64,000 bases of DNA from Thalassomonas actiniarum (lineage in GTDB: Bacteria; Pseudomonadota; Gammaproteobacteria; Enterobacterales; Alteromonadaceae). The stretch's first letter is position 1, and every line of letters begins with the position of its first letter. Positions 1 through 64,000 of the stretch are shown here, piece after piece. The notes below the pieces were generated by a model. It was not told the origin of the DNA. It saw only the letters and a program-made list of their open reading frames with translations, and searched no databases. The stretch covers positions 1,240,001 to 1,304,000 of the forward strand of contig NZ_CP059735.1 of assembly GCF_000948975.2 (NCBI RefSeq). Reading direction: 5' to 3'. The translations under genes were made by a program, and so were the position numbers.

Positions 1-457
1 ACTCGGCAATTGTCAGTTCACCCCGGGCAATGTCCCGCAGGGAAATATTTTCGTCCAGATCTGTGATCGCCGACAGGTTAATTTTTGCCAGGGTTTGCTT
101 GCGTTTGACTTCCGATTGTAAAAAAGCCAGTTTGGCTTTGGCATTTTCTATGATGGCAAAATCCTGCTGCTGCTGAATGAGCAATTGGCTATCGTCTATC
201 TTGGCTAAAATATCCCCTTTTCGTACCCGAGTGCCGGGCTGGGCCAGAGTCACCAGCCGGCCGGAGACTTCGGCGGCTATTTGTGAATTGTTCGGGCTGA
301 CAACAGTACCGGATACCCAGGAAACCGGGGATAAAGAGGTTATTTTTGCCGGTACGACATTGACGCTGGCGGGAGGAAATCCCTGAGAGGATGCCGCTAA
401 TGGCATAAGCAGCATAGCAGCAAAAGTGAGTGTGTTTACATACGAGGTTTTTCCCAT
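1..457 (-). CDS. RND efflux periplasmic membrane fusion protein, 5' part (cut by window edge)
   Basis: The minus-strand frame from an ATG at 457 stays open for 152 codons and leaves the window, so the C-terminal part is missing. It starts with a signal peptide (about residues 1-25). A biotinyl-lipoyl-like half motif follows, with GRLVTLAQPGTRVRKGD near residues 66-82, and then a helical stretch rich in Gln, Lys and Glu that fits the alpha-hairpin. This order is typical of HlyD/AcrA-type adaptors that link an RND pump to an outer-membrane channel in the periplasm. The pump gene would be expected beyond base 1. Substrate cannot be told. Confidence 0.8.
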   Translation of the reverse strand, partial: MGKTSYVNTLTFAAMLLMPLAASSQGFPPASVNVVPAKITSLSPVSWVSGTVVSPNNSQIAAEVSGRLVTLAQPGTRVRKGDILAKIDDSQLLIQQQQDFAIIENAKAKLAFLQSEVKRKQTLAKINLSAITDLDENISLRDIARGELTIAE

Positions 458-822
458 ATCTGCTTCTGCCAGCCTTATGCCATGGACCCTGAGCGTGATT
501 GCTTTCCCGTAAACTTTTTATGCCAGAACCTTTATTGATAAAATAATTGACGGTAGCTGCTGTCGCAGGCTTGTGAGTTATTGATATTTACAGCCAAGGA
601 AAAGCTCTTGTTGAAGAACTGACAACTGCAAGCTGCTGGTTATATTAAACTTGTTTTTACTTCTTTATCGATTTTATTTTCTCTGCCTTTATCATAATGA
701 GACACATTCGTAAAAACTTCAAATTTAAAGCTTTTTTCTTGATTACTTGTGTTCTCTTGCCTGAAAAATACCGGGTTATCATCTAGGATTACTAGTGACG
801 TAAACTGAACAGGAGATAACAA
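458..822. other. Intergenic region between divergent efflux and bacterioferritin genes
   Basis: About 365 bp between two divergently read genes. It must hold both promoters, but no box is clear enough to call. The only open frame is a 60-codon minus-strand one at 640-822 without recognisable protein character. A good ribosome binding site (AGGAGA) sits just before the bacterioferritin start. Confidence 0.5.
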
Positions 823-1305
823 ATGAAAGGTAATGATAAAGTAATCGCCAGTCTCAACGGTTTATTGCATAACGAACTGGCTGCTATCGATCAGTATTTC
901 ACCCATTCAAGAATGTACGATGATTGGGGCTTAAAAAAGTTGTACCATCAGTTGGATCATGAAATGCAGGAGGAGATCACCCATGCGGATGCCTTAATCA
1001 AACGGATTTTATTTTTAGAAGGTACGCCTAACTTAAAGGATCGCCGGGATTTGCTGATCGGCAATGATGTGCCCAGCATGCTGAAAAATGACTTGGTGCT
1101 GGAAATGGAAGTCGTGGCGGCATTAAAAGCCACTATTGAACTATGCGAGCAGGAAAGTGATTTTCAAAGCCGGGAAATGTTAGAGAAATTGCTCGAGGAT
1201 ACCGAAGAAGATCATGTCTATTGGCTGGAAAAACAGCTGGGATTAATCGATAAAGTCGGATTGCAGAATTACATTCAATCCCAAATGTCAGGCGAAAGTG
1301 AATAA
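823..1305 (+). CDS. bfr: Bacterioferritin, ferroxidase-competent subunit lacking the heme methionine
   Basis: A 160-residue four-helix bacterioferritin. The ferroxidase ligands of the family are all visible: Glu18, Glu51, His54, Glu94, and Glu128/His131, the last two shifted by one because of a single-residue insertion relative to E. coli Bfr. The heme axial ligand Met52 is replaced by Ile52. This subunit should oxidise and store iron in the cytoplasm but cannot supply the usual heme ligand. It lies 9 bp before a second bfr with the opposite set of losses, so a mixed 24-mer is likely. AGGAGATAACAAATG gives a clear start. Confidence 0.93.
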   Translation: MKGNDKVIASLNGLLHNELAAIDQYFTHSRMYDDWGLKKLYHQLDHEMQEEITHADALIKRILFLEGTPNLKDRRDLLIGNDVPSMLKNDLVLEMEVVAALKATIELCEQESDFQSREMLEKLLEDTEEDHVYWLEKQLGLIDKVGLQNYIQSQMSGESE

Positions 1306-1314
1306 GGCGAGATT

Positions 1315-1788
1315 ATGAAAGGTGATAGCAAGGCAATAGCCTTATTGAATAAAGCGTTAGGTATTAAATTGGTGGCGATCAATCAATACTTTCTTCACGC
1401 CCGCATGTATAAAAACTGGGGCATAGATGAATTGAATGAGGCGGATTATGACCAATCTATTTTAAAAATGAAGCATGCCGATAAACTGATCGAGCGAATT
1501 TTATTTTTGGAAGGTTTACCTAATTTACAGGATCTCGGGCGGTTATTTATCGGTGAGAATACTCCGGAAATGTTAAAGTCCAACCTTGAGCTGGAGCATA
1601 ACTGCCGGGAAATTCTTCAGGAGTTGATCCGTGAATGTGAATTGATGAAGGATTATATCAGCCGGGACTTAGGGGAAAACCTGCTTGAAGATGTCGAAGA
1701 GCAAATTGACTGGCTTGAAAGTCAAGAGTACCTGATTGCCCATGCCGGCCTGGAAAATTATATACAGTCAAAAATGGGAGATGATTAA
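1315..1788 (+). CDS. bfr: Bacterioferritin, heme-binding subunit with a destroyed ferroxidase centre
   Basis: A 157-residue bacterioferritin with Met52, the heme axial ligand, retained. Four ferroxidase ligands are substituted: Glu18 is Lys, Glu51 is Lys, Glu127 is Val and His130 is Gln. Only His54 and Glu94 remain. By family knowledge such a subunit cannot form the di-iron site itself but can carry heme at the subunit interface for electron delivery during iron release. It follows the catalytic subunit by 9 bp and is surely co-transcribed. Bacteria with paired Bfr subunits of unequal heme and ferroxidase content are known. Confidence 0.92.
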   Translation: MKGDSKAIALLNKALGIKLVAINQYFLHARMYKNWGIDELNEADYDQSILKMKHADKLIERILFLEGLPNLQDLGRLFIGENTPEMLKSNLELEHNCREILQELIRECELMKDYISRDLGENLLEDVEEQIDWLESQEYLIAHAGLENYIQSKMGDD

Positions 1789-1888
1789 CGGTTCGTTTTA
1801 ATTTTCCCCTAAAAACTGCTGAATAAAAGACACCGGAATTAACGCTGTTGGTTGCCAAGCATAACAACCGGGCATGTGCTTAAGCGTG

Positions 1889-2083
1889 TCAGGCTACGTC
1901 TGCCTGCGCTTCTGCTATTTGCATCAGTTTAGTGTTGAGGATTTTTTTCGTACACTGGCAGCATTTTCCGCACTGCGAACCGACTTTAAGCTCAGCAGTA
2001 AGCTCTTTCATGGTATGTGCACCATCGTCTATGGTATCTGCTATTTTACTGTCGGTTACACCGTGACAAATACATACGTACAT
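1889..2083 (-). CDS. bfd: Bacterioferritin-associated ferredoxin
   Basis: A 64-residue [2Fe-2S] protein starting MYVCICHGV. The four cluster cysteines fit the Bfd pattern: Cys4 and Cys6, then Cys38 and Cys41 in the QCGKCC segment. Bfd passes electrons to the heme of bacterioferritin to reduce and release stored iron. The frame extends upstream to an ATG at 2104, but the shorter start matches the family. It converges on the bfr pair, and a Fur box lies about 50 bp upstream, as expected for a gene induced by iron starvation. The C-terminus after the fold is ordinary. Confidence 0.92.
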   Translation of the reverse strand: MYVCICHGVTDSKIADTIDDGAHTMKELTAELKVGSQCGKCCQCTKKILNTKLMQIAEAQADVA

Positions 2084-2130
2084 AAATTTTCTTTGCCAGT
2101 TCAATTAATCTTGAACACATCATAATCTAA

Positions 2131-2149
2131 GTGAGAATGATTATCAACT
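2131..2149 (-). promoter_or_regulatory. Fur box upstream of bfd
   Basis: On the minus strand 2147-2133 reads TGATAATCATTCTCA, one base off the 7-1-7 Fur core TGATAATCATTATCA. It lies about 50 bp before the bfd start and points to derepression under iron limitation. Confidence 0.75.
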
Positions 2150-2183
2150 TTGTTACCGGATTTAAAACAAAGTTTTTGTTTCT

Positions 2184-3434
2184 TTATTGCTCACGGGTCC
2201 AGCTATCGGGAATGTTTTCTTTGACCAACTGGGTGATGCTGACATTGGTGATATTATGCTCTTTTCCCACTTCTTGTGCGAATTCAGATGGTTGGTGGCT
2301 GCGGGCAATGATCAGTGCCTTGGGATACTTGCCCCTGAGCCATAAGGCGGTACGTAAATTATCTTCTGCCGATCCTGTGCCTAAAATAATGACCGGCTCC
2401 ACTTGGGTTAAATCGACTTGAGTGCTGAGTTTTTGCCAGACTTCCGGATGGGAGATATTACCTTCGAAGACTTCGCGCCGTTCAAAATTAGACAGGTGTA
2501 ACTGTTCATCCACCACCAGCACCCGGCGGTTGGCATCGACATCGATAATGGCCAAAGTATCAATTTCCTGTTTCGCATGTTGCTGTAATTCTTCCAATAC
2601 GGTCTGGCCGAATAAGCCGAACCCGGCAAGCACTACCACATCTTTGGGTTTGGTTTGCTGGAAGTGCTGGATTAATTTGTGTTTGACCAGGCCGGCGGCG
2701 GCAAGCTGATAGGAATTAAAATTAATGCATTGCTGGGCGACATGGGAATTGGCCATGGAACGCATAAAGCGGATGCTGGAGCAGTGAATAACGATCTTTT
2801 GCGCCAGTTTGGGCTCGAGCTTGAGAATTTTATTGGCTGTTTCATAGCTTTGGAAGTTATCTGCTCCCAGCAGCAAGACCCTGGCGGCCTGGTTTAAGCG
2901 CAGGCGTTTGAGAAAAAAGCTGTGGTTGATATCGCCTAAAATCACTTTGGCATTAAATTGCTGGCGCAGCTCATCCCTTCTCAGGGGCTCCATGGCACTG
3001 TCTATGATCAGCACAGGAACTTTGGGGGAGTGCTCGCGCAGGGCTTTAAGGTAACTGATGGTCAGATCATCTGAGCCGATAATCACCAGATGATTTTTAA
3101 TCCGTTTAAGGCGCCATCTGTGGGGGGCCAGGGTTTTGATCAGGGCTTCAATCAAGGTCGAGGCGGTTAAGATAGGTGCACCAAAATAGCCTATCCAGAG
3201 CAGGAAACGGCCGACAACATGGCCACCCTGAGGTAAGCCGACATCCAGTCCCCCCATCACAAAAAAGCCCAGGCTGTAATAGGCTTTGGTCAGTATATCG
3301 GCATCCTCTGCTCCGGGGCGCTCGCTCAGGGAAACCCCGAGATGCAAACCAACTAAAGGGCACAGGAAAAAAAACAGTGCCGCCGGCCAGCGCCAGCCGA
3401 TAATTAACGGGGAAAAACTTGTGAAATGCTGCAA
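2184..3434 (-). CDS. Membrane protein with two TrkA-N/RCK NAD-binding domains (potassium-channel-like)
   Basis: 416 residues. Two hydrophobic segments (about 12-32 and 75-105) are followed by two Rossmann-like RCK-N domains. The first is around 115-230 (VIIGSDDLTISYL, a degenerate glycine motif) and the second around 250-395 (VVLAGFGLFGQTV, a good GxGxxG). The stretch between the membrane segments has FFVMGGLDVG instead of the TVGYGD filter of K+ channels. A classical selectivity filter is therefore absent, and ion specificity is uncertain. The likely role is ligand-gated ion movement or regulation at the inner membrane. It stands alone between bfd and a binding-protein gene. Confidence 0.75.
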   Translation of the reverse strand: MQHFTSFSPLIIGWRWPAALFFFLCPLVGLHLGVSLSERPGAEDADILTKAYYSLGFFVMGGLDVGLPQGGHVVGRFLLWIGYFGAPILTASTLIEALIKTLAPHRWRLKRIKNHLVIIGSDDLTISYLKALREHSPKVPVLIIDSAMEPLRRDELRQQFNAKVILGDINHSFFLKRLRLNQAARVLLLGADNFQSYETANKILKLEPKLAQKIVIHCSSIRFMRSMANSHVAQQCINFNSYQLAAAGLVKHKLIQHFQQTKPKDVVVLAGFGLFGQTVLEELQQHAKQEIDTLAIIDVDANRRVLVVDEQLHLSNFERREVFEGNISHPEVWQKLSTQVDLTQVEPVIILGTGSAEDNLRTALWLRGKYPKALIIARSHQPSEFAQEVGKEHNITNVSITQLVKENIPDSWTREQ

Positions 3435-3523
3435 AAATTCACTCCAGTAATGTTAATAACCACTTGCCGCCACGCTTTTGAAAAGCAGGGAAGCAGCAGA
3501 GGAAAGGCCATTTACCGCTGCTG

Positions 3524-4465
3524 TTACTCCTGCAGCCCGATATCCTTGCTTGATGTCACTTGCTGAACCTGCTTGTTAGTGCCGTATACCTGATTGTAAT
3601 ATCTGGCCATATCCTGCCTGGCGGACTCACTGACCCAGTTGATATGGCTGTTAAAATAATCATCTCCCCGGCTGATTTTTTCAATGATTTTATCTATTTT
3701 ATTTACCAGGGTGAGTCCCTGCGGTGTTTTTGAGCAAAGAATATAACCGAGCACATAGGGCGGGGACTCGGCGATGGCGAAACTGGTGATTAAAGGGTCT
3801 TTGCCGCCATCCGGGCGGTAGCGGTCGAAGATGCTCGGGTATTCAAAAATAAAGTCCACCCGATCGGCAAACAACATATCTATGATACCGCTTGCCATGT
3901 CCTCACCGGTACGGTTCCAAAAGTGTTTTTGCCAGGCAGGAGCCGAGATTAAATTATCCAGTTGACCGGTATAAGATCTGCCGTCGACGATACCGAATTT
4001 GGCCGTTTTGATTTGTGTTAATACCTGCTCCACCGATATCGCCTGGCGCTCATCCCGCAGTGCTTTTATTTTATTGAAGTAAACGGAGTTCTTCTTCAGG
4101 TAAAGGCGCAACCCGGGATAAATGGACTGGGGATATTTGCTGGCATAGCTGAAATTGAGTCTTTGTTCGGAAACGGTTTTATTGCCGGTACAGGCATGGT
4201 CTTTACTTTTAAGCAGGTTAAAAGCGCTGTTGGTATTGGCATAAAGCACCCGGGTTTGGTATTCCCCCAGGCCGTCTAATATCATGGTCATGGTTTCCCC
4301 CATGATATCCATGTTTTGTGCGTGTTTTTCTTTCGGGTTAAAAAAACTGGAATGGGTCAGCCAAAGCAGCTCCTGGGCATTGGTATTAAAGCTGATGCAG
4401 GAAACTAAGGCGAACACCAGAGAGCAGAAGATACCTTTAGGCATCAATGAAGTGAAAAAAGACAT
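3524..4465 (-). CDS. Periplasmic solute-binding-like protein (TIGR02285-type)
   Basis: 313 residues with a signal peptide (about 1-30, ending TNAQ) and the overall layout of family 3 extracellular solute-binding proteins. It resembles the stand-alone TIGR02285 group common in marine gammaproteobacteria, which have no ABC permease next to them. None is present here either. The next gene upstream is a chemoreceptor read in the same direction, so a sensory rather than a transport role is possible. Ligand unknown. Confidence 0.7.
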   Translation of the reverse strand: MSFFTSLMPKGIFCSLVFALVSCISFNTNAQELLWLTHSSFFNPKEKHAQNMDIMGETMTMILDGLGEYQTRVLYANTNSAFNLLKSKDHACTGNKTVSEQRLNFSYASKYPQSIYPGLRLYLKKNSVYFNKIKALRDERQAISVEQVLTQIKTAKFGIVDGRSYTGQLDNLISAPAWQKHFWNRTGEDMASGIIDMLFADRVDFIFEYPSIFDRYRPDGGKDPLITSFAIAESPPYVLGYILCSKTPQGLTLVNKIDKIIEKISRGDDYFNSHINWVSESARQDMARYYNQVYGTNKQVQQVTSSKDIGLQE

Positions 4466-4549
4466 AAAAAATGATTATCCCGGATCGCGGCTTTAATCGA
4501 CCTGGCACCGCCAGGGCACAGCTAAAATACTTATCGACGGATAAGTTTA

Positions 4550-4595
4550 TCATTATCCTGCCCTAACTAAAAAGTCATAAAAAGCAGGATAATGA
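4550..4595. repeat. Perfect 12-bp inverted repeat between the binding-protein gene and aer
   Basis: TCATTATCCTGC at 4550-4561 is repeated inverted at 4584-4595, with a 22-nt loop. It lies just past the end of the chemoreceptor gene and upstream of the binding-protein gene. It may terminate the former, though no T-run follows on the minus strand. The left arm overlaps a second small palindrome (GGATAA...TTATCC, 4539-4558) that looks partly Fur-like. Confidence 0.6.
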
Positions 4596-4621
4596 CATCA
4601 AGGCCGCAACACAGCAAGATG

Positions 4622-6160
4622 TTATTTAAAGGTGGTGCTTAAGGCGTCTATTTCTGCGGCGCTGTGGTGAACGCCTAAGCCATGCTCATTGACTTGTTGT
4701 GCCCTCTGGGTATTCTCGCGTGAGATATCGTCAATGGTATGGATACTTTGGGTGATCTGGGCTGCAACCAGGTTTTGTTGCTCGGTAGCGGTGGCAATTT
4801 GTGCGGTAATATCGCCGACACCGTTCATCATTTCGGTGATATCCGCTATGGTTTGTTTGATTTGGGTGGATTCCTGGCTACATTCCTCGGCATTGTCTTT
4901 GCTGCTCAGCATAGCGACACTCCACTGTTTCAAAGTGCTTTGCAGTTCAACCACAGAATCCTGAATTTGTACCGCGGCATCCTGGGTTCTGCTGGCTAAG
5001 GTTCTGACTTCATCGGCGACCACAGCAAAACCGCGCCCCTGCTCCCCGGCACGGGCAGCTTCTATGGCGGCATTGAGGGCCAGCAGGTTGGTTTGATCGG
5101 CAATGCCCTGGATTTCCGCCATCAAGGTGGAAATTTTATCAGCATCCGTAACTAAGCCATTGGCGCTTACCGAGGCATTGCCCACCTCAGAGCTTAATGT
5201 GGAAATTTTATCCTGACTGGCATTGATCACTCTAATGGCCTGTTGACATTCCTTTTGTACTTCCTGGACCTTGTCATGGGCGTAGACGGTATTTTTACTG
5301 ACGTCCTCGATAGTGGCGCTCATTTCGGTAATGGCGGTGGCCAGCTGCTCTAAATGATTATTCTCATCGAGCAGACCTTCGAGGGATTTCGAAGAGTTTT
5401 GGGTTAATGTGGTTGATAAGTCGAATATTTTCTTTCCTGTGTCATGGCTGCGACCTAAGATAGTCCTGACCTTGGCCTGCATTAATTTCAGGGAGTAGTC
5501 GGCAATACCGCTGACCCCTTTCCCTGAATAGATATAGCGGGACGGGCTGTCAAAAGAGCTTTGTAACTCTTTGATATATTTGGGCAGTCGAAACAGTTCA
5601 TCAAAGTAGATAGCAAACAGGCCGGCGATCAACACCAGTTGTATTAATGCTGTGGCCGGATCTTTCCCGTATAACCAGGTCAGTAAAAAAGTGAACAAAA
5701 ACAGCAAGATTGCCAGGGTCCTTTTTAAAGCAAAATTGGCGCCGAAATCAGAAACCTGTTTTCCCTGATTGATTTGGCTATAAAGTTCTTGCGCCTTGCT
5801 TTTTTGCTCTTGCGTCGGACAACAGCGTACCGACTGATAACCTATGATTTTGTTATTTTCATATAAAGGCGTGACATAGGCATCAACCCAGTAATAGTCG
5901 CCGTTTTTACAACGGTTTTTTACCATGCCGCGCCAGGAATCACCGCGCTTGAGTTTCTGCCATAAATCATAAAACGCGGCCTTGGGCATATCCGGGTGGC
6001 GCACAATATTATGGTCCTGGCCGACTAATTCCTTATAGCTGAATCCGGCTACCCGGCAAAAGCTTTCATTGGCGTAGGTGATTTTTCCTTGTGTATCTGT
6101 GGTTGAAACGAGCTGTTCGGATTCGGGGAAGGTGACTTCACTGTCAACTGAATGATTCAT
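4622..6160 (-). CDS. aer: Aer-type PAS-domain aerotaxis/energy chemoreceptor
   Basis: 512 residues, close to E. coli Aer (506). An N-terminal PAS domain (about 15-115) contains [10 protein letters not shown], which matches the Arg-His-x-Asp region of Aer's FAD pocket. Two hydrophobic stretches follow (about 150-190), then a HAMP-like linker and a methyl-accepting signalling domain. Its conserved hairpin tip ([20 protein letters not shown]) is near residues 350-370. There is no periplasmic ligand domain, so it senses cell redox state and steers flagellar motion. A perfect FNR box 98 bp upstream supports the assignment, since E. coli aer is FNR-controlled. Confidence 0.88.
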
Positions 6161-6257
6161 AATATGGTAAATAGCAAAGAGCGGAATAATAAAGATAGCG
6201 CATTTTTACTATTTTTGATTTAAATACAAGAAGTTTAAGTTAATTATGCTCTTTTCT

Positions 6258-6271
6258 TGATTTGGATCAAG
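6258..6271. promoter_or_regulatory. FNR/Anr box between aer and gabD
   Basis: TTGATTTGGATCAA is a perfect match to TTGAT-N4-ATCAA. It is 98 bp from the aer start (minus strand) and about 160 bp from the gabD-like start (plus strand). Oxygen-dependent control of aer is the more likely role. Confidence 0.75.
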
Positions 6272-6430
6272 GTTTTTATTTTTGGTTATGGCATAGGGGG
6301 GATTAATAAGTAAATACGGCTTTGTTTTTTTGTTAACTTAATCAAATAAGCGGACTGTCTAATATAATAATCCTTTTTATATATTTCTCTGTATGATAAG
6401 TGATTATTTTTAAATGAATGTGGTGAGTGG

Positions 6431-7891
6431 ATGATGGAGCTGTTAAAGGATATTGGCTTATTTAAGCGGGCTTCTTTTATTAATGGCGCCTGGTTAAGCG
6501 CAGCAGCGGTTTTTCCTGTGACGAATCCGGCAACCGGCAGGCAGATCGCCGAGGTGGCGGATGCCGGGATTGCTGAAGCAAAGCAGGCGATACAGGCGGC
6601 AAAAAGCGCCTTTAGTACCTGGTCGTCGTTAACGGCGAATGAAAGAGGCTGTCTTTTACGCCGCTGGTTTGATTTGATTATCCTGCATCAGGACGATTTG
6701 GCGCGCATCCTGACCCTGGAGCAGGGAAAGCCCCTGGTTGAGGCAAAAGGAGAGATAAGTTACGGCGCCTCTTTTATTGACTGGTTTGCCGAGGAAGGCA
6801 AACGGGCTTACGGCGATGTGATCCCTATGCCGTCTGCAGATAAGCGTCTGGTGACTATTAAACAGGCGGTTGGCGTGGTGGCTGCGATCACGCCGTGGAA
6901 TTTTCCCCATGCCATGATTGCCCGCAAGGCGGCTGCTGCGCTGGCAGCAGGTTGTACCTTTGTGGTCAGGCCTGCAAGCCAAACCCCTTTATCGGCACTG
7001 GCTATGGCTGAACTGGCCCAAAGAGCCGGGTTGCCTGACGGTGTTTTTAATGTCGTGGTCGGAACCGATGCCCGGGCAATCGGCGAGGTGCTGACCGGAC
7101 ACCCGGATGTCGCCAAATTTACCTTTACCGGTTCGACCGCGGTGGGGAAAGCGCTTATCAGCCAATGTGCGGGCACGGTAAAAAAAGTTTCGATGGAATT
7201 AGGCGGTAATGCGCCTTTTATCGTTTTTGATGATGCCGATCTTGATGCTGCTGTGCAGGGGGCTATCGCCTCTAAATATCGTAATGCCGGGCAAACCTGT
7301 GTTTGTAGCAACCGTATCTTCGTCCAGGAAAAGATTGCCGAGGCCTTTACGAACAAGTTTGTTAACGCCGTGGCTGCGCTCAAAGTCGGAGATGGCCTGG
7401 CACCAGAGACTACAATAGGTCCTTTGATTTCACCTGAAGCGGTAACAGATGTCGATCGCCTGGTAAGCAGCAGTCTGCAAGGCGGTGCTGAACTGTTACT
7501 TGGCGGAGCTCGTCACCCGATAGGTGCTAATTTTTATCAGCCAACGGTGGTGGCCAAAGTGAGCCAGGATATGCCATTAGCGCAACAGGAAATCTTCGGT
7601 CCGGTTTCTCCTATTATCACTTTTAAAGAGGAAGCTGAGGTATTGGTCATGGCCAATGATACCGACTACGGGCTGGCGGCTTATTTTTATGCCCGGGATA
7701 TCGGGCGCATCTGGCGCATAGCGGAAGGACTGGAGTTTGGCATGGTGGGGATCAATGAAGGCATTATCTCTAATGCCGCAGCACCTTTTGGCGGCATCAA
7801 GCAATCGGGCAACGGCCGGGAAGGTTCGCGTTATGGTCTGGATGACTATATGGAGATCAAGTATTTATGTTTTGGTGGGCTAGATAAGTAG
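6431..7891 (+). CDS. gabD: NAD(P)-dependent succinate-semialdehyde dehydrogenase
   Basis: 486 residues, the usual length for GabD. Aldehyde dehydrogenase signatures are present: TPWNFPHAM, the catalytic Glu in MELGGNAP, the catalytic Cys in NAGQTCVC, and the C-terminal PFGGIKQSGNGREGSRYG. It would oxidise succinate semialdehyde to succinate in GABA or related amine catabolism. No gabT aminotransferase is adjacent, so the physiological substrate is an inference from family. Two ATGs are adjacent (6431 and 6434), and the AGTGGATG stretch before them is a weak ribosome site. Confidence 0.85.
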   Translation: MMELLKDIGLFKRASFINGAWLSAAAVFPVTNPATGRQIAEVADAGIAEAKQAIQAAKSAFSTWSSLTANERGCLLRRWFDLIILHQDDLARILTLEQGKPLVEAKGEISYGASFIDWFAEEGKRAYGDVIPMPSADKRLVTIKQAVGVVAAITPWNFPHAMIARKAAAALAAGCTFVVRPASQTPLSALAMAELAQRAGLPDGVFNVVVGTDARAIGEVLTGHPDVAKFTFTGSTAVGKALISQCAGTVKKVSMELGGNAPFIVFDDADLDAAVQGAIASKYRNAGQTCVCSNRIFVQEKIAEAFTNKFVNAVAALKVGDGLAPETTIGPLISPEAVTDVDRLVSSSLQGGAELLLGGARHPIGANFYQPTVVAKVSQDMPLAQQEIFGPVSPIITFKEEAEVLVMANDTDYGLAAYFYARDIGRIWRIAEGLEFGMVGINEGIISNAAAPFGGIKQSGNGREGSRYGLDDYMEIKYLCFGGLDK

Positions 7892-7950
7892 CTGTTTTCA
7901 GCTGCGGATAGGCCTGGGTTGGCAAACAAAATAAGGTTGTCGGAGTCAAG

Positions 7951-8499
7951 ATGGGAAAATTCGGGATTGTTGGTATCCTGGTATGTTTAAGTGTTCTGGT
8001 TGGCGGATGCAGCAGTATCCCTTTGAGTACTATGGTGCAGTTCAGTACTTTTGATGAAAGTGACTTTCTTGAAATTGATCCAAACCATATCAGGGCCAAG
8101 GTACAACTTGAGCAGGGGTTTGCCTTATCAACAGATAAGTCCAAACTGGAAATTGGCATTGAAACTCTAAACGGGTACAGCAATTATTTGTTTCCGCTGC
8201 AAGAGCTGGCTGTAAAAATGATAGAGCCAAAAAACACATTCTTTTTTACACCCGAGCCGGTTATTGAATATCAGTTAACGTTAACACCGCAGGCCGTTGC
8301 TGCTTTCTTAGCCTTGCAGCAGGAAATTAAAGCCAAGAAACCAGAGAGTTATTCTCTTTCGGTGGGGACTCATCTGGGGGAGCGGCCGGAGAATGCTGAA
8401 AGCGTTACTATGTCGGTTTTATTAAAGCTTGGTGAAAACAACGATTATTTTACCCTGGTGGATAACGCGGCATTGGCACTGGATAATACAGGTGAATAA
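7951..8499 (+). CDS. Predicted lipoprotein of unknown function
   Basis: 182 residues beginning with a lipoprotein signal: a hydrophobic stretch followed by the lipobox LVGGC, with Cys at residue 20. The mature part has no motif I recognise. It alternates hydrophobic and charged residues as a beta-rich domain would. It follows gabD by about 60 bp on the same strand but has no evident functional tie to it. Confidence 0.7.
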   Translation: MGKFGIVGILVCLSVLVGGCSSIPLSTMVQFSTFDESDFLEIDPNHIRAKVQLEQGFALSTDKSKLEIGIETLNGYSNYLFPLQELAVKMIEPKNTFFFTPEPVIEYQLTLTPQAVAAFLALQQEIKAKKPESYSLSVGTHLGERPENAESVTMSVLLKLGENNDYFTLVDNAALALDNTGE

Positions 8500-8617
8500 A
8501 CCCGGACAGTACTTCTTTCTGGCTTTAATGGCCAGGCGCCCGTTTGGTAGCAGGGGAAAGCAGCTCAGGGAAAACGGCCGAGCTGACCGGGTAATCCCCT
8601 GCGTGTTTTAAAAATAT

Positions 8618-9763
8618 TTAAAACGCTTTCTGCCATCCCAGGATAAAGACAGTGCCTGAGTCCATGCCAATGCCGGCATAATCTTCATCAATATCCCGGC
8701 CGATTTCGGCGGCTAGCCTGTGGCCTTTTAAATTGCCTTCGGTAAACAAATAGTTCGCGCCTAGGAATAAGGAGGTTTTTTCCTGTTCATAGTTAGCGGG
8801 CACTGCGGTCGCTGCCATCATAGGGTTGATACGTTTGTCGCTGCCTTCGATGGCATCCTTATCGATATGGTTTAGCCTCAGCGAAAATGAAAGCTGATGG
8901 GATAACCTGTAGGCCAGCCAGCTGTTGAGGGTGAGTTGATTGCCGGGTTTGTATCCCTGATTATTGTTTTCCAGGGCCGTTTTCCATAAGAGTTGCGCGC
9001 CCCAGGAGAAATTGCCCCTGGCCTGGTTGCCGCCATAAGTGATCCCGGTTTCCAGCTGCCAGGTGTCGAAGCCGGTTTGCATGCCGTAGGGCAACAGGGC
9101 ATTTTCTGACATGGGAGTCGTATCCCGCTCTGAGCTGTCAGCTGTGGGCAGGGTAAAAGTGACATTGGCGTGCAGCCTCTGGTGCCTGCTGTTTAAAAGC
9201 GAACCCGGCCAGGGCAGTTTGATTAAAGCGCCGAGGGTGATATCGCCTAACCCGGACGCGTCCGTACTAAAGTTACTTTCGGTCATTGAACCAGAAGTCA
9301 TAGCACCTGAGTGCATGTTATCTGAGTGCATGTTATCTGAGCCCATGGACATGCCGCTCATAGCAAGATCCATTTCATTATCTAACCAGGGGGCCATGGC
9401 CATCAGGGTAATGTTATCGCTGGGGGCATACATCAAGCCCAGCATATGCATTTTCATGGTCATTTCTTTTGGCCGCACCATAAAGTCAGTGTTTGCGTTG
9501 TAGTCACCGGCGGATAGGCTCTTGCTGCCCCGTAACAGGCCATTCATGTCCATGTGCATATAACGGTATGACAGCATCCATTCACCGGTTTTGTGCATAT
9601 GATCAGCCATCACGCCAATGGGGGCATGGGCATCCGGTTGGCTGCTGAAATTGGCGTGGCCGGTACCATGGCCGTAGGAGGTGGCAGGCAAAAAGGCTGC
9701 CATAGCAAGTGATAAGGTGAAAGCCTTAGCTTTAATGTTGGCTTGTATCAGGTTTTTTTTCAT
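8618..9763 (-). CDS. Outer-membrane beta-barrel-like protein with Met/His-rich segment (copper cluster)
   Basis: 381 residues with a Sec signal ending near residue 32. The N-terminal mature part is His-rich (YGHGTGHANF). A central stretch (about 130-165) is packed with Met, His and Ser, with near repeats of SDNMH and SGxM. The remainder has alternating aromatic beta-strands and ends in a terminal Phe (GWQKAF), as outer-membrane barrels do. It is the last gene of the nirK and two-domain oxidase cluster. The Met/His richness suggests copper binding or copper passage. Transport function is inferred only from context. Confidence 0.7.
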   Translation of the reverse strand: MKKNLIQANIKAKAFTLSLAMAAFLPATSYGHGTGHANFSSQPDAHAPIGVMADHMHKTGEWMLSYRYMHMDMNGLLRGSKSLSAGDYNANTDFMVRPKEMTMKMHMLGLMYAPSDNITLMAMAPWLDNEMDLAMSGMSMGSDNMHSDNMHSGAMTSGSMTESNFSTDASGLGDITLGALIKLPWPGSLLNSRHQRLHANVTFTLPTADSSERDTTPMSENALLPYGMQTGFDTWQLETGITYGGNQARGNFSWGAQLLWKTALENNNQGYKPGNQLTLNSWLAYRLSHQLSFSLRLNHIDKDAIEGSDKRINPMMAATAVPANYEQEKTSLFLGANYLFTEGNLKGHRLAAEIGRDIDEDYAGIGMDSGTVFILGWQKAF

Positions 9764-9857
9764 GAGAGTTTCATCCGGATAATGATCTTTCTTAGTTATG
9801 CCCGGCCGTTTAACAGCCGGGCATATATTGGTGAAGTAATAGCGTTAACCCTGAGCT

Positions 9858-10931
9858 CTAGTGAGCTTTGGATTTTTTCTTACGCTTCTTCTTCCGGGCT
9901 GAACGATCTGATTCCGGCGCTTTGCCTTTAAACAAGTCGATGTTATGCAGCCCTGAACCTTTTTTCATGGTTTCACTCATGTAAAAGTCCGGCTGGTATT
10001 CCTTGTCTTTCCAGCTGTACCAGTCTTCGGTTTCCACGCCTTCATATTCTATGATGGTGACCGCGCCGCCGGGCATTTTTCCTGCGTTGGAAGTATGGTG
10101 TTCGATATGATCATGGTTGATCCAGATCCCCGGGTTATCCATGCGGGCGATAATATCTATCCGGCCTCCCATAGGCACATGCACTACATCCGACCAGTAA
10201 GGGCTTTCCAGCGGCAGACCGTCTTTGTGGGTTACCAGTACGTCATGGCCATGTAAGTGATAAGCCACTTCCGAGCTGGCGGCATATAAACGAATTCTAA
10301 CGACATCGCCTTCTTTTACCCTTAACGGCTGGGTGATCGGGAAAGATTTACCGTTAATGGAGAAGTAATCGCTTTTCTCTGCCGGATGGCCGCCTTTACC
10401 GTATTCCATCGCCACTTCAGAATTCCAGCCGGAGAACATCATAATGGCTTCCTTGGTGACTTCTTTTTCTATCTCTTCGGGTTCTTTCGGGTCAATGATC
10501 ATAGGTCCCCACATGCCGCGCAGGCCCACGTGCTCGGGGACATTGACATGACAGTGGTACCAGAGGCTGCCGGGGCGGTCGACGACAAAGTCATAAACAA
10601 AAGACTCTCCCGGCTCTATTGCTTTCTGGGTAACGTTAGGTACGCCATCCATTTTCCAGCTGTTGGTTTGCAAGGTGCCGTGCCAATGCACGGTATGGGC
10701 CAGGGTGGAGTTGTTGATAACCTTGACCTTTAACCTGTCGCCTTCTTTGGCGCGGATCAGGGGACCAGGTACCTGGCCGTTAAAGGCCCAGACCTTATTT
10801 TTGAAGCCGGGGGCGACATCCACGGTCATTTCGTCTATCGTCATTTCGAATTCTAAAGTTTCTGCGTTTGCCAGCTGGCTCAGCAACATAACCAGCGGCA
10901 GGCACAGGTATTTAAGGTGTTTGAATTTCAT
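9858..10931 (-). CDS. Two-domain multicopper oxidase (small-laccase-like), type 1 copper in domain 1
   Basis: 357 residues with a Sec signal (about 1-23). Domain 1 has HWHG and then HCHVNVPEHVGLRGM, which supplies the type 3 histidines and the Cys, His and Met of a type 1 site. Domain 2 has HLHGHD and HDHIEHH but no copper cysteine. That places the type 1 copper in domain 1 only, as in type C two-domain oxidases, which should be trimers with inter-subunit trinuclear sites. The tail is strongly basic (KKKRKKKSK). It is 4 bp from a cytochrome c gene in the nirK operon. The substrate could be Cu(I), a phenol, or an electron from the cytochromes. Confidence 0.85.
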   Translation of the reverse strand: MKFKHLKYLCLPLVMLLSQLANAETLEFEMTIDEMTVDVAPGFKNKVWAFNGQVPGPLIRAKEGDRLKVKVINNSTLAHTVHWHGTLQTNSWKMDGVPNVTQKAIEPGESFVYDFVVDRPGSLWYHCHVNVPEHVGLRGMWGPMIIDPKEPEEIEKEVTKEAIMMFSGWNSEVAMEYGKGGHPAEKSDYFSINGKSFPITQPLRVKEGDVVRIRLYAASSEVAYHLHGHDVLVTHKDGLPLESPYWSDVVHVPMGGRIDIIARMDNPGIWINHDHIEHHTSNAGKMPGGAVTIIEYEGVETEDWYSWKDKEYQPDFYMSETMKKGSGLHNIDLFKGKAPESDRSARKKKRKKKSKAH

Positions 10932-10934
10932 CTG

Positions 10935-11294
10935 TTATTCTCCTTTTTCACAGCAGATGGTTCTGACATAAGCCACCAGATCATGGATCTCTTCATCCGT
11001 CATATTGGCGTCCCAGTTCGGCATCAGGTTAGATTTACTTACCGCTTTGCCGCCTTCTTTAATGGCTTTAAAGATATCTTCATCGGTACGGGTGATCATT
11101 TCTTTGGTTTCGGTATGGTCTTTGGGCAACACATCCATCATGGCGGCATTTACCCCCCAGCCGTCACCGTTAACGCCGTGACATTGGGTGCAGTAGGCCT
11201 GATAAAAGACCTCGCCTTTTTTCGAGTCGGCGGCCAAGGCCTGGTTTGTCCCTGCCAGCAGGCAGAGCAAAGGAATTATCTGAAGTAATTTCAT
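10935..11294 (-). CDS. Monoheme periplasmic cytochrome c
   Basis: 119 residues from the ATG at 11294, chosen because GGAGCAGTAAC precedes it. An upstream ATG at 11324 would overlap the previous gene. A signal peptide ends at ALA-ADS, then CTQCH binds one heme. A later Met (SNLMPNW) can be the sixth ligand. C-terminal ICCEKGE holds two extra cysteines, which is unusual. It sits between the diheme cytochrome and the multicopper oxidase genes and is a natural electron shuttle for either NirK or the oxidase. Confidence 0.88.
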   Translation of the reverse strand: MKLLQIIPLLCLLAGTNQALAADSKKGEVFYQAYCTQCHGVNGDGWGVNAAMMDVLPKDHTETKEMITRTDEDIFKAIKEGGKAVSKSNLMPNWDANMTDEEIHDLVAYVRTICCEKGE

Positions 11295-11307
11295 GTTACT
11301 GCTCCTT

Positions 11308-12012
11308 TTATTGTGAGATGACATTAAGGTAATTCAGTAATTTCTTCACCGAATTGTCGTTAAGGTGGCGGTTGGGCATCAGGGTTTTCGGATCCCATTT
11401 CTCCGGCATCTTGGTATAAGAGGCGATAAATTCCGGTTGCAGGCGCTTCACCGAGGTATAAAGTTCGGGACCGGAAACACCGCCGTAACCGTCTTCATCC
11501 TGGTGACAGGATCCGCAACCTTTAAATTTATGGAAGTCTTTCTCCCCTAAGGTGCGGTTGGTCTTGCCTAAGGTGATGCTTTCCTGTTGGATCAGTGCCG
11601 ACTTTGGCGTTTGCGCCATCAGGTAACCGGTAAGCTGTTGTGCCTGTTTGGCCGAGACCGCCATATGCTTGCCAAGCTTACTTTCATCGATAATATCGCC
11701 GTCCTCGGTGACTTTGACATTGTCCATAAAGAAGTGGCCGCCGGGGCGGAGACGGGTAGGGGCCGCCAGCCAGCTTTGCAGCCATTCCCGGTTAAACTTG
11801 TTGCCGGCATAATACAGGGTAGGGGCTTTTTCTTTTAATCTTTGCGCCAGGGTGATGTTGTCATTACTGGTGATGCTGTGGCAATCGGCACAGCTTTTTT
11901 CAAATAATTGTTTACCGGCCTCAATGTCAGTGGCGCTATAGGCATTGTGGGCGAAGAGCGTGGCCGCTGATAGCAGTACCAGGCCTGATTTTTTCAATAT
12001 AGTGGCTTTCAT
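11308..12012 (-). CDS. Diheme periplasmic cytochrome c
   Basis: 234 residues with a signal peptide (ends about residue 26) and two cytochrome c domains, each with one heme site: CADCH near residue 41 and CGSCH near residue 165. Possible axial methionines occur downstream of each, as in TLMPNRH for the second. It is immediately downstream of nirK and upstream of the monoheme cytochrome. An electron-donor role to the copper nitrite reductase is a reasonable inference. Confidence 0.88.
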   Translation of the reverse strand: MKATILKKSGLVLLSAATLFAHNAYSATDIEAGKQLFEKSCADCHSITSNDNITLAQRLKEKAPTLYYAGNKFNREWLQSWLAAPTRLRPGGHFFMDNVKVTEDGDIIDESKLGKHMAVSAKQAQQLTGYLMAQTPKSALIQQESITLGKTNRTLGEKDFHKFKGCGSCHQDEDGYGGVSGPELYTSVKRLQPEFIASYTKMPEKWDPKTLMPNRHLNDNSVKKLLNYLNVISQ

Positions 12013-12123
12013 CTGTTACTCCCGAAATGAATTTCATGGTCCGTTTATGTCTGGCAAAGTGCAGTAAAAAGAGCGTCCCTGCTCAGTCTCTCTACACACT
12101 TTACTAAGACTTGGCTGATGACC

Positions 12124-13068
12124 CTATCTGATCACTAAGTTACCGTTTCTGCCGAGTTCCGGGTTGGCGTCAGACTTGTTCATCAAGACCGTGATGGCAC
12201 CGTTTAGGGCCGACTTCATCCGGTGATCTACCAGAGCGTTATTGGTATCCCGGTCACTCGGACTGACGATGTCTGCAATGACACCATGGGCCGGGGCAAC
12301 ATCTACGGTTTGTAAGCCATGTCTGAGGTTTTTCGGATGGCCGTTATCCCAGACCTTGTCCCAGATGCCGGCAATCGGGTGGAAAGCGGCGTTCTCATTG
12401 ATTTTGGCGTTAACGAAATAAATACGCACCCGCTCACCCGGCTTGGACTCTAGTACCATGGAAGCATTTTGATCATGTACCGGATCGTAGTTGAACTGCT
12501 TGCCGTTGATTAAGGCGCCTTTCCATTTTTCGTTATTGGTCATTTCACTCGGAGTAGCATCATCTTCAAACAGATCTCCCTCTACGATGACATATTCGCG
12601 ATCCGGTTTAGGGAAGTCTTCGCTGTAACCTTCCTTGGGATCGACGATGATCACCCCGTACATGCCGCGGGAGATATGCTCAGACATGGAGTCTGCGCCG
12701 CAGTGGTAAATGAATACCCCGGGGTATTTGGCTTCAAATTTAAAATCTTTTTTCTTACCCGGTCTGACCGCTTCAAATTCGTCCAGAACATCGACGATGG
12801 CGGCATGAAAATCCATGGAGTGGGACTGTTTATTGCCTTTTTTATTGAGCAGGGAAAAGTCAACGACATCCCCTTCGGTAACCCGCACGACCGGACCGGG
12901 AATAGTACCGCCATAGGTCCACATATTATGTTTGGTGCCGGCGTTATCTATGGCGATTTCTTTCTCAATCACGGGGATTTCAACCTTGACGATTTTGGCG
13001 CTGGCGGTAAAGCCGGTGGTGATGGTTAATGCGGCTAACAAGCCTGTTGCTAACTTAGTGAGTTTCAT
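12124..13068 (-). CDS. nirK: Copper-containing nitrite reductase, AniA-like
   Basis: 314 residues with a Sec signal (about 1-24) and two cupredoxin domains. Type 1 ligands are in SHSMDFHA (His) and YHCGADSMSEHISRGM (Cys, His, Met). There are eight residues from Cys to His, as in AniA-type class II enzymes. The catalytic Asp and a type 2 His are in MDFHA. The second-domain His in FHPIAGIWD and the type 2 His in VDHRMKSALNGA are also present. It reduces nitrite to nitric oxide in the periplasm. It heads a cluster with two cytochromes and a two-domain oxidase. No nor genes are in the window, but a NorR regulator is. Confidence 0.9.
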   Translation of the reverse strand: MKLTKLATGLLAALTITTGFTASAKIVKVEIPVIEKEIAIDNAGTKHNMWTYGGTIPGPVVRVTEGDVVDFSLLNKKGNKQSHSMDFHAAIVDVLDEFEAVRPGKKKDFKFEAKYPGVFIYHCGADSMSEHISRGMYGVIIVDPKEGYSEDFPKPDREYVIVEGDLFEDDATPSEMTNNEKWKGALINGKQFNYDPVHDQNASMVLESKPGERVRIYFVNAKINENAAFHPIAGIWDKVWDNGHPKNLRHGLQTVDVAPAHGVIADIVSPSDRDTNNALVDHRMKSALNGAITVLMNKSDANPELGRNGNLVIR

Positions 13069-13200
13069 ATACTTCTCCGATAAATGATTTTTTGCTTGGT
13101 TTGCTTTTTGTAAAATTGATTTCTTATCTTGCTATTTGTTGATCTGGTTAAAGGTTGTTCCTTGGTTTTTCTGTTAGGGCCTTAATGGTGTCTAAGGTAT

Positions 13201-13216
13201 TACATTAAGCGTGCCA
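13201..13216 (-). promoter_or_regulatory. Candidate sigma54 (-24/-12) promoter of nirK
   Basis: The minus strand reads TGGCACGCTTAATGTA. The -24 element TGGCACG is perfect and the spacing to the -12 element is right, but the -12 GC is GT. It lies about 130-150 bp before the nirK start and would match control by the nearby NorR, an obligate sigma54 activator. Confidence 0.5.
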
Positions 13217-13280
13217 ACTTTTTATTTGTTGTTTATCAGTGATTTATGTTTGTGTTGTTGTTTTTGAACCAGTTAAGTCT

Positions 13281-13311
13281 GTACATTTAACAGTGGAAAT
13301 GTCATTAGGAC
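13281..13311. promoter_or_regulatory. Two GT-N7-AC motifs, candidate NorR enhancer sites
   Basis: GTACATTTAAC (13281-13291) and GTCATTAGGAC (13301-13311) both fit the GT-N7-AC core reported for NorR sites and are exactly 20 bp apart. They lie about 65-110 bp upstream of the candidate -24/-12 element. Each motif alone is weak evidence. Confidence 0.35.
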
Positions 13312-13454
13312 ATCCAGAGTGGTTTGCGCTCTTTGGCTGGTTTATAGCTGGCAAATTCCTGGCTTATAGCCGGTATGGATAAGTGTGGTGATAATGAAAC
13401 TTTGGCCATCGGCAATAACATTATCACCAATGGCTTGGGCTTTTCTGGCGGGGA

Positions 13455-14387
13455 TCAGGCTTTTTTTGCTTGCAGGCCTGATGGTTTGCAAAAGGTCAGT
13501 AAGGCATAAGCGTAAGAAAGGCATAATAAAATAAGCGGGCAAAGCTGATAAAAAAACTCGGTCATATTACCCGCATGCTTATGCTGGCCGCTAAAGCAGC
13601 AATCCAGGAGTACCGGTAATAAACATAATGGCAGGGTAAGTAATAAACCCCGGTAGTTATGTCCTTTTGGCCAGAGCCTGGCCCTTAACGGCAATATCGT
13701 CAGCAGTACCAAGAGTAGCAGGAGGATGGCAGCGAAGCCGAATATCTGCTGGTAAAACGAATGGATATCGAAAGCTTCGGCGGTGATCTTAAAAAGCGCA
13801 TACAGCACCAATAGCCATTTGCTTTGCTCGGCCAGGTAGCTGGCTGTGCCACACAGGTTTCTTTGGGGTATCAGCAGTTTTAAATAATCGAAGTAAAGGA
13901 TGAGTATTAACAACACCGAAGTGGTTAAATCAAGCAAGGCATTGACTGAGGCAATGGCCTGTTCAGATGTCAGTTCGGTGAGCAGGAAATGGCGGGATAA
14001 AAACAGGCAAACACTGACGCCAATGGCAATGATGCTGGCATCGGCATTAAAGTCATGGTGGTTTTTCTCCTGGGTAAGCAACGCATAGGCGCAGCCGCAT
14101 AAGATAACGGCATCGAGATATAATACCGGCGTCAGTAATCCTTGCCAGACGATGAAGTGTTTAATTGACATTAGGGTAAGAACAAAAAATACCATATGAG
14201 TCAAATTAACACTGGGCTGTGACTGGCGGCGGTTAATGATCTGGACATTGGCTCTTAAGGCCAGCAGGGCAATCAATAGCAGGTGACTGGCGCCGCTTGC
14301 TGTTGTAAATGACAAGCCAAGCAAAGTTAAGGTTTGCAGCATGATTATTTTATGGCGGGAATGAGCATAGAGGGAGTGGCGCAGCAT
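13455..14387 (-). CDS. Polytopic membrane protein, unknown
   Basis: 310 residues with about eight hydrophobic segments spread over the whole length and short, partly His-containing loops (FSGQHKHAGNMTE, EKNHHDF). I do not recognise the family. It lies between nirK and norR, 4 bp downstream of another small membrane protein, on the nirK strand. A link to nitric oxide or copper handling is a guess from position only. Confidence 0.65.
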   Translation of the reverse strand: MLRHSLYAHSRHKIIMLQTLTLLGLSFTTASGASHLLLIALLALRANVQIINRRQSQPSVNLTHMVFFVLTLMSIKHFIVWQGLLTPVLYLDAVILCGCAYALLTQEKNHHDFNADASIIAIGVSVCLFLSRHFLLTELTSEQAIASVNALLDLTTSVLLILILYFDYLKLLIPQRNLCGTASYLAEQSKWLLVLYALFKITAEAFDIHSFYQQIFGFAAILLLLLVLLTILPLRARLWPKGHNYRGLLLTLPLCLLPVLLDCCFSGQHKHAGNMTEFFYQLCPLILLCLSYAYALLTFCKPSGLQAKKA

Positions 14388-14390
14388 AAG

Positions 14391-14810
14391 TTACTCCTTA
14401 ATTTTTGTGGCAAGCAGGGTGAGCCAAACCAATAAAATAATCTTGGTCAGCTCGGCTCCCAGATAAAGCCAGTGATAGTTGCCGCCTAAATGTATGTTTT
14501 GCTCAATATAGACGGTGGCTTGGTGATTTAACTGCGGCAGCAGGTACCAGGACTGGTAACCAAATAACAACAGCAATAACAGAGTGAGTATTAATATATC
14601 CCTGACCCGGCAAAAAAAGACGGTGATTAACAGTCCTGCCATTAGCAGCCACTGGAAGGTATCAAAGGCGTTAAAGACGGTACGACCGACATCCAGGCCT
14701 ATTCTCAGATCCACCAGGGGAGCATTAAATTTTACTTTAGCTTCCATGATGATGGCGCAAACAGCGCCAAGCCAGAAGCAAGAAAGTAAAGCAATAAGTC
14801 TTTTTGACAT
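14391..14810 (-). CDS. Small four-helix membrane protein, unknown
   Basis: 139 residues with about four membrane helices, the first a possible uncleaved signal. A conserved-looking loop (EAKVKFNAP, then FDTFQW) follows helix 1. This layout resembles DUF4149-type proteins, but I cannot confirm that. The start is divergent from norR, about 80 bp away. Expressed with the next membrane protein, it probably belongs to the nitrite/NO locus. Confidence 0.6.
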   Translation of the reverse strand: MSKRLIALLSCFWLGAVCAIIMEAKVKFNAPLVDLRIGLDVGRTVFNAFDTFQWLLMAGLLITVFFCRVRDILILTLLLLLLFGYQSWYLLPQLNHQATVYIEQNIHLGGNYHWLYLGAELTKIILLVWLTLLATKIKE

Positions 14811-14893
14811 TAAAACGGTTCCGATTTAAGCTATTTATTCCCTATACAGCAAGTAGCAGGCCAGAGCGGTCAGGTGCTGATCAGAAGTATCCC

Positions 14894-16507
14894 ATGAGTA
14901 AAAAAATATCTTACGAAATTAATACAGAACTCTTATGTATGGACCTGCTTGCGGTCCTGGAGCTGGAAGACAGCCTCAACGCCCTGGCCAAAGTAATCGC
15001 CAAATACTTTCATGCCGATGCTGTGTCTATTTTGGAGTTTAACGAGCCGTTATTGCACCCGGTGGCCTTATACGGCTTTTCCAAAGATACCTATGGCCGG
15101 CGTTTTGATCTCGCCAATAACCCGAGACTGATGAAAATTGTCAGTGATGAGCAGCCGACGATTTTTGCCGACGATATCGGCTTGCCGGATCCTTTTGACG
15201 GTTTGATCCTGGATAAACAGGAGCGCCTGGAAGTGCATTCCTGCAGCGGTTTGCCCATCAGGCAAAGTGGTAATCTGCGCGGTATTATTACCCTGGACTC
15301 CCTGGATTTGCAGGTGTTTAACCGTTTCCCGGCAGAAAATTTCCAGACGGCGGCGCTGCTCACCACAAAAATCGTGTTAACGGCGATAGATAACCAGAAC
15401 CTGAAAGAGCAGCTTTCCAAGAAAACTATCTTAAATCAGACCTTGATTGAAGCCTCTATCGGGGTGAAAACCGAGCTGGTGGGCAAGTCGGAGCAAATCG
15501 AACATTTACGGCGGGAGATCAATATCGTGGCCCCGTCGGATCTGTCGGTGCTGGTGACCGGGGAAACCGGGGTCGGTAAGGAAATTGTCGCTAAGTCTAT
15601 CCATGGCCAGTCCAAGCGTTTTGATAAACCGCTGATTTATGTCAACTGTGCCGCCTTGCCCGAGTCTATCGCCGAGTCTGAACTGTTCGGCCATGTCAAA
15701 GGTGCCTTTACCGGCGCTACCAGCAACCGCAGCGGTAAGTTTGAGCTGGCCAACGGCGGTACCTTGTTTTTGGATGAAGTGGGCGAGTTGCCGCTGGCGA
15801 TACAGGCCAAGATATTGCGCGCTATCCAATACGGCGATGTCCAGCGTGTCGGCAGCGACCGGCATGTTAATGTCGATGTCCGCCTGGTGGCGGCCACGAA
15901 CCGTAATTTGATGGATGAAGTCAAAGAAGGCAATTTCCGTGAAGACTTGTACCACAGGTTAAGTGTCTACCCCATACATATTCCGCCGCTTAGAGATCGT
16001 TTGGCGGATATTGAATTGCTGGTGGGCTTTTTTATGGAAAAAAACCGTATCAAATTGGGCTTGCAAAGTGTACGCCTGGATAAACTGGTGTTGCCTGAGT
16101 TGCTCAGTTATAACTGGCCGGGCAATGTCCGGGAGCTTGAACATGTTATGAGCCGGGCCATGCTCAGGGCCGCTTCAGCCCGGCATGGTAAAATAGTTAC
16201 CTTATTACCCGATGATATCGACAGCTCGGTCAGATCAAATGGTGCAGTGAAAGCACCTGCTGCCATGACGATGGAGACGCTTAGCGATAATAACCAGGTG
16301 GCGGACAATGAAACGCCGGTTGTTTCGCCTACGTCTGAGGCGCCTGAATTAAATCAAAGCCTCAATACCATGATGGATAACTATCAGCGGACTTTATTGC
16401 AGCAAGCCTTAAAGCAGTCCGGCGGTAAATGGAACAAAGCGGCGGAATTGCTGGCGATAGATAAAGGGAACATTCACCGTCTGGGAAAACGCCTGGGGTT
16501 AAAATAG
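14894..16507 (+). CDS. norR: NorR-type nitric-oxide-responsive sigma54 activator
   Basis: 537 residues from the ATG at 14894; the open frame extends to 14804, but this start fits the family. The N-terminal GAF domain (about 20-170) has LPDPFDG and LEVHSCSGLP, matching the Asp, His and Cys region of the mono-iron NO sensor. The AAA+ domain (about 190-425) shows Walker A GETGVGKE, the sigma54 loop ELFGHVKGAFTGA and Walker B GTLFLDEVGEL. A Fis-type helix-turn-helix ends the protein (WNKAAELLAIDKGNIHR). It activates sigma54 promoters on binding NO. The likely local target is nirK or its neighbours. No norVW is present here. Confidence 0.88.
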   Translation: MSKKISYEINTELLCMDLLAVLELEDSLNALAKVIAKYFHADAVSILEFNEPLLHPVALYGFSKDTYGRRFDLANNPRLMKIVSDEQPTIFADDIGLPDPFDGLILDKQERLEVHSCSGLPIRQSGNLRGIITLDSLDLQVFNRFPAENFQTAALLTTKIVLTAIDNQNLKEQLSKKTILNQTLIEASIGVKTELVGKSEQIEHLRREINIVAPSDLSVLVTGETGVGKEIVAKSIHGQSKRFDKPLIYVNCAALPESIAESELFGHVKGAFTGATSNRSGKFELANGGTLFLDEVGELPLAIQAKILRAIQYGDVQRVGSDRHVNVDVRLVAATNRNLMDEVKEGNFREDLYHRLSVYPIHIPPLRDRLADIELLVGFFMEKNRIKLGLQSVRLDKLVLPELLSYNWPGNVRELEHVMSRAMLRAASARHGKIVTLLPDDIDSSVRSNGAVKAPAAMTMETLSDNNQVADNETPVVSPTSEAPELNQSLNTMMDNYQRTLLQQALKQSGGKWNKAAELLAIDKGNIHRLGKRLGLK

Positions 16508-16664
16508 CGCACTCGCTTCGGGGGAATCCGGTATAAATAGGTTTGATAATACCGGGCAGGGCGGCAAAAGCAATGGTCAAATAACTGCTTGCGGCTAATT
16601 CATAACATTAGCCGTAATCCAAATCACGGCAGGCGGGCGCCGTGAAGTTTTGCAGCCGGCAAAC

Positions 16665-16883
16665 TTATAGTGCCAGCTCTATTACCATTTCTTTTAATTC
16701 TTCTTTTGAGATCGAATTACTGTGGTTGGTATCGAAGCGGTTGAAAATGGTTTCACACATGCGAATACCTTTGTCTTGCAATAACACATCGATTAATTCA
16801 ACAAACTCGCTGCGGTTGATCACACCATCTTTATCTTCATCGAATACTTCAAATAATTCGTCTACCCACTGATTAAGTTCCAT
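16665..16883 (-). CDS. Small two-EF-hand calcium-binding protein
   Basis: 72 residues containing two EF-hand loops: DEDKDGVINRSE at about 15-26 and DTNHSNSISKEE at about 50-61, each with acidic residues at positions 1 and 12. No signal peptide is visible, so it should be cytoplasmic. AGGAAG lies a few bases before the start. It resembles small calerythrin-like Ca2+ sensors found in marine bacteria. Target unknown. It stands alone, with about 380 bp of regulatory or empty DNA upstream. Confidence 0.8.
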   Translation of the reverse strand: MELNQWVDELFEVFDEDKDGVINRSEFVELIDVLLQDKGIRMCETIFNRFDTNHSNSISKEELKEMVIELAL

Positions 16884-17264
16884 TAGACTTCCTTTGATGC
16901 CAGGTAAAAACTATACCTAAACTTTATCTGTTATTTTGATGATTTGGAATGACTATTTTCGATAATTCTTCCGTTAGCTGATATTTTTCAGCTTATTGCT
17001 GAATATTAGCGCAAATTGATTCGTTTTGCTCCGGGGTAAGTGTCGGGAAATCCTTCAGAGGTGTGATAACTGGTTAAATTTCTTTGTTATAAAAGTGCTC
17101 AGATCTGCTTTATTTATTCCGGGATGATAATCACAGGTTTCACAAGTGAATATTCAAGCAAGCAGTAAGATAAAGAGGTTTGCTGTAAGCGCTTTCATTT
17201 TGTCTGTTGTTTTTATAAGATAGTTTGCTTATAAAAGCACGCTATGGTGCCTTGAAGTTAAATT
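16884..17264. other. Intergenic region before the CBM9-like gene
   Basis: About 380 bp of AT-rich DNA between divergent genes. It must contain promoters for both. The only convincing site is the LacI-type palindrome at 17184-17197, described separately. Confidence 0.5.
17184..17197. promoter_or_regulatory. LacI-family-type operator
   Basis: TGTAAGCGCTTTCA is a near-perfect palindrome around a central AAGCGCTT, the layout used by many sugar-responsive LacI-family repressors. It lies about 70 bp upstream of a secreted CBM9-like protein gene. Confidence 0.6.
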
Positions 17265-18074
17265 ATGGGAGTGGAAAAGGTTATGGCGAGACGTATTATG
17301 CCTGATTGGCGGCAAATAAAATCTTTTGGTATTGGTGGTTTGCTGGTTATTGGCTTAGCCGGTAATAGCTCAGCTTTTGCCTTGGAAAAGGCTGCTGGTA
17401 CTAGCGCTGCTGCTGGTTATCAGGCGTTCTTTACCCAGGAAAAGCCGGAGATAGACGGCAACTTAAATGAAGCGATTTGGCAGCAAGCCAGCTGGTATCC
17501 AATAAATTTTTTACTCTTGGGCAAGGCACCCGACAGCCGTGATTTTCAAGGCAGCTTTGCCCTGGCCTGGGATGAAAACCGCCTTTATTTGAGCGCGAAA
17601 ATTACTGATGATGTCTTGATCGACAAATATGCTGATCCCCTGGTGTCTTATTGGGATGACGATACCCTGGAAATTTTTATCGATGAAGACTTTTCCGGCG
17701 GCGATCATCAATATAACCACAATGCCTTTGCCTACCATGTAGCCCTGGACAATCAGGTGGTGGATATTGGCAGCAACCGTCAAGCCCGGCTTTATAATGA
17801 TCATATCACCAGCCGCTGGCGCAGGCAGGGAGAGCAGATTATCTGGGAAGCAGAGATCGCCGTTTACGGCGATAACTACCGGGATGGCAAAGCGGATAAC
17901 CAGCCGGTGAAGCTGAAAAAAAACAAGCAATTGGGCTTTATGCTGGCTTATTGTGATAATGACGGCAGTATTGAGCGTGAACATTTTATCGGCTCACACC
18001 AGATCTCCGGACAGGATAAAAACCTCGGCTGGAAAACCGCAGATGTTTTTGCGCCCTTGTTATTGGTGCGCTAA
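17265..18074 (+). CDS. Secreted CBM9-like carbohydrate-binding protein
   Basis: 269 residues. A basic N-terminus and hydrophobic segment end near SAFA, giving a signal peptide. The mature part has the CBM9-like pattern: PEIDGNLNEAIWQQASW, FALAWDENRLYLSAKITDD, DDDTLEIFID and a C-terminal LGFMLAYCDND. Such proteins bind reducing ends or loose sugars in the periplasm or outside. An inner ATG at 17283 has the better ribosome site (GGAAAAGG) and may be the true start. A LacI-type operator upstream supports sugar control. No transporter or glycosidase is adjacent. Confidence 0.78.
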   Translation: MGVEKVMARRIMPDWRQIKSFGIGGLLVIGLAGNSSAFALEKAAGTSAAAGYQAFFTQEKPEIDGNLNEAIWQQASWYPINFLLLGKAPDSRDFQGSFALAWDENRLYLSAKITDDVLIDKYADPLVSYWDDDTLEIFIDEDFSGGDHQYNHNAFAYHVALDNQVVDIGSNRQARLYNDHITSRWRRQGEQIIWEAEIAVYGDNYRDGKADNQPVKLKKNKQLGFMLAYCDNDGSIEREHFIGSHQISGQDKNLGWKTADVFAPLLLVR

Positions 18075-18211
18075 CGACGAGTCTAAGCAGTTTCGTTGGG
18101 CTAAATAAAACCGCCGAATAAATTTTTAGTAAAATAAAATTTAATTTTTTGTAATAAATACCGATGTTAGCAGACTAGTGTATGCAGGTATTAAAAACAA
18201 AGGATTAATAA

Positions 18212-19648
18212 ATGTTTTACAGAGGTTTATTTGCAACGCTTTTTTTCGCGCTTGGCTGTTGTGCGGTGGCCAGTGCTGCCCCGCTTGAGCTTAAAGATTG
18301 CCACCTCGACGGCATCAAGGAAAAAGTCAAATGCGGCCAGCTACAGGTGCCGGAAAATTATGCCGAACCCGAAGGTAAAGGGATCAGCATTAATTTTGCC
18401 GTGCTGCCTGCCATAGATCAGAGCCAGAAAAAAACACCGCTGATGTTTCTGGCAGGCGGTCCGGGGCAGGCGGCGGTTGAATTGGCGGCCGGTTTAAGAA
18501 AGGTCTTTAACGAAAGCCGTAAAACCCGGGATTTGATTTTGGTGGACCAGCGCGGTACCGGCGAATCGAAACCTTTCCAGTGTGATTTGGATGAACAAAG
18601 CAATATTTATCAGTTGTTGCCGGAAGAGTTTTCCGCCAAGGATGTCAGGGAGTGCCTGTCGGGATTTGACGGCGAACTAAGCCAATACAGCTCAGAAAAT
18701 GCCATCCGTGATTTTGAGGCGCTGCGCAAGGCGTTAGGGTATCAGCAGGTAAACCTTTACGGCGGCTCCTACGGCACCCGGGCGGCGCTGGTGTACATGC
18801 GCTTATTTCCCGAGGCTATTCGCAGTGTTGTCCTCGACAGTGTTGGTCCGGTAGAAATCCCAATCGGCCTGTTTGGCCAGAGTACCGCCCACTCTTTTGA
18901 TTTGTTGCTGGCTAACTGTCACCAGGATAAAAGCTGTCAGCAGGCGTACCCTGACTTAAAAGCCGAATTTCACCAGGTGTTAGCGGTACTGGAGCAAAAA
19001 CCGCAGTCGGTGACTATTCCCCATCCCAGATTGGGAGAGGCAACCACTTTTGTTATCAGTAAAAGCAAATTTATCGGCACGTTAACGCAGCAGCTCTATA
19101 GCACCAACACCAGGGCATTTGTGCCTTTAGTGATCCATCAGGCAGCCAAAGGCAATTATTTACCTTTAGCCGGGCTTATTGCACCCAGCGACGACAAGCA
19201 ATCCCTTTACCTGGGATTACATCTCAATATTATCTGTAATGAAGACTTCCCGAAGATCACGACTGAGGCATTAACGGCTGATGCCGATAATAACTTTGGC
19301 GGCGATATTACTCACCATGCGATGTTAACGGCGTGTCCGTTATGGCCGCAATATCGACCCGGCAACACATTCTATCAGCCGGTCACTGCCGATATCCCCA
19401 CCTTGATTTTATCCGGCGAGCTTGATCCGGTGACGCCGCCAAGCAATGGTGAATTTTCAGATCAAACCCTGGCCAACAGCCATCATATCGTGGTTAAGCA
19501 CACCGGGCATACTGTGGCCATGTCCACCTGTGCTTCCGATATTATTAACGAATTTATGGATGTATTAACCCCGGCGAAACTTGACGAGTCTTGTCTTGAA
19601 GATATCCCGGGCGAGTCTTTTATGACCGGCTTGAACGGCAGCTTTTAA
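18212..19648 (+). CDS. Secreted alpha/beta hydrolase with TAP-like C-terminus (peptidase)
   Basis: 478 residues with a signal peptide (about 1-22). The fold shows the oxyanion region FLAGGPGQ, the VDQRGTG motif, the nucleophile Ser in YGGSYGT (about residue 190), and a C-terminal TAP-like part with LSGELDPVTPP (Asp) and HTGHT (His). This is the tripeptidyl or prolyl aminopeptidase group (S33). It should act in the periplasm or outside on small peptides. An ABC exporter, ECF sigma and membrane protein follow on the same strand. Confidence 0.8.
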   Translation: MFYRGLFATLFFALGCCAVASAAPLELKDCHLDGIKEKVKCGQLQVPENYAEPEGKGISINFAVLPAIDQSQKKTPLMFLAGGPGQAAVELAAGLRKVFNESRKTRDLILVDQRGTGESKPFQCDLDEQSNIYQLLPEEFSAKDVRECLSGFDGELSQYSSENAIRDFEALRKALGYQQVNLYGGSYGTRAALVYMRLFPEAIRSVVLDSVGPVEIPIGLFGQSTAHSFDLLLANCHQDKSCQQAYPDLKAEFHQVLAVLEQKPQSVTIPHPRLGEATTFVISKSKFIGTLTQQLYSTNTRAFVPLVIHQAAKGNYLPLAGLIAPSDDKQSLYLGLHLNIICNEDFPKITTEALTADADNNFGGDITHHAMLTACPLWPQYRPGNTFYQPVTADIPTLILSGELDPVTPPSNGEFSDQTLANSHHIVVKHTGHTVAMSTCASDIINEFMDVLTPAKLDESCLEDIPGESFMTGLNGSF

Positions 19649-19682
19649 GGGCTTTTCTTGTAAAGAATTTTTAGGAAAAAAA

Positions 19683-20417
19683 ATGATTGAAGTAAATAAT
19701 TTGCATAAGAGTTTCGGGCAAGTGAAAGCCCTCGACGGTTTATCTTTTAGCGCCCGGGACGGAGAAATTACCGGTATTTTAGGGCCGAACGGCGCCGGAA
19801 AAACCACCTGTTTACGTACCCTGTACGGTTTATTAAAAGCCGATCAGGGCAGTGCCAAAATAGACGATATCGACGTCAGCCGGCAGCCGCTCCTCGCGCG
19901 CGGGCGTTTAGGCATCTTCCCGGATAAGTTTGGCCTTTATGAACGTTTAACCGCTTATGAGCAAATTGACTATTTTGCCAGTATCCATGGTTTGCAGGGC
20001 CAGGCAAAAAAACAGGCGATTGAAGAAGTGATCGCCGATCTCGATATGCAGGAGTTGGCCTACCGCAAAACCGCCGGTTTCTCCCAGGGACAAAGAATGA
20101 AAGTCACCCTGGCGCAGGCCCTGGTGCATAAGCCGCAAAATTTTGTCCTGGACGAACCTACCCGGGGACTGGATGTGATGAGCACCCGGATTTTACGCAA
20201 CTACCTGGCCCGCTTTAAGGCCAAGGGGCATTGTATTTTATTTTCTTCCCATGTGATGCAGGAAGTCGCCGCCCTGTGCGACAGGGTGATCATCGTTGCC
20301 AACGGCAAACTTGCCGCGGTAGGCACCCCGGATGAATTATGTACCCTGGCGGATAAAAGCAATTTGGAAGAAGCGTTTGTGAAAATTATCGGCAGTGACG
20401 AGGGCATAGCGGCATGA
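19683..20417 (+). CDS. ABC transporter ATPase, NatA-like
   Basis: 244 residues with Walker A GPNGAGKT (about 35-42), a signature variant FSQGQ instead of LSGGQ, Walker B FVLDEPTRGLD, and the His switch in LFSSHVMQE. It fits the NatA/CcmA type that powers ABC-2 exporters, for example Na+ extrusion. Its stop overlaps the start of the permease gene by four bases (ATGA), so the two are translationally coupled. Confidence 0.85.
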   Translation: MIEVNNLHKSFGQVKALDGLSFSARDGEITGILGPNGAGKTTCLRTLYGLLKADQGSAKIDDIDVSRQPLLARGRLGIFPDKFGLYERLTAYEQIDYFASIHGLQGQAKKQAIEEVIADLDMQELAYRKTAGFSQGQRMKVTLAQALVHKPQNFVLDEPTRGLDVMSTRILRNYLARFKAKGHCILFSSHVMQEVAALCDRVIIVANGKLAAVGTPDELCTLADKSNLEEAFVKIIGSDEGIAA

Positions 20418-21577
20418 TCCAGTTTAATGCATTATTGAAAAAAGAACTTAAAGAAGCCTTCCGGGATAAGCGGGCGCTGATGTATGCCCTGATGATGGCT
20501 TTTATGGCGCCGGTGATGATATATGCGGTGTCTAATTCCATGATCAAAGATCTGACCGATACCCCGGCGCTTTATGTCAATATCCAGGGAGGAGAAGCGG
20601 CGCCGAAATTAATGACTTTGCTTAGGGATGAAAATATCCTGCCGTTATCCGAGGTACCCGCTGATGAACAACGTCTGTGGCAAGAGCGCAATATTGAACT
20701 GATATTGCCGGAAAGTTTTGCCGAAGATATGCGCGAAGGCAGAATGATTGACGTTATTTTACGTGCCGATTACCAGGATAAATCCTTGTTCTCACCGTTA
20801 AGACGTATCAAAGAAGTGATCCGCAGCTATTCCGCCACTATCGGCAGTCAGCGCTTGTTAGTGCGGGGCATCGATGTTCGGTTAATGCGGCCGGTAAAAC
20901 TGCTGGAGCAGGATACCGCCGAGCCGACCAGTGGCCCTATGCTGATTATTCTGAGCCTGGGCATGTATTTAATGATGGCGGCTTTTGTTTCAGGTTTGTC
21001 GGTGGCGATTGACTCCAGTGCCGGCGAGCGTGAACGTAATGTTCTGGAAATGCTGCTATCCCAGCCGGTGGACACCATGAAAATCGTGTTGGCAAAACTG
21101 TCCTGTGCCAGTTTTATCGCCGTTATCGGGGTCATTTTAACCCTGGTACTCACTCATTTTGCCATAGGTTTTGTTGACTTAAGCAAGATAGGGGCAACCT
21201 TTAATCTCGATTTCATCAGCGTCAGTGCTTTATTATTGCTGCTGTTGCCGTTATGCTTTTTCGCCTCGGCGCTGCAGCTGTTTTTCGCCTTCGGGGCGAA
21301 AAGCTTTAAGGAAGCCCAGTCTACCGTGACTATGGTGGTGATGCTGCCGGCGTTTGTGCCGTTTGTTTTGTCCTTTATGAACAACAAGCCTCAGTGGCTG
21401 GATTGGACGCCGATTTCGGGGCAATCCATGCTGATTGAAGATATCTTCAAAGGTTTGCCGGTTAACTGGTCCCAGGTGGGCTTTACCACTTTGGTGACTG
21501 TGGTGCTTACTGCAGTGCTGGTAAAAGTCATGGCAGAAAAGCTTAAGTCAGAGAAAGTCGTCCTTGCATTAAGTTAA
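20414..21577 (+). CDS. ABC-2 type permease, NatB-like
   Basis: 387 residues: one N-terminal membrane helix (about 20-40), a periplasmic loop domain up to about residue 175, then five helices. SSAGERERNVLEMLLSQPV is the hallmark cytoplasmic segment of ABC-2/NatB permeases. With the coupled ATPase it should form an exporter. The substrate (Na+, drug or lipid-like molecule) cannot be told from sequence. Confidence 0.83.
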   Translation: MIQFNALLKKELKEAFRDKRALMYALMMAFMAPVMIYAVSNSMIKDLTDTPALYVNIQGGEAAPKLMTLLRDENILPLSEVPADEQRLWQERNIELILPESFAEDMREGRMIDVILRADYQDKSLFSPLRRIKEVIRSYSATIGSQRLLVRGIDVRLMRPVKLLEQDTAEPTSGPMLIILSLGMYLMMAAFVSGLSVAIDSSAGERERNVLEMLLSQPVDTMKIVLAKLSCASFIAVIGVILTLVLTHFAIGFVDLSKIGATFNLDFISVSALLLLLLPLCFFASALQLFFAFGAKSFKEAQSTVTMVVMLPAFVPFVLSFMNNKPQWLDWTPISGQSMLIEDIFKGLPVNWSQVGFTTLVTVVLTAVLVKVMAEKLKSEKVVLALS

Positions 21578-21632
21578 CTGTGTGAAAGAAATGCAGCTAA
21601 TAGAGAATAATAAGAACAGGCGCAGTTGTTAG

Positions 21633-22220
21633 ATGTTTACTTCTTTAAAACTCAGGCCGAAATCACCGGCGGCAGTTGCTGTCGGTGACTTAAAAGCCGG
21701 TGAAGGCCAGGGCATCAGCCAGGCCTTATTTAAACAGTGGATGGCGGAGCATGAAAAAATGCTGCGCCATCTTATTTGCGGTTTTGAGGCTAAACCTGCG
21801 TTGCAGGAAGAGCTGTTTCAGGATATCGCCCTCAATATCTGGCAGGCGATGCCTAAGTTTCGACAAGATGCCGGTGTAAAAACCTTTGTCGCCCGTATTG
21901 CCCACAATATTTTAGTGACCCATGTCGCTAAATCGGTGCGCACGGTGAAAACCGAGCAGGGTGAGCAAGCCTATCATCAGCAGGAAACAAGCGATGTCAC
22001 CCCGTATCAGGCGTTAGATCAAAAGCAGCGGCAGCAGCGTTTGTCTTGTGCTATCCGGCAATTAAAGCTGGAGCAAAGGCAAGTGATCACCCTGGCGCTT
22101 GAAGGCATGAGCTATCAGGAAATGGCCGATATTCTCTGTCTTTCCGTCAATCTGGTCGGGGTGCGCCTGCAGCGTGCCAAAACCGCGTTAAATCAATTAT
22201 TAAAAGTGCAGGAGGGCTGA
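21633..22220 (+). CDS. ECF-type RNA polymerase sigma factor
   Basis: 195 residues with sigma region 2 (about 45-105: ELFQDIALNIWQAMPKFRQ) and region 4 (about 135-190: LEQRQVITLALEGMSYQEMADIL). It redirects RNA polymerase to a small regulon. It is followed two bases later by a membrane protein gene that may act as its partner. The N-terminal 35 residues are longer than typical. It lies directly after the NatAB-like exporter, so it may control that operon. Confidence 0.85.
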   Translation: MFTSLKLRPKSPAAVAVGDLKAGEGQGISQALFKQWMAEHEKMLRHLICGFEAKPALQEELFQDIALNIWQAMPKFRQDAGVKTFVARIAHNILVTHVAKSVRTVKTEQGEQAYHQQETSDVTPYQALDQKQRQQRLSCAIRQLKLEQRQVITLALEGMSYQEMADILCLSVNLVGVRLQRAKTALNQLLKVQEG

Positions 22221-22222
22221 AT

Positions 22223-22819
22223 ATGACCCAGCAATCTCCCTTAAATGAACAATCCCCCTTAGACGACAGCTGGCTGGCGATTAGCCAGGACTGGCAGGAA
22301 CAGCCCTATGAAAAAGCCAACCTTGATGTCCTGGTAAAGAAAACCCGGCGCCGCACCTGGTGGGCGAAATTTTTGCTGGCGGCCAACATTCTGGCAACCC
22401 TGGGCATTTTGATTGCGTTAATTGCAGGACTTTACCAGGACAACAGGCAAACCCCCACTTTGGCTTATCTGGCTTTTGGTTTTGTTTTTTCGGTGGTGTT
22501 TGTTTATTACGAAATTAAAATTCGCCGCTCGGCATGGCAGTTAACGGATGCCGGCCCGGATGAAGCCCTTAAGGCGGCCGTGTTGGGTTGTCAGTCATCG
22601 CTGCAATATGCCAGGTTAATGAAGTGGAGTTTTTACCTGCTAATTATTCCGGCGAACTGGTATGCCTATGCCATGATGCAGCTCAGAGAGACTTTTAGTT
22701 GGAAGGCTTTTGTTTTTGTCAACGGTCTGTTGGCGGTGATGTATATCTGCAGCCATATCTATCAGAAAAAGCGTGAACGGGAATTGGCCTCCCTTAATCA
22801 GGTCTCTGATAATAATTAA
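22223..22819 (+). CDS. Membrane protein paired with the ECF sigma factor
   Basis: 198 residues. An N-terminal cytoplasmic segment of about 45 residues is followed by four hydrophobic helices (about 48-68, 78-95, 135-155, 160-180) and a charged tail. It has no zinc-binding anti-sigma HxxxCxxC motif. Since it starts two bases after the sigma gene it could still be a non-canonical anti-sigma factor, but this is only positional inference. Confidence 0.65.
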   Translation: MTQQSPLNEQSPLDDSWLAISQDWQEQPYEKANLDVLVKKTRRRTWWAKFLLAANILATLGILIALIAGLYQDNRQTPTLAYLAFGFVFSVVFVYYEIKIRRSAWQLTDAGPDEALKAAVLGCQSSLQYARLMKWSFYLLIIPANWYAYAMMQLRETFSWKAFVFVNGLLAVMYICSHIYQKKRERELASLNQVSDNN

Positions 22820-22838
22820 GTGCGACCTCTAATGTTTG

Positions 22839-22879
22839 AAATAAAATTCAGGTATTTTCTTTATATCTGAATTTTATTT
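22839..22879 (+). terminator. Terminator after the sigma operon
   Basis: A 13-bp perfect inverted repeat (AAATAAAATTCAG at 22839 and its complement ending 22879), followed by a T-rich tract. Confidence 0.7.
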
Positions 22880-23154
22880 GTTGTTTTCTCATTTTTAGTT
22901 ATTTATAGTGTTTAGTCATCAACGTCAGAACTGTGCTCGTTTTCTGTGTCATTTTTTCTGATGGCGGCGCTAAAAACTTTTACCGAATAAAACATTGCCA
23001 ATAGTGCTAAAACTAAGCGTTTTAATCATGTACAACCCGGCCCGGTTCAGGCAGAATATGCCGCATTTCTACACCGGGTTTAAAACCTCTGGTTTGAAGG
23101 GGCGTGATCTAAACCTGCTGCTGTAGCTACCGGCTTACTAATTGAGGAGAAAAC
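22880..23154. other. glyA leader region
   Basis: About 275 bp between the sigma-operon terminator and glyA. A GC-richer stretch (about 23035-23140) with partial inverted repeats around CCGGG and AACCTCTGGTTT could fold in the mRNA. No known riboswitch core was recognised. GAGGAG before 23155 is the ribosome site. Confidence 0.4.
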
Positions 23155-24411
23155 ATGCTTACTCGTGATATGAATATTGCTGATTTTGATGCTGAACTTC
23201 ATCAGGCGATAACCGATGAGGTTGTACGTCAGGAAGAACACATAGAGTTAATTGCTTCTGAAAATTACTGTAGTCCCCGTGTGCTTGAAGCACAAGGTTC
23301 TCAGCTGACCAACAAATACGCCGAAGGTTACCCGGGCAAGCGTTACTATGGTGGTTGTGAGTATGTCGATAAAGCCGAGCACTTAGCGATTGAGCGCGCG
23401 AAAGAATTATTTGGCGCCACTTATGCCAATGTTCAGCCTCACGCCGGTTCCCAGGCCAATGCCGCAGTCTTCCAGGCGCTGGTAACCCCGGGCGCTAAAG
23501 TATTAGGTATGAGCCTGGCCCATGGTGGCCACTTAACGCACGGCTCTCATGTGAATTTCTCCGGTAAGCTATATGACGCCATTCAATACGGTTTAGACCC
23601 TGAAACCGGCGAAATCGATTACGCCGAAGTTGAGCGTTTAGCGCTGGAGCACAAGCCGGAAATGATCATCGGTGGTTTCTCTGCCTATTCCGGTATCGTT
23701 GACTGGGCCCGTATGCGTGAAATCGCTGACAAAATCGGTGCCTACTTCATGGTTGATATGGCTCACGTTGCCGGTTTAGTGGCTGCCGGTTTATATCCAA
23801 ACCCGGTGCCTCATGCCCATGTTGTGACGACCACTACCCATAAGACCTTAGCCGGTCCTCGCGGCGGTTTGATCATTTCAGGTTGTGATGACGAAGATAT
23901 TTATAAAAAGCTTAACAGCGCCGTTTTCCCTGGCGGTCAGGGCGGTCCTTTGATGCATGTTATTGCTGCCAAAGCGGTTGCCTTTAAAGAAGCATTAGCG
24001 CCTGAATTTAAAGTTTACCAGCAAAAAGTACTGGATAATGCCAAAGCCATGGTGGCGGTATTGCAGGAGCGTGGTTACAAGGTTGTTTCTAACGGCACCG
24101 AAAACCACCTGTTATTGCTTGACCTGATCGATAAAGACATCACAGGTAAAGATGCCGATGCCGCTTTAGGTCGTGCCCATATCACGGTAAACAAAAACTC
24201 GGTACCTAACGATCCGCGTTCTCCTTTTGTTACCTCTGGCTTACGTTTAGGCACGCCGGCCATTACCCGTCGCGGTTTCGGTATTGAAGAAACCAAAGCG
24301 TTGACCGGCTGGATTTGCGATATTTTAGATGATATCAGCAATGAAGAGACCATCGAGCGCGTGAAAGAGCAGGTTAAAGAGATTTGTGCCAAGTACCCGG
24401 TTTACGCATAA
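23155..24411 (+). CDS. glyA: Serine hydroxymethyltransferase
   Basis: 418 residues, the family length. It converts serine and tetrahydrofolate to glycine and methylene-tetrahydrofolate in the cytoplasm. The PLP-binding lysine is in [14 protein letters not shown], and the N-terminal [11 protein letters not shown] and [11 protein letters not shown] motifs are intact. It has its own terminator and is followed by nrdR and the riboflavin genes on the same strand, a gene order common in gammaproteobacteria. Confidence 0.97.
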
Positions 24412-24463
24412 CTTATCTAAAAGTTAATTAAAACGTCACCAAGTACGTACAATGAATATTTAA

Positions 24464-24490
24464 AGGCCGCATCAACATGCGGCCTTTTCT
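24464..24490 (+). terminator. glyA terminator
   Basis: AGGCCGCATCAACATGCGGCCT forms a strong stem and is followed by a T-rich run. Confidence 0.85.
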
Positions 24491-24662
24491 TTATCGCTTT
24501 TTCTTTGTAGTAAACAGGGCTGGTTTTAAGAATCTATGCCCCCATATAGTGATAGAGTTCACGGCTCTTGATATAATAGCCGGGATTAATACGCGGGTTT
24601 GTGAATATTGGGATACAAACTTAATGAATTAACCTTATCCCAATGAGTTTTGGAGTATATAA

Positions 24663-25115
24663 ATGCATTGTCCATTCTGTTCGGCAAATGATACCAAAGT
24701 GATAGATTCCCGCCTGGTGTCCGATGGTCACCAGGTGCGCAGGCGCCGGGAATGCCTGGCTTGCCATGAAAGGTTTACCACCTTTGAATCAGCAGAATTG
24801 GTGATGCCGCGTATTATTAAACGCGACGGCTCCCGCGAACCCTTTAATGAAGATAAACTGCGCAACGGTCTGTTGAGATCGTTGGAGAAAAGACCGGTCA
24901 GCGTCGAGCAGATGGAGCTGGCGATCAATAAACTAAAATCCCAGCTGCGGGCGACCGGCGAACGTGAACTGTCCAGCGAAATGCTCGGCAATATTATTAT
25001 GGAGCAGCTTAAGCAACTGGATAAGGTGGCTTATGTGCGTTTTGCTTCCGTGTACCGCTCTTTTGAAGATATCCGCGAATTCGGTGAAGAAATTGCGAAA
25101 TTAGGTGATGAGTAA
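24663..25115 (+). CDS. nrdR: Transcriptional repressor of ribonucleotide reductase genes
   Basis: 150 residues. The N-terminal zinc ribbon uses Cys3, Cys6, Cys31 and Cys34 (MHCPFC... and ECLACH). An ATP-cone domain covers about residues 49-139. NrdR reads ATP and dATP levels and represses nrd genes. It precedes ribD by 3 bp, the usual nrdR-ribD arrangement. Confidence 0.96.
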
Positions 25116-25118
25116 CTC

Positions 25119-26384
25119 ATGTCTGCCTCCACGTTAAAAAAGGCCGGATTAAAAGCTAAAACTGCCGGGAAACCCAGGCCGCTAGCGGCAAAGCAGGTTA
25201 AAGCCGTGAGTCCGGTTAATCATGCCGGGGATAGCTTTTCCGCGGATGATTATACCTATATGCAACGGGCCATCACTCTGGCGAAAAAAGGTCATTACAC
25301 CACCTCACCCAATCCCAGGGTCGGTTGTGTCATCGTTAAAGACCGGAAAATCGTTGGTGAAGGCTATCATATTAAAGCCGGTACCGGCCACGCCGAAGTG
25401 CATGCCCTGGCTATGGCCAAAGAGCAGGCCAGAGGCGCCATAGCTTATGTGACCTTAGAGCCGTGCAGTCATTTTGGCCGCACCCCTCCCTGCGCCCAGG
25501 CTTTAATCAACTCTGGTGTTGAACAGGTAGTGGTTGCCATGGTCGATCCCAATCCCCAGGTATCCGGCAGCGGTATCAGTTTGCTGGAGCAGGCGGGCAT
25601 AAAAACCAAAGTGGGTTTGCTGACAGAGCAGGCGCAGGCGTTGAACCCCGGATTTATCAAAATGATGTCTACCGGTTTGCCTTATGTCAGATGTAAGCTG
25701 GCGTCGAGTTTAGACGGCAAAACCGCCATGGCCAACGGTGAAAGTAAATGGATCACCTCACCCCAGGCCCGATCTGATGTACAGCGCTTAAGGGCACAAA
25801 GCTGCGCCATTATTACCGGCGCCGATTCGGTCTTGATGGATCAGGCGAAAATGACGGTGCGCTGGCAAGAGCTGGGGCAGCTAAAAGAGAATTATCCGCA
25901 AAATGACATCCGCCAGCCGCTGCGGGTGATCATCGACTCGCAAAACCGCATCACACCTGACTTGCCCTTATTTGATACCCCAAGTGAAGTGCTGCTGGTA
26001 CGCGCTGCTATCGAAAATAACCATCAATGGCCTTCTTTTGTGCAGCAGATACAGTTACCATTAGCCGCCACGGCTTCGGGCTGTGAAAAAATAGACCTGA
26101 AACATTTGTTGCACGCCCTGGCACAGCGCGGTTTGAACGATGTCTTACTCGAATCCGGCGCCCGCCTTGCCGGTGCCTTTATCGAGCAGGACCTGGTGGA
26201 TGAGCTGGTGTTATATCAGGCGCCTAAGTTAATGGGCGGCGACGGCAAAAGCCTGGTGGCCATGCCCGGGATAGAAAACCTGTCAGCGGCCAAGGCATTA
26301 GCGATTAAAGATATAGCTATGGTGGGACCGGATATCCGCATCACCGCCAAATTAGAAGAGAATAAAACATGTTTACCGGAATAA
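25119..26384 (+). CDS. ribD: Bifunctional pyrimidine deaminase/reductase of riboflavin synthesis
   Basis: 421 residues. The deaminase domain (about 45-190) holds the zinc ligands in GHAEVHAL and LEPCSHFGRTPPC. The reductase domain follows (about 195-410). The protein has an N-terminal basic extension of about 45 residues (many Lys and Ala) that E. coli RibD lacks. The start could lie further in, but no better ribosome site was seen. It carries out steps two and three of riboflavin synthesis. Its end overlaps ribE by 16 bp. Confidence 0.95.
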   Translation: MSASTLKKAGLKAKTAGKPRPLAAKQVKAVSPVNHAGDSFSADDYTYMQRAITLAKKGHYTTSPNPRVGCVIVKDRKIVGEGYHIKAGTGHAEVHALAMAKEQARGAIAYVTLEPCSHFGRTPPCAQALINSGVEQVVVAMVDPNPQVSGSGISLLEQAGIKTKVGLLTEQAQALNPGFIKMMSTGLPYVRCKLASSLDGKTAMANGESKWITSPQARSDVQRLRAQSCAIITGADSVLMDQAKMTVRWQELGQLKENYPQNDIRQPLRVIIDSQNRITPDLPLFDTPSEVLLVRAAIENNHQWPSFVQQIQLPLAATASGCEKIDLKHLLHALAQRGLNDVLLESGARLAGAFIEQDLVDELVLYQAPKLMGGDGKSLVAMPGIENLSAAKALAIKDIAMVGPDIRITAKLEENKTCLPE

Positions 26385-27043
26385 TTGAAGCGACCGGCCG
26401 GTTGTCGGCGATTAATGTCAATAGCCAGGGCGCGCGCGTGGTTGTACAAAGCGGCGATTTGGATATGAGTGATGTCCGCCTGGGGGATTCAATTGCCACC
26501 AACGGCGTGTGTTTAACGGTTGTTGCTTTTGACAGCAGCAGCTTTAGCGCCGATGTTTCAACCGAAACTTTAAAACGTACCGGCTTTGTCGATTACAAGG
26601 TAGGCACAGAAGTGAACCTGGAAAAAGCCATGCTTGCCAGCACCCGTTTTGGCGGACATATGGTGTCCGGGCATGTTGACGCCCTGAGCCAGGTAATATC
26701 GATAGAGCACAAAGGCAACAGTATAGATTACTGGCTGGCGATGCCGGCGGATTTAGCTCCTTATATTGCCGAGAAGGGCTCGGTGACCATTGATGGTGTC
26801 AGCCTGACGGTAAACGGCCTGACGGCGGACAGTTTCCGCATTACCATAGTGCCCCATACCCAGCAGGAAACCATTATCAAGTCTTACCAGGCCGGTACCC
26901 GGGTGAACCTGGAAGTAGACTTGATCGCCCGTTACCTTGAGCGTTTATTGCTGGCCAGAAGCGGTGAATTAACCCCTGAGGCGACAAGCAAACCGTCCGG
27001 GGTGACCGAAGAATTACTAAAAAAATCCGGATTTCTTTCTTAA
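26369..27043 (+). CDS. ribE: Riboflavin synthase, alpha chain
   Basis: 224 residues made of two lumazine-binding repeats (about 1-95 and 98-195), starting with the signature MFTGIIEATG. It joins two lumazine molecules to riboflavin. It overlaps the end of ribD and is followed by ribBX, so it is within one operon. The lumazine synthase gene ribH is not next in line as it would be in relatives. Confidence 0.95.
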   Translation: MFTGIIEATGRLSAINVNSQGARVVVQSGDLDMSDVRLGDSIATNGVCLTVVAFDSSSFSADVSTETLKRTGFVDYKVGTEVNLEKAMLASTRFGGHMVSGHVDALSQVISIEHKGNSIDYWLAMPADLAPYIAEKGSVTIDGVSLTVNGLTADSFRITIVPHTQQETIIKSYQAGTRVNLEVDLIARYLERLLLARSGELTPEATSKPSGVTEELLKKSGFLS

Positions 27044-27131
27044 CCAGGAAAGCAATACCGGGAAAATAGAATATAGCAAAACAACAACAAGCACTTAAAT
27101 TATCTTATAGCTTAAAAATTAAGAGGTTGGC

Positions 27132-28241
27132 ATGCAATTAAATACCCCGCAGGAGATTATCGACGATATTGCTCAGGGTAAAATGGTTATTTTAATGGAT
27201 GATGAAGATCGCGAAAATGAAGGCGATTTCATCATGGCCGCAGAAAAAGTCACCCCGGAAGCCATTAACTTTATGGCAACCCATGGCCGTGGTTTGATTT
27301 GCATGCCGATGACACTGGAAAAATGCCGCAAGTTGAAATTGCCTTTGATGGTAGATAACAACAACGCCCAGTTCAGCACCAACTTTACCGTGTCGATTGA
27401 AGCGGCGGAAGGGGTGACCACAGGGATTTCAGCCTCAGACCGGGCGAAAACGGTACTGGCGGCTGCGGCTAAAGATGCCGATCATATGTCGATAGTACAG
27501 CCGGGGCATATCTTCCCGTTAATGGCACAAGACGGCGGCGTACTTAACCGCGCCGGTCATACCGAAGCAGGGGTTGATCTGGCGCGCATGGCTGGATTAG
27601 AGCCAAGTGCGGTGATTGTTGAGATCTTAAACGAAGACGGCACTATGGCCCGTCGTCCCGATCTGGAACTGATTGCCCAGAAACACGGTTTAAAAATGGG
27701 CACCATTGCCGATTTGATCGAACACCGCAATGCCACCGAAACCACGATAGAAAAAGTTTCTACCTGTAAATTGCCAACGGCATACGGTGACTTTGACTTA
27801 ACCGTTTTCCAGGACACCATTGACGGCCAGGCCCACTTTGCCCTGACCAAAGGAGAAATTAAGGCGGACGAACCGACTTTAGTACGTGTTCATCTGGAAA
27901 ATACCTTCCGCGATTTGCTCTTTAGCCAGCGCGAAAGCGTCGCCAAGTGGCCCATCGCTCATGCCATGGAAAAAATTGGTAAAGAGGGCGGGGTGCTGGT
28001 GCTGCTAGGTAAGCATGAATCGCCGCTGGAGCTGATTGCCCAGACGCAGAAATATGCCAAGCAGGATGCCGGTGAGGTGGTTAAAGAAGTACAGCGCCAT
28101 GTTGGCTCCCGTAATGTCGGGGTTGGCTCGCAAATCTTGTCTAGCTTAGGGGTCAGTAAAATGCGCCTGCTGAGCTCGCAAACCAAATATCACTCCCTGT
28201 CTGGTTTTGGCCTGGAAGTGGTGGAATATATTCCGGAATAA
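27132..28241 (+). CDS. ribB: DHBP synthase fused to a degenerate GTP cyclohydrolase II-like domain (RibBX)
   Basis: 369 residues. The N-terminal DHBP synthase domain (about 1-205) has intact active-site motifs: [11 protein letters not shown], the Thr/His region and [13 protein letters not shown]. The C-terminal domain is clearly related to GTP cyclohydrolase II, but the zinc-binding segment with its three cysteines is replaced ([16 protein letters not shown]), and the C-terminal domain contains no cysteine beyond residue 215. This matches RibBX proteins described in Shewanella, which keep only DHBP synthase activity. An active RibA must be encoded elsewhere. This is the last rib gene before the accessory island. 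Confidence 0.9.
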
Positions 28242-28273
28242 ACTTATCTGTCACTCATAGTTTATTCGATATT

Positions 28274-28320
28274 ACGTCGTTTATACGCTCTTAAATAAGA
28301 GTCCGTAAACGACGTTTTTA
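28274..28320 (+). terminator. ribBX terminator
   Basis: ACGTCGTTTA at 28274-28283 pairs with TAAACGACGT at 28306-28315, followed by TTTTTA. A related copy of this hairpin occurs after the next gene, at 29122. Confidence 0.85.
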
Positions 28321-28396
28321 TTTCTTTGCTGCAAACCTCTTGCTTATTACATTTTACTTTTACCTTCCTTTTGACCCTCAGATAATGGAAAAATTA

Positions 28397-29059
28397 ATGA
28401 AACAGATCCTATCTATATTGGTAATACTTGTGCTTTCCGGCTGTGTTTCTACCGCTGAAAAGATGAAGAGCATAGTTGAAAATATTCCGGAACAAGAACG
28501 AGCCTATGTTTTAGGTAAATTTAGTATTCAATGCAGGCCGTCGGGGAATGACTGTGACCAGGTCTTCAATTCATTGTCTTTGTTTTATCGGGAGACTAAG
28601 GGGAAGGACTTCCCCGGCACACTAAACTCAACATCCGGTGCTATGTTTGGCAAAGACACCACCTTTGATTTTATCAGCCCTGAAGATCAGGAAAAGGGCT
28701 TTTATTTTTGTCAGGCTGTACCGGCAAGTGAATACGCTTTTTATACTTACCGTTATTATAACTTTGCCAATGGTGGAAGTGGTTATTCGTTAAATAAAGA
28801 AGGTTTTTTTGATTTGCCTTTTACTGCAAACTCAAAACAGCTAACGCTGCTCGGCGAACTTAAATTAACAACCAATAAGGGAGAAAACTTATTCGGGATG
28901 GATATTTACGGGCCGGGGCAAGTCATAATGAAAAAAATCTCGGATAAAGAAACTGCGTTGGCTGTTAAAAAGTGCCCTTCATCTGTAAGGGATTTCAAGC
29001 TGGTTGTTACTGATTTTAAAGCTAATGATCACCCACTTATTATCAGGCATAGCGATTAA
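28397..29059 (+). CDS. Predicted lipoprotein, unknown
   Basis: 220 residues from the ATG at 28397, which gives MKQILSILVILVLSGC, a textbook lipoprotein signal with Cys at 16. An ATG at 28385 is also possible. No domain was recognised in the mature part, which has several aromatic stretches (YFYCQAV-like, YTYRYYNF). It is the first gene after the riboflavin operon and is flanked by two similar terminator hairpins, suggesting insertion by duplication of the terminator. Confidence 0.65.
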   Translation: MKQILSILVILVLSGCVSTAEKMKSIVENIPEQERAYVLGKFSIQCRPSGNDCDQVFNSLSLFYRETKGKDFPGTLNSTSGAMFGKDTTFDFISPEDQEKGFYFCQAVPASEYAFYTYRYYNFANGGSGYSLNKEGFFDLPFTANSKQLTLLGELKLTTNKGENLFGMDIYGPGQVIMKKISDKETALAVKKCPSSVRDFKLVVTDFKANDHPLIIRHSD

Positions 29060-29121
29060 GCGGCATATATTGCCACAATTTACCTGGATACAGCGCTATT
29101 AGCTGCAGGATTGTAAATAAA

Positions 29122-29168
29122 GCGTCGTTAATATGCTCTCATGCTGGGAGTTTATTGCGGCGTTTTTC
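29122..29168 (+). terminator. Imperfect terminator after the lipoprotein gene
   Basis: GCGTCGTTAATATGCTCT on one side and GGAGTTTATTGCGGCG on the other form an imperfect stem followed by a T-rich run. The left arm differs from the ribBX terminator by only a few bases. Confidence 0.55.
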
Positions 29169-29343
29169 TTTTTCTGCTTTTAAAACTTACCTTTGAAAAT
29201 CTGTTATTTTTTGTGGGTAACAACACTATAAATCTTGCCTTAATTTAATGGCAAAAAAGTCTGTTTTACTGTCGATTTAACCAGCCTTTTAAGCTTTAAT
29301 TAAAGGTGCAACCCACCCCAAAAGGAGCTCGCCTATCTCAGTA

Positions 29344-29436
29344 TTTCTCATCTATTTATGGTTATAAACCAGTTGTAATTTAAGTCGCAACCCCTGAGTG
29401 CGGAAACACCCAGAGGTCGCTAACCACAACGAACTT
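29344..29436 (+). repeat. 93-nt direct repeat, copy 1: symE leader
   Basis: This segment is about 90 percent identical to 40900-40992, in the same orientation and without gaps. It contains a hairpin (CCCCTGAGTG paired with CACCCAGAGG, two mismatches). The stem is unchanged between copies while the loop differs. It ends 15 bp before the symE start and is probably its untranslated leader. Confidence 0.8.
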
Positions 29437-29450
29437 CGAAGGAGTACGTC

Positions 29451-29789
29451 ATGGCTGAATATCATCATACGTCAGAGTTTTGCCTGGCAAAAGTAAAATA
29501 TCCCATTTATCGGCAACTTACCGTGCTGGAAACTGTTTGTGAAACGGCAGTGAAAGTGCGCGGCATCGGTATTAACTACCAACCTGTTAATCTTGAACCT
29601 TGCCTTGTGCTTCGGGGAAAGTGGCTACGGGTGGCTGGTTTTCAAGTGGGGCAAAAGGTACAGCTTGTGGTCAACCCAGGGGAGGTGTTTATCACCCCTA
29701 AGCATATCACTTCTGAACAAGTCATTGCTAAGCAAACTGACTTGACACCGTCTGGTGAAAGGGATGAAGCAGGGCAGGCGAAAGGCTAG
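29451..29789 (+). CDS. symE: SymE-family toxin-like protein
   Basis: 112 residues. The segment CLVLRGKWLRVAGFQVG, followed by VQLVVNPGEVFIT, is the SymE/AbrB-like fold signature. SymE proteins are type I toxin-antitoxin products; E. coli SymE is SOS-induced and repressed by an antisense RNA. GAAGGAGTACGTC gives a strong ribosome site. The gene sits behind a leader that occurs a second time without the gene at 40900. An antisense RNA cannot be confirmed by eye. Confidence 0.82.
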   Translation: MAEYHHTSEFCLAKVKYPIYRQLTVLETVCETAVKVRGIGINYQPVNLEPCLVLRGKWLRVAGFQVGQKVQLVVNPGEVFITPKHITSEQVIAKQTDLTPSGERDEAGQAKG

Positions 29790-29826
29790 CTTTTAACGTA
29801 ATTGAAAGCTTTGAAACAAGGGGATT

Positions 29827-29863
29827 AAGCTACTGTCTCTAAAGCAGATGCAGTAGCTTTTTT
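29827..29863 (+). terminator. symE terminator
   Basis: AAGCTACTG at 29827-29835 pairs with CAGTAGCTT at 29851-29859 and is followed by a T-run. Confidence 0.8.
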
Positions 29864-29977
29864 ATGTTTTCTCGATATACCCGGGTTGTTAAAAATAGTG
29901 ATGACATATTATCGTTTTTTCTTCAAAGAGGGGTTGTGTTTTTATACAGGTTGTTCGGGAGTTCAAAAAACTTTGCT

Positions 29978-30125
29978 AGACGGGAAAATACCGTATTTTA
30001 CTATTTTCTTATTATGTTAACTATACGTAAAGAATTTGATATTGTTAGTGTTTCTAGTTATTTTACTCCTTTTAATATTGTATAGACGGCAAAAACCTGT
30101 GTTTAAACACGGTATTTTCCCGCCT
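29978..30125. repeat. 148-bp element bounded by 21-bp inverted repeats
   Basis: The ends (29978-29998 and 30105-30125) are inverted copies matching at 19 of 21 bases, built on CGGGAAAATACCG. The interior is AT-rich with no gene. The size and structure resemble a miniature transposable element or an insertion scar. No target duplication was clear. Confidence 0.5.
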
Positions 30126-30132
30126 GTTAAGC

Positions 30133-30229
30133 TGTTGAACTAAACCGCTTCCCTCCCCGCGAAGCGGTTTAGTTCAACAATTAAGCATTTATCTGTCATG
30201 CAGAGACAACAGATAAATGCTTAATTGTT
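30133..30229. repeat. Two adjacent perfect hairpins (19-bp and 21-bp arms)
   Basis: Arm 30133-30151 is complementary to 30161-30179 (19 of 19), and arm 30176-30196 to 30209-30229 (21 of 21). The two palindromes share a few bases. They lie directly before the first cassette gene. They could be a recombination site, a strong transcription barrier or a cruciform. Confidence 0.75.
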
Positions 30230-30263
30230 ATATTTTCAACCCAATAGGAGAAGTGCAACAATC

Positions 30264-30467
30264 ATGAGTAGAGTTAAAGTTATTCGCAAAGGTAACGGCG
30301 ATGCGTTTAAAGATAAACAAGGTCGCTATGTTTTTGTTAAAGATGGAGTCCACTTTGCACTTTCTCATGATCATATGGAGCAACTAGTTCATTTAGTTCA
30401 TGGTTTAAATGACGGCTCTTTATTAAATATTGACCCATCATCACCTGATATGGCCAAAGGCGATTAA
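30264..30467 (+). CDS. Small cassette protein, unknown
   Basis: 67 residues starting MSRVKVIRKGNG, with a ribosome site AGGAG 15 bp upstream. The frame also extends to 30225 without a better signal. The sequence is basic at the start and His-rich in the middle (HFALSHDHMEQLVHLVHG). No family was recognised. It is followed closely by an attC-like structure, so it is probably an integron cassette gene. Confidence 0.55.
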   Translation: MSRVKVIRKGNGDAFKDKQGRYVFVKDGVHFALSHDHMEQLVHLVHGLNDGSLLNIDPSSPDMAKGD

Positions 30468-30473
30468 AAAATA

Positions 30474-30542
30474 TAATAAGCGCAATCACGCGGAGCAATT
30501 CTCCGCTGCGCTCCAAATTGCCCGGTGTTGCGGGCGTTAACC
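30474..30542. other. Candidate attC site (cassette 1)
   Basis: A palindrome-like segment with GCGGAGCAATT and AAATTGCCCGG arms, ending in GCGGGCGTTAAC, the typical right end of attC sites. The left end (TAATAAGCGC) is a poorer match than in the next sites. Confidence 0.5.
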
Positions 30543-30567
30543 TTCTCTGATGAAACTGGGAGTATCG

Positions 30568-31920
30568 ATGAAAGATTGTTATGGTCAGCATGGTTGGAAA
30601 CAATTTCACCGAAATAGAAAAGATATATTAGACGAGTTTGACAAAATTTATGAACAACAAGCCAACCGACCGGTTAAAACCGCTCATGGAGATGGTGTAG
30701 AGGCATACTTAAGAAAATGGTTGAGTGAATTCTTACCTAAAAAGTATGCGGTTACATCAGGTTATATAATTCCTAATCTTTATGATGATTCTAAGACTTT
30801 ATATCACTACGACATCATTATATATCAAGTTCTTGAAGCTCCAATATTATGGACCGAAGGGAATTACGATAATAGCCAACAAGGTAAGTATTTAGCGATC
30901 CCTGCAAAATATGTAGTTGCTGTGTACGAAGTAAAATCCAGGCTAACAAAAAAGTCTGTTATAGACTCGATTGAAAAGCTTAAAGAAGTAAATTCTTTTA
31001 AAGAACAACTTCCAGAGACATATCATAGTGGGGTCATTTATGTTGATCTTAAAGAGTCTGAGGTTAATAAAAAAATACTTATAAAGGATTTATATAAAGG
31101 AGTTGAAGCTCATGGCTTTATTGGTGGAATGGTACTCAGATATGAGTCTGACGAGACATCTACAGGGATTATTTCATTACATTCAATAGAAGCCCCAGAC
31201 TCCGAAGAGAACTTACTCCCTTTGGCAAAAAAAATAGATGATCTAGATATTTATTTAACTGAAAATGGAAATGCTAAATTAGCAGAGAGTGGAGGTGGAG
31301 CAACTTTTGTTTATACTGGCGAATATTGGGCTGTGTCAAAAAGTTATGGTGTCAGTTACACAAGTAACAATTTGATTCTAGATCTCTCGTGGTCTAGAAG
31401 TGGATTTTCTCAGTTCTGTATCCGTATCATAAATTTATTAGACGGTAATCATGACCCGAAAAAGCAAATAAACTTTGGACAAATATTTGATAAACTCCCT
31501 TTAAAAGAAGCCTGTGTACAAGGAAGTATTTGGAACCCAAACAAACCATTTTTACGCCTTAATGTTAAAGCAAACAACCAAGATGAGTTACCCACCATTG
31601 CCTACAACGATGATAACGAAGCTCAAATAAATTTTACTGTCTCGTTAGAAAATGTGGGGAATTTCCCATTGACTGTGTCTGATGACGGATTCAAGTCGAC
31701 AGTTGAACTAATCGCAAAAGGGAAAGCTGAAAAAGTAATTTCGGTTAAAGCAACGATTAAAGAGAAAGGGTCTATCGAAGATTTCCGGAAAGAAGTTGAG
31801 TCTGGAAAGTTAATAATTCCCTATCGTGTGGTGTACCACAAGCAAGGGGATGACCAAGAGTTCATTCAAGTTAAGCAAAATGTAAAAGTAAAAATTGCAA
31901 GTGTTGAGTGTGTTAGCTAA
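30568..31920 (+). CDS. DUF6602-type protein with a PD-(D/E)XK-like N-terminal domain
   Basis: 450 residues from the ATG at 30568, which has GGGAG before it; 30550 is an alternative. The N-terminal 180 residues (VKTAHGDGVEAYLRKWLSEF, YHYDIIIY, then YEVKSRLTK) have the Asp ... Glu-x-Lys order of a PD-(D/E)XK nuclease-like core, as in DUF6602 proteins. The C-terminal 150 residues look like a separate beta-rich domain. Low GC and attC sites on both sides mark it as a cassette. The next cassette encodes an ATPase. Nuclease activity is inferred, not shown. Confidence 0.65.
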   Translation: MKDCYGQHGWKQFHRNRKDILDEFDKIYEQQANRPVKTAHGDGVEAYLRKWLSEFLPKKYAVTSGYIIPNLYDDSKTLYHYDIIIYQVLEAPILWTEGNYDNSQQGKYLAIPAKYVVAVYEVKSRLTKKSVIDSIEKLKEVNSFKEQLPETYHSGVIYVDLKESEVNKKILIKDLYKGVEAHGFIGGMVLRYESDETSTGIISLHSIEAPDSEENLLPLAKKIDDLDIYLTENGNAKLAESGGGATFVYTGEYWAVSKSYGVSYTSNNLILDLSWSRSGFSQFCIRIINLLDGNHDPKKQINFGQIFDKLPLKEACVQGSIWNPNKPFLRLNVKANNQDELPTIAYNDDNEAQINFTVSLENVGNFPLTVSDDGFKSTVELIAKGKAEKVISVKATIKEKGSIEDFRKEVESGKLIIPYRVVYHKQGDDQEFIQVKQNVKVKIASVECVS

Positions 31921-31924
31921 GAAG

Positions 31925-32022
31925 GTTAACAAGGCATTCAAACGCAACTAAAACAGTGGGTTACGTTTCACTTCGCTACACATTTTAACCCACTATTTTA
32001 GTCCACTTAATGCGGCGTTATA
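31925..32022. other. attC site (cassette 2)
   Basis: Starts GTTAACAAGGC, ends GCGGCGTTATA, and has internal complementary arms CTAAAACAGTGGGTTA and TAACCCACTATTTTAG around CACTTCGCTACACA. It has the length, end boxes and folding expected of an integron attC, and it starts just at the stop of the upstream gene. Confidence 0.85.
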
Positions 32023-32065
32023 TCTCTTCTGAGATCGCTGAATAATTCATTTCAAAGGAAGAATT

Positions 32066-33358
32066 GTGGAAAGAGTAGTTAAAACAAGTGATGTTTTTAA
32101 AACCTCAAGAGGACTTCCTCTAAATTACGTAACAAGAAGTCATACTGATCAACGCTTTATTGATTCTTTGACCGAGGACTCACACTTAGTCATTCATGGT
32201 AGTTCTAAGCAAGGAAAAACATCTCTGCGAAAATCTAACCTTCAAGAAGAAGATTATATAGATCTGACGTGCTCAAATAATTGGGACTTGCAAGAGTTGC
32301 ACATATCCATTTTGAAAGAAGCGGGATATGCAATTACAGTATCAGAATCAAAAACTATTAAAGGTAAAAGCAAGATACGTTTAAAGTTTGAACTTCCCTT
32401 TATTGGAGGCGGAACCGGAGATGTTGCTTATGAGAAAGCCAAGCAAGTAAATAAGAAAAATCTTGAATTAGATCCAAGTGATGTCAATGATGTAATTCGT
32501 GCATTAAACGAGGTAGGTTTTGATAAATATGTTGTCATAGAGGATTTTCATTATTTACCAGAAGAAACACAAGTTGACTTTGCTGTTGCCTTGAAAGCAT
32601 TTCATGAAGCATCTGATATTTGCTTCATTATTGTTGGGGTTTGGCTCGAAGAGGATAGGTTAACAGTACATAATGGTGACTTAACTGGCCGTGTAATTTC
32701 AATTAATGCAGACCTATGGACTCCAGAAGATCTAGATAAGCTGTTTTACAACAGTGAATCATTATTAAATATAAGCTTTTCAGATACCTTCAAGACTAAT
32801 GTTAAGATAAATTGTAACGGTAGTGTGTTTTTAGTACAGCAATTGTGTCATAAAGCTTGTAAAGCTTTAGATATAAGCAGTACATGTAAATCGACTATTA
32901 CTGTTGGTAATGACTTTGATATTAAAAGTGAAATTAAGACAATATTAGATAGCCAAAATTCACGATATTTGAAGTTTATTACCGAGTTTAGTGCGGGCTT
33001 TGATCAGACTGAGTTGGAGCTATACAAGTGGATATTGTTTGCGATTATCACTGTTGAGATTAGTGTTTTAGAAAAAGGATTTGCTGCGGCTGCCATTAGG
33101 CGAACAATAGAGACTAAGCATCCCCAAAAATCGAATGTTAGCCATAAAAAGTTAGTACAAGCTTTACGAAAATCAGTTGACCTACAGGTTAAAAGTAGAA
33201 TACAGCCTATAGTTTTTGAATTTGATGCCAATACGACGAGGGTTAAGGTAGTAGATCGTTCGTTTATTTTATGGTTATCTCACCAAAAGAAAGAAGAATT
33301 ATATGAATACGCTGATTTAACTGATGAATTACGTACAGAAATAGTAACCGAGATATAA
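32066..33358 (+). CDS. P-loop ATPase (AAA/STAND-like) in an integron cassette
   Basis: 430 residues from a GTG start with AAGGAAG upstream. Walker A is GSSKQGKTS at about 48-56. Walker B is YVVIEDFHYL at about 158-167, with D/E for hydrolysis. The segment after it (CFIIVGVWLEEDRL) resembles sensor regions of ORC/STAND-type ATPases. The C-terminal half is helical without a recognised effector. It is flanked by attC sites and follows the DUF6602 cassette. A joint role in defence is possible, but the two are separate cassettes. Confidence 0.7.
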   Translation: MERVVKTSDVFKTSRGLPLNYVTRSHTDQRFIDSLTEDSHLVIHGSSKQGKTSLRKSNLQEEDYIDLTCSNNWDLQELHISILKEAGYAITVSESKTIKGKSKIRLKFELPFIGGGTGDVAYEKAKQVNKKNLELDPSDVNDVIRALNEVGFDKYVVIEDFHYLPEETQVDFAVALKAFHEASDICFIIVGVWLEEDRLTVHNGDLTGRVISINADLWTPEDLDKLFYNSESLLNISFSDTFKTNVKINCNGSVFLVQQLCHKACKALDISSTCKSTITVGNDFDIKSEIKTILDSQNSRYLKFITEFSAGFDQTELELYKWILFAIITVEISVLEKGFAAAAIRRTIETKHPQKSNVSHKKLVQALRKSVDLQVKSRIQPIVFEFDANTTRVKVVDRSFILWLSHQKKEELYEYADLTDELRTEIVTEI

Positions 33359-33453
33359 CAAGGCCTTAAAGTCGGATTCGTAACAGTTGGCTCGTTTCCG
33401 CTTCGCTACACATTTTAGCCAACTGCCACTCACCGCATAAGGCGGCGTTATAT
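33354..33453. other. attC site (cassette 3)
   Basis: Starts ATAACAAGGCC at the stop codon of the ATPase gene and ends GGCGGCGTTATAT. It shares CTTCGCTACACATTTTA and the end boxes with the preceding attC. The inner arms CAGTTGGCT and AGCCAACTG are complementary. Confidence 0.85.
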
Positions 33454-33481
33454 GTAATGCTTAAAGAATGAGAAGGGTTCT

Positions 33482-34039
33482 ATGTTTCATAAAATGATTA
33501 TAGCCATCGCATTATTCGGTAGTGCTCAGGCTCTATCTCAGCCGACATCTCCGCAATATCTTCAATTAAAAGACCGTCTGGATCGCCCTAGTGATGGTTA
33601 CTGTTTAGATGTGGTAGGCAGTGGAAAACATATCCGACTGGATATGCCGCTTACTGCACACAATTGCAAAGGGCCTCAAGTGTACGCAGACGAAGTCGTC
33701 CAATACAGAAGTGATCAAAGCTTGTATTTCCCTGCCTATGACGGCTGTGTCACTGCAATGGGAATAAACGATAAGGCTTTATCCGGTAACGCACTGATGC
33801 TTAAGCCTTGTGGTGTCGAACAACCGTTTTTGAATGCAAAGAAATTTCAAAAATTTGAATTTAATACTAAGGGACAAGTTAAGCTCGTTGGCAGTCAACT
33901 TTGTTTAGTGTCAGGAGCTGAATCACACACAACATACAGCCTGGCTCATAGGTGGAGAAGTCTATTTTTACTACCTTGTGCAGAGGCTAAAATTGAACAT
34001 AGTGTCTGGAGTCTTGTGCCTGCTGGCTATAACAAGTAA
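33482..34039 (+). CDS. Secreted ricin-B-lectin-like protein
   Basis: 185 residues with a signal peptide (about 1-19, ending ALSQ). The mature part has paired cysteines and YCLDVVGSGKHIRLDMPLTAHNCKG, then GCVTA and QLCLVSG, the spacing of a ricin-type beta-trefoil lectin domain. It would bind sugars outside the cell. GAGAAGGG precedes the start. It lies between two attC sites, so it is a cassette gene. Confidence 0.65.
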   Translation: MFHKMIIAIALFGSAQALSQPTSPQYLQLKDRLDRPSDGYCLDVVGSGKHIRLDMPLTAHNCKGPQVYADEVVQYRSDQSLYFPAYDGCVTAMGINDKALSGNALMLKPCGVEQPFLNAKKFQKFEFNTKGQVKLVGSQLCLVSGAESHTTYSLAHRWRSLFLLPCAEAKIEHSVWSLVPAGYNK

Positions 34040-34065
34040 TGCATATGCTCACTATAGATGGAGCA

Positions 34066-34117
34066 TATAACCAGGCGCTTAATCGACTGCCAAAAGTGGC
34101 TGAGCGCGGCGTTAGAG
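34066..34117. other. Short attC site (cassette 4)
   Basis: Starts ATAACCAGGCGCTT and ends GAGCGCGGCGTTAGA, with inner arms ACTGCCA and TGGC. It is shorter than the two previous sites but has both end boxes. Confidence 0.65.
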
Positions 34118-34180
34118 CCCAGAGTTACCCACAGTTAGTGGACACCTTCTCTATAAGGTTAAATTTGGAGGGGAAATATC

Positions 34181-34624
34181 GTGGCAAAAGTTAAACACCA
34201 GGTAGGCATCGACGGCACTATCGAGCAAGTTTTTTCAACGCTGACAACGAATGAAGGTTTTGCTGGTTGGTGGGCATCTTCTGCAACAATTAGCCCAGAG
34301 ATTGGGGGGAAGATAGCTTTAACATTCGACAACTTAACGACCTTGTACTTCGAATATCAAGATATTCTAGAAAATGAAAAAGTAGCTATTCTCTGTACTG
34401 GCGGGCCTGGTGCCTGGCAAGATTCTGAACTTCTGTTTGAATTGGTTCAAGCCAGCGATCAAGTATATCTGACATTAACACATACGAATGAAGCATCTAG
34501 TGAAGATGATTTTTTGTACTTTAGTACAAAGTGGACTTGCTACTTACTTAGCCTTAGAGACTTTGTGGAAATAGGCAGAGGCAGGCCCTATCCCAATGAT
34601 ATTAAGATCCATGTCGGGGATTAG
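34181..34624 (+). CDS. SRPBCC/AHSA1-like ligand-binding protein
   Basis: 147 residues from a GTG start with a strong GGAGGGG site. The pattern is that of the AHSA1/START-like fold: an N-terminal strand (KHQVGIDGTIEQVFSTLTT), then GWWASSATISPEIGG, and a C-terminal helix. No catalytic residues are expected; such proteins bind hydrophobic ligands or act as cochaperones. It is preceded by attC and is likely the last cassette of the array. Confidence 0.75.
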   Translation: MAKVKHQVGIDGTIEQVFSTLTTNEGFAGWWASSATISPEIGGKIALTFDNLTTLYFEYQDILENEKVAILCTGGPGAWQDSELLFELVQASDQVYLTLTHTNEASSEDDFLYFSTKWTCYLLSLRDFVEIGRGRPYPNDIKIHVGD

Positions 34625-34881
34625 CGCACTGAATAACAAGAGAACAGAGCTGAATACCCATAAACTGGCGATAGCAAAAAACTTGTTAGCTTGAATGAGT
34701 TTATGAATGTCCAAGTCAGGCATCCATGAAGGCACTTTGTTCCTGAGGGTACGCTCCTGGTGAATAGGTTTACAGCCTGATTTTTCTCCAATATAAAGCA
34801 GTAGCTGCGGCCAGCTCTAACTTGCTTTTTTCGATACTTGAACCACACTTGTGCGATAAATGTGCATAGATGAGAATAATA
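34625..34881. other. Intergenic region at the end of the cassette array
   Basis: About 255 bp. Only a weak pair of AACAAG and CTTGTT boxes (34633-34690) was seen, too poor to call an attC. The base composition becomes less AT-rich towards the MACPF gene. Confidence 0.4.
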
Positions 34882-36408
34882 ATGTCTCAAACTGCTCCTG
34901 TAACGATTCCCATTCCAGGACTTGATGTTGTTGGCCGTGGTATCTTCCTTAAATCCCGCCAGCCTTATGAGTTGAAAAAGCGCCTGTTTAGCTATCAACA
35001 GCAAACCGAGTATTATGCCTGCGAGACCGGGCAAAGCTATTTATTGCCGCACGGATATCATGTTAACGACTCACCACCTATGCCCAGCGGGATAGCGTTA
35101 AACCGGGTGGTTATAGAAGAGTCGATGGAGCGGCTGGATAAAAAACTCAATGTCGACAGTCAAGTCAGCTGCTCATACATTGCCTTTAGTGTGGATGCCA
35201 GTGCAGGGCATAACTCTATGATGCAATGTAATGACAATGCTTATTATGCCAGCCGCACCTCTTTTATCCCCTTTTGGACCCTTTATGTAGGGGACAGCAA
35301 AGACCTGCCTGAGGATGTGTTTGACCTAGAGATTCCGGTGCCGTTTAAACATGAGCACCGCCGGCAATACGAGCAGTTTTTTAACCGCTTCGGCAGCCAT
35401 TATGTTAAACGGGCATGGGTTGGTGGCCGGGCCAATTTAACCTTCAGCGTGCTCAAATCAACCAATATCAGTGAGCAGCAAATACGTTCAGGCATTAAAG
35501 CCAGTTTTGGTGGGATGGGCAGTGCAGGGCACAACAGCGAAATGATGGCTGATAAGGAAAATTTGCTCAATAACTCAGAATGTTCGGTGTCGGGCAAAGG
35601 CGGTGATACCATCAAACTGGCCGAGCTTAATACCCTCGATGAAAGTGTTTACAACCAGTGGATGTCCACCGTTAAAGACAACCCCCAAGCCATTGAGTTG
35701 GAGGTGGCAGGGATCTGGACATTGCTGGCAGACCAGGCCCAAGCCACGGCACTCCAGGCGGCCTACCAGGAAGCCACTGCCTTTGCGGCGATATCATCAA
35801 TGTTTTGTATCGACAACGAGGTCTATTTCATCCGTGACCGTGACTACTTTACTTATAACTGCCAAAGCCGCAAAAGCCACAAGCCCCGGCCGCTTGAGCA
35901 AAAGTGGCCGCAATTGAGTCAGATGGGTTTTCATCGAATCAATGCTGCGCTAAGCGGTGACTATGCTGGCTTTAAACAACAAAGCCGGTTCACCAACAAG
36001 GTCTTTTTATTCTATCGCAGCCATTATGTTACCTTAAACCTGGCAGACAATAGTTTTAGCGAGCCGCTTGATATCAAACGCGGCTGGCCCGGGGTGCCTT
36101 TTGAGCACATAGATGCGGCACTGCATTTTGAACCGGATTACGTCTATTTTTTCAATGGTCAGCATTATGTGCGTTTTAATATCAATGAAAATAAGGTGGA
36201 TGACGGTTACCCGGCGCTTATTAGTGAGCGTTGGGTTGGGGTAAACTTTGATTATATTGATGCTGCGATCTACTGGGGGAATGGCAAAGTGTACTTTTTC
36301 CGTGAAGACCAGTATATCCGGTATGACGTGGTTAACTACTGCGCTGATCCCGGCTATCCCAAGTTTATTTTGGGCAATTATGTCGAAGACTGGCAACTTT
36401 TTGTTTAA
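34882..36408 (+). CDS. MACPF pore-forming protein with hemopexin-like repeats
   Basis: 508 residues from the inner ATG at 34882. The N-terminal MACPF domain (about 1-310) contains the signature segment FFNRFGSHYVKRAWVGGRANL-like near 170-190, followed by a glycine-rich stretch (KASFGGMGSAGH). The C-terminal part (about 310-505) holds at least three hemopexin-like repeats with pattern F..H.DAAL, VYFF, and YVRF. No signal peptide is present. The combination recalls insect-pathogen MACPF toxins. It is followed 13 bp later by a DUF697-like membrane gene, a possible immunity or delivery partner. Codon use is closer to the host than in the cassettes. Confidence 0.82.
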   Translation: MSQTAPVTIPIPGLDVVGRGIFLKSRQPYELKKRLFSYQQQTEYYACETGQSYLLPHGYHVNDSPPMPSGIALNRVVIEESMERLDKKLNVDSQVSCSYIAFSVDASAGHNSMMQCNDNAYYASRTSFIPFWTLYVGDSKDLPEDVFDLEIPVPFKHEHRRQYEQFFNRFGSHYVKRAWVGGRANLTFSVLKSTNISEQQIRSGIKASFGGMGSAGHNSEMMADKENLLNNSECSVSGKGGDTIKLAELNTLDESVYNQWMSTVKDNPQAIELEVAGIWTLLADQAQATALQAAYQEATAFAAISSMFCIDNEVYFIRDRDYFTYNCQSRKSHKPRPLEQKWPQLSQMGFHRINAALSGDYAGFKQQSRFTNKVFLFYRSHYVTLNLADNSFSEPLDIKRGWPGVPFEHIDAALHFEPDYVYFFNGQHYVRFNINENKVDDGYPALISERWVGVNFDYIDAAIYWGNGKVYFFREDQYIRYDVVNYCADPGYPKFILGNYVEDWQLFV

Positions 36409-36421
36409 CAGGAACCAAGTA

Positions 36422-36907
36422 ATGTCACAACAGTCTCAACAAGCACAGCAGATTGTCAACGGTTACACCAAAGGCGCGGCTGCAGTAGGGTTAGTGCCGG
36501 TACCGCTTGCCGATGCCCTGCTGATTTCTGGCATACAATTAAAAATGCTGCAACAAATTGCCCACCTCTACGGCGAAAAGCTGGCTGACAGCAAACGCAA
36601 AGCGGTGTTTGGTTCTATATTGGCAGCCTTAGTGCCCTTAACCTTACGCAATCAACTGGTGAGTTGGTTAAAAGTGGTGCCTGTAGCCGGCCAGGTGGTT
36701 GGCCTGTTGGGGATGTCTACCTTTTCAGCGGCATCTACCTGGGCAATTGGCCGGGTATTTATTCAACATTATGAAGCGGGGGGCACCTTACTGGATTTTG
36801 ACCCGGATAAAATGAAAAATCATTATCTTGAGCAATTTGAACTGGGCCAAAAGGTGGCTAAAAGCCAAACCACCCATTCAGCTGATTATGTGGGGGTAAA
36901 ACCCTAG
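36422..36907 (+). CDS. DUF697/YcjF-like small membrane protein
   Basis: 161 residues starting MSQQSQQAQQIV. Helical segments (GYTKGAAAVGLVPVPLADAL, then KVVPVAGQVVGLLGMSTFSA) are characteristic of DUF697, found at the C-terminus of GTPase-linked membrane proteins such as YcjF. Here the domain stands alone. It begins 13 bp after the MACPF gene and is surely co-transcribed with it. A role in protecting the producer or in membrane docking is inferred. Confidence 0.7.
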   Translation: MSQQSQQAQQIVNGYTKGAAAVGLVPVPLADALLISGIQLKMLQQIAHLYGEKLADSKRKAVFGSILAALVPLTLRNQLVSWLKVVPVAGQVVGLLGMSTFSAASTWAIGRVFIQHYEAGGTLLDFDPDKMKNHYLEQFELGQKVAKSQTTHSADYVGVKP

Positions 36908-37238
36908 CGTGCCGGTTAGCTTTTGGCTGAATCATCTCGCTTTGTGGCCCATACGGATAAAAATGGATTGGTGGACAACGACAGCAAGCCAATATATTTC
37001 ACTAAAGTTTAATCCTTACTTATCGCTGCTCACTGTTTATTGGTGGTGCTATTCTTTGCCTTAATTTCACTGATTTTTATTATGTTTTACCTAAATAGGG
37101 CAATTCAGTCATAAATTAATTCTTTATCGTTGTTTTTTATAAATTGTGTGATATTTTTCGTGGCATGAAAACCTTTGGCTCCACAAGTCTGGCGCCGATA
37201 AAGTCTGTAAATTAAGGCGTTAGCCATACAAAAGGGGT
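36908..37238. other. Intergenic region with a cassette-like right end
   Basis: About 330 bp of AT-rich DNA. Near its end AAGGCGTTAGCC (37213-37224) looks like the right half of an attC, but no convincing left half was found. No gene was seen. Confidence 0.4.
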
Positions 37239-37715
37239 ATGCAGTTGCTTCAAGCCGTATTTATAAGTTTAGTTTTATTCTTGATATCCAAATCAGCACT
37301 TTCATGTGAAAACCAAGAGTCATGCAAAATGAATTCGATGGAGATTTTTTTACCTGACTCTAAGAGATATCCAGCACCAAATGTGCGATTAGAAAGGTTT
37401 AATTTCATGTCTGAATCAGGAGATGTCAATACTAAAGTCGCGCTTGAAGAGCTTAATAGCATACAGGAATCATTAGATGAAATAAGCGCGCGAATATTTA
37501 AAACAAGTGAGACAAGTTTTGAAGTATTGGCTCAATTTAAACTGACATCAGAGTCTGTTGTAGAGTTCAGAATGCAAACTACCGCAGGTGAAAGAGAAAA
37601 TGAACTTCTAACTTCATTTTATAATGCTGCCTCAAAGCTAACTGAGTACAAATCAATAAAAGATGAAGTTTATGTCGTTTTCCATTATACAATATCCCCC
37701 TCGGTTAATAAGTAA
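37239..37715 (+). CDS. Secreted protein, unknown
   Basis: 158 residues with a signal peptide (about 1-22, ending ALSC or ALS-C). The mature part has two early cysteines (CENQESC) and no recognised motif. AAGGGG lies directly before the start, slightly close. Low GC and attC-like ends on both sides suggest a cassette. Confidence 0.5.
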   Translation: MQLLQAVFISLVLFLISKSALSCENQESCKMNSMEIFLPDSKRYPAPNVRLERFNFMSESGDVNTKVALEELNSIQESLDEISARIFKTSETSFEVLAQFKLTSESVVEFRMQTTAGERENELLTSFYNAASKLTEYKSIKDEVYVVFHYTISPSVNK

Positions 37716-37721
37716 GGCTAA

Positions 37722-37783
37722 GTGGCATCACTCATCAAAATTAGTCGCTATGCGCCAAACTTTCTGGCGTGCTAAGCGTTATC
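37722..37783. other. Possible attC site
   Basis: GGCTAAGTGGC on the left and TGCTAAGCGTTATC on the right enclose a small hairpin (GCGCCA and TGGCGT). Pairing along the length is imperfect, so the call is weak. Confidence 0.35.
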
Positions 37784-37809
37784 TGTCACGGTGAATCAGG
37801 AGAATATTT

Positions 37810-38295
37810 ATCAACTTTATAGTAAAAATAGTTGCAGTAGCTTGTATAGCAACTTGGTTAACTGGCTGTAGTAATGAAAATATAGAACTAACAGAAGCAA
37901 GTAAAAATAAAATAACACAAGAGGTTCAAGAATCATTCGACCTGCTGGTCAATGCTGCAAATGCTTTGGACGCAGAGAAGTACTTCAGTTTCATCGATTC
38001 GGATAAGTTTGTAGGCCTGGGGGCTGATGGCTCAAACTGGAATTCTGTTGAAGAATTGAGAGCCATGATAGTTCCGGGCTTTAACATGGTGAAAGAAATA
38101 AAATTATTGGAATTCACCAATGTTAAGATTTCAGTCATTGATAAAAATACAGCTGTTTTGGTAAATGAGTATCAGCAAAGTATGATACTTGCCAATGGCG
38201 AATTAGCTGAAGGTGCCGGAGGTGGTACTCAGGTTTGGTCTAAAGCAAGCGGAAACTGGTTGCTTGTTAGTATTTCTGCAAGTGCAAAGCGCTAA
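37810..38295 (+). CDS. NTF2/DUF4440-like lipoprotein without a standard start codon
   Basis: Read from the ATC at 37810, the frame gives a perfect lipoprotein signal with lipobox LTGC. An NTF2-like domain follows, from ESFDLLVNAANALDAEKYF to the C-terminal WSKASGNWLLVSIS. AGGAGA lies 6 bp before that ATC. No ATG, GTG or TTG exists in frame between the upstream stop (37792) and TTG 37966, which would cut off the signal. Either ATC is used as start or an ATG has mutated and the gene is dead or truncated. Function unknown; NTF2-like domains bind small ligands. Confidence 0.55.
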   Translation: MNFIVKIVAVACIATWLTGCSNENIELTEASKNKITQEVQESFDLLVNAANALDAEKYFSFIDSDKFVGLGADGSNWNSVEELRAMIVPGFNMVKEIKLLEFTNVKISVIDKNTAVLVNEYQQSMILANGELAEGAGGGTQVWSKASGNWLLVSISASAKR

Positions 38296-38319
38296 ATAAA
38301 CAAATCATTGAATATGTAA

Positions 38320-38580
38320 AGAGCTAAAGAGTATTGCAAATTTTCGGCTAAATTTGCTTGGTTTTTTACCAAAGTCATTGTTATTTTAATCACTATCGGT
38401 GCATTTACAAAAACTGGCTCCGCTAATGCGGATGTGGCAACAGAAGTATTGCTAGAGCGGGCTTTTGTTTTTTATTCAATATTAATCCCCGGTACATATA
38501 TAGTTTTCTTTTTCATCGGCTTAGTTAAATTTCACTTAGAATACGACTTTAAAAATAAAACCTGGGATGATGGCTTTTAA
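38320..38580 (+). pseudogene. Small membrane protein frame lacking a start codon
   Basis: An 86-codon open frame encoding two clear membrane helices (FFTKVIVILITIGAF and FYSILIPGTYIVFFFIGLV) and a charged tail. The only nearby ATG in frame (38314) is followed at once by TAA. No other early start exists. The protein-like composition suggests a gene whose start has decayed. Confidence 0.4.
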
Positions 38581-38672
38581 GTTAGTTAAGGTTTACGTCA
38601 CTTCAATCGGTTAATATAACATGATGAATGTAATGTCAGTGAAGGCGCTGGATACGGTAAGAGGTTTTATTA

Positions 38673-39830
38673 ATGGGCGTTGATGTAGTCCCAACAGTTA
38701 TTTATTCCAGTATGATGGGTATGACAGTTTTTGCCTTGGTTGATGTGGCGAGCAAGCCCAGGCAAAGACAGTCTGTCTACCTTGGCGGATTACTGGCTCT
38801 GCTACTGGTTCACATTCTCGGAGAATTGTTTATCTATTCCGGCGCCTATCAATATGCGCCTGCATTAGCCGGGACACAGTTTCCAATTCGAATGTTGCTA
38901 GGACCCGCATTGTACTTTTATGCCTTCGCAACTATGTCTTGCGAGAAAACCTTGCCGAAGAAAGCTTATCTCCTTGCCCTGCTTGGCCCTGTCATTGTTA
39001 TTTTAGGCATGCTGCCATTTATTTTTGGCATCAGTGCCGAAGAAAAGCTGGCACTGGCTGACCCAGCCACCCGGGATGCGGACTTGTTTCAAATAGCGCT
39101 GTTCACCTGCTTATTTGCCTTGTCGGCTTTTATTTTTGTTACCGGCGCGTATTTGGCCGCCACGTTCAGGCTGCAAAGCCAGCATCGTTTGCAATTAATG
39201 GAGCGGTTTTCCTCCATTGAAAAGCGCTCCATGGACTGGTTGAAAGTGATCTTGGTGCTTTGGGGTTGTGTCTGGCTTTTGTTTGCCCTGGAGTATGCTA
39301 TTGGCTTTTTAGGCTGGCGCTGGTTTGGATCAGGCAGTGTTTTACCGGTATTAGAAGCCTTGGTTTTAATGATCTTTGCACATTTTGCCCTTAAACAGCC
39401 GGTGCTTGAGGAGGCTGACAAAGGAGAGCCGCAAACCAGGCAGGTGCGAACCACGACCTTAGAACTGACTCAAATGGAGCAGATAGCCGACAAGCTAAAA
39501 ACTGTGATGAGTAAAGAGGCGCTTTTTCTGGAGGATGAGTTATCGCTAAAACGACTTTCAGAGGCCGTTTCGGTTAGTGAAAACTATATTTCAGAAACTC
39601 TATCTCAATTTTTAAATACTAACTTTTTCCAATTTGTGAACAGCTATCGGATTGAACAGGCAAAGTCTTTGCTCGTTAGCACAGACAAAACCGTCTCTAC
39701 TATTGTCTTTGAAGTAGGCTTTAATTCCAAATCTACTTTTAATGCAGCGTTTAAAAAATCAGCAGGTGTAACCCCCTCGGCTTACAGAAAACAAGAAAAA
39801 TTGTTAGTTATTGAAAAAACAGTGAATTAA
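38673..39830 (+). CDS. AraC-family regulator with a seven-helix membrane N-terminus
   Basis: 385 residues. The first ~240 form about seven membrane helices; the rest is an AraC-type DNA-binding domain with two helix-turn-helices (SLKRLSEAVSVSENYISETL and TIVFEVGFNSKSTFNAAFKK). The membrane part could sense a membrane-soluble or external signal directly. AAGAGG lies before the start. The next gene, a DUF2306 membrane protein 86 bp downstream, is a natural target. Confidence 0.85.
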   Translation: MGVDVVPTVIYSSMMGMTVFALVDVASKPRQRQSVYLGGLLALLLVHILGELFIYSGAYQYAPALAGTQFPIRMLLGPALYFYAFATMSCEKTLPKKAYLLALLGPVIVILGMLPFIFGISAEEKLALADPATRDADLFQIALFTCLFALSAFIFVTGAYLAATFRLQSQHRLQLMERFSSIEKRSMDWLKVILVLWGCVWLLFALEYAIGFLGWRWFGSGSVLPVLEALVLMIFAHFALKQPVLEEADKGEPQTRQVRTTTLELTQMEQIADKLKTVMSKEALFLEDELSLKRLSEAVSVSENYISETLSQFLNTNFFQFVNSYRIEQAKSLLVSTDKTVSTIVFEVGFNSKSTFNAAFKKSAGVTPSAYRKQEKLLVIEKTVN

Positions 39831-39916
39831 AATGTACGAATAGGCCCATTCGGACGACACAAACGGGTCAATTCCTCAAACTTAAGCGGTATTTCCGTAG
39901 GTATGAGGATTTGATA

Positions 39917-40810
39917 ATGGAAAAAACATCAGTCGCTGTTGCTGACTTGGCAGCAACAAAATACGACCCAACAAAACCACAGTCACAAACAACATCATCC
40001 GCTAAGTTCGCTGACCGATCACTAAAATATTCGGCGACGTTCTGGTTTGTATCGGTTATGGCCGGCCAGTGGTTTTTCTTTTATTACATCATGGCATTTT
40101 ATGGCTTTTCAGTGATTAACGATAATATGGAGATCTGGAATCGCTGGGAAGCCATGGGCTCTAAGCCTTATCATGCAGGTGACTTTGCCGGTAATTTCGC
40201 TTTTGCAGCACATGCCATTGGTGCCGGTATTGTGGCATTTGGCGGTGCACTGCAATTAATACCGCAAGTGCGTAGTTATTTTCCGAAATTCCATAAAATA
40301 AATGGTTATGTTTACCTGAGCACCGTATTTTGTCTGGCAATCTCAGGCTTTTATTTAGTGTGGGTCAGAGATCCCGAGCCGATCACTCTTTCGGGCATTG
40401 GCACCAGCATCAACGGTCTTTTGATCTTTGCTTTTGCTTATCTTGCCTTGCGCCGTGTTGTAAACAGAGACATCGTCAGCCACAAAAAATGGGCGTTACG
40501 GTTATTTCTGGTATCAAATGCGCAATGGACTTTAAGAGTCGGTGTATTTAGCTATCTGGTAACGGGATCTATGCTTGGACTTAAGCCCAGTTTCAGTGAT
40601 GTGTTTTTTCCGATCTGGACCTTTGGTTGTTTTGTTCTGCCGCTTGCTACGCTGCAGTTATATTTTTATGCCAAAGAAAAAGGGGGGAACAGGGTTAAAT
40701 ATATAACCAGCGGTGCTTTGTGTGTACTGACGGTGTTGATGTTGGTAGGAGCTGTTGGTTTTACACCTTTTCTACTGACTGTGATGTCGGGTGGAGACAT
40801 TGCTTTGTAA
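39917..40810 (+). CDS. DUF2306 membrane protein
   Basis: 297 residues with about eight membrane helices. The middle (AFAAHAIGAGIVAFGGALQLIPQ, FHKINGYVYL) fits DUF2306, a family with conserved histidines that may bind heme or metal. The gene follows a membrane-bound AraC regulator. The start is the ATG at 39917 after GAGGA. The last codons and stop belong to a 60-bp repeat found again at 42401. Confidence 0.75.
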   Translation: MEKTSVAVADLAATKYDPTKPQSQTTSSAKFADRSLKYSATFWFVSVMAGQWFFFYYIMAFYGFSVINDNMEIWNRWEAMGSKPYHAGDFAGNFAFAAHAIGAGIVAFGGALQLIPQVRSYFPKFHKINGYVYLSTVFCLAISGFYLVWVRDPEPITLSGIGTSINGLLIFAFAYLALRRVVNRDIVSHKKWALRLFLVSNAQWTLRVGVFSYLVTGSMLGLKPSFSDVFFPIWTFGCFVLPLATLQLYFYAKEKGGNRVKYITSGALCVLTVLMLVGAVGFTPFLLTVMSGGDIAL

Positions 40811-40860
40811 TTTTAGCTCGCGGTAAATCGCTCATAAATTAATGCGGATAGCACCCAGGG
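40801..40860 (+). repeat. 60-bp direct repeat, copy 1
   Basis: Gapless 60-bp segment matching 42401-42460 at 46 of 60 positions, same strand. It starts inside the last codons of the DUF2306 gene. The two copies enclose the protease gene and the orphan symE leader. Confidence 0.6.
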
Positions 40861-40899
40861 CAAGATCACGTGGGGAAAAGGACAGGCATAAACTTCTTT

Positions 40900-40992
40900 T
40901 TTCTCACATATTTATGGTTATAAATCAGTTGTAATTAAAGTCGCAACCCCTGAGTGCTAGAACACCCAGAGGTCACTAACCACAATGAACTT
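40900..40992 (+). repeat. 93-nt direct repeat, copy 2: orphan symE leader
   Basis: About 90 percent identical to 29344-29436 without gaps. No symE frame follows. The repeat ends within the stop codon of the converging protease gene, so the toxin gene has been lost or replaced exactly after the leader. Confidence 0.8.
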
Positions 40993-42247
40993 ATCTACCA
41001 ATTTCTACTGTTTTAATTCTTACCCCTAAAAAACCCTCTGCGTCAACGACCGGGCTAAAATATGAGTGCTCTGAGTATGTATTAACTCCTGTATGTATTC
41101 CGTAGGCTGTAGAACCGGTATGCCAAGGAGAGCCACTGTCTCCCTTACCACTGTTCCTTCCTGTAACTTTTACTAAATTACCTATATTCCATCCAAGATG
41201 CTCTGCGAAAACAGTTACTCCAATGATTTCAATAGTATGATTACAACTTGCTTGATTAGTGTAAGCAGCAAATAAACAAATGCTTTTTCCTTGCATGCTG
41301 CTTTTGGAGGCTCGAAAATGTACCTTAGATAATGATGGTGTGAAATATTCGGCAAGCCCACTATCTTGATGTTTGAAGTAACCAAAATCGCCTGATAAGT
41401 CACTGACTGAAACGGCGGGAGTTACTGATACCGTTCCTCCACTTAAATTTGTATATGAATAAACAGAGGTACAGTGTCCTGCAGTGAGAATTCCTTGATT
41501 ATAAAGAGTAAAACTGCCTGAGCACTGAGGAACTGCTGAGTTGAATATACCCCCACCCCTAACGATCGATTGTAATTCCATTATTGGTCCGTCAGATCTA
41601 ACGATGTTTATTTTTATATCTTTACTTGAAATTAAATTAGCTATTTCATTATCAGGAGGGGTAGTGTTTTCTTTAATTTGTTCAATCAGTCGTTTTTTTA
41701 CTAGTCCGGAGTTTGTATATTTAGCGGTATCGGTTGTATACAGGTTAATGATAATTTTATTCGTTTTTACATCAAAATATGTTTCTAGGTTTCTATACCC
41801 ATTTTTTTCTAGCATTTTAACTACAAGGGCTTGTCTAGATTCATTAATTTTTCTTGAGTGTCCTCCCCCTTCATAAACAATAATATTTTTATTTCCGAGT
41901 AAATCTCTTTCATTTAATTCAACAATAACTATATTAGGGGCCTTGCTTCTAAAACGAATATGACCTTTTATATTAGGAATAGGCTCTACCCATGCAGCAG
42001 TGATTTCATCAGGGTGTCTAATTTCCAGCTCTTCAACATATTGATAAAACGCATTTTGAAAGTATTTAGATGCTTCTATTTCGGTGATTGAAAAGCCAAT
42101 TTCTTCTGCTAATAGCTTATTAACAGTAGAGTCCGCTTCAAGCTTTTGTAAGGGGAGAATAGTATTTGTATCGGTTAAATTGCCAAATTTACTTTGTGCA
42201 ATAAAGGGGACTAATAAAAAACAAATCATTATCATCATTGCTTTCAT
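40991..42247 (-). CDS. Secreted trypsin-like (S1) serine protease with long pro-region
   Basis: 418 residues with a signal peptide (about 1-19). A pro-region of roughly 190 residues is followed by a chymotrypsin-fold domain. His is in LTAGHC, Asp probably in SGDFGYF, and Ser in GKGDSGSPW. The layout is like bacterial alpha-lytic-type proteases, whose pro-region guides folding. It is AT-rich, lies in reverse orientation to its neighbours and is bounded by the 60-bp direct repeats. It may be a transferred module. Confidence 0.8.
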   Translation of the reverse strand: MKAMMIMICFLLVPFIAQSKFGNLTDTNTILPLQKLEADSTVNKLLAEEIGFSITEIEASKYFQNAFYQYVEELEIRHPDEITAAWVEPIPNIKGHIRFRSKAPNIVIVELNERDLLGNKNIIVYEGGGHSRKINESRQALVVKMLEKNGYRNLETYFDVKTNKIIINLYTTDTAKYTNSGLVKKRLIEQIKENTTPPDNEIANLISSKDIKINIVRSDGPIMELQSIVRGGGIFNSAVPQCSGSFTLYNQGILTAGHCTSVYSYTNLSGGTVSVTPAVSVSDLSGDFGYFKHQDSGLAEYFTPSLSKVHFRASKSSMQGKSICLFAAYTNQASCNHTIEIIGVTVFAEHLGWNIGNLVKVTGRNSGKGDSGSPWHTGSTAYGIHTGVNTYSEHSYFSPVVDAEGFLGVRIKTVEIGR

Positions 42248-42400
42248 TTTTATGATTCCCTGAGAATTTAATTAATTTTATTTTTCAAATTTAGTATAGA
42301 AGCTTAATTTGTATTCGAAAATTTGAACGTGAAATTGTCAGTAGTCTAAATAAATTTTTGGATGTCCAAGCTTGCTCTTCGTGATGTCTGGTGGATAGAT

Positions 42401-42460
42401 TGCTTTGGAATTTTAGCTTGAGGTAAATTGGCCATAACTTGATGTGAATAGTGCCCAGAT
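42401..42460 (+). repeat. 60-bp direct repeat, copy 2
   Basis: Partner of 40801-40860 at 46 of 60 bases. It lies just outside the dxs terminator and marks the right edge of the accessory region. Confidence 0.6.
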
Positions 42461-42461
42461 C

Positions 42462-42501
42462 AACAACGCCGAGACTGTTTTAAGACAATCTCGGCGTTGT
42501 T
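42462..42501 (-). terminator. dxs terminator hairpin
   Basis: AACAACGCCGAGA at 42462-42474 pairs perfectly with 42489-42501 (13 bp). It follows the dxs stop on the minus strand. No long T-run is present. Confidence 0.65.
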
Positions 42502-42528
42502 AGTTAATGAAGTTAATGCTTAAAAAAT

Positions 42529-44391
42529 TTAATTTAAGAAGGCATTAACCTTGTCGATGATGCCTTCGCAGTCCAGGCCTAGCTCTTCATGAATTTCTGC
42601 CTGGGTGCCGTGTTTGACAAAGACATCCGGCAGACCGATATTCAGCACTTTTACGGCTAAGCCCTGGCTCAGAATATATTCGTTTACGCCAGAGCCTGCG
42701 CCGCCGGCAATCACGTTGTCTTCTAGTGTCACTAGGGTGTGATGGCTTTGTGCCAGCTCGGTGATTAAGGCTTCGTCTAAAGGTTTAACGAAGCGCATAT
42801 CCACTAAGGTGGCATTAAGGGCTTTAGCGGCTTTTTCCGCTTCACCAAGCAGAGTACCAAAACTTAACAAGGCAATTTTCTCACCTGACTGGATCAGGCG
42901 TCCTTTACCGACTTCAATGGTTTCATCCATGCCCGGCAAGGTTTCACCGGTACCTGTACCCCTGGGGTAGCGCACGGCGGCCGGTTTATCTAGCTTGTGG
43001 CCGGTAGTGAGCATTAACTGACACTCGCGTTCGTTGGCAGGTGCCATGATCACCATATTCGGGATACAGCGCAGGAAGCTTAAATCAAAGGCGCCCTGGT
43101 GGGTCGGACCGTCGGCGCCGACGATACCGGCCCGGTCGATGGCAAACAACACCGGCAGATTCTGGATGGCGACATCGTGAATGAGCTGATCATAACCACG
43201 CTGTAAAAAACTAGAGTAAATGGCGACAATGGCATTTTGTCCGCCGATGGCTAAACCGGCGGCATAAGTAACTGCGTGCTGCTCGGCGATAGCAACATCA
43301 TAATACTGATCCGGGAAACGCTGGCTGAATTCCACCATACCCGAGCCTTCACGCATGGCCGGGGTAATGGCGGCCAGCTTAGGATCCAGCTCTGCGGTTT
43401 TACATAACCAGTCGCCGAACACCTGCGAGTAAGTCGGCAAACTGGGTTTGCTTGCCGGTAAACTGGTATCGTCCGGATTGAATTTAGGCACCGCATGGTA
43501 TTTGATCGGATCCTGCTCGGCGGCGTGGTAACCCTTACCTTTGGTGGTGGCAATATGTAATATCTGCGGTCCCTTGAGGTTGCGCATATTACGGATAGTG
43601 TCTACCAGGCCGTTAACATCATGGCCGTCGATGGGGCCGATGTAGTTAAAACCAAGCTCTTCGAAGAAGGTGCTGGGTACTACCATGCCTTTTAAATGCT
43701 CTTCGGCGCGGCTCGCCAGTTCCTTGATCGGCGGAATGTTTTTCAGAATGCGTTTACTGCCTTCGCGCAAGCCGGTATAGAGGCTGCCGGAAAGCATTTT
43801 TGCCAGGTGATTGTTTAACGCGCCGACATTCTCGGAAATCGACATTTCATTATCGTTGAGGATCACCAGCATATCTTTGTGGATATCGCCGCCGTGGTTG
43901 AGCGCTTCAAAGGCCATACCTGCGGTCATGGCGCCGTCACCGATCACCGCCACGACTTTACGGCCTATGCCTTCTTTTTCTGCGGCAACGGCTAAACCTA
44001 AGGCAGCGGAAATAGAGGTACTGGAGTGACCGACGCTCAGTACGTCATATTCGCTCTCTTCCCGCCAGGGGAAAGGGTGCAACCCGTCTTTTTGCCGTAT
44101 GGTGTGCAGCTGATCGCGGCGGCCGGTTAAAATTTTATGAGGATAGGCCTGGTGGCCAACATCCCAGATCAGGTGATCTAACGGGGTGTCGTAAACATAA
44201 TGCAAGGCAACCGTTAATTCTATGGTACCCAGGCCTGAGGCGAAGTGGCCGCTGCTTTTACTGACCGAATTAAGCAGGTAGCTGCGCAATTCGTTGCTGA
44301 CGGCGGTTAACTGGTCTTGGCTGAGCTGACGCAGTTGCGCGGGCGCATCGATTTGTGACAATAAAGGATAGTCGGCTAGGTTTGTAGTCAT
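42529..44391 (-). CDS. dxs: 1-deoxy-D-xylulose-5-phosphate synthase
   Basis: 620 residues, full length. It joins pyruvate and glyceraldehyde-3-phosphate in the first step of the MEP isoprenoid pathway using thiamine diphosphate. The diphosphate motif [14 protein letters not shown] with [11 protein letters not shown], and the transketolase C-terminal region ([11 protein letters not shown]), are intact. It forms the usual xseB-ispA-dxs operon on the minus strand. Confidence 0.97.
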
Positions 44392-44409
44392 AGTGTAATA
44401 GATCGGTTG

Positions 44410-45309
44410 TTAATTCGTGCGTTTTACGATAAAAGTCGCAAATTCAGATAAATTCTGCGTATTGTAGGGCAAAGTGGCCAAAGCTTGAAGTGCTTGTTGA
44501 TATAAGTGGTCAGCTTTTTCCTGCGCCCCTTGTAAACCCAGCAGTGCCGGGTAGGTACTTTTGTTGGCTGCGAGGTCGGATCCCGCCGGTTTACCCAGCT
44601 CTTCCGCCGAGGAGGTGATGTCGATAATGTCATCACGTACCTGGTAGGCCAGGCCAACGTGTCCGGCATAATCGGCCAACGCCTGTTTTTCTGTATCTGT
44701 GATACTGGGCGCGCAATTGGCGGCCATTAATACCGAGGCCTGCAACAGGGCGCCGGTTTTTAATTTATGGATTTGCTCCAGTTGCGCCAAATCGGCGCTT
44801 TTGCCTGTGGCCGCCAGATCCAATGCCTGACCGCCGCACATGCCCTGGTAGCCGCTGGCGTTGACCAACTGACGGATAAGGGTCAGGCGCATCGGCTCGA
44901 CCGCTGGAGAAAATTCATGATTGGCCAGAATATCAAAGGCCAGGGTTTGCAAGCTGTCACCGGCCAGAATGGCGGTGGCTTCGTCAAAAGCCTTGTGGCA
45001 GGTGGGCTGGCCGCGGCGTAAGTCGTCGTCGTCCATGGCGGGCAGGTCGTCGTGCACCAGGGAATAGGCATGGATGCACTCCAGTGCGCTGGCAATACCG
45101 TCGATATCAGCTTCGCTGGCGCCTAAGGCTTCGCCGGTAATATAAGCGAGATAAGGGCGCATGCGTTTGCCCCCCAGCAGCAGGCTATAGCGCATGGCTT
45201 CGAGCAATTTCTCATCATTAACAGCCAAGTCGGCCAGTTTTTGCGATAAAAAGTTGTTAATGCGGGTTTGGTAATGCGCTAGACGGGCGATTTTCTCTGG
45301 TGTGTTCAC
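44410..45309 (-). CDS. ispA: Farnesyl (geranyl) diphosphate synthase
   Basis: 299 residues from a GTG start that overlaps the xseB stop (GTGA). Both aspartate-rich motifs are present: HDDLPAMDDDDLRRG and, later, VRDDIID. It chains isopentenyl units to farnesyl diphosphate. It lies 18 bp before dxs. Confidence 0.97.
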   Translation of the reverse strand: MNTPEKIARLAHYQTRINNFLSQKLADLAVNDEKLLEAMRYSLLLGGKRMRPYLAYITGEALGASEADIDGIASALECIHAYSLVHDDLPAMDDDDLRRGQPTCHKAFDEATAILAGDSLQTLAFDILANHEFSPAVEPMRLTLIRQLVNASGYQGMCGGQALDLAATGKSADLAQLEQIHKLKTGALLQASVLMAANCAPSITDTEKQALADYAGHVGLAYQVRDDIIDITSSAEELGKPAGSDLAANKSTYPALLGLQGAQEKADHLYQQALQALATLPYNTQNLSEFATFIVKRTN

Positions 45310-45557
45310 GAATTTTCCTGGTCTTGGAGCACAAACGGCTCTAATTGCTGCTCACCGTTTTTTTCCAGTAAGATTTTTATTTTTTGCTCTGCATCCTGCA
45401 GTTTTACCTGACTTTGCCGGCTTAAGCCCAGGCCGCGTTCAAACAGGGCCATAGAGGCTTCTAAACTCTGGTCTCCCTGCTCAAGACTTTGTACGATATT
45501 TTCCAATTCTGTCAGTGATTCTTCGAAGCTTAGATTCTCGATTTTTTTCTTGGCCAT
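45306..45557 (-). CDS. xseB: Exodeoxyribonuclease VII small subunit
   Basis: 83 residues with the XseB signature FEESLTELENIVQSLEQGDQSLE and two long helices. It binds XseA to degrade single-stranded DNA. First gene of the isoprenoid operon, as in most gammaproteobacteria. Confidence 0.95.
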   Translation of the reverse strand: MAKKKIENLSFEESLTELENIVQSLEQGDQSLEASMALFERGLGLSRQSQVKLQDAEQKIKILLEKNGEQQLEPFVLQDQENS

Positions 45558-45739
45558 CGTCTTGTTTTAAGTCAGTTCGGATTTCTAGCGGCAAAGGTAC
45601 CTCAGCTGGGCCTTGGGGTCAATCTAAGCGGGTAAAATAACCCCATTCCCGGGTGAATTATTTTCGATTAAGTGTCTGAGAAAATAGGCGATAACACGGG
45701 GATTACTATTAGCGTATAACGTATAGTTGAGGTATTATC

Positions 45740-45793
45740 ATGGACATATGCCCAATAAATAAGTGCTTGATTAGGAGGCTTTTGTGGATTTAG
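45740..45793 (+). CDS. Possible 17-codon leader peptide overlapping the pomA start
   Basis: ATG at 45740, preceded by TTGAGG at a proper distance, reads MDICPINKCLIRRLLWI and stops at 45793 inside the third and fourth pomA codons. The pomA ribosome site lies within it. Translational coupling is possible. Confidence 0.3.
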   Translation: MDICPINKCLIRRLLWI

Positions 45794-46548
45794 CTACGCT
45801 ACTTGGAATTTTAGGCGCCATAGGCTTTATTGTTATGGCTATGGTATTAGGTGGCGATATCGGTATGTTTGTTGACACCCAGTCAATTCTTATTGTTTTT
45901 TGTGGTTCCTTCTTTATCGTCTTGTCGAATTACAACCTGGGACAATTTTTTACCATCGGCAAGGTTGCCGCCAAGGCCTTTTTGTTTAAGCTGGAAAAGC
46001 CGGATGAGCTGATTGAAAAGTCGGTGGAAATGGCGGATGCGGCGCGCAAAGGGGGCTTTCTGGCGCTGGAAGAAGCCGAAATTTCCAATTCTTTTATGCA
46101 AAAGGGCGTCGATATGCTGGTGGACGGCCACGACGCCGATGTGGTGCGCGGCACCTTGCAAAAAGATATCAGCCTGACCAGTGAGCGCCATGAAACCGGC
46201 ATCGGCATGATGCAGTCACTGGCGGATATCGCCCCGGCTATGGGCATGATAGGTACCCTTATCGGCCTGGTGGCTATGCTTTCCAATATGGATGACCCTA
46301 AAGCGATAGGCCCGGCGATGGCGGTGGCGCTGTTAACTACCTTGTACGGCGCTTTTTTGGCGAATGTTATTGCCCTGCCCATTGCCAATAAATTGAAACT
46401 GCGCCTGGCGGAAGAAAAAATGAACCAGCAGCTGATCCTCGATGCGGTATTGGGCATACAAGACGGTCAGAACCCGCGGGTGATTGAAGGTTTGCTGAAA
46501 AATTACCTGGCGGAAGGTAAGCGTACCATAAGTACCACCGACGAGTAG
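45784..46548 (+). CDS. pomA: Flagellar stator protein PomA (Na+-type MotA homologue)
   Basis: 254 residues from GTG after AGGAGG. Four membrane helices lie at about 3-25, 30-50, 150-172 and 180-202, with a cytoplasmic loop between the second and third. PAMGMIGTLIGLVAML and PKAIGPAMAVALLTTLYGA are the MotA/PomA signatures. With PomB it forms the ion channel that drives the flagellum. The position beside dxs and thiI matches sodium-driven PomAB in Vibrio and relatives. Confidence 0.94.
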   Translation: MDLATLLGILGAIGFIVMAMVLGGDIGMFVDTQSILIVFCGSFFIVLSNYNLGQFFTIGKVAAKAFLFKLEKPDELIEKSVEMADAARKGGFLALEEAEISNSFMQKGVDMLVDGHDADVVRGTLQKDISLTSERHETGIGMMQSLADIAPAMGMIGTLIGLVAMLSNMDDPKAIGPAMAVALLTTLYGAFLANVIALPIANKLKLRLAEEKMNQQLILDAVLGIQDGQNPRVIEGLLKNYLAEGKRTISTTDE

Positions 46549-46574
46549 CTGACCAAGATAAGCGGGAGTAAGTT

Positions 46575-47522
46575 ATGAGTGATGAAGAAGAGTGCAAATG
46601 CCCGCCCCCCGGCTTGCCGGCCTGGATGGGAACGTTTGCCGATTTGATGTCGCTGCTGATGTGCTTTTTTGTACTGCTATTGTCTTTTTCTGAAATGGAT
46701 GTACTGAAATTTAAGCAAATCGCCGGTTCGATGAAATTTGCCTTCGGGGTACAAAATAAAATCGAGGTAAAAGATATTCCCAAAGGCACCAGTATTATTG
46801 CCCAGGAATTTCGCCCGGGTAAACCCGAGCCGACGCCGATTGAAGTGATCCAGCAGCAAACCATGGAAATGACCCAGCAGATGCTGGAATTCCAGGCGGG
46901 TGATGAAACCTCTGCCGGTGGCCGTCAGGAGCAGCGCGGCACCGAGCGTGGTGGTCAGTCGCAAAGTACTGCCGATGAACTTTCGGCCCAGGCGCGGCAG
47001 TTAGCCAAAGAAGAGTTGGAGCAGGCGTCGCAGGAGCAGGTCAACGAGCTGGTGAAGAAAATTGCCGAACAGTTAGAGCAGCAAATTCAGGACGGCGCCA
47101 TTGAACTTGAATCTTTGGGGCAGCAGGTAGTGATCCGCATCCGGGAGAATGGCTCCTTTCCTTCCGGTTCGGCGTTTTTACAGCCTAAGTTTAAGCCGAT
47201 TATTCAGGAAATAGGCGCCTTGCTTAATACCATTCCCGGTGAAATTTCGGTGTCCGGTAATACCGATAACCAGGGAGTGAGCTCTGAACTGTTCAGCTCC
47301 AACTGGGATCTTTCCAGCAAACGTGCGGTGGCAATCGCCCATGAGCTGATCAAGGTACCTGGCTTTGATGCCACCCGCTTGCTGGTGGTTGGCCATGCCG
47401 ATACCCGGCCGCTGGTGCCCAATACCAATGCCCTGAACCGGCGTCGTAACCGCCGGGTGGAAATTGCCATTAACCAGGGTAAGGCCAAAGAAACCGATCC
47501 CGTGTCCTTGTATAAGGAGTAG
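46575..47522 (+). CDS. pomB: Flagellar stator protein PomB (Na+-type MotB homologue)
   Basis: 315 residues. The single membrane helix (about 18-40, WMGTFADLMSLLMCFFVLLL-like) carries Asp23, the ion-binding residue. A long Gln/Glu-rich linker (about 100-165) is followed by an OmpA-like peptidoglycan-binding domain (about 175-305, DNQGVSSELFSSNWDLSSKRA). It follows pomA by 26 bp. Confidence 0.94.
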   Translation: MSDEEECKCPPPGLPAWMGTFADLMSLLMCFFVLLLSFSEMDVLKFKQIAGSMKFAFGVQNKIEVKDIPKGTSIIAQEFRPGKPEPTPIEVIQQQTMEMTQQMLEFQAGDETSAGGRQEQRGTERGGQSQSTADELSAQARQLAKEELEQASQEQVNELVKKIAEQLEQQIQDGAIELESLGQQVVIRIRENGSFPSGSAFLQPKFKPIIQEIGALLNTIPGEISVSGNTDNQGVSSELFSSNWDLSSKRAVAIAHELIKVPGFDATRLLVVGHADTRPLVPNTNALNRRRNRRVEIAINQGKAKETDPVSLYKE

Positions 47523-47550
47523 TTAATAAGTAAGTTCTTACTTAAGCTTT

Positions 47551-47583
47551 ACGGCTTGCCATTTGGCAGGCCGTTTGTTTAGC
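47551..47583 (+). terminator. pomAB terminator
   Basis: ACGGCTTGCC and GGCAGGCCGT form a stem with one G-U pair around ATTT, followed by a T-rich tract. Confidence 0.75.
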
Positions 47584-47684
47584 TGGCTGTTTGCTTATAT
47601 CTTCTTTAAAGCTCCTGCCTGGTTTTCACACCGCCGTTAGATAGTGTATAATGCGCGCCACTTTGAATACATGTGGTTTTGTTG

Positions 47685-49139
47685 ATGAAATTTATTGTTA
47701 AGTTACAAGCTGAGATAACAATTAAAAGTCGCCCTGTGCGCAAGCGTTTTAGTAAAATATTAGAGTCGAATGTTAAGAATGTGCTGCGTCGTGTTGACGA
47801 GCAGGTAACGACACGCTTGAACTGGGACAATATTGAAGTTAACAGTAAAAATGAATCGCCTGAAAACCGCCAGTTGCTGGTTGATACCTTAAAGTGTATC
47901 CCGGGGATCCCTACCTTCATCGAGGTACAAAAAAGTACCTTTACCGATGTACACGATATTTTTGAACAAACTTTAAAAGTGCATGCCAAAACCATTGAAA
48001 ACAAGAGTTTTTGTGTGCGGGTTAAGCGCAGCGGCAATCATGATTTCAACTCGTTAAAAGTTGAACAATATGTCGGCGGCGGCTTAAACCAGAAGGTTGA
48101 CAGTGCCAGCGTCAAATTAAAAAATCCGGATGTGACCATACGCCTGGAAATTAAAAACAATGACCTGTTTATTGTTACTGAAACCCATAAGGGCATGGGC
48201 GGTTTCCCGATTGCTACCCAGGAAGATGTTTTATCCCTGATGTCAGGCGGTTTTGACTCGGGTGTTGCCAGTTATCAGATGATTAAAAAAGGCGCCCGTA
48301 CCCATTTTTGTTTCTTTAACCTGGGCGGCTCGGCCCATGAAGTTGGTGTGAAGCAGGTCAGTTATTACCTGTGGAACAAGTTTGGTGCTTCTCATCGTAT
48401 TAAGTTTTTTGCCGTAGATTTTGAGCCTGTGGTGGCCGAGATCCTGGAAAAAGTAGAAAACGGCCAGATGGGCGTAGTGCTTAAGCGTATGATGATGCGT
48501 GCCGCCAGTAAAATTGCCGAGCAAAAGGGCATTATGTCGCTGGTGACCGGTGAGAGCCTGGGGCAGGTGTCCAGCCAGACCCTGACCAACTTGAATGTGA
48601 TTGACCGGGTGACCGATACCCTGATCTTAAGGCCGCTGGCGGCTTATGATAAGCAGGAAATTATTGATATTGCCCGTAAAATCGGTACCGAAGACTTCGC
48701 TAAAACCATCCCTGAGTATTGCGGTGTGATTTCGAAGAAGCCGACGGTAAAAGCGGTTTTATCAAAAGTGGAAGCGGAAGAAGATAATTTTGACTTTGAT
48801 ATTTTAGATAAAGTTGTCGAAGAGACCCGGGTATTTGATATCCGTGATATCGGCCAGGAAACCGAAGCCGAGATTCAGGCGGTGGACATGGTGGCTGATA
48901 TCGATGCCGGTGCCGTCGTCCTTGATATCCGTAGCCCAGAAGAGGAAGAAGAAAAGCCGCTGGAGCTTGATAATGTTGAAGTTAAACATTTGCCTTTCTA
49001 TAAGCTGGCGACCCAGTTCGGCGACTTAGATCAAAGCAAGCAATACCTGCTTTACTGTGATCACGGGGTGATGAGTAAATTACAGGCCCTGTACCTGATA
49101 GATAACGGCTTTGGCAACGTTAAGGTGTACCGGCCGTAA
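47685..49139 (+). CDS. thiI: tRNA 4-thiouridine synthetase / thiazole sulfur transfer protein with rhodanese domain
   Basis: 484 residues from the ATG at 47685, giving [22 protein letters not shown] as in E. coli ThiI. A THUMP domain (about 60-165), the PP-loop [12 protein letters not shown] (about 185-196) and a C-terminal rhodanese domain (about 400-484) are present. Both catalytic cysteines are visible: PEYCGV and the persulfide Cys in YCDHGVMS. It thiolates tRNA uridine 8 and supplies sulfur for thiamine. Confidence 0.96.
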
Positions 49140-49158
49140 GCTGAGTTTTTTTGTATTA

Positions 49159-49187
49159 AGCCCCGCAGTTGCCGGGGCTTTTTATTT
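49159..49187 (+). terminator. thiI terminator
   Basis: AGCCCCGCAGTTGCCGGGGCT forms a strong stem followed by TTTTTATTT. Confidence 0.85.
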
Positions 49188-49237
49188 ATAGGAAGAAATG
49201 TATGCCACTGGGTTATGGATGACCGGGAAGAGCGTTT

Positions 49238-50143
49238 TTACAGCGCCGAAACCTGCTGCCATAAACGGGTGTTTTCCGGAGTTGCGATGTGCTGTTCTTC
49301 CCCGAGCCGATGGATATAACCGCTGATATAATCAATTTCGGTTTTTTTACCGCCAAGCACATCACAGCGCATCGAAGAAATATTATTGCTGGTTGCCTGT
49401 GCCACGCCTGTTACCACTTGCTCTAATTCCCTGAGATTAAGTTCAATTCCCTGGCTTTTTGCCACTTGGCTAACTTCCGTTAATATCGCCGTTATTTGCG
49501 CCGTAAACTTATCTTTCAGTATTTGGCCGTTTTTCAGCTGGTGCAGTGCGGTTAACGGGTTAATAACGCTATTTACCGCCAGTTTTCGCCACTGTTTTTC
49601 TACAATATTGTTGGTCCACTCTACTTGTGGCAGGGCAAGGTTTAATAAGTTTGTCAGCTCTGTTTGTTGTTTTACTGCCAGCTGACCTGACACTAAACCT
49701 ATATCGCTGAAACCACGCCCGGTATGGCGGATATGTCTGGGTTTGACACGCAAGCAGCCATGGGTGGTTAACAGGGTTAATATTGCATGTTTATCAATGA
49801 CCTGTTCCGGCAGCTCTGCTAAGGTACCCATGCCGTTGTGGCTTAAAATGATGCTGCTACCGGTATTGAGATGAGGCAGTACCGGCTTCAGGGCCTGCTT
49901 GACCTGATAGGATTTTACACAAACCAGTAAATGATCACATTCGCTCAGAGCCGTTTTATCGGCAGTTATCAGCGGTCTTTGTTCGCTTAAGCCAGAAAAT
50001 TCGGTGAAGGTAAATGTCTGGCTGGCGGCAGGGGCAGCAGAGGAAGGGAATATTTTGACATTTACTTTATCATTGCCCAACTGCTGTAGGGCGCGATACC
50101 AGAGCAGGCCTATTGCCCCTTGCCCGAGGATAATGATATTCAT
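49238..50143 (-). CDS. panE: 2-dehydropantoate 2-reductase
   Basis: 301 residues starting MNIIILGQGAIGLLW, the N-terminal GxGxxG Rossmann motif for NADPH. An upstream in-frame start at 50179 would overlap the preceding gene. The C-terminal domain contains the catalytic Lys region (VEKQWRKLAVNSVINPLTAL). It reduces ketopantoate to pantoate in CoA synthesis. Its ATG overlaps the stop of the VanZ-like gene (ATGA). Confidence 0.88.
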   Translation of the reverse strand: MNIIILGQGAIGLLWYRALQQLGNDKVNVKIFPSSAAPAASQTFTFTEFSGLSEQRPLITADKTALSECDHLLVCVKSYQVKQALKPVLPHLNTGSSIILSHNGMGTLAELPEQVIDKHAILTLLTTHGCLRVKPRHIRHTGRGFSDIGLVSGQLAVKQQTELTNLLNLALPQVEWTNNIVEKQWRKLAVNSVINPLTALHQLKNGQILKDKFTAQITAILTEVSQVAKSQGIELNLRELEQVVTGVAQATSNNISSMRCDVLGGKKTEIDYISGYIHRLGEEQHIATPENTRLWQQVSAL

Positions 50144-50493
50144 ATTGCCGTTCTTCTTTGATAAAGGAAAATACACCATTTCAGCAGTGCAAAGGCCAAT
50201 ACTCCGATGGCATCGGCATAAAAGTCCCTGAATTCGGCGTTGCGAAAGCCGAGGTAATATTGCCCGAGTTCGCTCAGGGCGCCATAAAAGATTAAACAGG
50301 AGCAGCTGACAAACAGGGAGATTTTGATCACATAGTGCAGTAGGACGCCGAGCAGAAAAAAGCTGATAAAATGCCCTGTGGTATCGAGTCGGGTGTGCTT
50401 ATAAAGCAGGTTACCGGCCTCGGTAAAAAAAATGACGCCTGTCAGGCTACAGATAACGAATAAAAACAAATACAGCTGTTGACGCACACTCAC
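50140..50493 (-). CDS. VanZ-like membrane protein
   Basis: 117 residues with about four membrane helices. TRLDTTGHFISFFLLGVLLH and GALSELGQYYLGFRNAEFRDFYADAIG match the VanZ-like family (acidic and aromatic residues near the C-terminal helix). Its role in the host is unknown. It is translationally coupled to panE, probably a chance neighbour. Confidence 0.75.
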   Translation of the reverse strand: MSVRQQLYLFLFVICSLTGVIFFTEAGNLLYKHTRLDTTGHFISFFLLGVLLHYVIKISLFVSCSCLIFYGALSELGQYYLGFRNAEFRDFYADAIGVLAFALLKWCIFLYQRRTAI

Positions 50494-50711
50494 AAAGACA
50501 GGTTTCCATTAATAACTAAGGCGATAAAAAAGCTATGATATCATGATGGCAATTAAGTTCGCTAACCCAGATGTTACTAAAGTTAACTTTGCGCCAGATC
50601 TAAACTATTCAGACCCGCGCTGCACAGCGCTAGCCCTTGACTATTTGCTTTGTTATCATTGCCTTCATATATTTATCCATTAATTTATTTAGACATTTTT
50701 GAGAGCAAGTT

Positions 50712-51194
50712 ATGCCATCGTTAGATATCGTCTCTGAGATCAATTTAGAAGAAGTTCGCAACGCTACCGAAAACTCGGTACGTGAATTAAGCACCCGTTT
50801 TGACTTTCGTGGCGTTGAAGCCAGTATAGAATGGGATTCGCCTGTGATCACCTTGAAAGCCGAGCAGGATTTCCAGGTAAACCAATTGCAGGATATCGTT
50901 CGTGGTAACCTGGCCAAGCGCCAGATTGACGCTAAAGCAATGACGGTTTCCGAGCCGGTGCATTCGGGTAAAACCTTTAGCCGTAAGGTGACTTTTAAAG
51001 AAGGCATCGAACAGCCGGTAGCGAAAAAAGTGGTTAAGCTGATTAAAGACAGCAAGCTTAAGGTACAGGCTGCTATCCAGGGAGATCAGGTGCGGGTGAC
51101 CGGTAAGAAGCGTGACGACTTACAAGCGGTAATGCAGCTGGTGCGTGAAGCGGATATGGAGCAGTCTTTTCAGTTTAAGAACTTTAAAGATTAA
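50712..51194 (+). CDS. yajQ: YajQ-family nucleotide-binding protein
   Basis: 160 residues in the typical YajQ form: [17 protein letters not shown] at the start, [15 protein letters not shown], and a C-terminal [19 protein letters not shown]. The family binds nucleic acids or cyclic di-GMP in the cytoplasm. It has its own upstream promoter region and downstream hairpin. Confidence 0.95.
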
Positions 51195-51266
51195 TTGCTG
51201 CTGTTTGTGACCTTGTATCTTAACAGGTCAATATAAGGCTTTGCTTTGAGCAAGCATCAATAAAAA

Positions 51267-51297
51267 ATGATGGCAGCTTTCTTTGCGGCCATCATCT
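51267..51297 (+). terminator. yajQ terminator
   Basis: ATGATGGC at 51267-51274 pairs with GCCATCAT at 51288-51295, followed by CTTATT. Confidence 0.6.
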
Positions 51298-51437
51298 TAT
51301 TCAACGTTTTCAATATATCATATCTTGGTTTTCAAAAGACTTTTCACCCGGTTTTTGCCCATTGGCAAAGGCATTTTCATCACTTCAACTTTTCATTATT
51401 CTAAAATAAACAAACTTTTCATTTTTTATACAAAAAA

Positions 51438-51456
51438 TGTCAGAGTTTTTTACACT
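51438..51456 (+). promoter_or_regulatory. Shared 19-mer upstream of PEP-CTERM gene 1 (activator site candidate)
   Basis: TGTCAGAGTTTTTTACACT matches TGTCAGTTACTTTTACACT at 52626-52644, and both lie 57-59 bp before their -24 elements. The ends are partly palindromic (TGTCA and TTACA), as an enhancer site for a sigma54 activator would be. Confidence 0.5.
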
Positions 51457-51494
51457 TTAGAGGGGGAGGAGCCACAGATATTGTAAACCGGCGC

Positions 51495-51510
51495 TGGCTT
51501 GATTTTTGCC
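51495..51510 (+). promoter_or_regulatory. Sigma54 promoter of PEP-CTERM gene 1
   Basis: TGGCTTGATTTTTGCC has the exact GG-N10-GC arrangement. It lies 46 bp before the gene start. Confidence 0.65.
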
Positions 51511-51555
51511 TTGTGGCGATAACTTATAGTTTTCGTTGTATGGGACTAAAAACCA

Positions 51556-52443
51556 ATGAAAAAAATATTTGTCGGATTCATATCCGTATTACTCAGTTCA
51601 AATGCCAATGCTGCGTTGATCTCCTTCTCAGATTATGGGTCTAGTCTTTATGGAGGCAGTCGTTATGACACAAGCCTTATAGAAAGCGCTGCCCCTCAAG
51701 ATTTCACCGTTGATATTGAGCCCCTGGGTACCTTCCGTGACTATTCCATTCTTAATGGTGAAAGCACTAATGAAGAGGGAGAACTTATAAGTCTTACTGA
51801 TATTGAAGAAAAATATTATGACATTGCTCCTGCTCCGTTTGCGCATGCCTTTAGCGAAGAGATGGCTCTTCTAGAATCAACTTTTCAACCCGGTGACTCG
51901 CTTGTAAAAAGTGAAAGCTCTTCCGAGTTTGGTATTCACTATTCGAAGCGTACCTACACTGAACTAGGAAAGAGCGCTCCTTATTACGGACAAGATGAAG
52001 AGATTATTTCATTGTCAATTACAGGAGGTTATCATCAATCTTGGAAGAAAAATATTAATGGCCTTTTTGTTGGCCAGCATATCATCTCATACTATGAGTT
52101 AACATTAACAGGAGATGCCTTGACTACCAATCCTGACTTTTCAAACTATGATGACTTAGATGAGTTATACGCTGCTCTTGAACGGAATATAACAGATGGT
52201 GGTAGTTTTCGCATTTTACAGAAAGTTACTGTTTTGTCTTACGAAAAAACGAACCCTAACACCAGCATTTGGTGTAGCAGTTGTGAAGGTTTGACGATAA
52301 CTGACGATAAATATCTTCGGTTTTCAAGTTATGGGCGGGTAAACGGAGTTGATTATGTCGATGTTCCTGAGTCTTCTACTAATATACTGTTGGCACTGGG
52401 CTTAATAGGCTTAATGCGTTTTAAAAGACGCACTCAAGTTTAA
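51556..52443 (+). CDS. PEP-CTERM-type secreted protein 1
   Basis: 295 residues: signal peptide (about 1-19, ending ANA), a mature domain of unknown fold, and a C-terminal sorting tail. The tail consists of VPESS, a hydrophobic helix (NILLALGLIGLM) and basic residues (RFKRRT). Ser replaces the second Pro of the classical VPEPS, and this may weaken recognition. It should be processed by an exosortase and anchored or released at the surface. It has a paralogue directly downstream with the same promoter layout. No exosortase gene is in the window. Confidence 0.75.
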   Translation: MKKIFVGFISVLLSSNANAALISFSDYGSSLYGGSRYDTSLIESAAPQDFTVDIEPLGTFRDYSILNGESTNEEGELISLTDIEEKYYDIAPAPFAHAFSEEMALLESTFQPGDSLVKSESSSEFGIHYSKRTYTELGKSAPYYGQDEEIISLSITGGYHQSWKKNINGLFVGQHIISYYELTLTGDALTTNPDFSNYDDLDELYAALERNITDGGSFRILQKVTVLSYEKTNPNTSIWCSSCEGLTITDDKYLRFSSYGRVNGVDYVDVPESSTNILLALGLIGLMRFKRRTQV

Positions 52444-52485
52444 TTTATTTTATCTTATTGTAATAAAGAGCATCGCTTAATCTCG

Positions 52486-52510
52486 ATGGCCGCTTCCTGC
52501 GGCCATAATC
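52486..52510 (+). terminator. Hairpin after PEP-CTERM gene 1
   Basis: ATGGCCGC at 52486-52493 pairs with GCGGCCAT at 52499-52506 around a 5-nt loop. The tract after it is T-poor. Confidence 0.55.
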
Positions 52511-52625
52511 TATCACAAACCTTGATATGAGTTTTCAATTTATTACCTACCGGGTAATAGATTTTCAATATTTCTATATCTTGTTGCAGATGAATTTACA
52601 TTTGTCTCATTTTTTATACGAAAGG

Positions 52626-52644
52626 TGTCAGTTACTTTTACACT
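52626..52644 (+). promoter_or_regulatory. Shared 19-mer upstream of PEP-CTERM gene 2
   Basis: TGTCAGTTACTTTTACACT, the partner of 51438-51456, 59 bp before its -24 element. Confidence 0.5.
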
Positions 52645-52684
52645 GAATTTAAGTGGTTTAACCTCAGAGCAAGTAATCTGTTGG

Positions 52685-52700
52685 TGGTTTGATTTTTGCT
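52685..52700 (+). promoter_or_regulatory. Sigma54 promoter of PEP-CTERM gene 2
   Basis: TGGTTTGATTTTTGCT has GG-N10-GC and shares TTGATTTTTGC with the promoter of gene 1. Confidence 0.65.
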
Positions 52701-52748
52701 TAAAGGCTGGCACTTAATGAAACTTTCGTTGTATGGGACTAAAAACCA

Positions 52749-53636
52749 ATGAAAAAAATACTTATCGGATTAATATCCACTGTACTTAGCTGCAATGTTA
52801 CGGCAGCTTTGCTTTCTCTAGAAATTTATCAATCTGAGTTATTTCAACAATCGGCTGGACCAAGTGAAGTGCTCGCATCAAGCGACACTCCTTATAGGGT
52901 TGATGTGAATTTTGAGCCTCTTATTTATGATTATTTCCCTTCTTCTAATTCATTTGATCTTTATGGTAGTGAGGCACAGATTATTGGCCAGATGGATACT
53001 GAATATCAATCTTACTTCATTGACTTCTTTGGTTATAATCATGAATACTTGCAAGATTTCAATACCAGAAGATCTCAATTTGATGCATTAGATATTGCCC
53101 AGACACATGAGGATACATCTTCTGAACTAGTAACATTTTTTAATCGCTTTAACTACTTTGAAGAGCAAAGTAAAGATCCCTTTTATGAATACTATCAAGA
53201 TTCTACGAATGTTACGTTTGAGTTCAGACACAATCGATTCAAAACTCAAGAAGTAAATGGACTTGTTTCAGGGCATTTATTACAAGAAAACTATAGAATT
53301 GACTTCGGTAGAGAGCCTGCGCTGGATTTTTCAAACTTTGATGACTTCGAAGAAGTTTATGCTGCACTAAAACAAGGGGAATTTAATGATAGTAGAGTTA
53401 ATTTAACTCATTATGTTTCATTAATATCTTTTGAACAAACGGATCCTTTAGTTGATGCTATTCATTGCTGGTATTGTGAGGGAGTTACTAAAACATCAGA
53501 TGAATCCCTTATATTTGTAGGAGAAGCCCGCATCACTGAAACTAATGTTGCAGCGGTACCTGAACCTTCAACAAAGTTTATCTTGGTGCTTGGTTTATTG
53601 GCCTTAGTTGGCTTAAATCGACGAAATTACTGTTGA
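52749..53636 (+). CDS. PEP-CTERM-type secreted protein 2
   Basis: 295 residues, the same length as its neighbour and clearly homologous: shared N-terminus MKKI(F/L)(V/I)G, the DFSN(Y/F)DD segment and a CxxCEG motif. It has a canonical tail: VPEPS, a hydrophobic helix (FILVLGLLALVGL) and NRRN. The last ~40 bp before both starts are nearly identical, so the pair arose by tandem duplication and diverged. Function unknown. Confidence 0.78.
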   Translation: MKKILIGLISTVLSCNVTAALLSLEIYQSELFQQSAGPSEVLASSDTPYRVDVNFEPLIYDYFPSSNSFDLYGSEAQIIGQMDTEYQSYFIDFFGYNHEYLQDFNTRRSQFDALDIAQTHEDTSSELVTFFNRFNYFEEQSKDPFYEYYQDSTNVTFEFRHNRFKTQEVNGLVSGHLLQENYRIDFGREPALDFSNFDDFEEVYAALKQGEFNDSRVNLTHYVSLISFEQTDPLVDAIHCWYCEGVTKTSDESLIFVGEARITETNVAAVPEPSTKFILVLGLLALVGLNRRNYC

Positions 53637-53703
53637 TACTTAGCGAATTATTTTCTTTCCTCAGTTATTATCAATATTGATTTTTTAACCCAAAGGTAAG
53701 TTA

Positions 53704-53743
53704 AGCATGATGGTCGCTAGCTATAGAGTATGGTCATCATGCT
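53704..53743 (+). terminator. Hairpin after PEP-CTERM gene 2
   Basis: AGCATGATG at 53704-53712 pairs with CATCATGCT at 53735-53743. No T-run follows, so termination is uncertain. The rest of the ~330-bp gap before the transporter is AT-rich without genes. Confidence 0.4.
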
Positions 53744-53965
53744 AATCGAAGAAGTATTTCGCAATTTTTCCTCTTTTTCCGGGGGACTCTTATGGTGAGC
53801 TTTATTTATGAAAGGTATTTATTTTTTATAGTAATTTATTCTTTACAGTTTTAATCATAGTTAATAATCGCGAAAATAAGAAAAATCTCGTAATAAGCCT
53901 ATTTTTTTAGCGCCACATTAAGTAAATTAACTCCGCTTTTAAATAATAATAAAGATGAAAATGTC

Positions 53966-55312
53966 ATGAGTGTGTCTAGAGGCGGGTTCAGCTCGCGTAT
54001 TGGTTTTATTATGGCGGCGGCAGGCTCTGCCGTAGGTTTAGGAAATATCTGGGGCTTTCCCACCCAAACAGCAGGAAATGGAGGTGCTGCTTTTGTTTTA
54101 GTTTATCTGGTGCTGGCGTTCTGTCTGGCGTATCCCGCTTTTATGGCGGAGTTATTAATCGGCCGTTACGGACAGGCAAACGCGGTAACTTCGCTGCAAA
54201 AAATGTCTAAGCGTCCCTGGCAGAAACACTTTGCCTTTGTCGTCGGTTTTGGCGGTATTATCTGTGCCTCCCTGATTTTAAGTTTTTACGGTATTATTGC
54301 CGGCTGGATGATGTCGTATGCGGTAGAGCCTGTGTTTACCGTTGTTGGTCTAAGCTCGGTTGCCGAGTGGGTGATAACCCAGGATCTTCTCCGTAACTTG
54401 CTCTTTACCGTGCTCTTTATGTTTATGACCGTTTATATTATCCGCCGCGGAGTCGAGCAGGGGATTGAAAAATGGTCGAAGCGCCTGATGCCTATGATGC
54501 TGGCGCTGTTGGTGTTATTGATCATTTATGTGGTTAACCAAGAAGGTGCCAGTGAAGGTCTGCAGGCCTACCTTAATCCGGATATTTCCCGGGTGCTGGA
54601 ACCCGATTTACTGGTCAGTGCTTTAGGGCAGGCGTTTTTCTCCCTGTCGCTGGGTACCAGTGTGATGGTGATCTACGGCTCTTATATTTCCAAAAAAGAG
54701 AACCTGGTGACCTTAGGGGCGCAGGTAACCTTAATTGATGTCAGCATCGCTTTCTTAGCCGGTTTGCTGATTATTCCTGCCATGTACGTGGCTCAGGCGC
54801 AGGGCGTGGCGATTTTTGCCGAAGACGGTAGTTTGATCTCAGGTTCCAGCCTGGTGTTTACCGTGTTGCCGACCCTGTTTGATTCTATGGGACAAATGGG
54901 CTTGTTTATCGGTTTTGCCTTTTTTGTCCTGATGAGCATTGCTGCGCTGACTTCTTCAATTTCTATGCTTGAAGGGCCGGTATCTTACGCGGTAGAGCGT
55001 CATAATATGGCCCGGGAAAAAGCAACCACTTTCATCGGTCTGGTGATTTTACTGATCAGTATCGTTATTGTGGTCAACATTTCTTTTATGCTGGATCTGG
55101 TGGCTATGATCGCTACACAATACGGTCAGCCTATTATTGCCATGCTGTGTTGTGTTTTTGTCGGTTGGATTTGGCAGCGTAATGAGCTATTAAACGAAAT
55201 TAAACTGGGCAATGAAACCGTAGAAAACAGCTTGTTCTGGAAGGTTTGGCCTGTGTATACCAAGTTTGTTTGTCCTGTGGCGATTGCTATGGTGTTTATC
55301 CACTCGCTGTAA
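53966..55312 (+). CDS. Sodium-dependent neurotransmitter-type (NSS/SLC6) transporter
   Basis: 448 residues with about eleven membrane helices. The N-terminal segment (SRIGFIMAAAGSAVGLGNIWGFP) is the NSS family signature containing Na+ and substrate contacts. It imports amino acids or similar amines with Na+. It lacks the twelfth helix, as many bacterial members do. It has its own terminator shared with the converging thioredoxin gene. Confidence 0.9.
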   Translation: MSVSRGGFSSRIGFIMAAAGSAVGLGNIWGFPTQTAGNGGAAFVLVYLVLAFCLAYPAFMAELLIGRYGQANAVTSLQKMSKRPWQKHFAFVVGFGGIICASLILSFYGIIAGWMMSYAVEPVFTVVGLSSVAEWVITQDLLRNLLFTVLFMFMTVYIIRRGVEQGIEKWSKRLMPMMLALLVLLIIYVVNQEGASEGLQAYLNPDISRVLEPDLLVSALGQAFFSLSLGTSVMVIYGSYISKKENLVTLGAQVTLIDVSIAFLAGLLIIPAMYVAQAQGVAIFAEDGSLISGSSLVFTVLPTLFDSMGQMGLFIGFAFFVLMSIAALTSSISMLEGPVSYAVERHNMAREKATTFIGLVILLISIVIVVNISFMLDLVAMIATQYGQPIIAMLCCVFVGWIWQRNELLNEIKLGNETVENSLFWKVWPVYTKFVCPVAIAMVFIHSL

Positions 55313-55354
55313 AGGTGAGTCATTTAGTAAAAGCTAAGTAAAAATAGAAGAAAT

Positions 55355-55386
55355 AGCCGCTGTTAACTTTAACGTTAACAGCGGCT
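55355..55386. terminator. Bidirectional terminator
   Basis: AGCCGCTGTTAAC at 55355-55367 pairs perfectly with 55374-55386, with T-rich ends on both strands. It serves the transporter (+) and thioredoxin (-) genes. Confidence 0.85.
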
Positions 55387-55419
55387 TAATTTTACTTATG
55401 ACTTTGTCGTCACTGCCTT

Positions 55420-55755
55420 TTATTCACCGACAAAGGTACGAACCTGGGATACTGAGGCGGCACCTACCTGGGTATTAACCACTTCACCGTTTTCAACCAA
55501 CAATAAAGTCGGGATGCCGCGGATACCAAATTTGGCCATTAACTCCTGGGCGTTATCGGCATCTACCTTAACTACCTTCAACTGAGGTTGTTCTTCGGCT
55601 ATTTGCTCGACTACCGGGGCGATCATTTTGCAGGGCTGGCACCAGGGGGCATAAAAATCTACCAGCACTTTACCGCCGTGCTGATTCACTTCCTGCTCAA
55701 AGCTCTCTGCGGTAATTTCTTTTACGATATGCTCTTTTACTGCTGCTGTTGTCAT
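55420..55755 (-). CDS. Thioredoxin-family protein with WCQPC active site
   Basis: 111 residues with the thioredoxin fold and active site APWCQPCK at about 37-44; the second residue of the CxxC pair is Gln instead of the usual Gly. The cis-Pro segment (RGIPTLLL) is intact. It reduces disulfides in the cytoplasm; the Gln may shift its redox potential. It is read divergently from a LysR regulator that may control it. Confidence 0.88.
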   Translation of the reverse strand: MTTAAVKEHIVKEITAESFEQEVNQHGGKVLVDFYAPWCQPCKMIAPVVEQIAEEQPQLKVVKVDADNAQELMAKFGIRGIPTLLLVENGEVVNTQVGAASVSQVRTFVGE

Positions 55756-55893
55756 CTTCTTTTACTCACTTCAATTGTCTGTTGATGGCGGCCAGTGTAA
55801 ACAAGTTGTGCTTTTTTGATTAGTGGGGTTTAATGAAAAAGATTGTTCTATTTTTAGAACAAAATATAGAAACGAACGATACAGGATGGAAAT

Positions 55894-56778
55894 ATGCATC
55901 AGGCAAGCTTGGATGATTATTTATACTTTGTCACCTTAGTTGAATCCGGCTCTTTTACCAAAGCGGCGGCTGAGCTGGGCATGCCTAAATCTAAACTCAG
56001 TCGTCATATTGCCCAGCTGGAACAACAACTTGGCAGTCAGTTGTTGGTGCGCAGCACCCGTCGCCAGGCCCTGACTGAAGCGGGGCAGGTGTTATACCGT
56101 TTGTGCAAACCCCATACCGAAGAGTTATCTAAGGTTGAAGAAGAGTTAGGAGCATTGATCAGCCAGCCTAAAGGAAAACTCAATCTGTTATTGCCGTTGG
56201 AGTTCTTTAATCAGGTCATGAGCGCCTTACTGGCAGAGTTTGCTGTGTTATACCCGCAGATCAGCATTTTTTGCCACCAGTACTCGGGGGCTATGCCGCA
56301 AACAGATCTGAAATATGATTTGATCTTTGCCCTGCATGAAGATGAGTTGCCGGCATCGGATTGGGTCGCCAGGACCTTGCTCAGTTTTCCACAATCTATT
56401 TACGCCTCCGGTGATTATGATGCAAGCCATTTGTCAGCGCCGGAAGATTTGCAAAATGAGATGGCTATTCTGGCAGCAGCTAACCAGCCCTGGTTATTTC
56501 GGGGGCGGGATACTACGCAAAGCGTGCCGGTACATGGCCGGATAGTACTGGCCAGCCCTGAAATGCAGCTGGGGGCAGCCATGCGCAACCTGGGGCTGGC
56601 AAAACTGCCTGATTATGTGGTGCAGCTCGCGGGGGAAAAGCAGAGCTTACAGCGCATCTCCCTTAGCAAGCAGCCAGTTGCCCAGCAGTTGACTGTGATG
56701 TATCAAAGCCGCAGCATCCCGGCGAAAACCCGGGCTTTTCTCGATTATTTTCAGAGTAAGATAGGTTGCTTGTCTTAG
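55894..56778 (+). CDS. LysR-family transcriptional regulator
   Basis: 294 residues. The N-terminal winged helix-turn-helix (about 5-62: FVTLVESGSFTKAAAELGMPKSKLSRHIAQLEQQLG) is followed by a substrate-binding effector domain. It belongs to the CrgA/DsdC-like AaeR group by its first 60 residues. Divergent from the thioredoxin gene; the shared 138-bp gap probably holds its operator. Confidence 0.85.
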   Translation: MHQASLDDYLYFVTLVESGSFTKAAAELGMPKSKLSRHIAQLEQQLGSQLLVRSTRRQALTEAGQVLYRLCKPHTEELSKVEEELGALISQPKGKLNLLLPLEFFNQVMSALLAEFAVLYPQISIFCHQYSGAMPQTDLKYDLIFALHEDELPASDWVARTLLSFPQSIYASGDYDASHLSAPEDLQNEMAILAAANQPWLFRGRDTTQSVPVHGRIVLASPEMQLGAAMRNLGLAKLPDYVVQLAGEKQSLQRISLSKQPVAQQLTVMYQSRSIPAKTRAFLDYFQSKIGCLS

Positions 56779-56815
56779 TTTAAGCTTAAGCCTTGCCTTT
56801 AGCTTAAACACGAGG

Positions 56816-57505
56816 TTAAAGCTTAGGCCAGTTCAGTAACCAGGGAGGGCCAATATCGAGCAGTTTATTGCTGAAATCGGCCTGGACAAATTCCTGGCCG
56901 TTAGTTGGCGGGCAAATGAAACTGAATTCCTCGTTATTCAAGGTAAAACGCAGGGCGTAGGCATGCAAATAGCCGCGATCACCGCTGGCTTGCGGGTAGT
57001 AATGGCTGTCGCCCAAAATCGGGGCGCTGATACTGCTCAGTGCCACCCGTATCTGGTGGGTTTTGCCGGAATGGGGTTTGACAACATATAAACGTTTACC
57101 GCCTCCCAGGGCATAAGAGAAAAACTGGCTGATGGCCGGGTTTTCTGTGGTGCGCAGCAGCTTCCAGCTACCGCGGCGGCTTTTTGCCATATCGCCTTTG
57201 ATCAAACCTTGTTTCTTATTGGGTTTTTTATCGCTCAGTGCCAGGTAGTACTTTTCCACCTGATGGGCGGCAAACATTTGCTGAAAAGCCTGCGCACTGC
57301 TCAGGGTCTTGGCAAAGATCACTAAACCCGAAGTCATTTTATCCAATCGGTGTACCGGATAGAGCTCACTTTGCTTAAGCTGTGCCTTAACCTGGTTAAA
57401 CAGTCCCTGGCCTAAATTGTCTTCGTCATGGAAGTTAACCCCGGCGGCTTTATCCACCACTAAAAAATCGGGGTAGTCGGCAACTAAGGTGAATTCACTA
57501 CTCAT
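56816..57505 (-). CDS. RluA-family pseudouridine synthase
   Basis: 229 residues with the catalytic motif HRLDKMTSGL (Asp about residue 53) and KTHQIRVALSSI later. It fits the short TIGR01621-type group without an S4 domain. It converts uridine to pseudouridine in RNA; the target is unknown. The gene starts just after the stop of the antiporter gene. Confidence 0.85.
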   Translation of the reverse strand: MSSEFTLVADYPDFLVVDKAAGVNFHDEDNLGQGLFNQVKAQLKQSELYPVHRLDKMTSGLVIFAKTLSSAQAFQQMFAAHQVEKYYLALSDKKPNKKQGLIKGDMAKSRRGSWKLLRTTENPAISQFFSYALGGGKRLYVVKPHSGKTHQIRVALSSISAPILGDSHYYPQASGDRGYLHAYALRFTLNNEEFSFICPPTNGQEFVQADFSNKLLDIGPPWLLNWPKL

Positions 57506-57506
57506 G

Positions 57507-58865
57507 TCAGAAGCTCAGGCCAACTAAAGTGTAAAGTACCAGGGTGGCCGCACCAGCTGTCAGGGCGTAGGGCAGCTGGGTTTTTACATGCTCGAAGTGA
57601 TCACAGCCGCTGGCAATGGAAGCGACGACTGTGGTATCAGAAATCGGCGAGGCGTGATCGCCGAAGATGCCGCCGCCTAAAACCGCTGCCACCAGAAAAT
57701 GCACCGGCAAGCCGGTTTGTGCAGCCACAGGTACCGCAATCGGGATCAATATTGCAAAAGTTGCCCAGGAAGTGCCGGTAGCAAAGGCCATAATGGCGGC
57801 GGCGATAAAAATGATCGGCGCCATCAAAAACAGCGGTACTTCGACATGCATCAGCTGGCTGACATAAATGCCGGTGCCCAGGGCCTTTATGGCATCGCCA
57901 AAGGCAAAAGACAACACCAGGATAGCTACCGGCAACAGCATGTAGCGTATTCCTTCAATTGAGATTTTAATAACCTCTTTCATGGTCATCAGGTGGTAAA
58001 GCTTGATCAGGGCAATGAGTAACACCAGGGCGCTGATAATGGCCCAGAAAACGGAGAAAGAGCCTGAGCCGCGACGGATATCGCCATTGCCGGTAACCCA
58101 GAGCAAGGCCAGGGTGATGCCGAGTAAGGCAATAAACGGCAACCACATTACCCGTGCCGGGGCGACCCGGGAGCTAAATTCCGGCTGGGTTAAGCCATTG
58201 CCCACGGCGGCATTTTTCATCGGGCCGTATACTTTACCGGAAAAGGCGGTGTAATAAGCCAATGCTACGGCGATAATGGCATAAAAATTAAAGCCTATGG
58301 TGCCGATCAAGATGCCCACGGGATCTTCGAAAGAATAGCCATCCAATAACCCAAGTACGTAGGCGCCCCAACCGTTTACCAGGATCAGTATGCTGATGGG
58401 GGCGCAGGTGGAGTCGAGTAAATAGGCCAGACGCGCCCGGCTCATTTTGTGCTGATCAAACAGTTGCTGACTGGCCATGCCGCCGGTAAACATACTCAAG
58501 TTGGTATCGGTAAAAATGCTGGTGCCGATAATGGTCGGTAGCAGGCTTGCCTGGCGGGAGTTTCTCACCAGCTTCAAGGCCGACAGGTGGTTGATAAAGC
58601 CGTTGACAGCGCCGGAGGCATTCATGAGTTTCACCAGGGCGCCGATCAGCAGGCTGAAAGTGATGATATAGACATTGCCCAGTGAGGAAAAAACTGCAGT
58701 AAGGCCTTCAAAACTGCCGACAACGCCGGTTAGCGGCTGCCACTTGGCCACCATTATCTGGCACAGCACCAAAGCGCACAGTAAAGCCAGCAGGGCACTC
58801 TTGCGCCAGATGGCGATAGCAATGGCAACAACCGGCGGTAGTAAACTTAAGACACTATCTTGCAT
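57507..58865 (-). CDS. NhaC-family Na+/H+ antiporter
   Basis: 452 residues with about eleven membrane helices. GIFGDHASPISDTTVVASIASGCDHF is the NhaC-type signature near the C-terminus, and FATGTSWATFAILIP is also conserved. It exchanges Na+ (or a metabolite) for protons at the inner membrane. It is upstream of and coupled to the pseudouridine synthase gene, probably by chance. Confidence 0.88.
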   Translation of the reverse strand: MQDSVLSLLPPVVAIAIAIWRKSALLALLCALVLCQIMVAKWQPLTGVVGSFEGLTAVFSSLGNVYIITFSLLIGALVKLMNASGAVNGFINHLSALKLVRNSRQASLLPTIIGTSIFTDTNLSMFTGGMASQQLFDQHKMSRARLAYLLDSTCAPISILILVNGWGAYVLGLLDGYSFEDPVGILIGTIGFNFYAIIAVALAYYTAFSGKVYGPMKNAAVGNGLTQPEFSSRVAPARVMWLPFIALLGITLALLWVTGNGDIRRGSGSFSVFWAIISALVLLIALIKLYHLMTMKEVIKISIEGIRYMLLPVAILVLSFAFGDAIKALGTGIYVSQLMHVEVPLFLMAPIIFIAAAIMAFATGTSWATFAILIPIAVPVAAQTGLPVHFLVAAVLGGGIFGDHASPISDTTVVASIASGCDHFEHVKTQLPYALTAGAATLVLYTLVGLSF

Positions 58866-59230
58866 TGTTTTTCTTCTTATTAAATGGACCAGCGAACTCA
58901 GGTGTTTTGCACACTCGGTTATTTTTGCCGGGTTATTGATTTGACTGGGGATTTTCGCCCGTTTTCAGCCTTTATTTGCATTATTCTCTCATTGAACGCA
59001 AGAAATGGCTATCAAGAATCTCGATGGCGAGAGATAATAGCGGGGCAGTTGTCTGTATTTACGAAGATATTTGTAATTATTTTATCGTCTCTACGGTCAG
59101 GTACTGCTTAGGATAGCAATGTTTTGTTACTTTACTAGGGGTAAATAAATGTCGGCTATCATTGAAAAGCTTAGCGCTATCCCTTAAATAGAGGATATCT
59201 TTTGCAAAACTATTTGCTCCGGGAGTGATT
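58866..59230. other. Intergenic region between the antiporter and gshA
   Basis: About 365 bp between divergent genes. No operator or hairpin stood out. Short open frames here lack protein character. Confidence 0.45.
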
Positions 59231-60796
59231 TTGTCATCTTTTAACGATTATATTGTGGCCTTTAATCAGCAGGCTTATTTACCGTCTTTAACCGGTATTG
59301 GCCGGGGGATTGAGCGGGAAGCACTCCGGGTGCTGCCTGAAGGTAAATTATCTGAAAAGCCGCATGCTTATGATATCGGCTCGGCATTGACACACCCGAA
59401 TATCACCACGGATTACTCGGAAACCTTACTGGAGTTTATTACCCCGGTGAGTTTTGAGCCGGAAACGGCGATTGCACAATTGCAGGATATCCAAAAATTC
59501 ACCTTAAAGCAGATTGACGGTGAATTGCTATGGCCACTGAGCATGCCTTGTTTTGTGAATGACGCCGATAAAATTCCGCTGGCGCAATACGGCACATCCA
59601 ATATCGGCCGGATGAAAAACACTTACCGCCAGGGCTTGAAAAACCGCTATGGCAGTATGATGCAGGTGATCGCCGGGATACATTTTAATTTTTCATTTTC
59701 CAGGGATTTCTGGAAAAACCTGCAAAAAATTGATAACAACAGCGATAACCTGGATGACTTTATCTCAGACCGTTATTTTGCCCTGATCCGCAACTATAAG
59801 CGTTTTTGCTGGTTGATCCCCTATTTATACGGTAGTTCTCCGGTGATCTGCTCTTCGTTTTTGCAAAACAAACCCCAGCAGCTGCCTTTTAAAAAATCCG
59901 GCAGCGGCTATTTGTATTTAGAGCATGCCACTTCGTTGCGCATGAGTGATTTGGGTTATACCAACAGCGCCCAGTCGGCTTTGCACATTTGTTATAACAG
60001 TCTGGACGGTTATGTGGCCGGGGTACAGGAAGCTATCGGCCTGAGTTCGGATGAGTTTTCAGAAATCGGCGTCAAAGTCAACGGCGAATACCGCCAGCTT
60101 AACGGCAATATCCTGCAGATTGAAAATGAGCTTTATGCCCCTATCCGGCCCAAACGGGTGGCTGAATCCGGAGAGAAACCGTCTGAGGCGCTCCAGCGCA
60201 GGGGCGTGGAATACATAGAAGTCAGGGCACTGGATATCAATCCTTTTGTCGATACCGGTATCAGCCTTGAGCAGATTTATTTTTTAGATATCTTTCTCAC
60301 CTATTGTGCCTTGCTGCCTAATCCGGGATTAGATGCCGCGACCCAAAAGGTCTTTGAAGGCAATATGGATGAGGTGGTGCTGCGCGGACGTGATCCGGCC
60401 TTGTTGTTACATGACGGCGACCAGGAAAAATCCCTGGTGCAATGGGGCAATGAAATTTTCAAGGATTTAACTCAGGTGGCTTGCTTGCTGGATAAGGCCA
60501 ACAACAGTAATAGCTATCAGAAGTCGGTTACCGAGGAGTTGGCTAAAATTAACAACCCGGATTTGACTCCGTCGGCCCGTTTAGTGGATTTAGTGGTTAA
60601 CCAGGGCAAAAGCCTGACCAAGTTTGCCCTGTCATCTGCCATCAACTACCGGGCATCACAGCTGGAGAACGGCTATCAGTTTTATAATGAAAATACTTTT
60701 GTTGCCAGTGTTGCCAAATCACATCAGGATCAGGCGGAAATCGAAGCCAGTGACGTGTTAAGTTACGATGACTTTCTAAAGGATTATTTCGCCTGA
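59231..60796 (+). CDS. gshA: Glutamate-cysteine ligase
   Basis: 521 residues from a TTG start chosen because GGGAG lies 5 bp upstream; a GTG at 59225 overlaps that site. The E. coli-type fold is recognised by GIGRGIEREALRV, PNITTDYSETLLEFITP and YVEVRALDINPF-like EYIEVRALDINPF. It makes gamma-glutamylcysteine, the first step of glutathione synthesis. It converges on the tandem repeat array downstream. Confidence 0.93.
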   Translation: MSSFNDYIVAFNQQAYLPSLTGIGRGIEREALRVLPEGKLSEKPHAYDIGSALTHPNITTDYSETLLEFITPVSFEPETAIAQLQDIQKFTLKQIDGELLWPLSMPCFVNDADKIPLAQYGTSNIGRMKNTYRQGLKNRYGSMMQVIAGIHFNFSFSRDFWKNLQKIDNNSDNLDDFISDRYFALIRNYKRFCWLIPYLYGSSPVICSSFLQNKPQQLPFKKSGSGYLYLEHATSLRMSDLGYTNSAQSALHICYNSLDGYVAGVQEAIGLSSDEFSEIGVKVNGEYRQLNGNILQIENELYAPIRPKRVAESGEKPSEALQRRGVEYIEVRALDINPFVDTGISLEQIYFLDIFLTYCALLPNPGLDAATQKVFEGNMDEVVLRGRDPALLLHDGDQEKSLVQWGNEIFKDLTQVACLLDKANNSNSYQKSVTEELAKINNPDLTPSARLVDLVVNQGKSLTKFALSSAINYRASQLENGYQFYNENTFVASVAKSHQDQAEIEASDVLSYDDFLKDYFA

Positions 60797-60988
60797 TAAC
60801 GGGCAGATATCAGATGTGAATAAATACTTTGCATTTAATATCTTTACCTTGCCAATCAGTATCTTTTAAGCCGGGACGAGGACGGTCGTGATTTTGCAAT
60901 TGCTTTGTCCAGGGCGCGGTTTTTGTCTTTATACCCTTGTAAAGCGGATTTTTCCGGCACTTATTGAACCGGGACGATAAAATAAGGC

Positions 60989-61090
60989 AAAAAAAAGCGC
61001 GTTATAAAAACGCGCGCTTTGTTCATAAAACATAAAAATCACTAAGGGAAATAGAAGTCTCTCAATCTTCATACCGTTAGTATGAGTCGG
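60989..61090 (-). ncRNA. Candidate small RNA, unit 1
   Basis: On the minus strand a 5' hairpin (TCATAC...GTATGA, 61069-61085) is followed by a core complementary to 61038-61056. A terminator ends it: GCGCGTT-loop-AACGCGC (60997-61015) and then eight T (60989-60996). No open frame fits. The 5' end is a guess. Confidence 0.5.
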
Positions 61091-61159
61091 TGAAAATCGA
61101 TAAGTTCATTCCTATTTAACTTTTTTATTTTTCCCCGACCGGGCGAAAAAGTATCAGAC

Positions 61160-61258
61160 AAAAAAAAGCGCGTTATAAAAACGCGCGTCATATGTAATAA
61201 ACATAAATCACTAAGGGAAATAGAAGTCTCTCAATCTTCATACCTTAATATGAGTCGG
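61160..61258 (-). ncRNA. Candidate small RNA, unit 2
   Basis: Same layout as unit 1: 5' hairpin at 61238-61253, core at 61207-61225, terminator stem at 61168-61186 and T-run at 61160-61167 on the minus strand. Confidence 0.5.
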
Positions 61259-61334
61259 TGAATAGCGATAAGTTCATTCCTGATAAAACTTTTTTCATTT
61301 TATTTTTCCACCAGCCGGGTGAAAAGTATCAGGC

Positions 61335-61415
61335 AAAAAAAAGCGCGTTATAAAAACGCGCATTATATGTAATAAACATAAATCACTAAGGGAAATAAAA
61401 ATCTCTCGTAAAGTA
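61335..61415 (-). ncRNA. Candidate small RNA, unit 3
   Basis: Core at 61382-61400 and terminator at 61335-61361 match units 1 and 2, but the 5' hairpin is missing and the upstream sequence differs. Confidence 0.45.
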
Positions 61416-61622
61416 GGAGTGAGCAGCTGCAATAAAGTTCATTTTAAATTGCCAGCCGGGGAAAAGTTTTCTCTATTTGTGATAGAAGTATCTGTAACCG
61501 GGGAAAAGCAGTGCCTTGAGTACCGACCTTTAAAAGGCTTGTCGCAAGTTAATTGATTTTCCACCTGTATTTTTATTTTTAATCTGGCATCATGCGGGTA
61601 TATCAGACGAGGGTGACTATTT

Positions 61623-62243
61623 ATGGGTGTTTCTAAATCAGCAATACTTGCTGCTGTCCTGACTGTTAGCTTAGCGGGCTGTGCGACTGCTCCGCCAAAA
61701 AATCCCGAAAATCTTTGTGAGATTTTCAGGGAGCACAGGGACTGGTATTTTGCCGCTAAAGAAGTGAGGGAAAGGTGGGGAGTGCCGATACATGTGCCTA
61801 TGAGTATGATGTATCAGGAAAGCTCATTTAAAGCGGACGCCTTGCCTCCCAGGGATTACCTGCTTGGCTTTATTCCCTGGGGAAGGGTAAGCAGCGCTTA
61901 CGGTTATTCACAGGCGAAAACCATGACCTGGGATGACTATGTCCGTGAAACCGATAACTCCGGCGCCGACCGGGATGATTTTGACGATGCCATCGACTTT
62001 ATGGGCTGGTTTATTTTTAAAACTCAGAAGCTGAACAAGGTATCTAAATGGGATGCCTATGGTCAGTATTTGAATTATCACGAAGGCTGGGGCGGCTATA
62101 AGCGTAAAAGCTACAAAAAGAAGGGCTGGCTGGTTAAGGTGGCGAGAAAAGTCGATAACCGGGCCAAACGATACAGCAGCCAGTTAAAAAGCTGTGAAGC
62201 CGATTTAGATAAGAGCTGGTTATGGCGTTTGCTGTTCGGTTAA
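61623..62243 (+). CDS. Lytic transglycosylase-like lipoprotein
   Basis: 206 residues. A lipoprotein signal ends at LAGC (Cys about 20). The SLT-like domain has the catalytic Glu in MMYQESSFKADA, then SAYGYSQAKTMTWDDY and YHEGWGGY in the expected order. The C-terminus is basic. It would cleave peptidoglycan from the outer-membrane side. The gene has its own terminator at 62271. Confidence 0.83.
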   Translation: MGVSKSAILAAVLTVSLAGCATAPPKNPENLCEIFREHRDWYFAAKEVRERWGVPIHVPMSMMYQESSFKADALPPRDYLLGFIPWGRVSSAYGYSQAKTMTWDDYVRETDNSGADRDDFDDAIDFMGWFIFKTQKLNKVSKWDAYGQYLNYHEGWGGYKRKSYKKKGWLVKVARKVDNRAKRYSSQLKSCEADLDKSWLWRLLFG

Positions 62244-62270
62244 TCCCCGGTTGAATCGCTTATTTTAAGA

Positions 62271-62305
62271 ACCCCGCCAGGCGAACACGCTTTGCGGGGT
62301 TTTTG
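62271..62305 (+). terminator. Terminator after the transglycosylase gene
   Basis: ACCCCGC at 62271-62277 pairs with GCGGGGT at 62294-62300, followed by TTTTTG. Confidence 0.8.
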
Positions 62306-62934
62306 TTATCGGCGGCGTTATTGCCATATCTTGCCAGCAGTTGGCCTTTTATCCCGATGTGGCGTTAATTAATACGATCTGCGATCGTTTATTGCCCGAA
62401 TAGGATCTTTGGCGGCTGACAAAAGTGTTTATCGGGGAATAATCGCTGAAAACAGTTCTTATTTAGAGAAACTTTCTTGATTTTTTACTGTTTTTATATT
62501 CGAAAAGTGAACAAAGATCCTGCAAATTATAAAGAATATAACTAGGCAAAAAGCAAGATTTTTATGGAAAAAAACAGCTTATTTACCGGAGTAAAACTTT
62601 GTCTGATTTCAAGAAAAATATTATTTTTTTTTGTTAAAAACATATTGCAAATTCCAAAGCCTCTATTTGATTGGTCTGGCATTTGTTATCCACAGAATTT
62701 GTGGAAAGTTAATTTTTGATGTCTATGTTGTGGATAACTATGTTGGTAAGTTTTGTTTGTGCTTTTATTATCCACAAAATGCTTTTTAGTGCTTGAGACT
62801 TTGTCCGGGATTTATGAAGGATATTTGATATTTCTGGCCAGAGAAATGCAAAATAAACAGTGTAAAATTATTAGTTTACACTGTTTATTAACCGGGCTTA
62901 TTTGGGAGTTTTATCGGGTTAATGATCAGGGGGA
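62306..62934. other. AT-rich intergenic region with DnaA boxes
   Basis: About 630 bp without genes. The middle (62440-62660) is very AT-rich and contains a run of ten T at 62626-62635. The right part carries three perfect DnaA boxes. A few GATC sites occur at 62380-62410 and 62515. Confidence 0.6.
62686..62776. promoter_or_regulatory. Cluster of three consensus DnaA boxes
   Basis: TTATCCACA occurs at 62686-62694 (+), 62729-62737 (-) and 62768-62776 (+). Each is a perfect 9-mer. The spacing is 43 and 39 bp. The cluster borders a strongly AT-rich stretch. Confidence 0.75.
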
Positions 62935-64000
62935 TTATTCGTCGGTTTCTTCTTCAAGATAATACTCCGGCATGATGCGTACGGATTTGATCATATTGTC
63001 GCTGACATCAACGATCTCTACCGGGTAACCGGCGATCCTGACGCTGAGTTTTGCCTGGGGGATATCTTCCAAATATTCGATAATCAAGCCGTTGAGGGTT
63101 TTAGGGCCATCCGTGGGTAACTTCCACGACATCGCCTTATTAATGTCCCTGATATTGGCACTGCCGTCGACCAGGTAACTGCCGTCCGGTTGCAGGTGTA
63201 CCTCATCACTGGCGGTAGGCGTCATTGTGGTGGTGAAATCACCGACGATCTCTTCCAGGATATCCTCTAAGGTGACTAAGCCCTGGATATCGCCGTATTC
63301 ATCCACTACTAAGCCCAGACGCTCTTTGGCATGCTGAAATTTTAATAGCTGGACATTTAACGGGGTGCCTTCGGGAATAAAGTAAAGCTCACGTACCGCG
63401 CGCAGCAGGGTGGCTTTGGTAAACTGGTTTTTTGACAGCAGTTTGAGTGCATCCCTGACATGAACATAACCGACGACATCGTCGATATTGTCACGGTAAA
63501 GCAAAACCCGGGTATGGTTAGACTGGGTTAATTGCTTTTGGATCCTTTTCCAATCGTCATTGACATCGATACCGACAAGTTCGTTACGGGGGATCATGAT
63601 GTCTTCTACATGGACTTTTTCCAGATCTAAGATACTCACCAGCATGTCCTGGTTACGCTCCGGGATCAGGGCGCCGGACTCGTTAACCACAGTGCGCAGC
63701 TCTTCCGTACTCAGGCTGTGTTGCTCTCTTTGTTCCGAGCTGATCCCCAATAACATCAGGATCCCGTTAGTGATCCAGTTAACGATAATGACCAAAGGAT
63801 AAAGGATTTTAAGTAATAAAGTGAGAAACAACGAGCTGGGGAAAGCAACTTTTTCCGGGTACAGGGCAGCTAGTGTTTTAGGCGTCACTTCTGCAAAAAT
63901 AAGGATAATCAAGGTTAAAGCTATGGTGGAAACCAAGATCCCGACATCTCCCAATAAGCGTAAACCGATAACGGTGGCGATAGCAGAAGCGGCTATGTTA
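62935..64000 (-). CDS. CorB/CorC-type (CNNM-CBS) membrane protein, 3' part
   Basis: The frame continues past 64000 (NIAASAIATVIGLRLLG before the visible part), so the N-terminus is outside the window. Visible are the end of the CNNM membrane domain (FAEVTPKTLAALYPE, then two helices), paired CBS domains (about 110-235 of the visible 355 residues, with IMIPRNELVGID) and a CorC_HlyC C-terminal domain (LQPDGSYLVDGSANIRDIN). The family exports or regulates Mg2+ and Co2+. Confidence 0.9.
   Translation of the reverse strand, partial: NIAASAIATVIGLRLLGDVGILVSTIALTLIILIFAEVTPKTLAALYPEKVAFPSSLFLTLLLKILYPLVIIVNWITNGILMLLGISSEQREQHSLSTEELRTVVNESGALIPERNQDMLVSILDLEKVHVEDIMIPRNELVGIDVNDDWKRIQKQLTQSNHTRVLLYRDNIDDVVGYVHVRDALKLLSKNQFTKATLLRAVRELYFIPEGTPLNVQLLKFQHAKERLGLVVDEYGDIQGLVTLEDILEEIVGDFTTTMTPTASDEVHLQPDGSYLVDGSANIRDINKAMSWKLPTDGPKTLNGLIIEYLEDIPQAKLSVRIAGYPVEIVDVSDNMIKSVRIMPEYYLEEETDE

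Follow-up and report, generated by a model that had tools for sequence, protein, structure and literature searches.

The sequence 3' of gshA in Thalassomonas actiniarum carries, in tandem, three compact candidate genes for small RNAs (sRNAs), each with a promoter, a short predicted transcript and a terminator, which we judge to be real members of a conserved multicopy family. As predicted from its sequence, this is a multicopy sRNA family with σE-type promoters at the locus that micA occupies in E. coli. Its anatomy, promoter geometry, locus, copy number and conservation are observed directly; our preferred reading, which we regard as probable, is that these are three tandem genes for a σE-dependent, trans-acting sRNA that descended from, or replaced, a single micA at the gshA 3' locus and was multiplied, with three copies here and three dispersed. 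The window referred to throughout is the whole 64,000-nt stretch of DNA that was analysed.

A tandem array of candidate sRNA genes beside gshA

The array and its two flanking genes comprise the following features (window coordinates).

59225..60796, plus strand: gshA, glutamate-cysteine ligase, which flanks micA in E. coli also (Pfam PF04262, E 3.2e-161)
60989..61074, minus strand: unit 1, predicted sRNA of ~86 nt with a 5' extension (core 61040-61063, terminator stem 60997-61015)
61081..61107, minus strand: unit 1, predicted σE promoter GAACTT-N16-TCATA
61160..61242, minus strand: unit 2, predicted sRNA of ~83 nt with a 5' extension (core 61209-61232, terminator stem 61168-61186)
61249..61275, minus strand: unit 2, predicted σE promoter GAACTT-N16-TCATA
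61335..61407, minus strand: unit 3, predicted sRNA of ~73 nt (+1 at 61407, GAGAG...; core 61384-61407, terminator stem 61343-61361)
61414..61440, minus strand: unit 3, predicted σE promoter GAACTT-N16-TCCTA, with the geometry of E. coli micA
61623..62243, plus strand: gene with an SLT_4 transglycosylase domain, the array's far flank, found beside the arrays of other genera too (Pfam PF19489, E 3e-80)

The three minus-strand units follow one another at start-to-start distances of 169 and 175 bp, and Tandem Repeats Finder (TRF) reports a period of 175 with 87% matches, so that the three tandem units of ~173 bp described in an earlier note on this DNA are real. All of them contain the core GAGAGAYTTYTATTTCCCTTAGTG and, on the minus strand, an identical terminator made of a GCGCGTT/AACGCGC stem followed by eight T, as that note had also reported. 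It had put the distance from core to terminator at 21-23, a figure that depends on the definition used; by our measurement, the end of the core and the start of the stem are 24, 22 and 22 nt apart. Terminator-like sites in the array region number five, against a shuffle mean of 0.8; on the plus strand, too, units 1 and 3 have stems with terminator-like scores. No open reading frame of at least 60 aa lies over the array, in agreement with the claim that no protein frame fits.

Transcription starts were predicted by counting 6 nt from the -10 element, as in E. coli micA. On this count the +1 of unit 3 is 61407, and units 1 and 2, but not unit 3, have an extended 5' end. The 5' hairpin previously ascribed to units 1 and 2 is only partly retained: the two share a predicted 5' extension, but the hairpin itself, TCATAC...GTATGA, overlaps the predicted -10 and is mostly promoter, and the greater part of its 5' arm is therefore not expected in the transcript. 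A CCGG-containing stretch with flanking T and A runs, variable among the genus members, recurs ahead of the promoters (61129-61148, 61311-61324 and 61452-61465).

The array is still best read as a multicopy sRNA that is non-coding, lies on the minus strand and ends at intrinsic terminators. Conservation confined to the terminators, which the earlier note had named as evidence against it, was not seen: promoter, 5' end and core are kept as well. That note had mentioned neither the identity of the sRNA family nor its σE-type promoters, its micA-like position beside gshA or the three further copies described below.

Further copies and related sRNA classes

Three extra copies lie ~0.8 Mb from the array in the same 7.49-Mb genome, bringing the total to six. 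This dispersed trio falls within 4.5 kb (4265-4377, 5954-6060 and 8669-8781 of locus L005, G000:C1:2126000-2138000). It directly precedes a gene whose product resembles a contractile tail sheath protein, and a close trio of copies is also present in the other three genus members. With up to two mismatches, the core was found in 6 of 59 related genomes, with 6, 6, 6 and 5 copies in the four genus members and 1 and 2 copies in two genomes of other genera. Among public genomes, the pattern TTTCCCTTAGTGWTTYATGTTT recovered 44 stretches from Colwellia, Cognaticolwellia, Thalassotalea, Thalassomonas, Litorilituus and unclassified members of the wider group.

A covariance model built from 27 class I copies (R1) scored 94.5, 93.3 and 87.7 bits on units 3, 2 and 1, respectively. 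At E up to 0.01 its matches covered 88 of the 295 family genomes searched and 28 of 52 genera, near-threshold matches possibly including chance ones. At the order level, with E up to 0.001, nine of 295 genomes were matched, eight of them in the family; the ninth match (G542, L296) lacks a nearby promoter of this type and seems to be a terminator matched by chance. A permissive rule detected an upstream promoter in 84 of 87 R1 matches at 42 loci. Of the three others, one sits at a contig end and two carry the motif at the same spacing with an A before TC.

Two more sRNA classes with the same promoter type occur in these arrays: class III (GTTTCCCTTGGA) and class II (GAAAGCAAAACCTCCCTGGACTGCTTTC), the latter taking the position closest to gshA in the arrays read. 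The order III, I, I, II is recurrent, and arrays with up to three classes and GAACTW-N16-TCNTA promoters were seen at L054, L041, L039, L051, L055 and L114. By eye, class II has a candidate fold, GAAAGCA...TGCTTTC around CCUCCCUGGAC. Searching this genome for the class II pattern with two mismatches gave no match, and the minus-strand sequence CCCTGGAC near 60910, considered as a class II relic, is poorly kept within the genus. Twenty sRNA array loci scanned with Rfam gave no match at the gathering score.

Near-identical seeds in several copies, some of them tandem, are also known from Qrr, PrrF and OmrA/B. These have other regulators (σ54/LuxO for Qrr, Fur for PrrF and OmpR for OmrA/B), whereas here a σE-type promoter precedes every copy. 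Additive action of the multiple candidate sRNAs, which the earlier note had mentioned for multicopy tandem sRNAs in general, is plausible.

Comparison with the micA locus

The E. coli K-12 micA gene, which lies between luxS and gshA (PMC2956633), is on the strand opposite to gshA and ends 8 nt from it. The window's array is likewise 3' of gshA and on the opposite strand, but has an SLT-domain gene on its far side instead of luxS, and six copies exist in the genome. The arrangement recurs: tblastn detected gshA in 46 of 100 sRNA loci; 44 of the 100 are named, 15 of them with gshA, and many of the 56 unnamed ones overlap. An SLT-domain gene and a CNNM-type gene lie beyond the array in many of the gshA loci.

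The units also resemble MicA (RF00078) in the layout of promoter and RNA. The E. coli micA promoter reads GAACTC-N16-TCTGA, followed after 6 nt by GAAAG (GAAAGAC); in unit 3, GAACTT-N16-TCCTA is followed after 6 nt by GAGAG, and the σE-type promoter with identical spacing, 6 nt from the -10 to the predicted +1, is common to the units. Like MicA, the predicted RNAs of the units are ~70 nt long, begin with GARAG, contain CCCU in the core and end at an intrinsic terminator. The two differ in the core itself, UUUCCCUUAGUG in the units and CAUCCCUGAA in MicA, and Rfam release 15 at gathering scores found neither MicA nor any other family in the whole window. At E up to 5, the region 60800-61640 gave only weak matches, MicA not among them; these (the L20 leader, mmgR and others) fall below their gathering scores. 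One of them, mmgR/suhB (RF00519), has a weak likeness in its UCCCU core before the terminator and reached 17.6 and 17.7 bits in the window, against a gathering score of 41. The Rfam MicA model matched its positive controls, E. coli (83.9 bits) and locus L287 (47.4 bits).

We then compared gshA loci of other genera. Within 350 bp of gshA, the opposite strand had a strong promoter match at 17 of 30 such loci (18 of 31 with E. coli included), compared with 2 of 31 on the same strand and 36 of 434 control segments, which lie mostly inside gshA; the strong matches at L273 and L279 look spurious. A gshA-adjacent, opposite-strand sRNA candidate with the same layout was recognised at 16 of the 30 loci; the other 14 were left out of the model set because no such sRNA was seen there. 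In most of the kept candidates the core contains UCCCUG or UCCCCUG and resembles TTTTCCCTGG or CATCCCTGAA; L269, L276 and L280 depart from this. At L287, which has a weaker promoter match, the sRNA is an Rfam MicA above the gathering score; in 20 of these loci scanned with Rfam, a set without L287, nothing matched at gathering scores. The gshA-adjacent sRNA at L264 (3047-3118) matches mmgR/suhB weakly, at 34.5 bits against the gathering score of 41, perhaps by convergence on the UCCCUG core.

From the promoter and RNA of these 16 sRNAs and E. coli micA, with no class I sequence, we built a second covariance model (R2). It detected all three units, at E 1.9e-8 (unit 3), 2.7e-8 (unit 2) and 3.2e-7 (unit 1), the next match in the window standing at 0.75, and the dispersed copies at 2.2e-6, 3.1e-5 and 2.5e-4; 400 kb of the same genome, searched as a control, yielded one match, at E 0.75. 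The units score 43-49 bits in this model, the E. coli rybB region 19.3 and the rpoE promoter 14.3, and the micL region gave no match up to E 10. With a transcript-only model (R3), none of the window's units was recovered up to E 5, two relatives matched weakly (E 0.033 and 0.083) and 160 kb of control DNA gave nothing. The R2 signal for the units is thus largely one of promoter and layout, and the case for descent from micA is stronger in promoter, position and layout than in RNA sequence. In the reverse search, R1 found the sRNAs of L280 (E 0.0018) and L267 (E 0.0036) among the other genera, three further ones (0.067, 0.076 and 0.7) and an off-position match in L280 at 0.017; it missed E. coli micA and L287 up to E 5. 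Overall, the locus and promoter shared with micA are well supported, and common RNA ancestry only moderately so.

A σE-dependent family unrelated to MicA could alternatively have arisen or landed beside gshA and spread, acting in the manner of MicA or RybB. The silence of the transcript-only model and of Rfam MicA in the window speaks for such an origin; copies also exist at a second locus, and any σE promoter with a terminator resembles R2 somewhat, as the rybB score illustrates. However, position, orientation, promoter-start spacing, the purine-rich GARAG start and the CCCU core all agree with micA, the intermediates at the same place grade from the Rfam MicA of L287 through types with CAUCCCUGAA and UUUCCCUGGA, and R2 places the units 24-29 bits above rybB. 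We consider an independent origin unlikely and retain descent from, or replacement of, micA as the probable reading.

In print, BLAST found MicA conserved among the Enterobacteriaceae, with one partial match in Lactobacillus (PMC4618604), and a Bordetella homologue with 60% identity has been described, whose level was similar in an rseA mutant (PMC12235514). An Alteromonas primary transcriptome lists 127 chromosomal sRNAs, and the main text of that study does not mention gshA (PMC5864184). Open-licence literature on MicA or small RNAs together with Colwellia, Thalassomonas, Alteromonas, Pseudoalteromonas, Vibrio or Shewanella did not turn up this family.

Promoters and the sigma factor

The motif GAA[CT]T-N16-CTCNTA (27 C, one T) stands at fixed spacing upstream of the core in all 28 distinct copies, drawn from 26 loci examined (L006-L031) in six genomes of three genera, and the positions between the two promoter elements are mostly variable. 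The pattern TGAACTW-N16-TCNTA occurs seven times in the 7.49-Mb genome, six of these being the three array and three dispersed sRNA copies; its reversed control occurs four times. Within the window, GAACTW-N15-NTCNTA has four matches, three of them in the units; 200 Markov simulations of the window averaged 0.12 matches, and none reached three. The fourth, at 50534-50560 on the minus strand, is followed by no sRNA core.

Published σE motifs include GGAACTTTT and GTCAAA (PMC1804206), and the σE promoter of Rna01 has the layout GAACTT-16-TCTTA, its start lying 6 bp further on (PMC9577009). RybB, MicL, VrrA and Rna01, other σE-dependent sRNAs, resemble the array in σE promoter geometry (seen upstream of rybB and for Rna01) and in the outer-membrane role expected of it, and differ from it in locus and sequence.

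The same array could be served by another ECF sigma factor instead of σE. The RpoE family model has 18 matches in this genome, and the -10 of the sRNA copies is CTCNTA, while the site upstream of rpoE reads GTCCTA. Only one of the 18 matches, however, passes the RpoE cut-off, and this gene, rpoE, carries GAACTTTTTCGCACATGCACAGTCCTA upstream, with the layout GAACTT-N16-TCCTA; among eight ECF loci read it is the sole carrier of the 27-bp motif, which is absent upstream from the other seven. E. coli micA, moreover, is σE-dependent (PMC4618604). We therefore regard a different ECF factor as quite improbable and σE as the probable regulator.

Hardly credible, finally, is a reading of the units as non-RNA repeats (mobile miniature repeats or terminators that were duplicated) or as the source of a cis antisense RNA to gshA. 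In its favour, copies are both tandem and dispersed, transcripts would face the gshA 3' end and two stems look terminator-like on the plus strand as well. Against it, promoter, start, core and terminator are conserved and spacer and flanks variable, the neighbourhood is similar in other genera, and of the predicted RNAs the one closest to gshA stops ~190 bp short of it.

Predicted targets and mode of action

A first scan searched three genomes for the complement ACTAAGGGAAAT, allowing one mismatch, and gave 34, 45 and 29 matches versus 50, 37 and 36 for the reversed control, and hence no consistent excess of the 12-mer complement. Forty of these sites were read (28 non-sRNA sites of this genome, G000; 12 of 24 in G003; none in G001). 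The site preceded the start in five distinct genes, none of them a TonB receptor by its translated start. In a sample of 800 kb together with the window, the duplex energies of 631 genes did not favour exported proteins (p 0.24). An exact 12-nt core complement lies 4.3 kb from the G001 array, in the other orientation (G001:C1:1403369-1403380, L123).

A second scan, for AACACTAAGGGAA with one mismatch in 13 genomes, returned 126 matches versus 43 in the control, many of them the sRNAs themselves. We read 80 places, at least two of which are sRNAs and none of which is in G004 or G029, and found by eye eight sites at most ~26 nt before a start codon (L305, L308, L316, L319, L343, L351, L355 and L359), L343 having been added after reading, as the script's rule had missed it. 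Sites within a frame, over the start or farther upstream were not counted, among them L338, L353, L354, L361, L365, L376, L379 and L357; at L357 (G000:C1:5943700-5945000), the core complement lies ~130 nt before the start of a TonB-receptor-like gene. Four of the eight counted ribosome-site matches precede genes of the TonB-receptor type: L308, L343 and L351 with a Plug domain, and L355, which we take for a probable Oar-like receptor, with a CarboxypepD_reg domain. The binomial tail is 1e-5 for four of eight and 1e-4 for four of 13 with the first scan included, in a post hoc test with an assumed base rate of 2%; the 631-gene sample had a single TonB receptor by motif. Target predictions are weak overall, and TonB-dependent receptors are the best candidates.

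Two other candidates were set aside. A site before the start of a PhoP-like response regulator gene, ATTAAGGGAAAT, fits 12 core nt in G000, G001 and G003, but is mismatched in G002 and also forms the end of the upstream coding frame; in a comparison that matched 29 of 30 genomes and covered 25 start sites, it was kept outside the genus only as a partial likeness in single genomes. OmpA (PF01389) was detected in 2 of 10 genomes, this one not included (no OmpA_membrane match at E 0.001), and the leader of the only good gene showed nothing clear.

From these observations we infer transcription, the use of σE and Hfq, the targets, their repression and common descent with micA. Under envelope stress, σE would be freed and would transcribe each unit from its own GAACTT/TCNTA promoter into a short RNA ending at the U-tailed terminator. 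The U8 tail of this terminator is the one feature seen that fits an Hfq-dependent RNA. Presumably with the help of Hfq, the exposed UUUCCCUUAGUG would pair with ribosome-binding sites of outer-membrane protein mRNAs, those of TonB-dependent receptors being the foremost candidates, and the pairing would block translation.

Implications

Stress control by sRNAs is commonly illustrated with MicA, which has been described as an enterobacterial gene (PMC4618604). A possible course of events, which we advance tentatively, is that in the Colwellia-Thalassotalea-Thalassomonas group micA became a tandem array with up to three seed classes (UUUCCCUUAGUG, CUCCCUGGAC and UUUCCCUUGGA), all under σE and some moved elsewhere, while the targets shifted from OmpA-type porins to TonB-dependent receptors. 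If the micA locus is old in the order and was amplified into arrays of several classes in one marine lineage, it would offer a readable case of sRNA duplication, seed change and the gain of new targets, with intermediates available in public genomes. It would further predict a σE repression arm in these marine bacteria, of which we found no report in the open-licence literature. The array suggests that a textbook regulator known as a single copy has been multiplied in a bacterial family.
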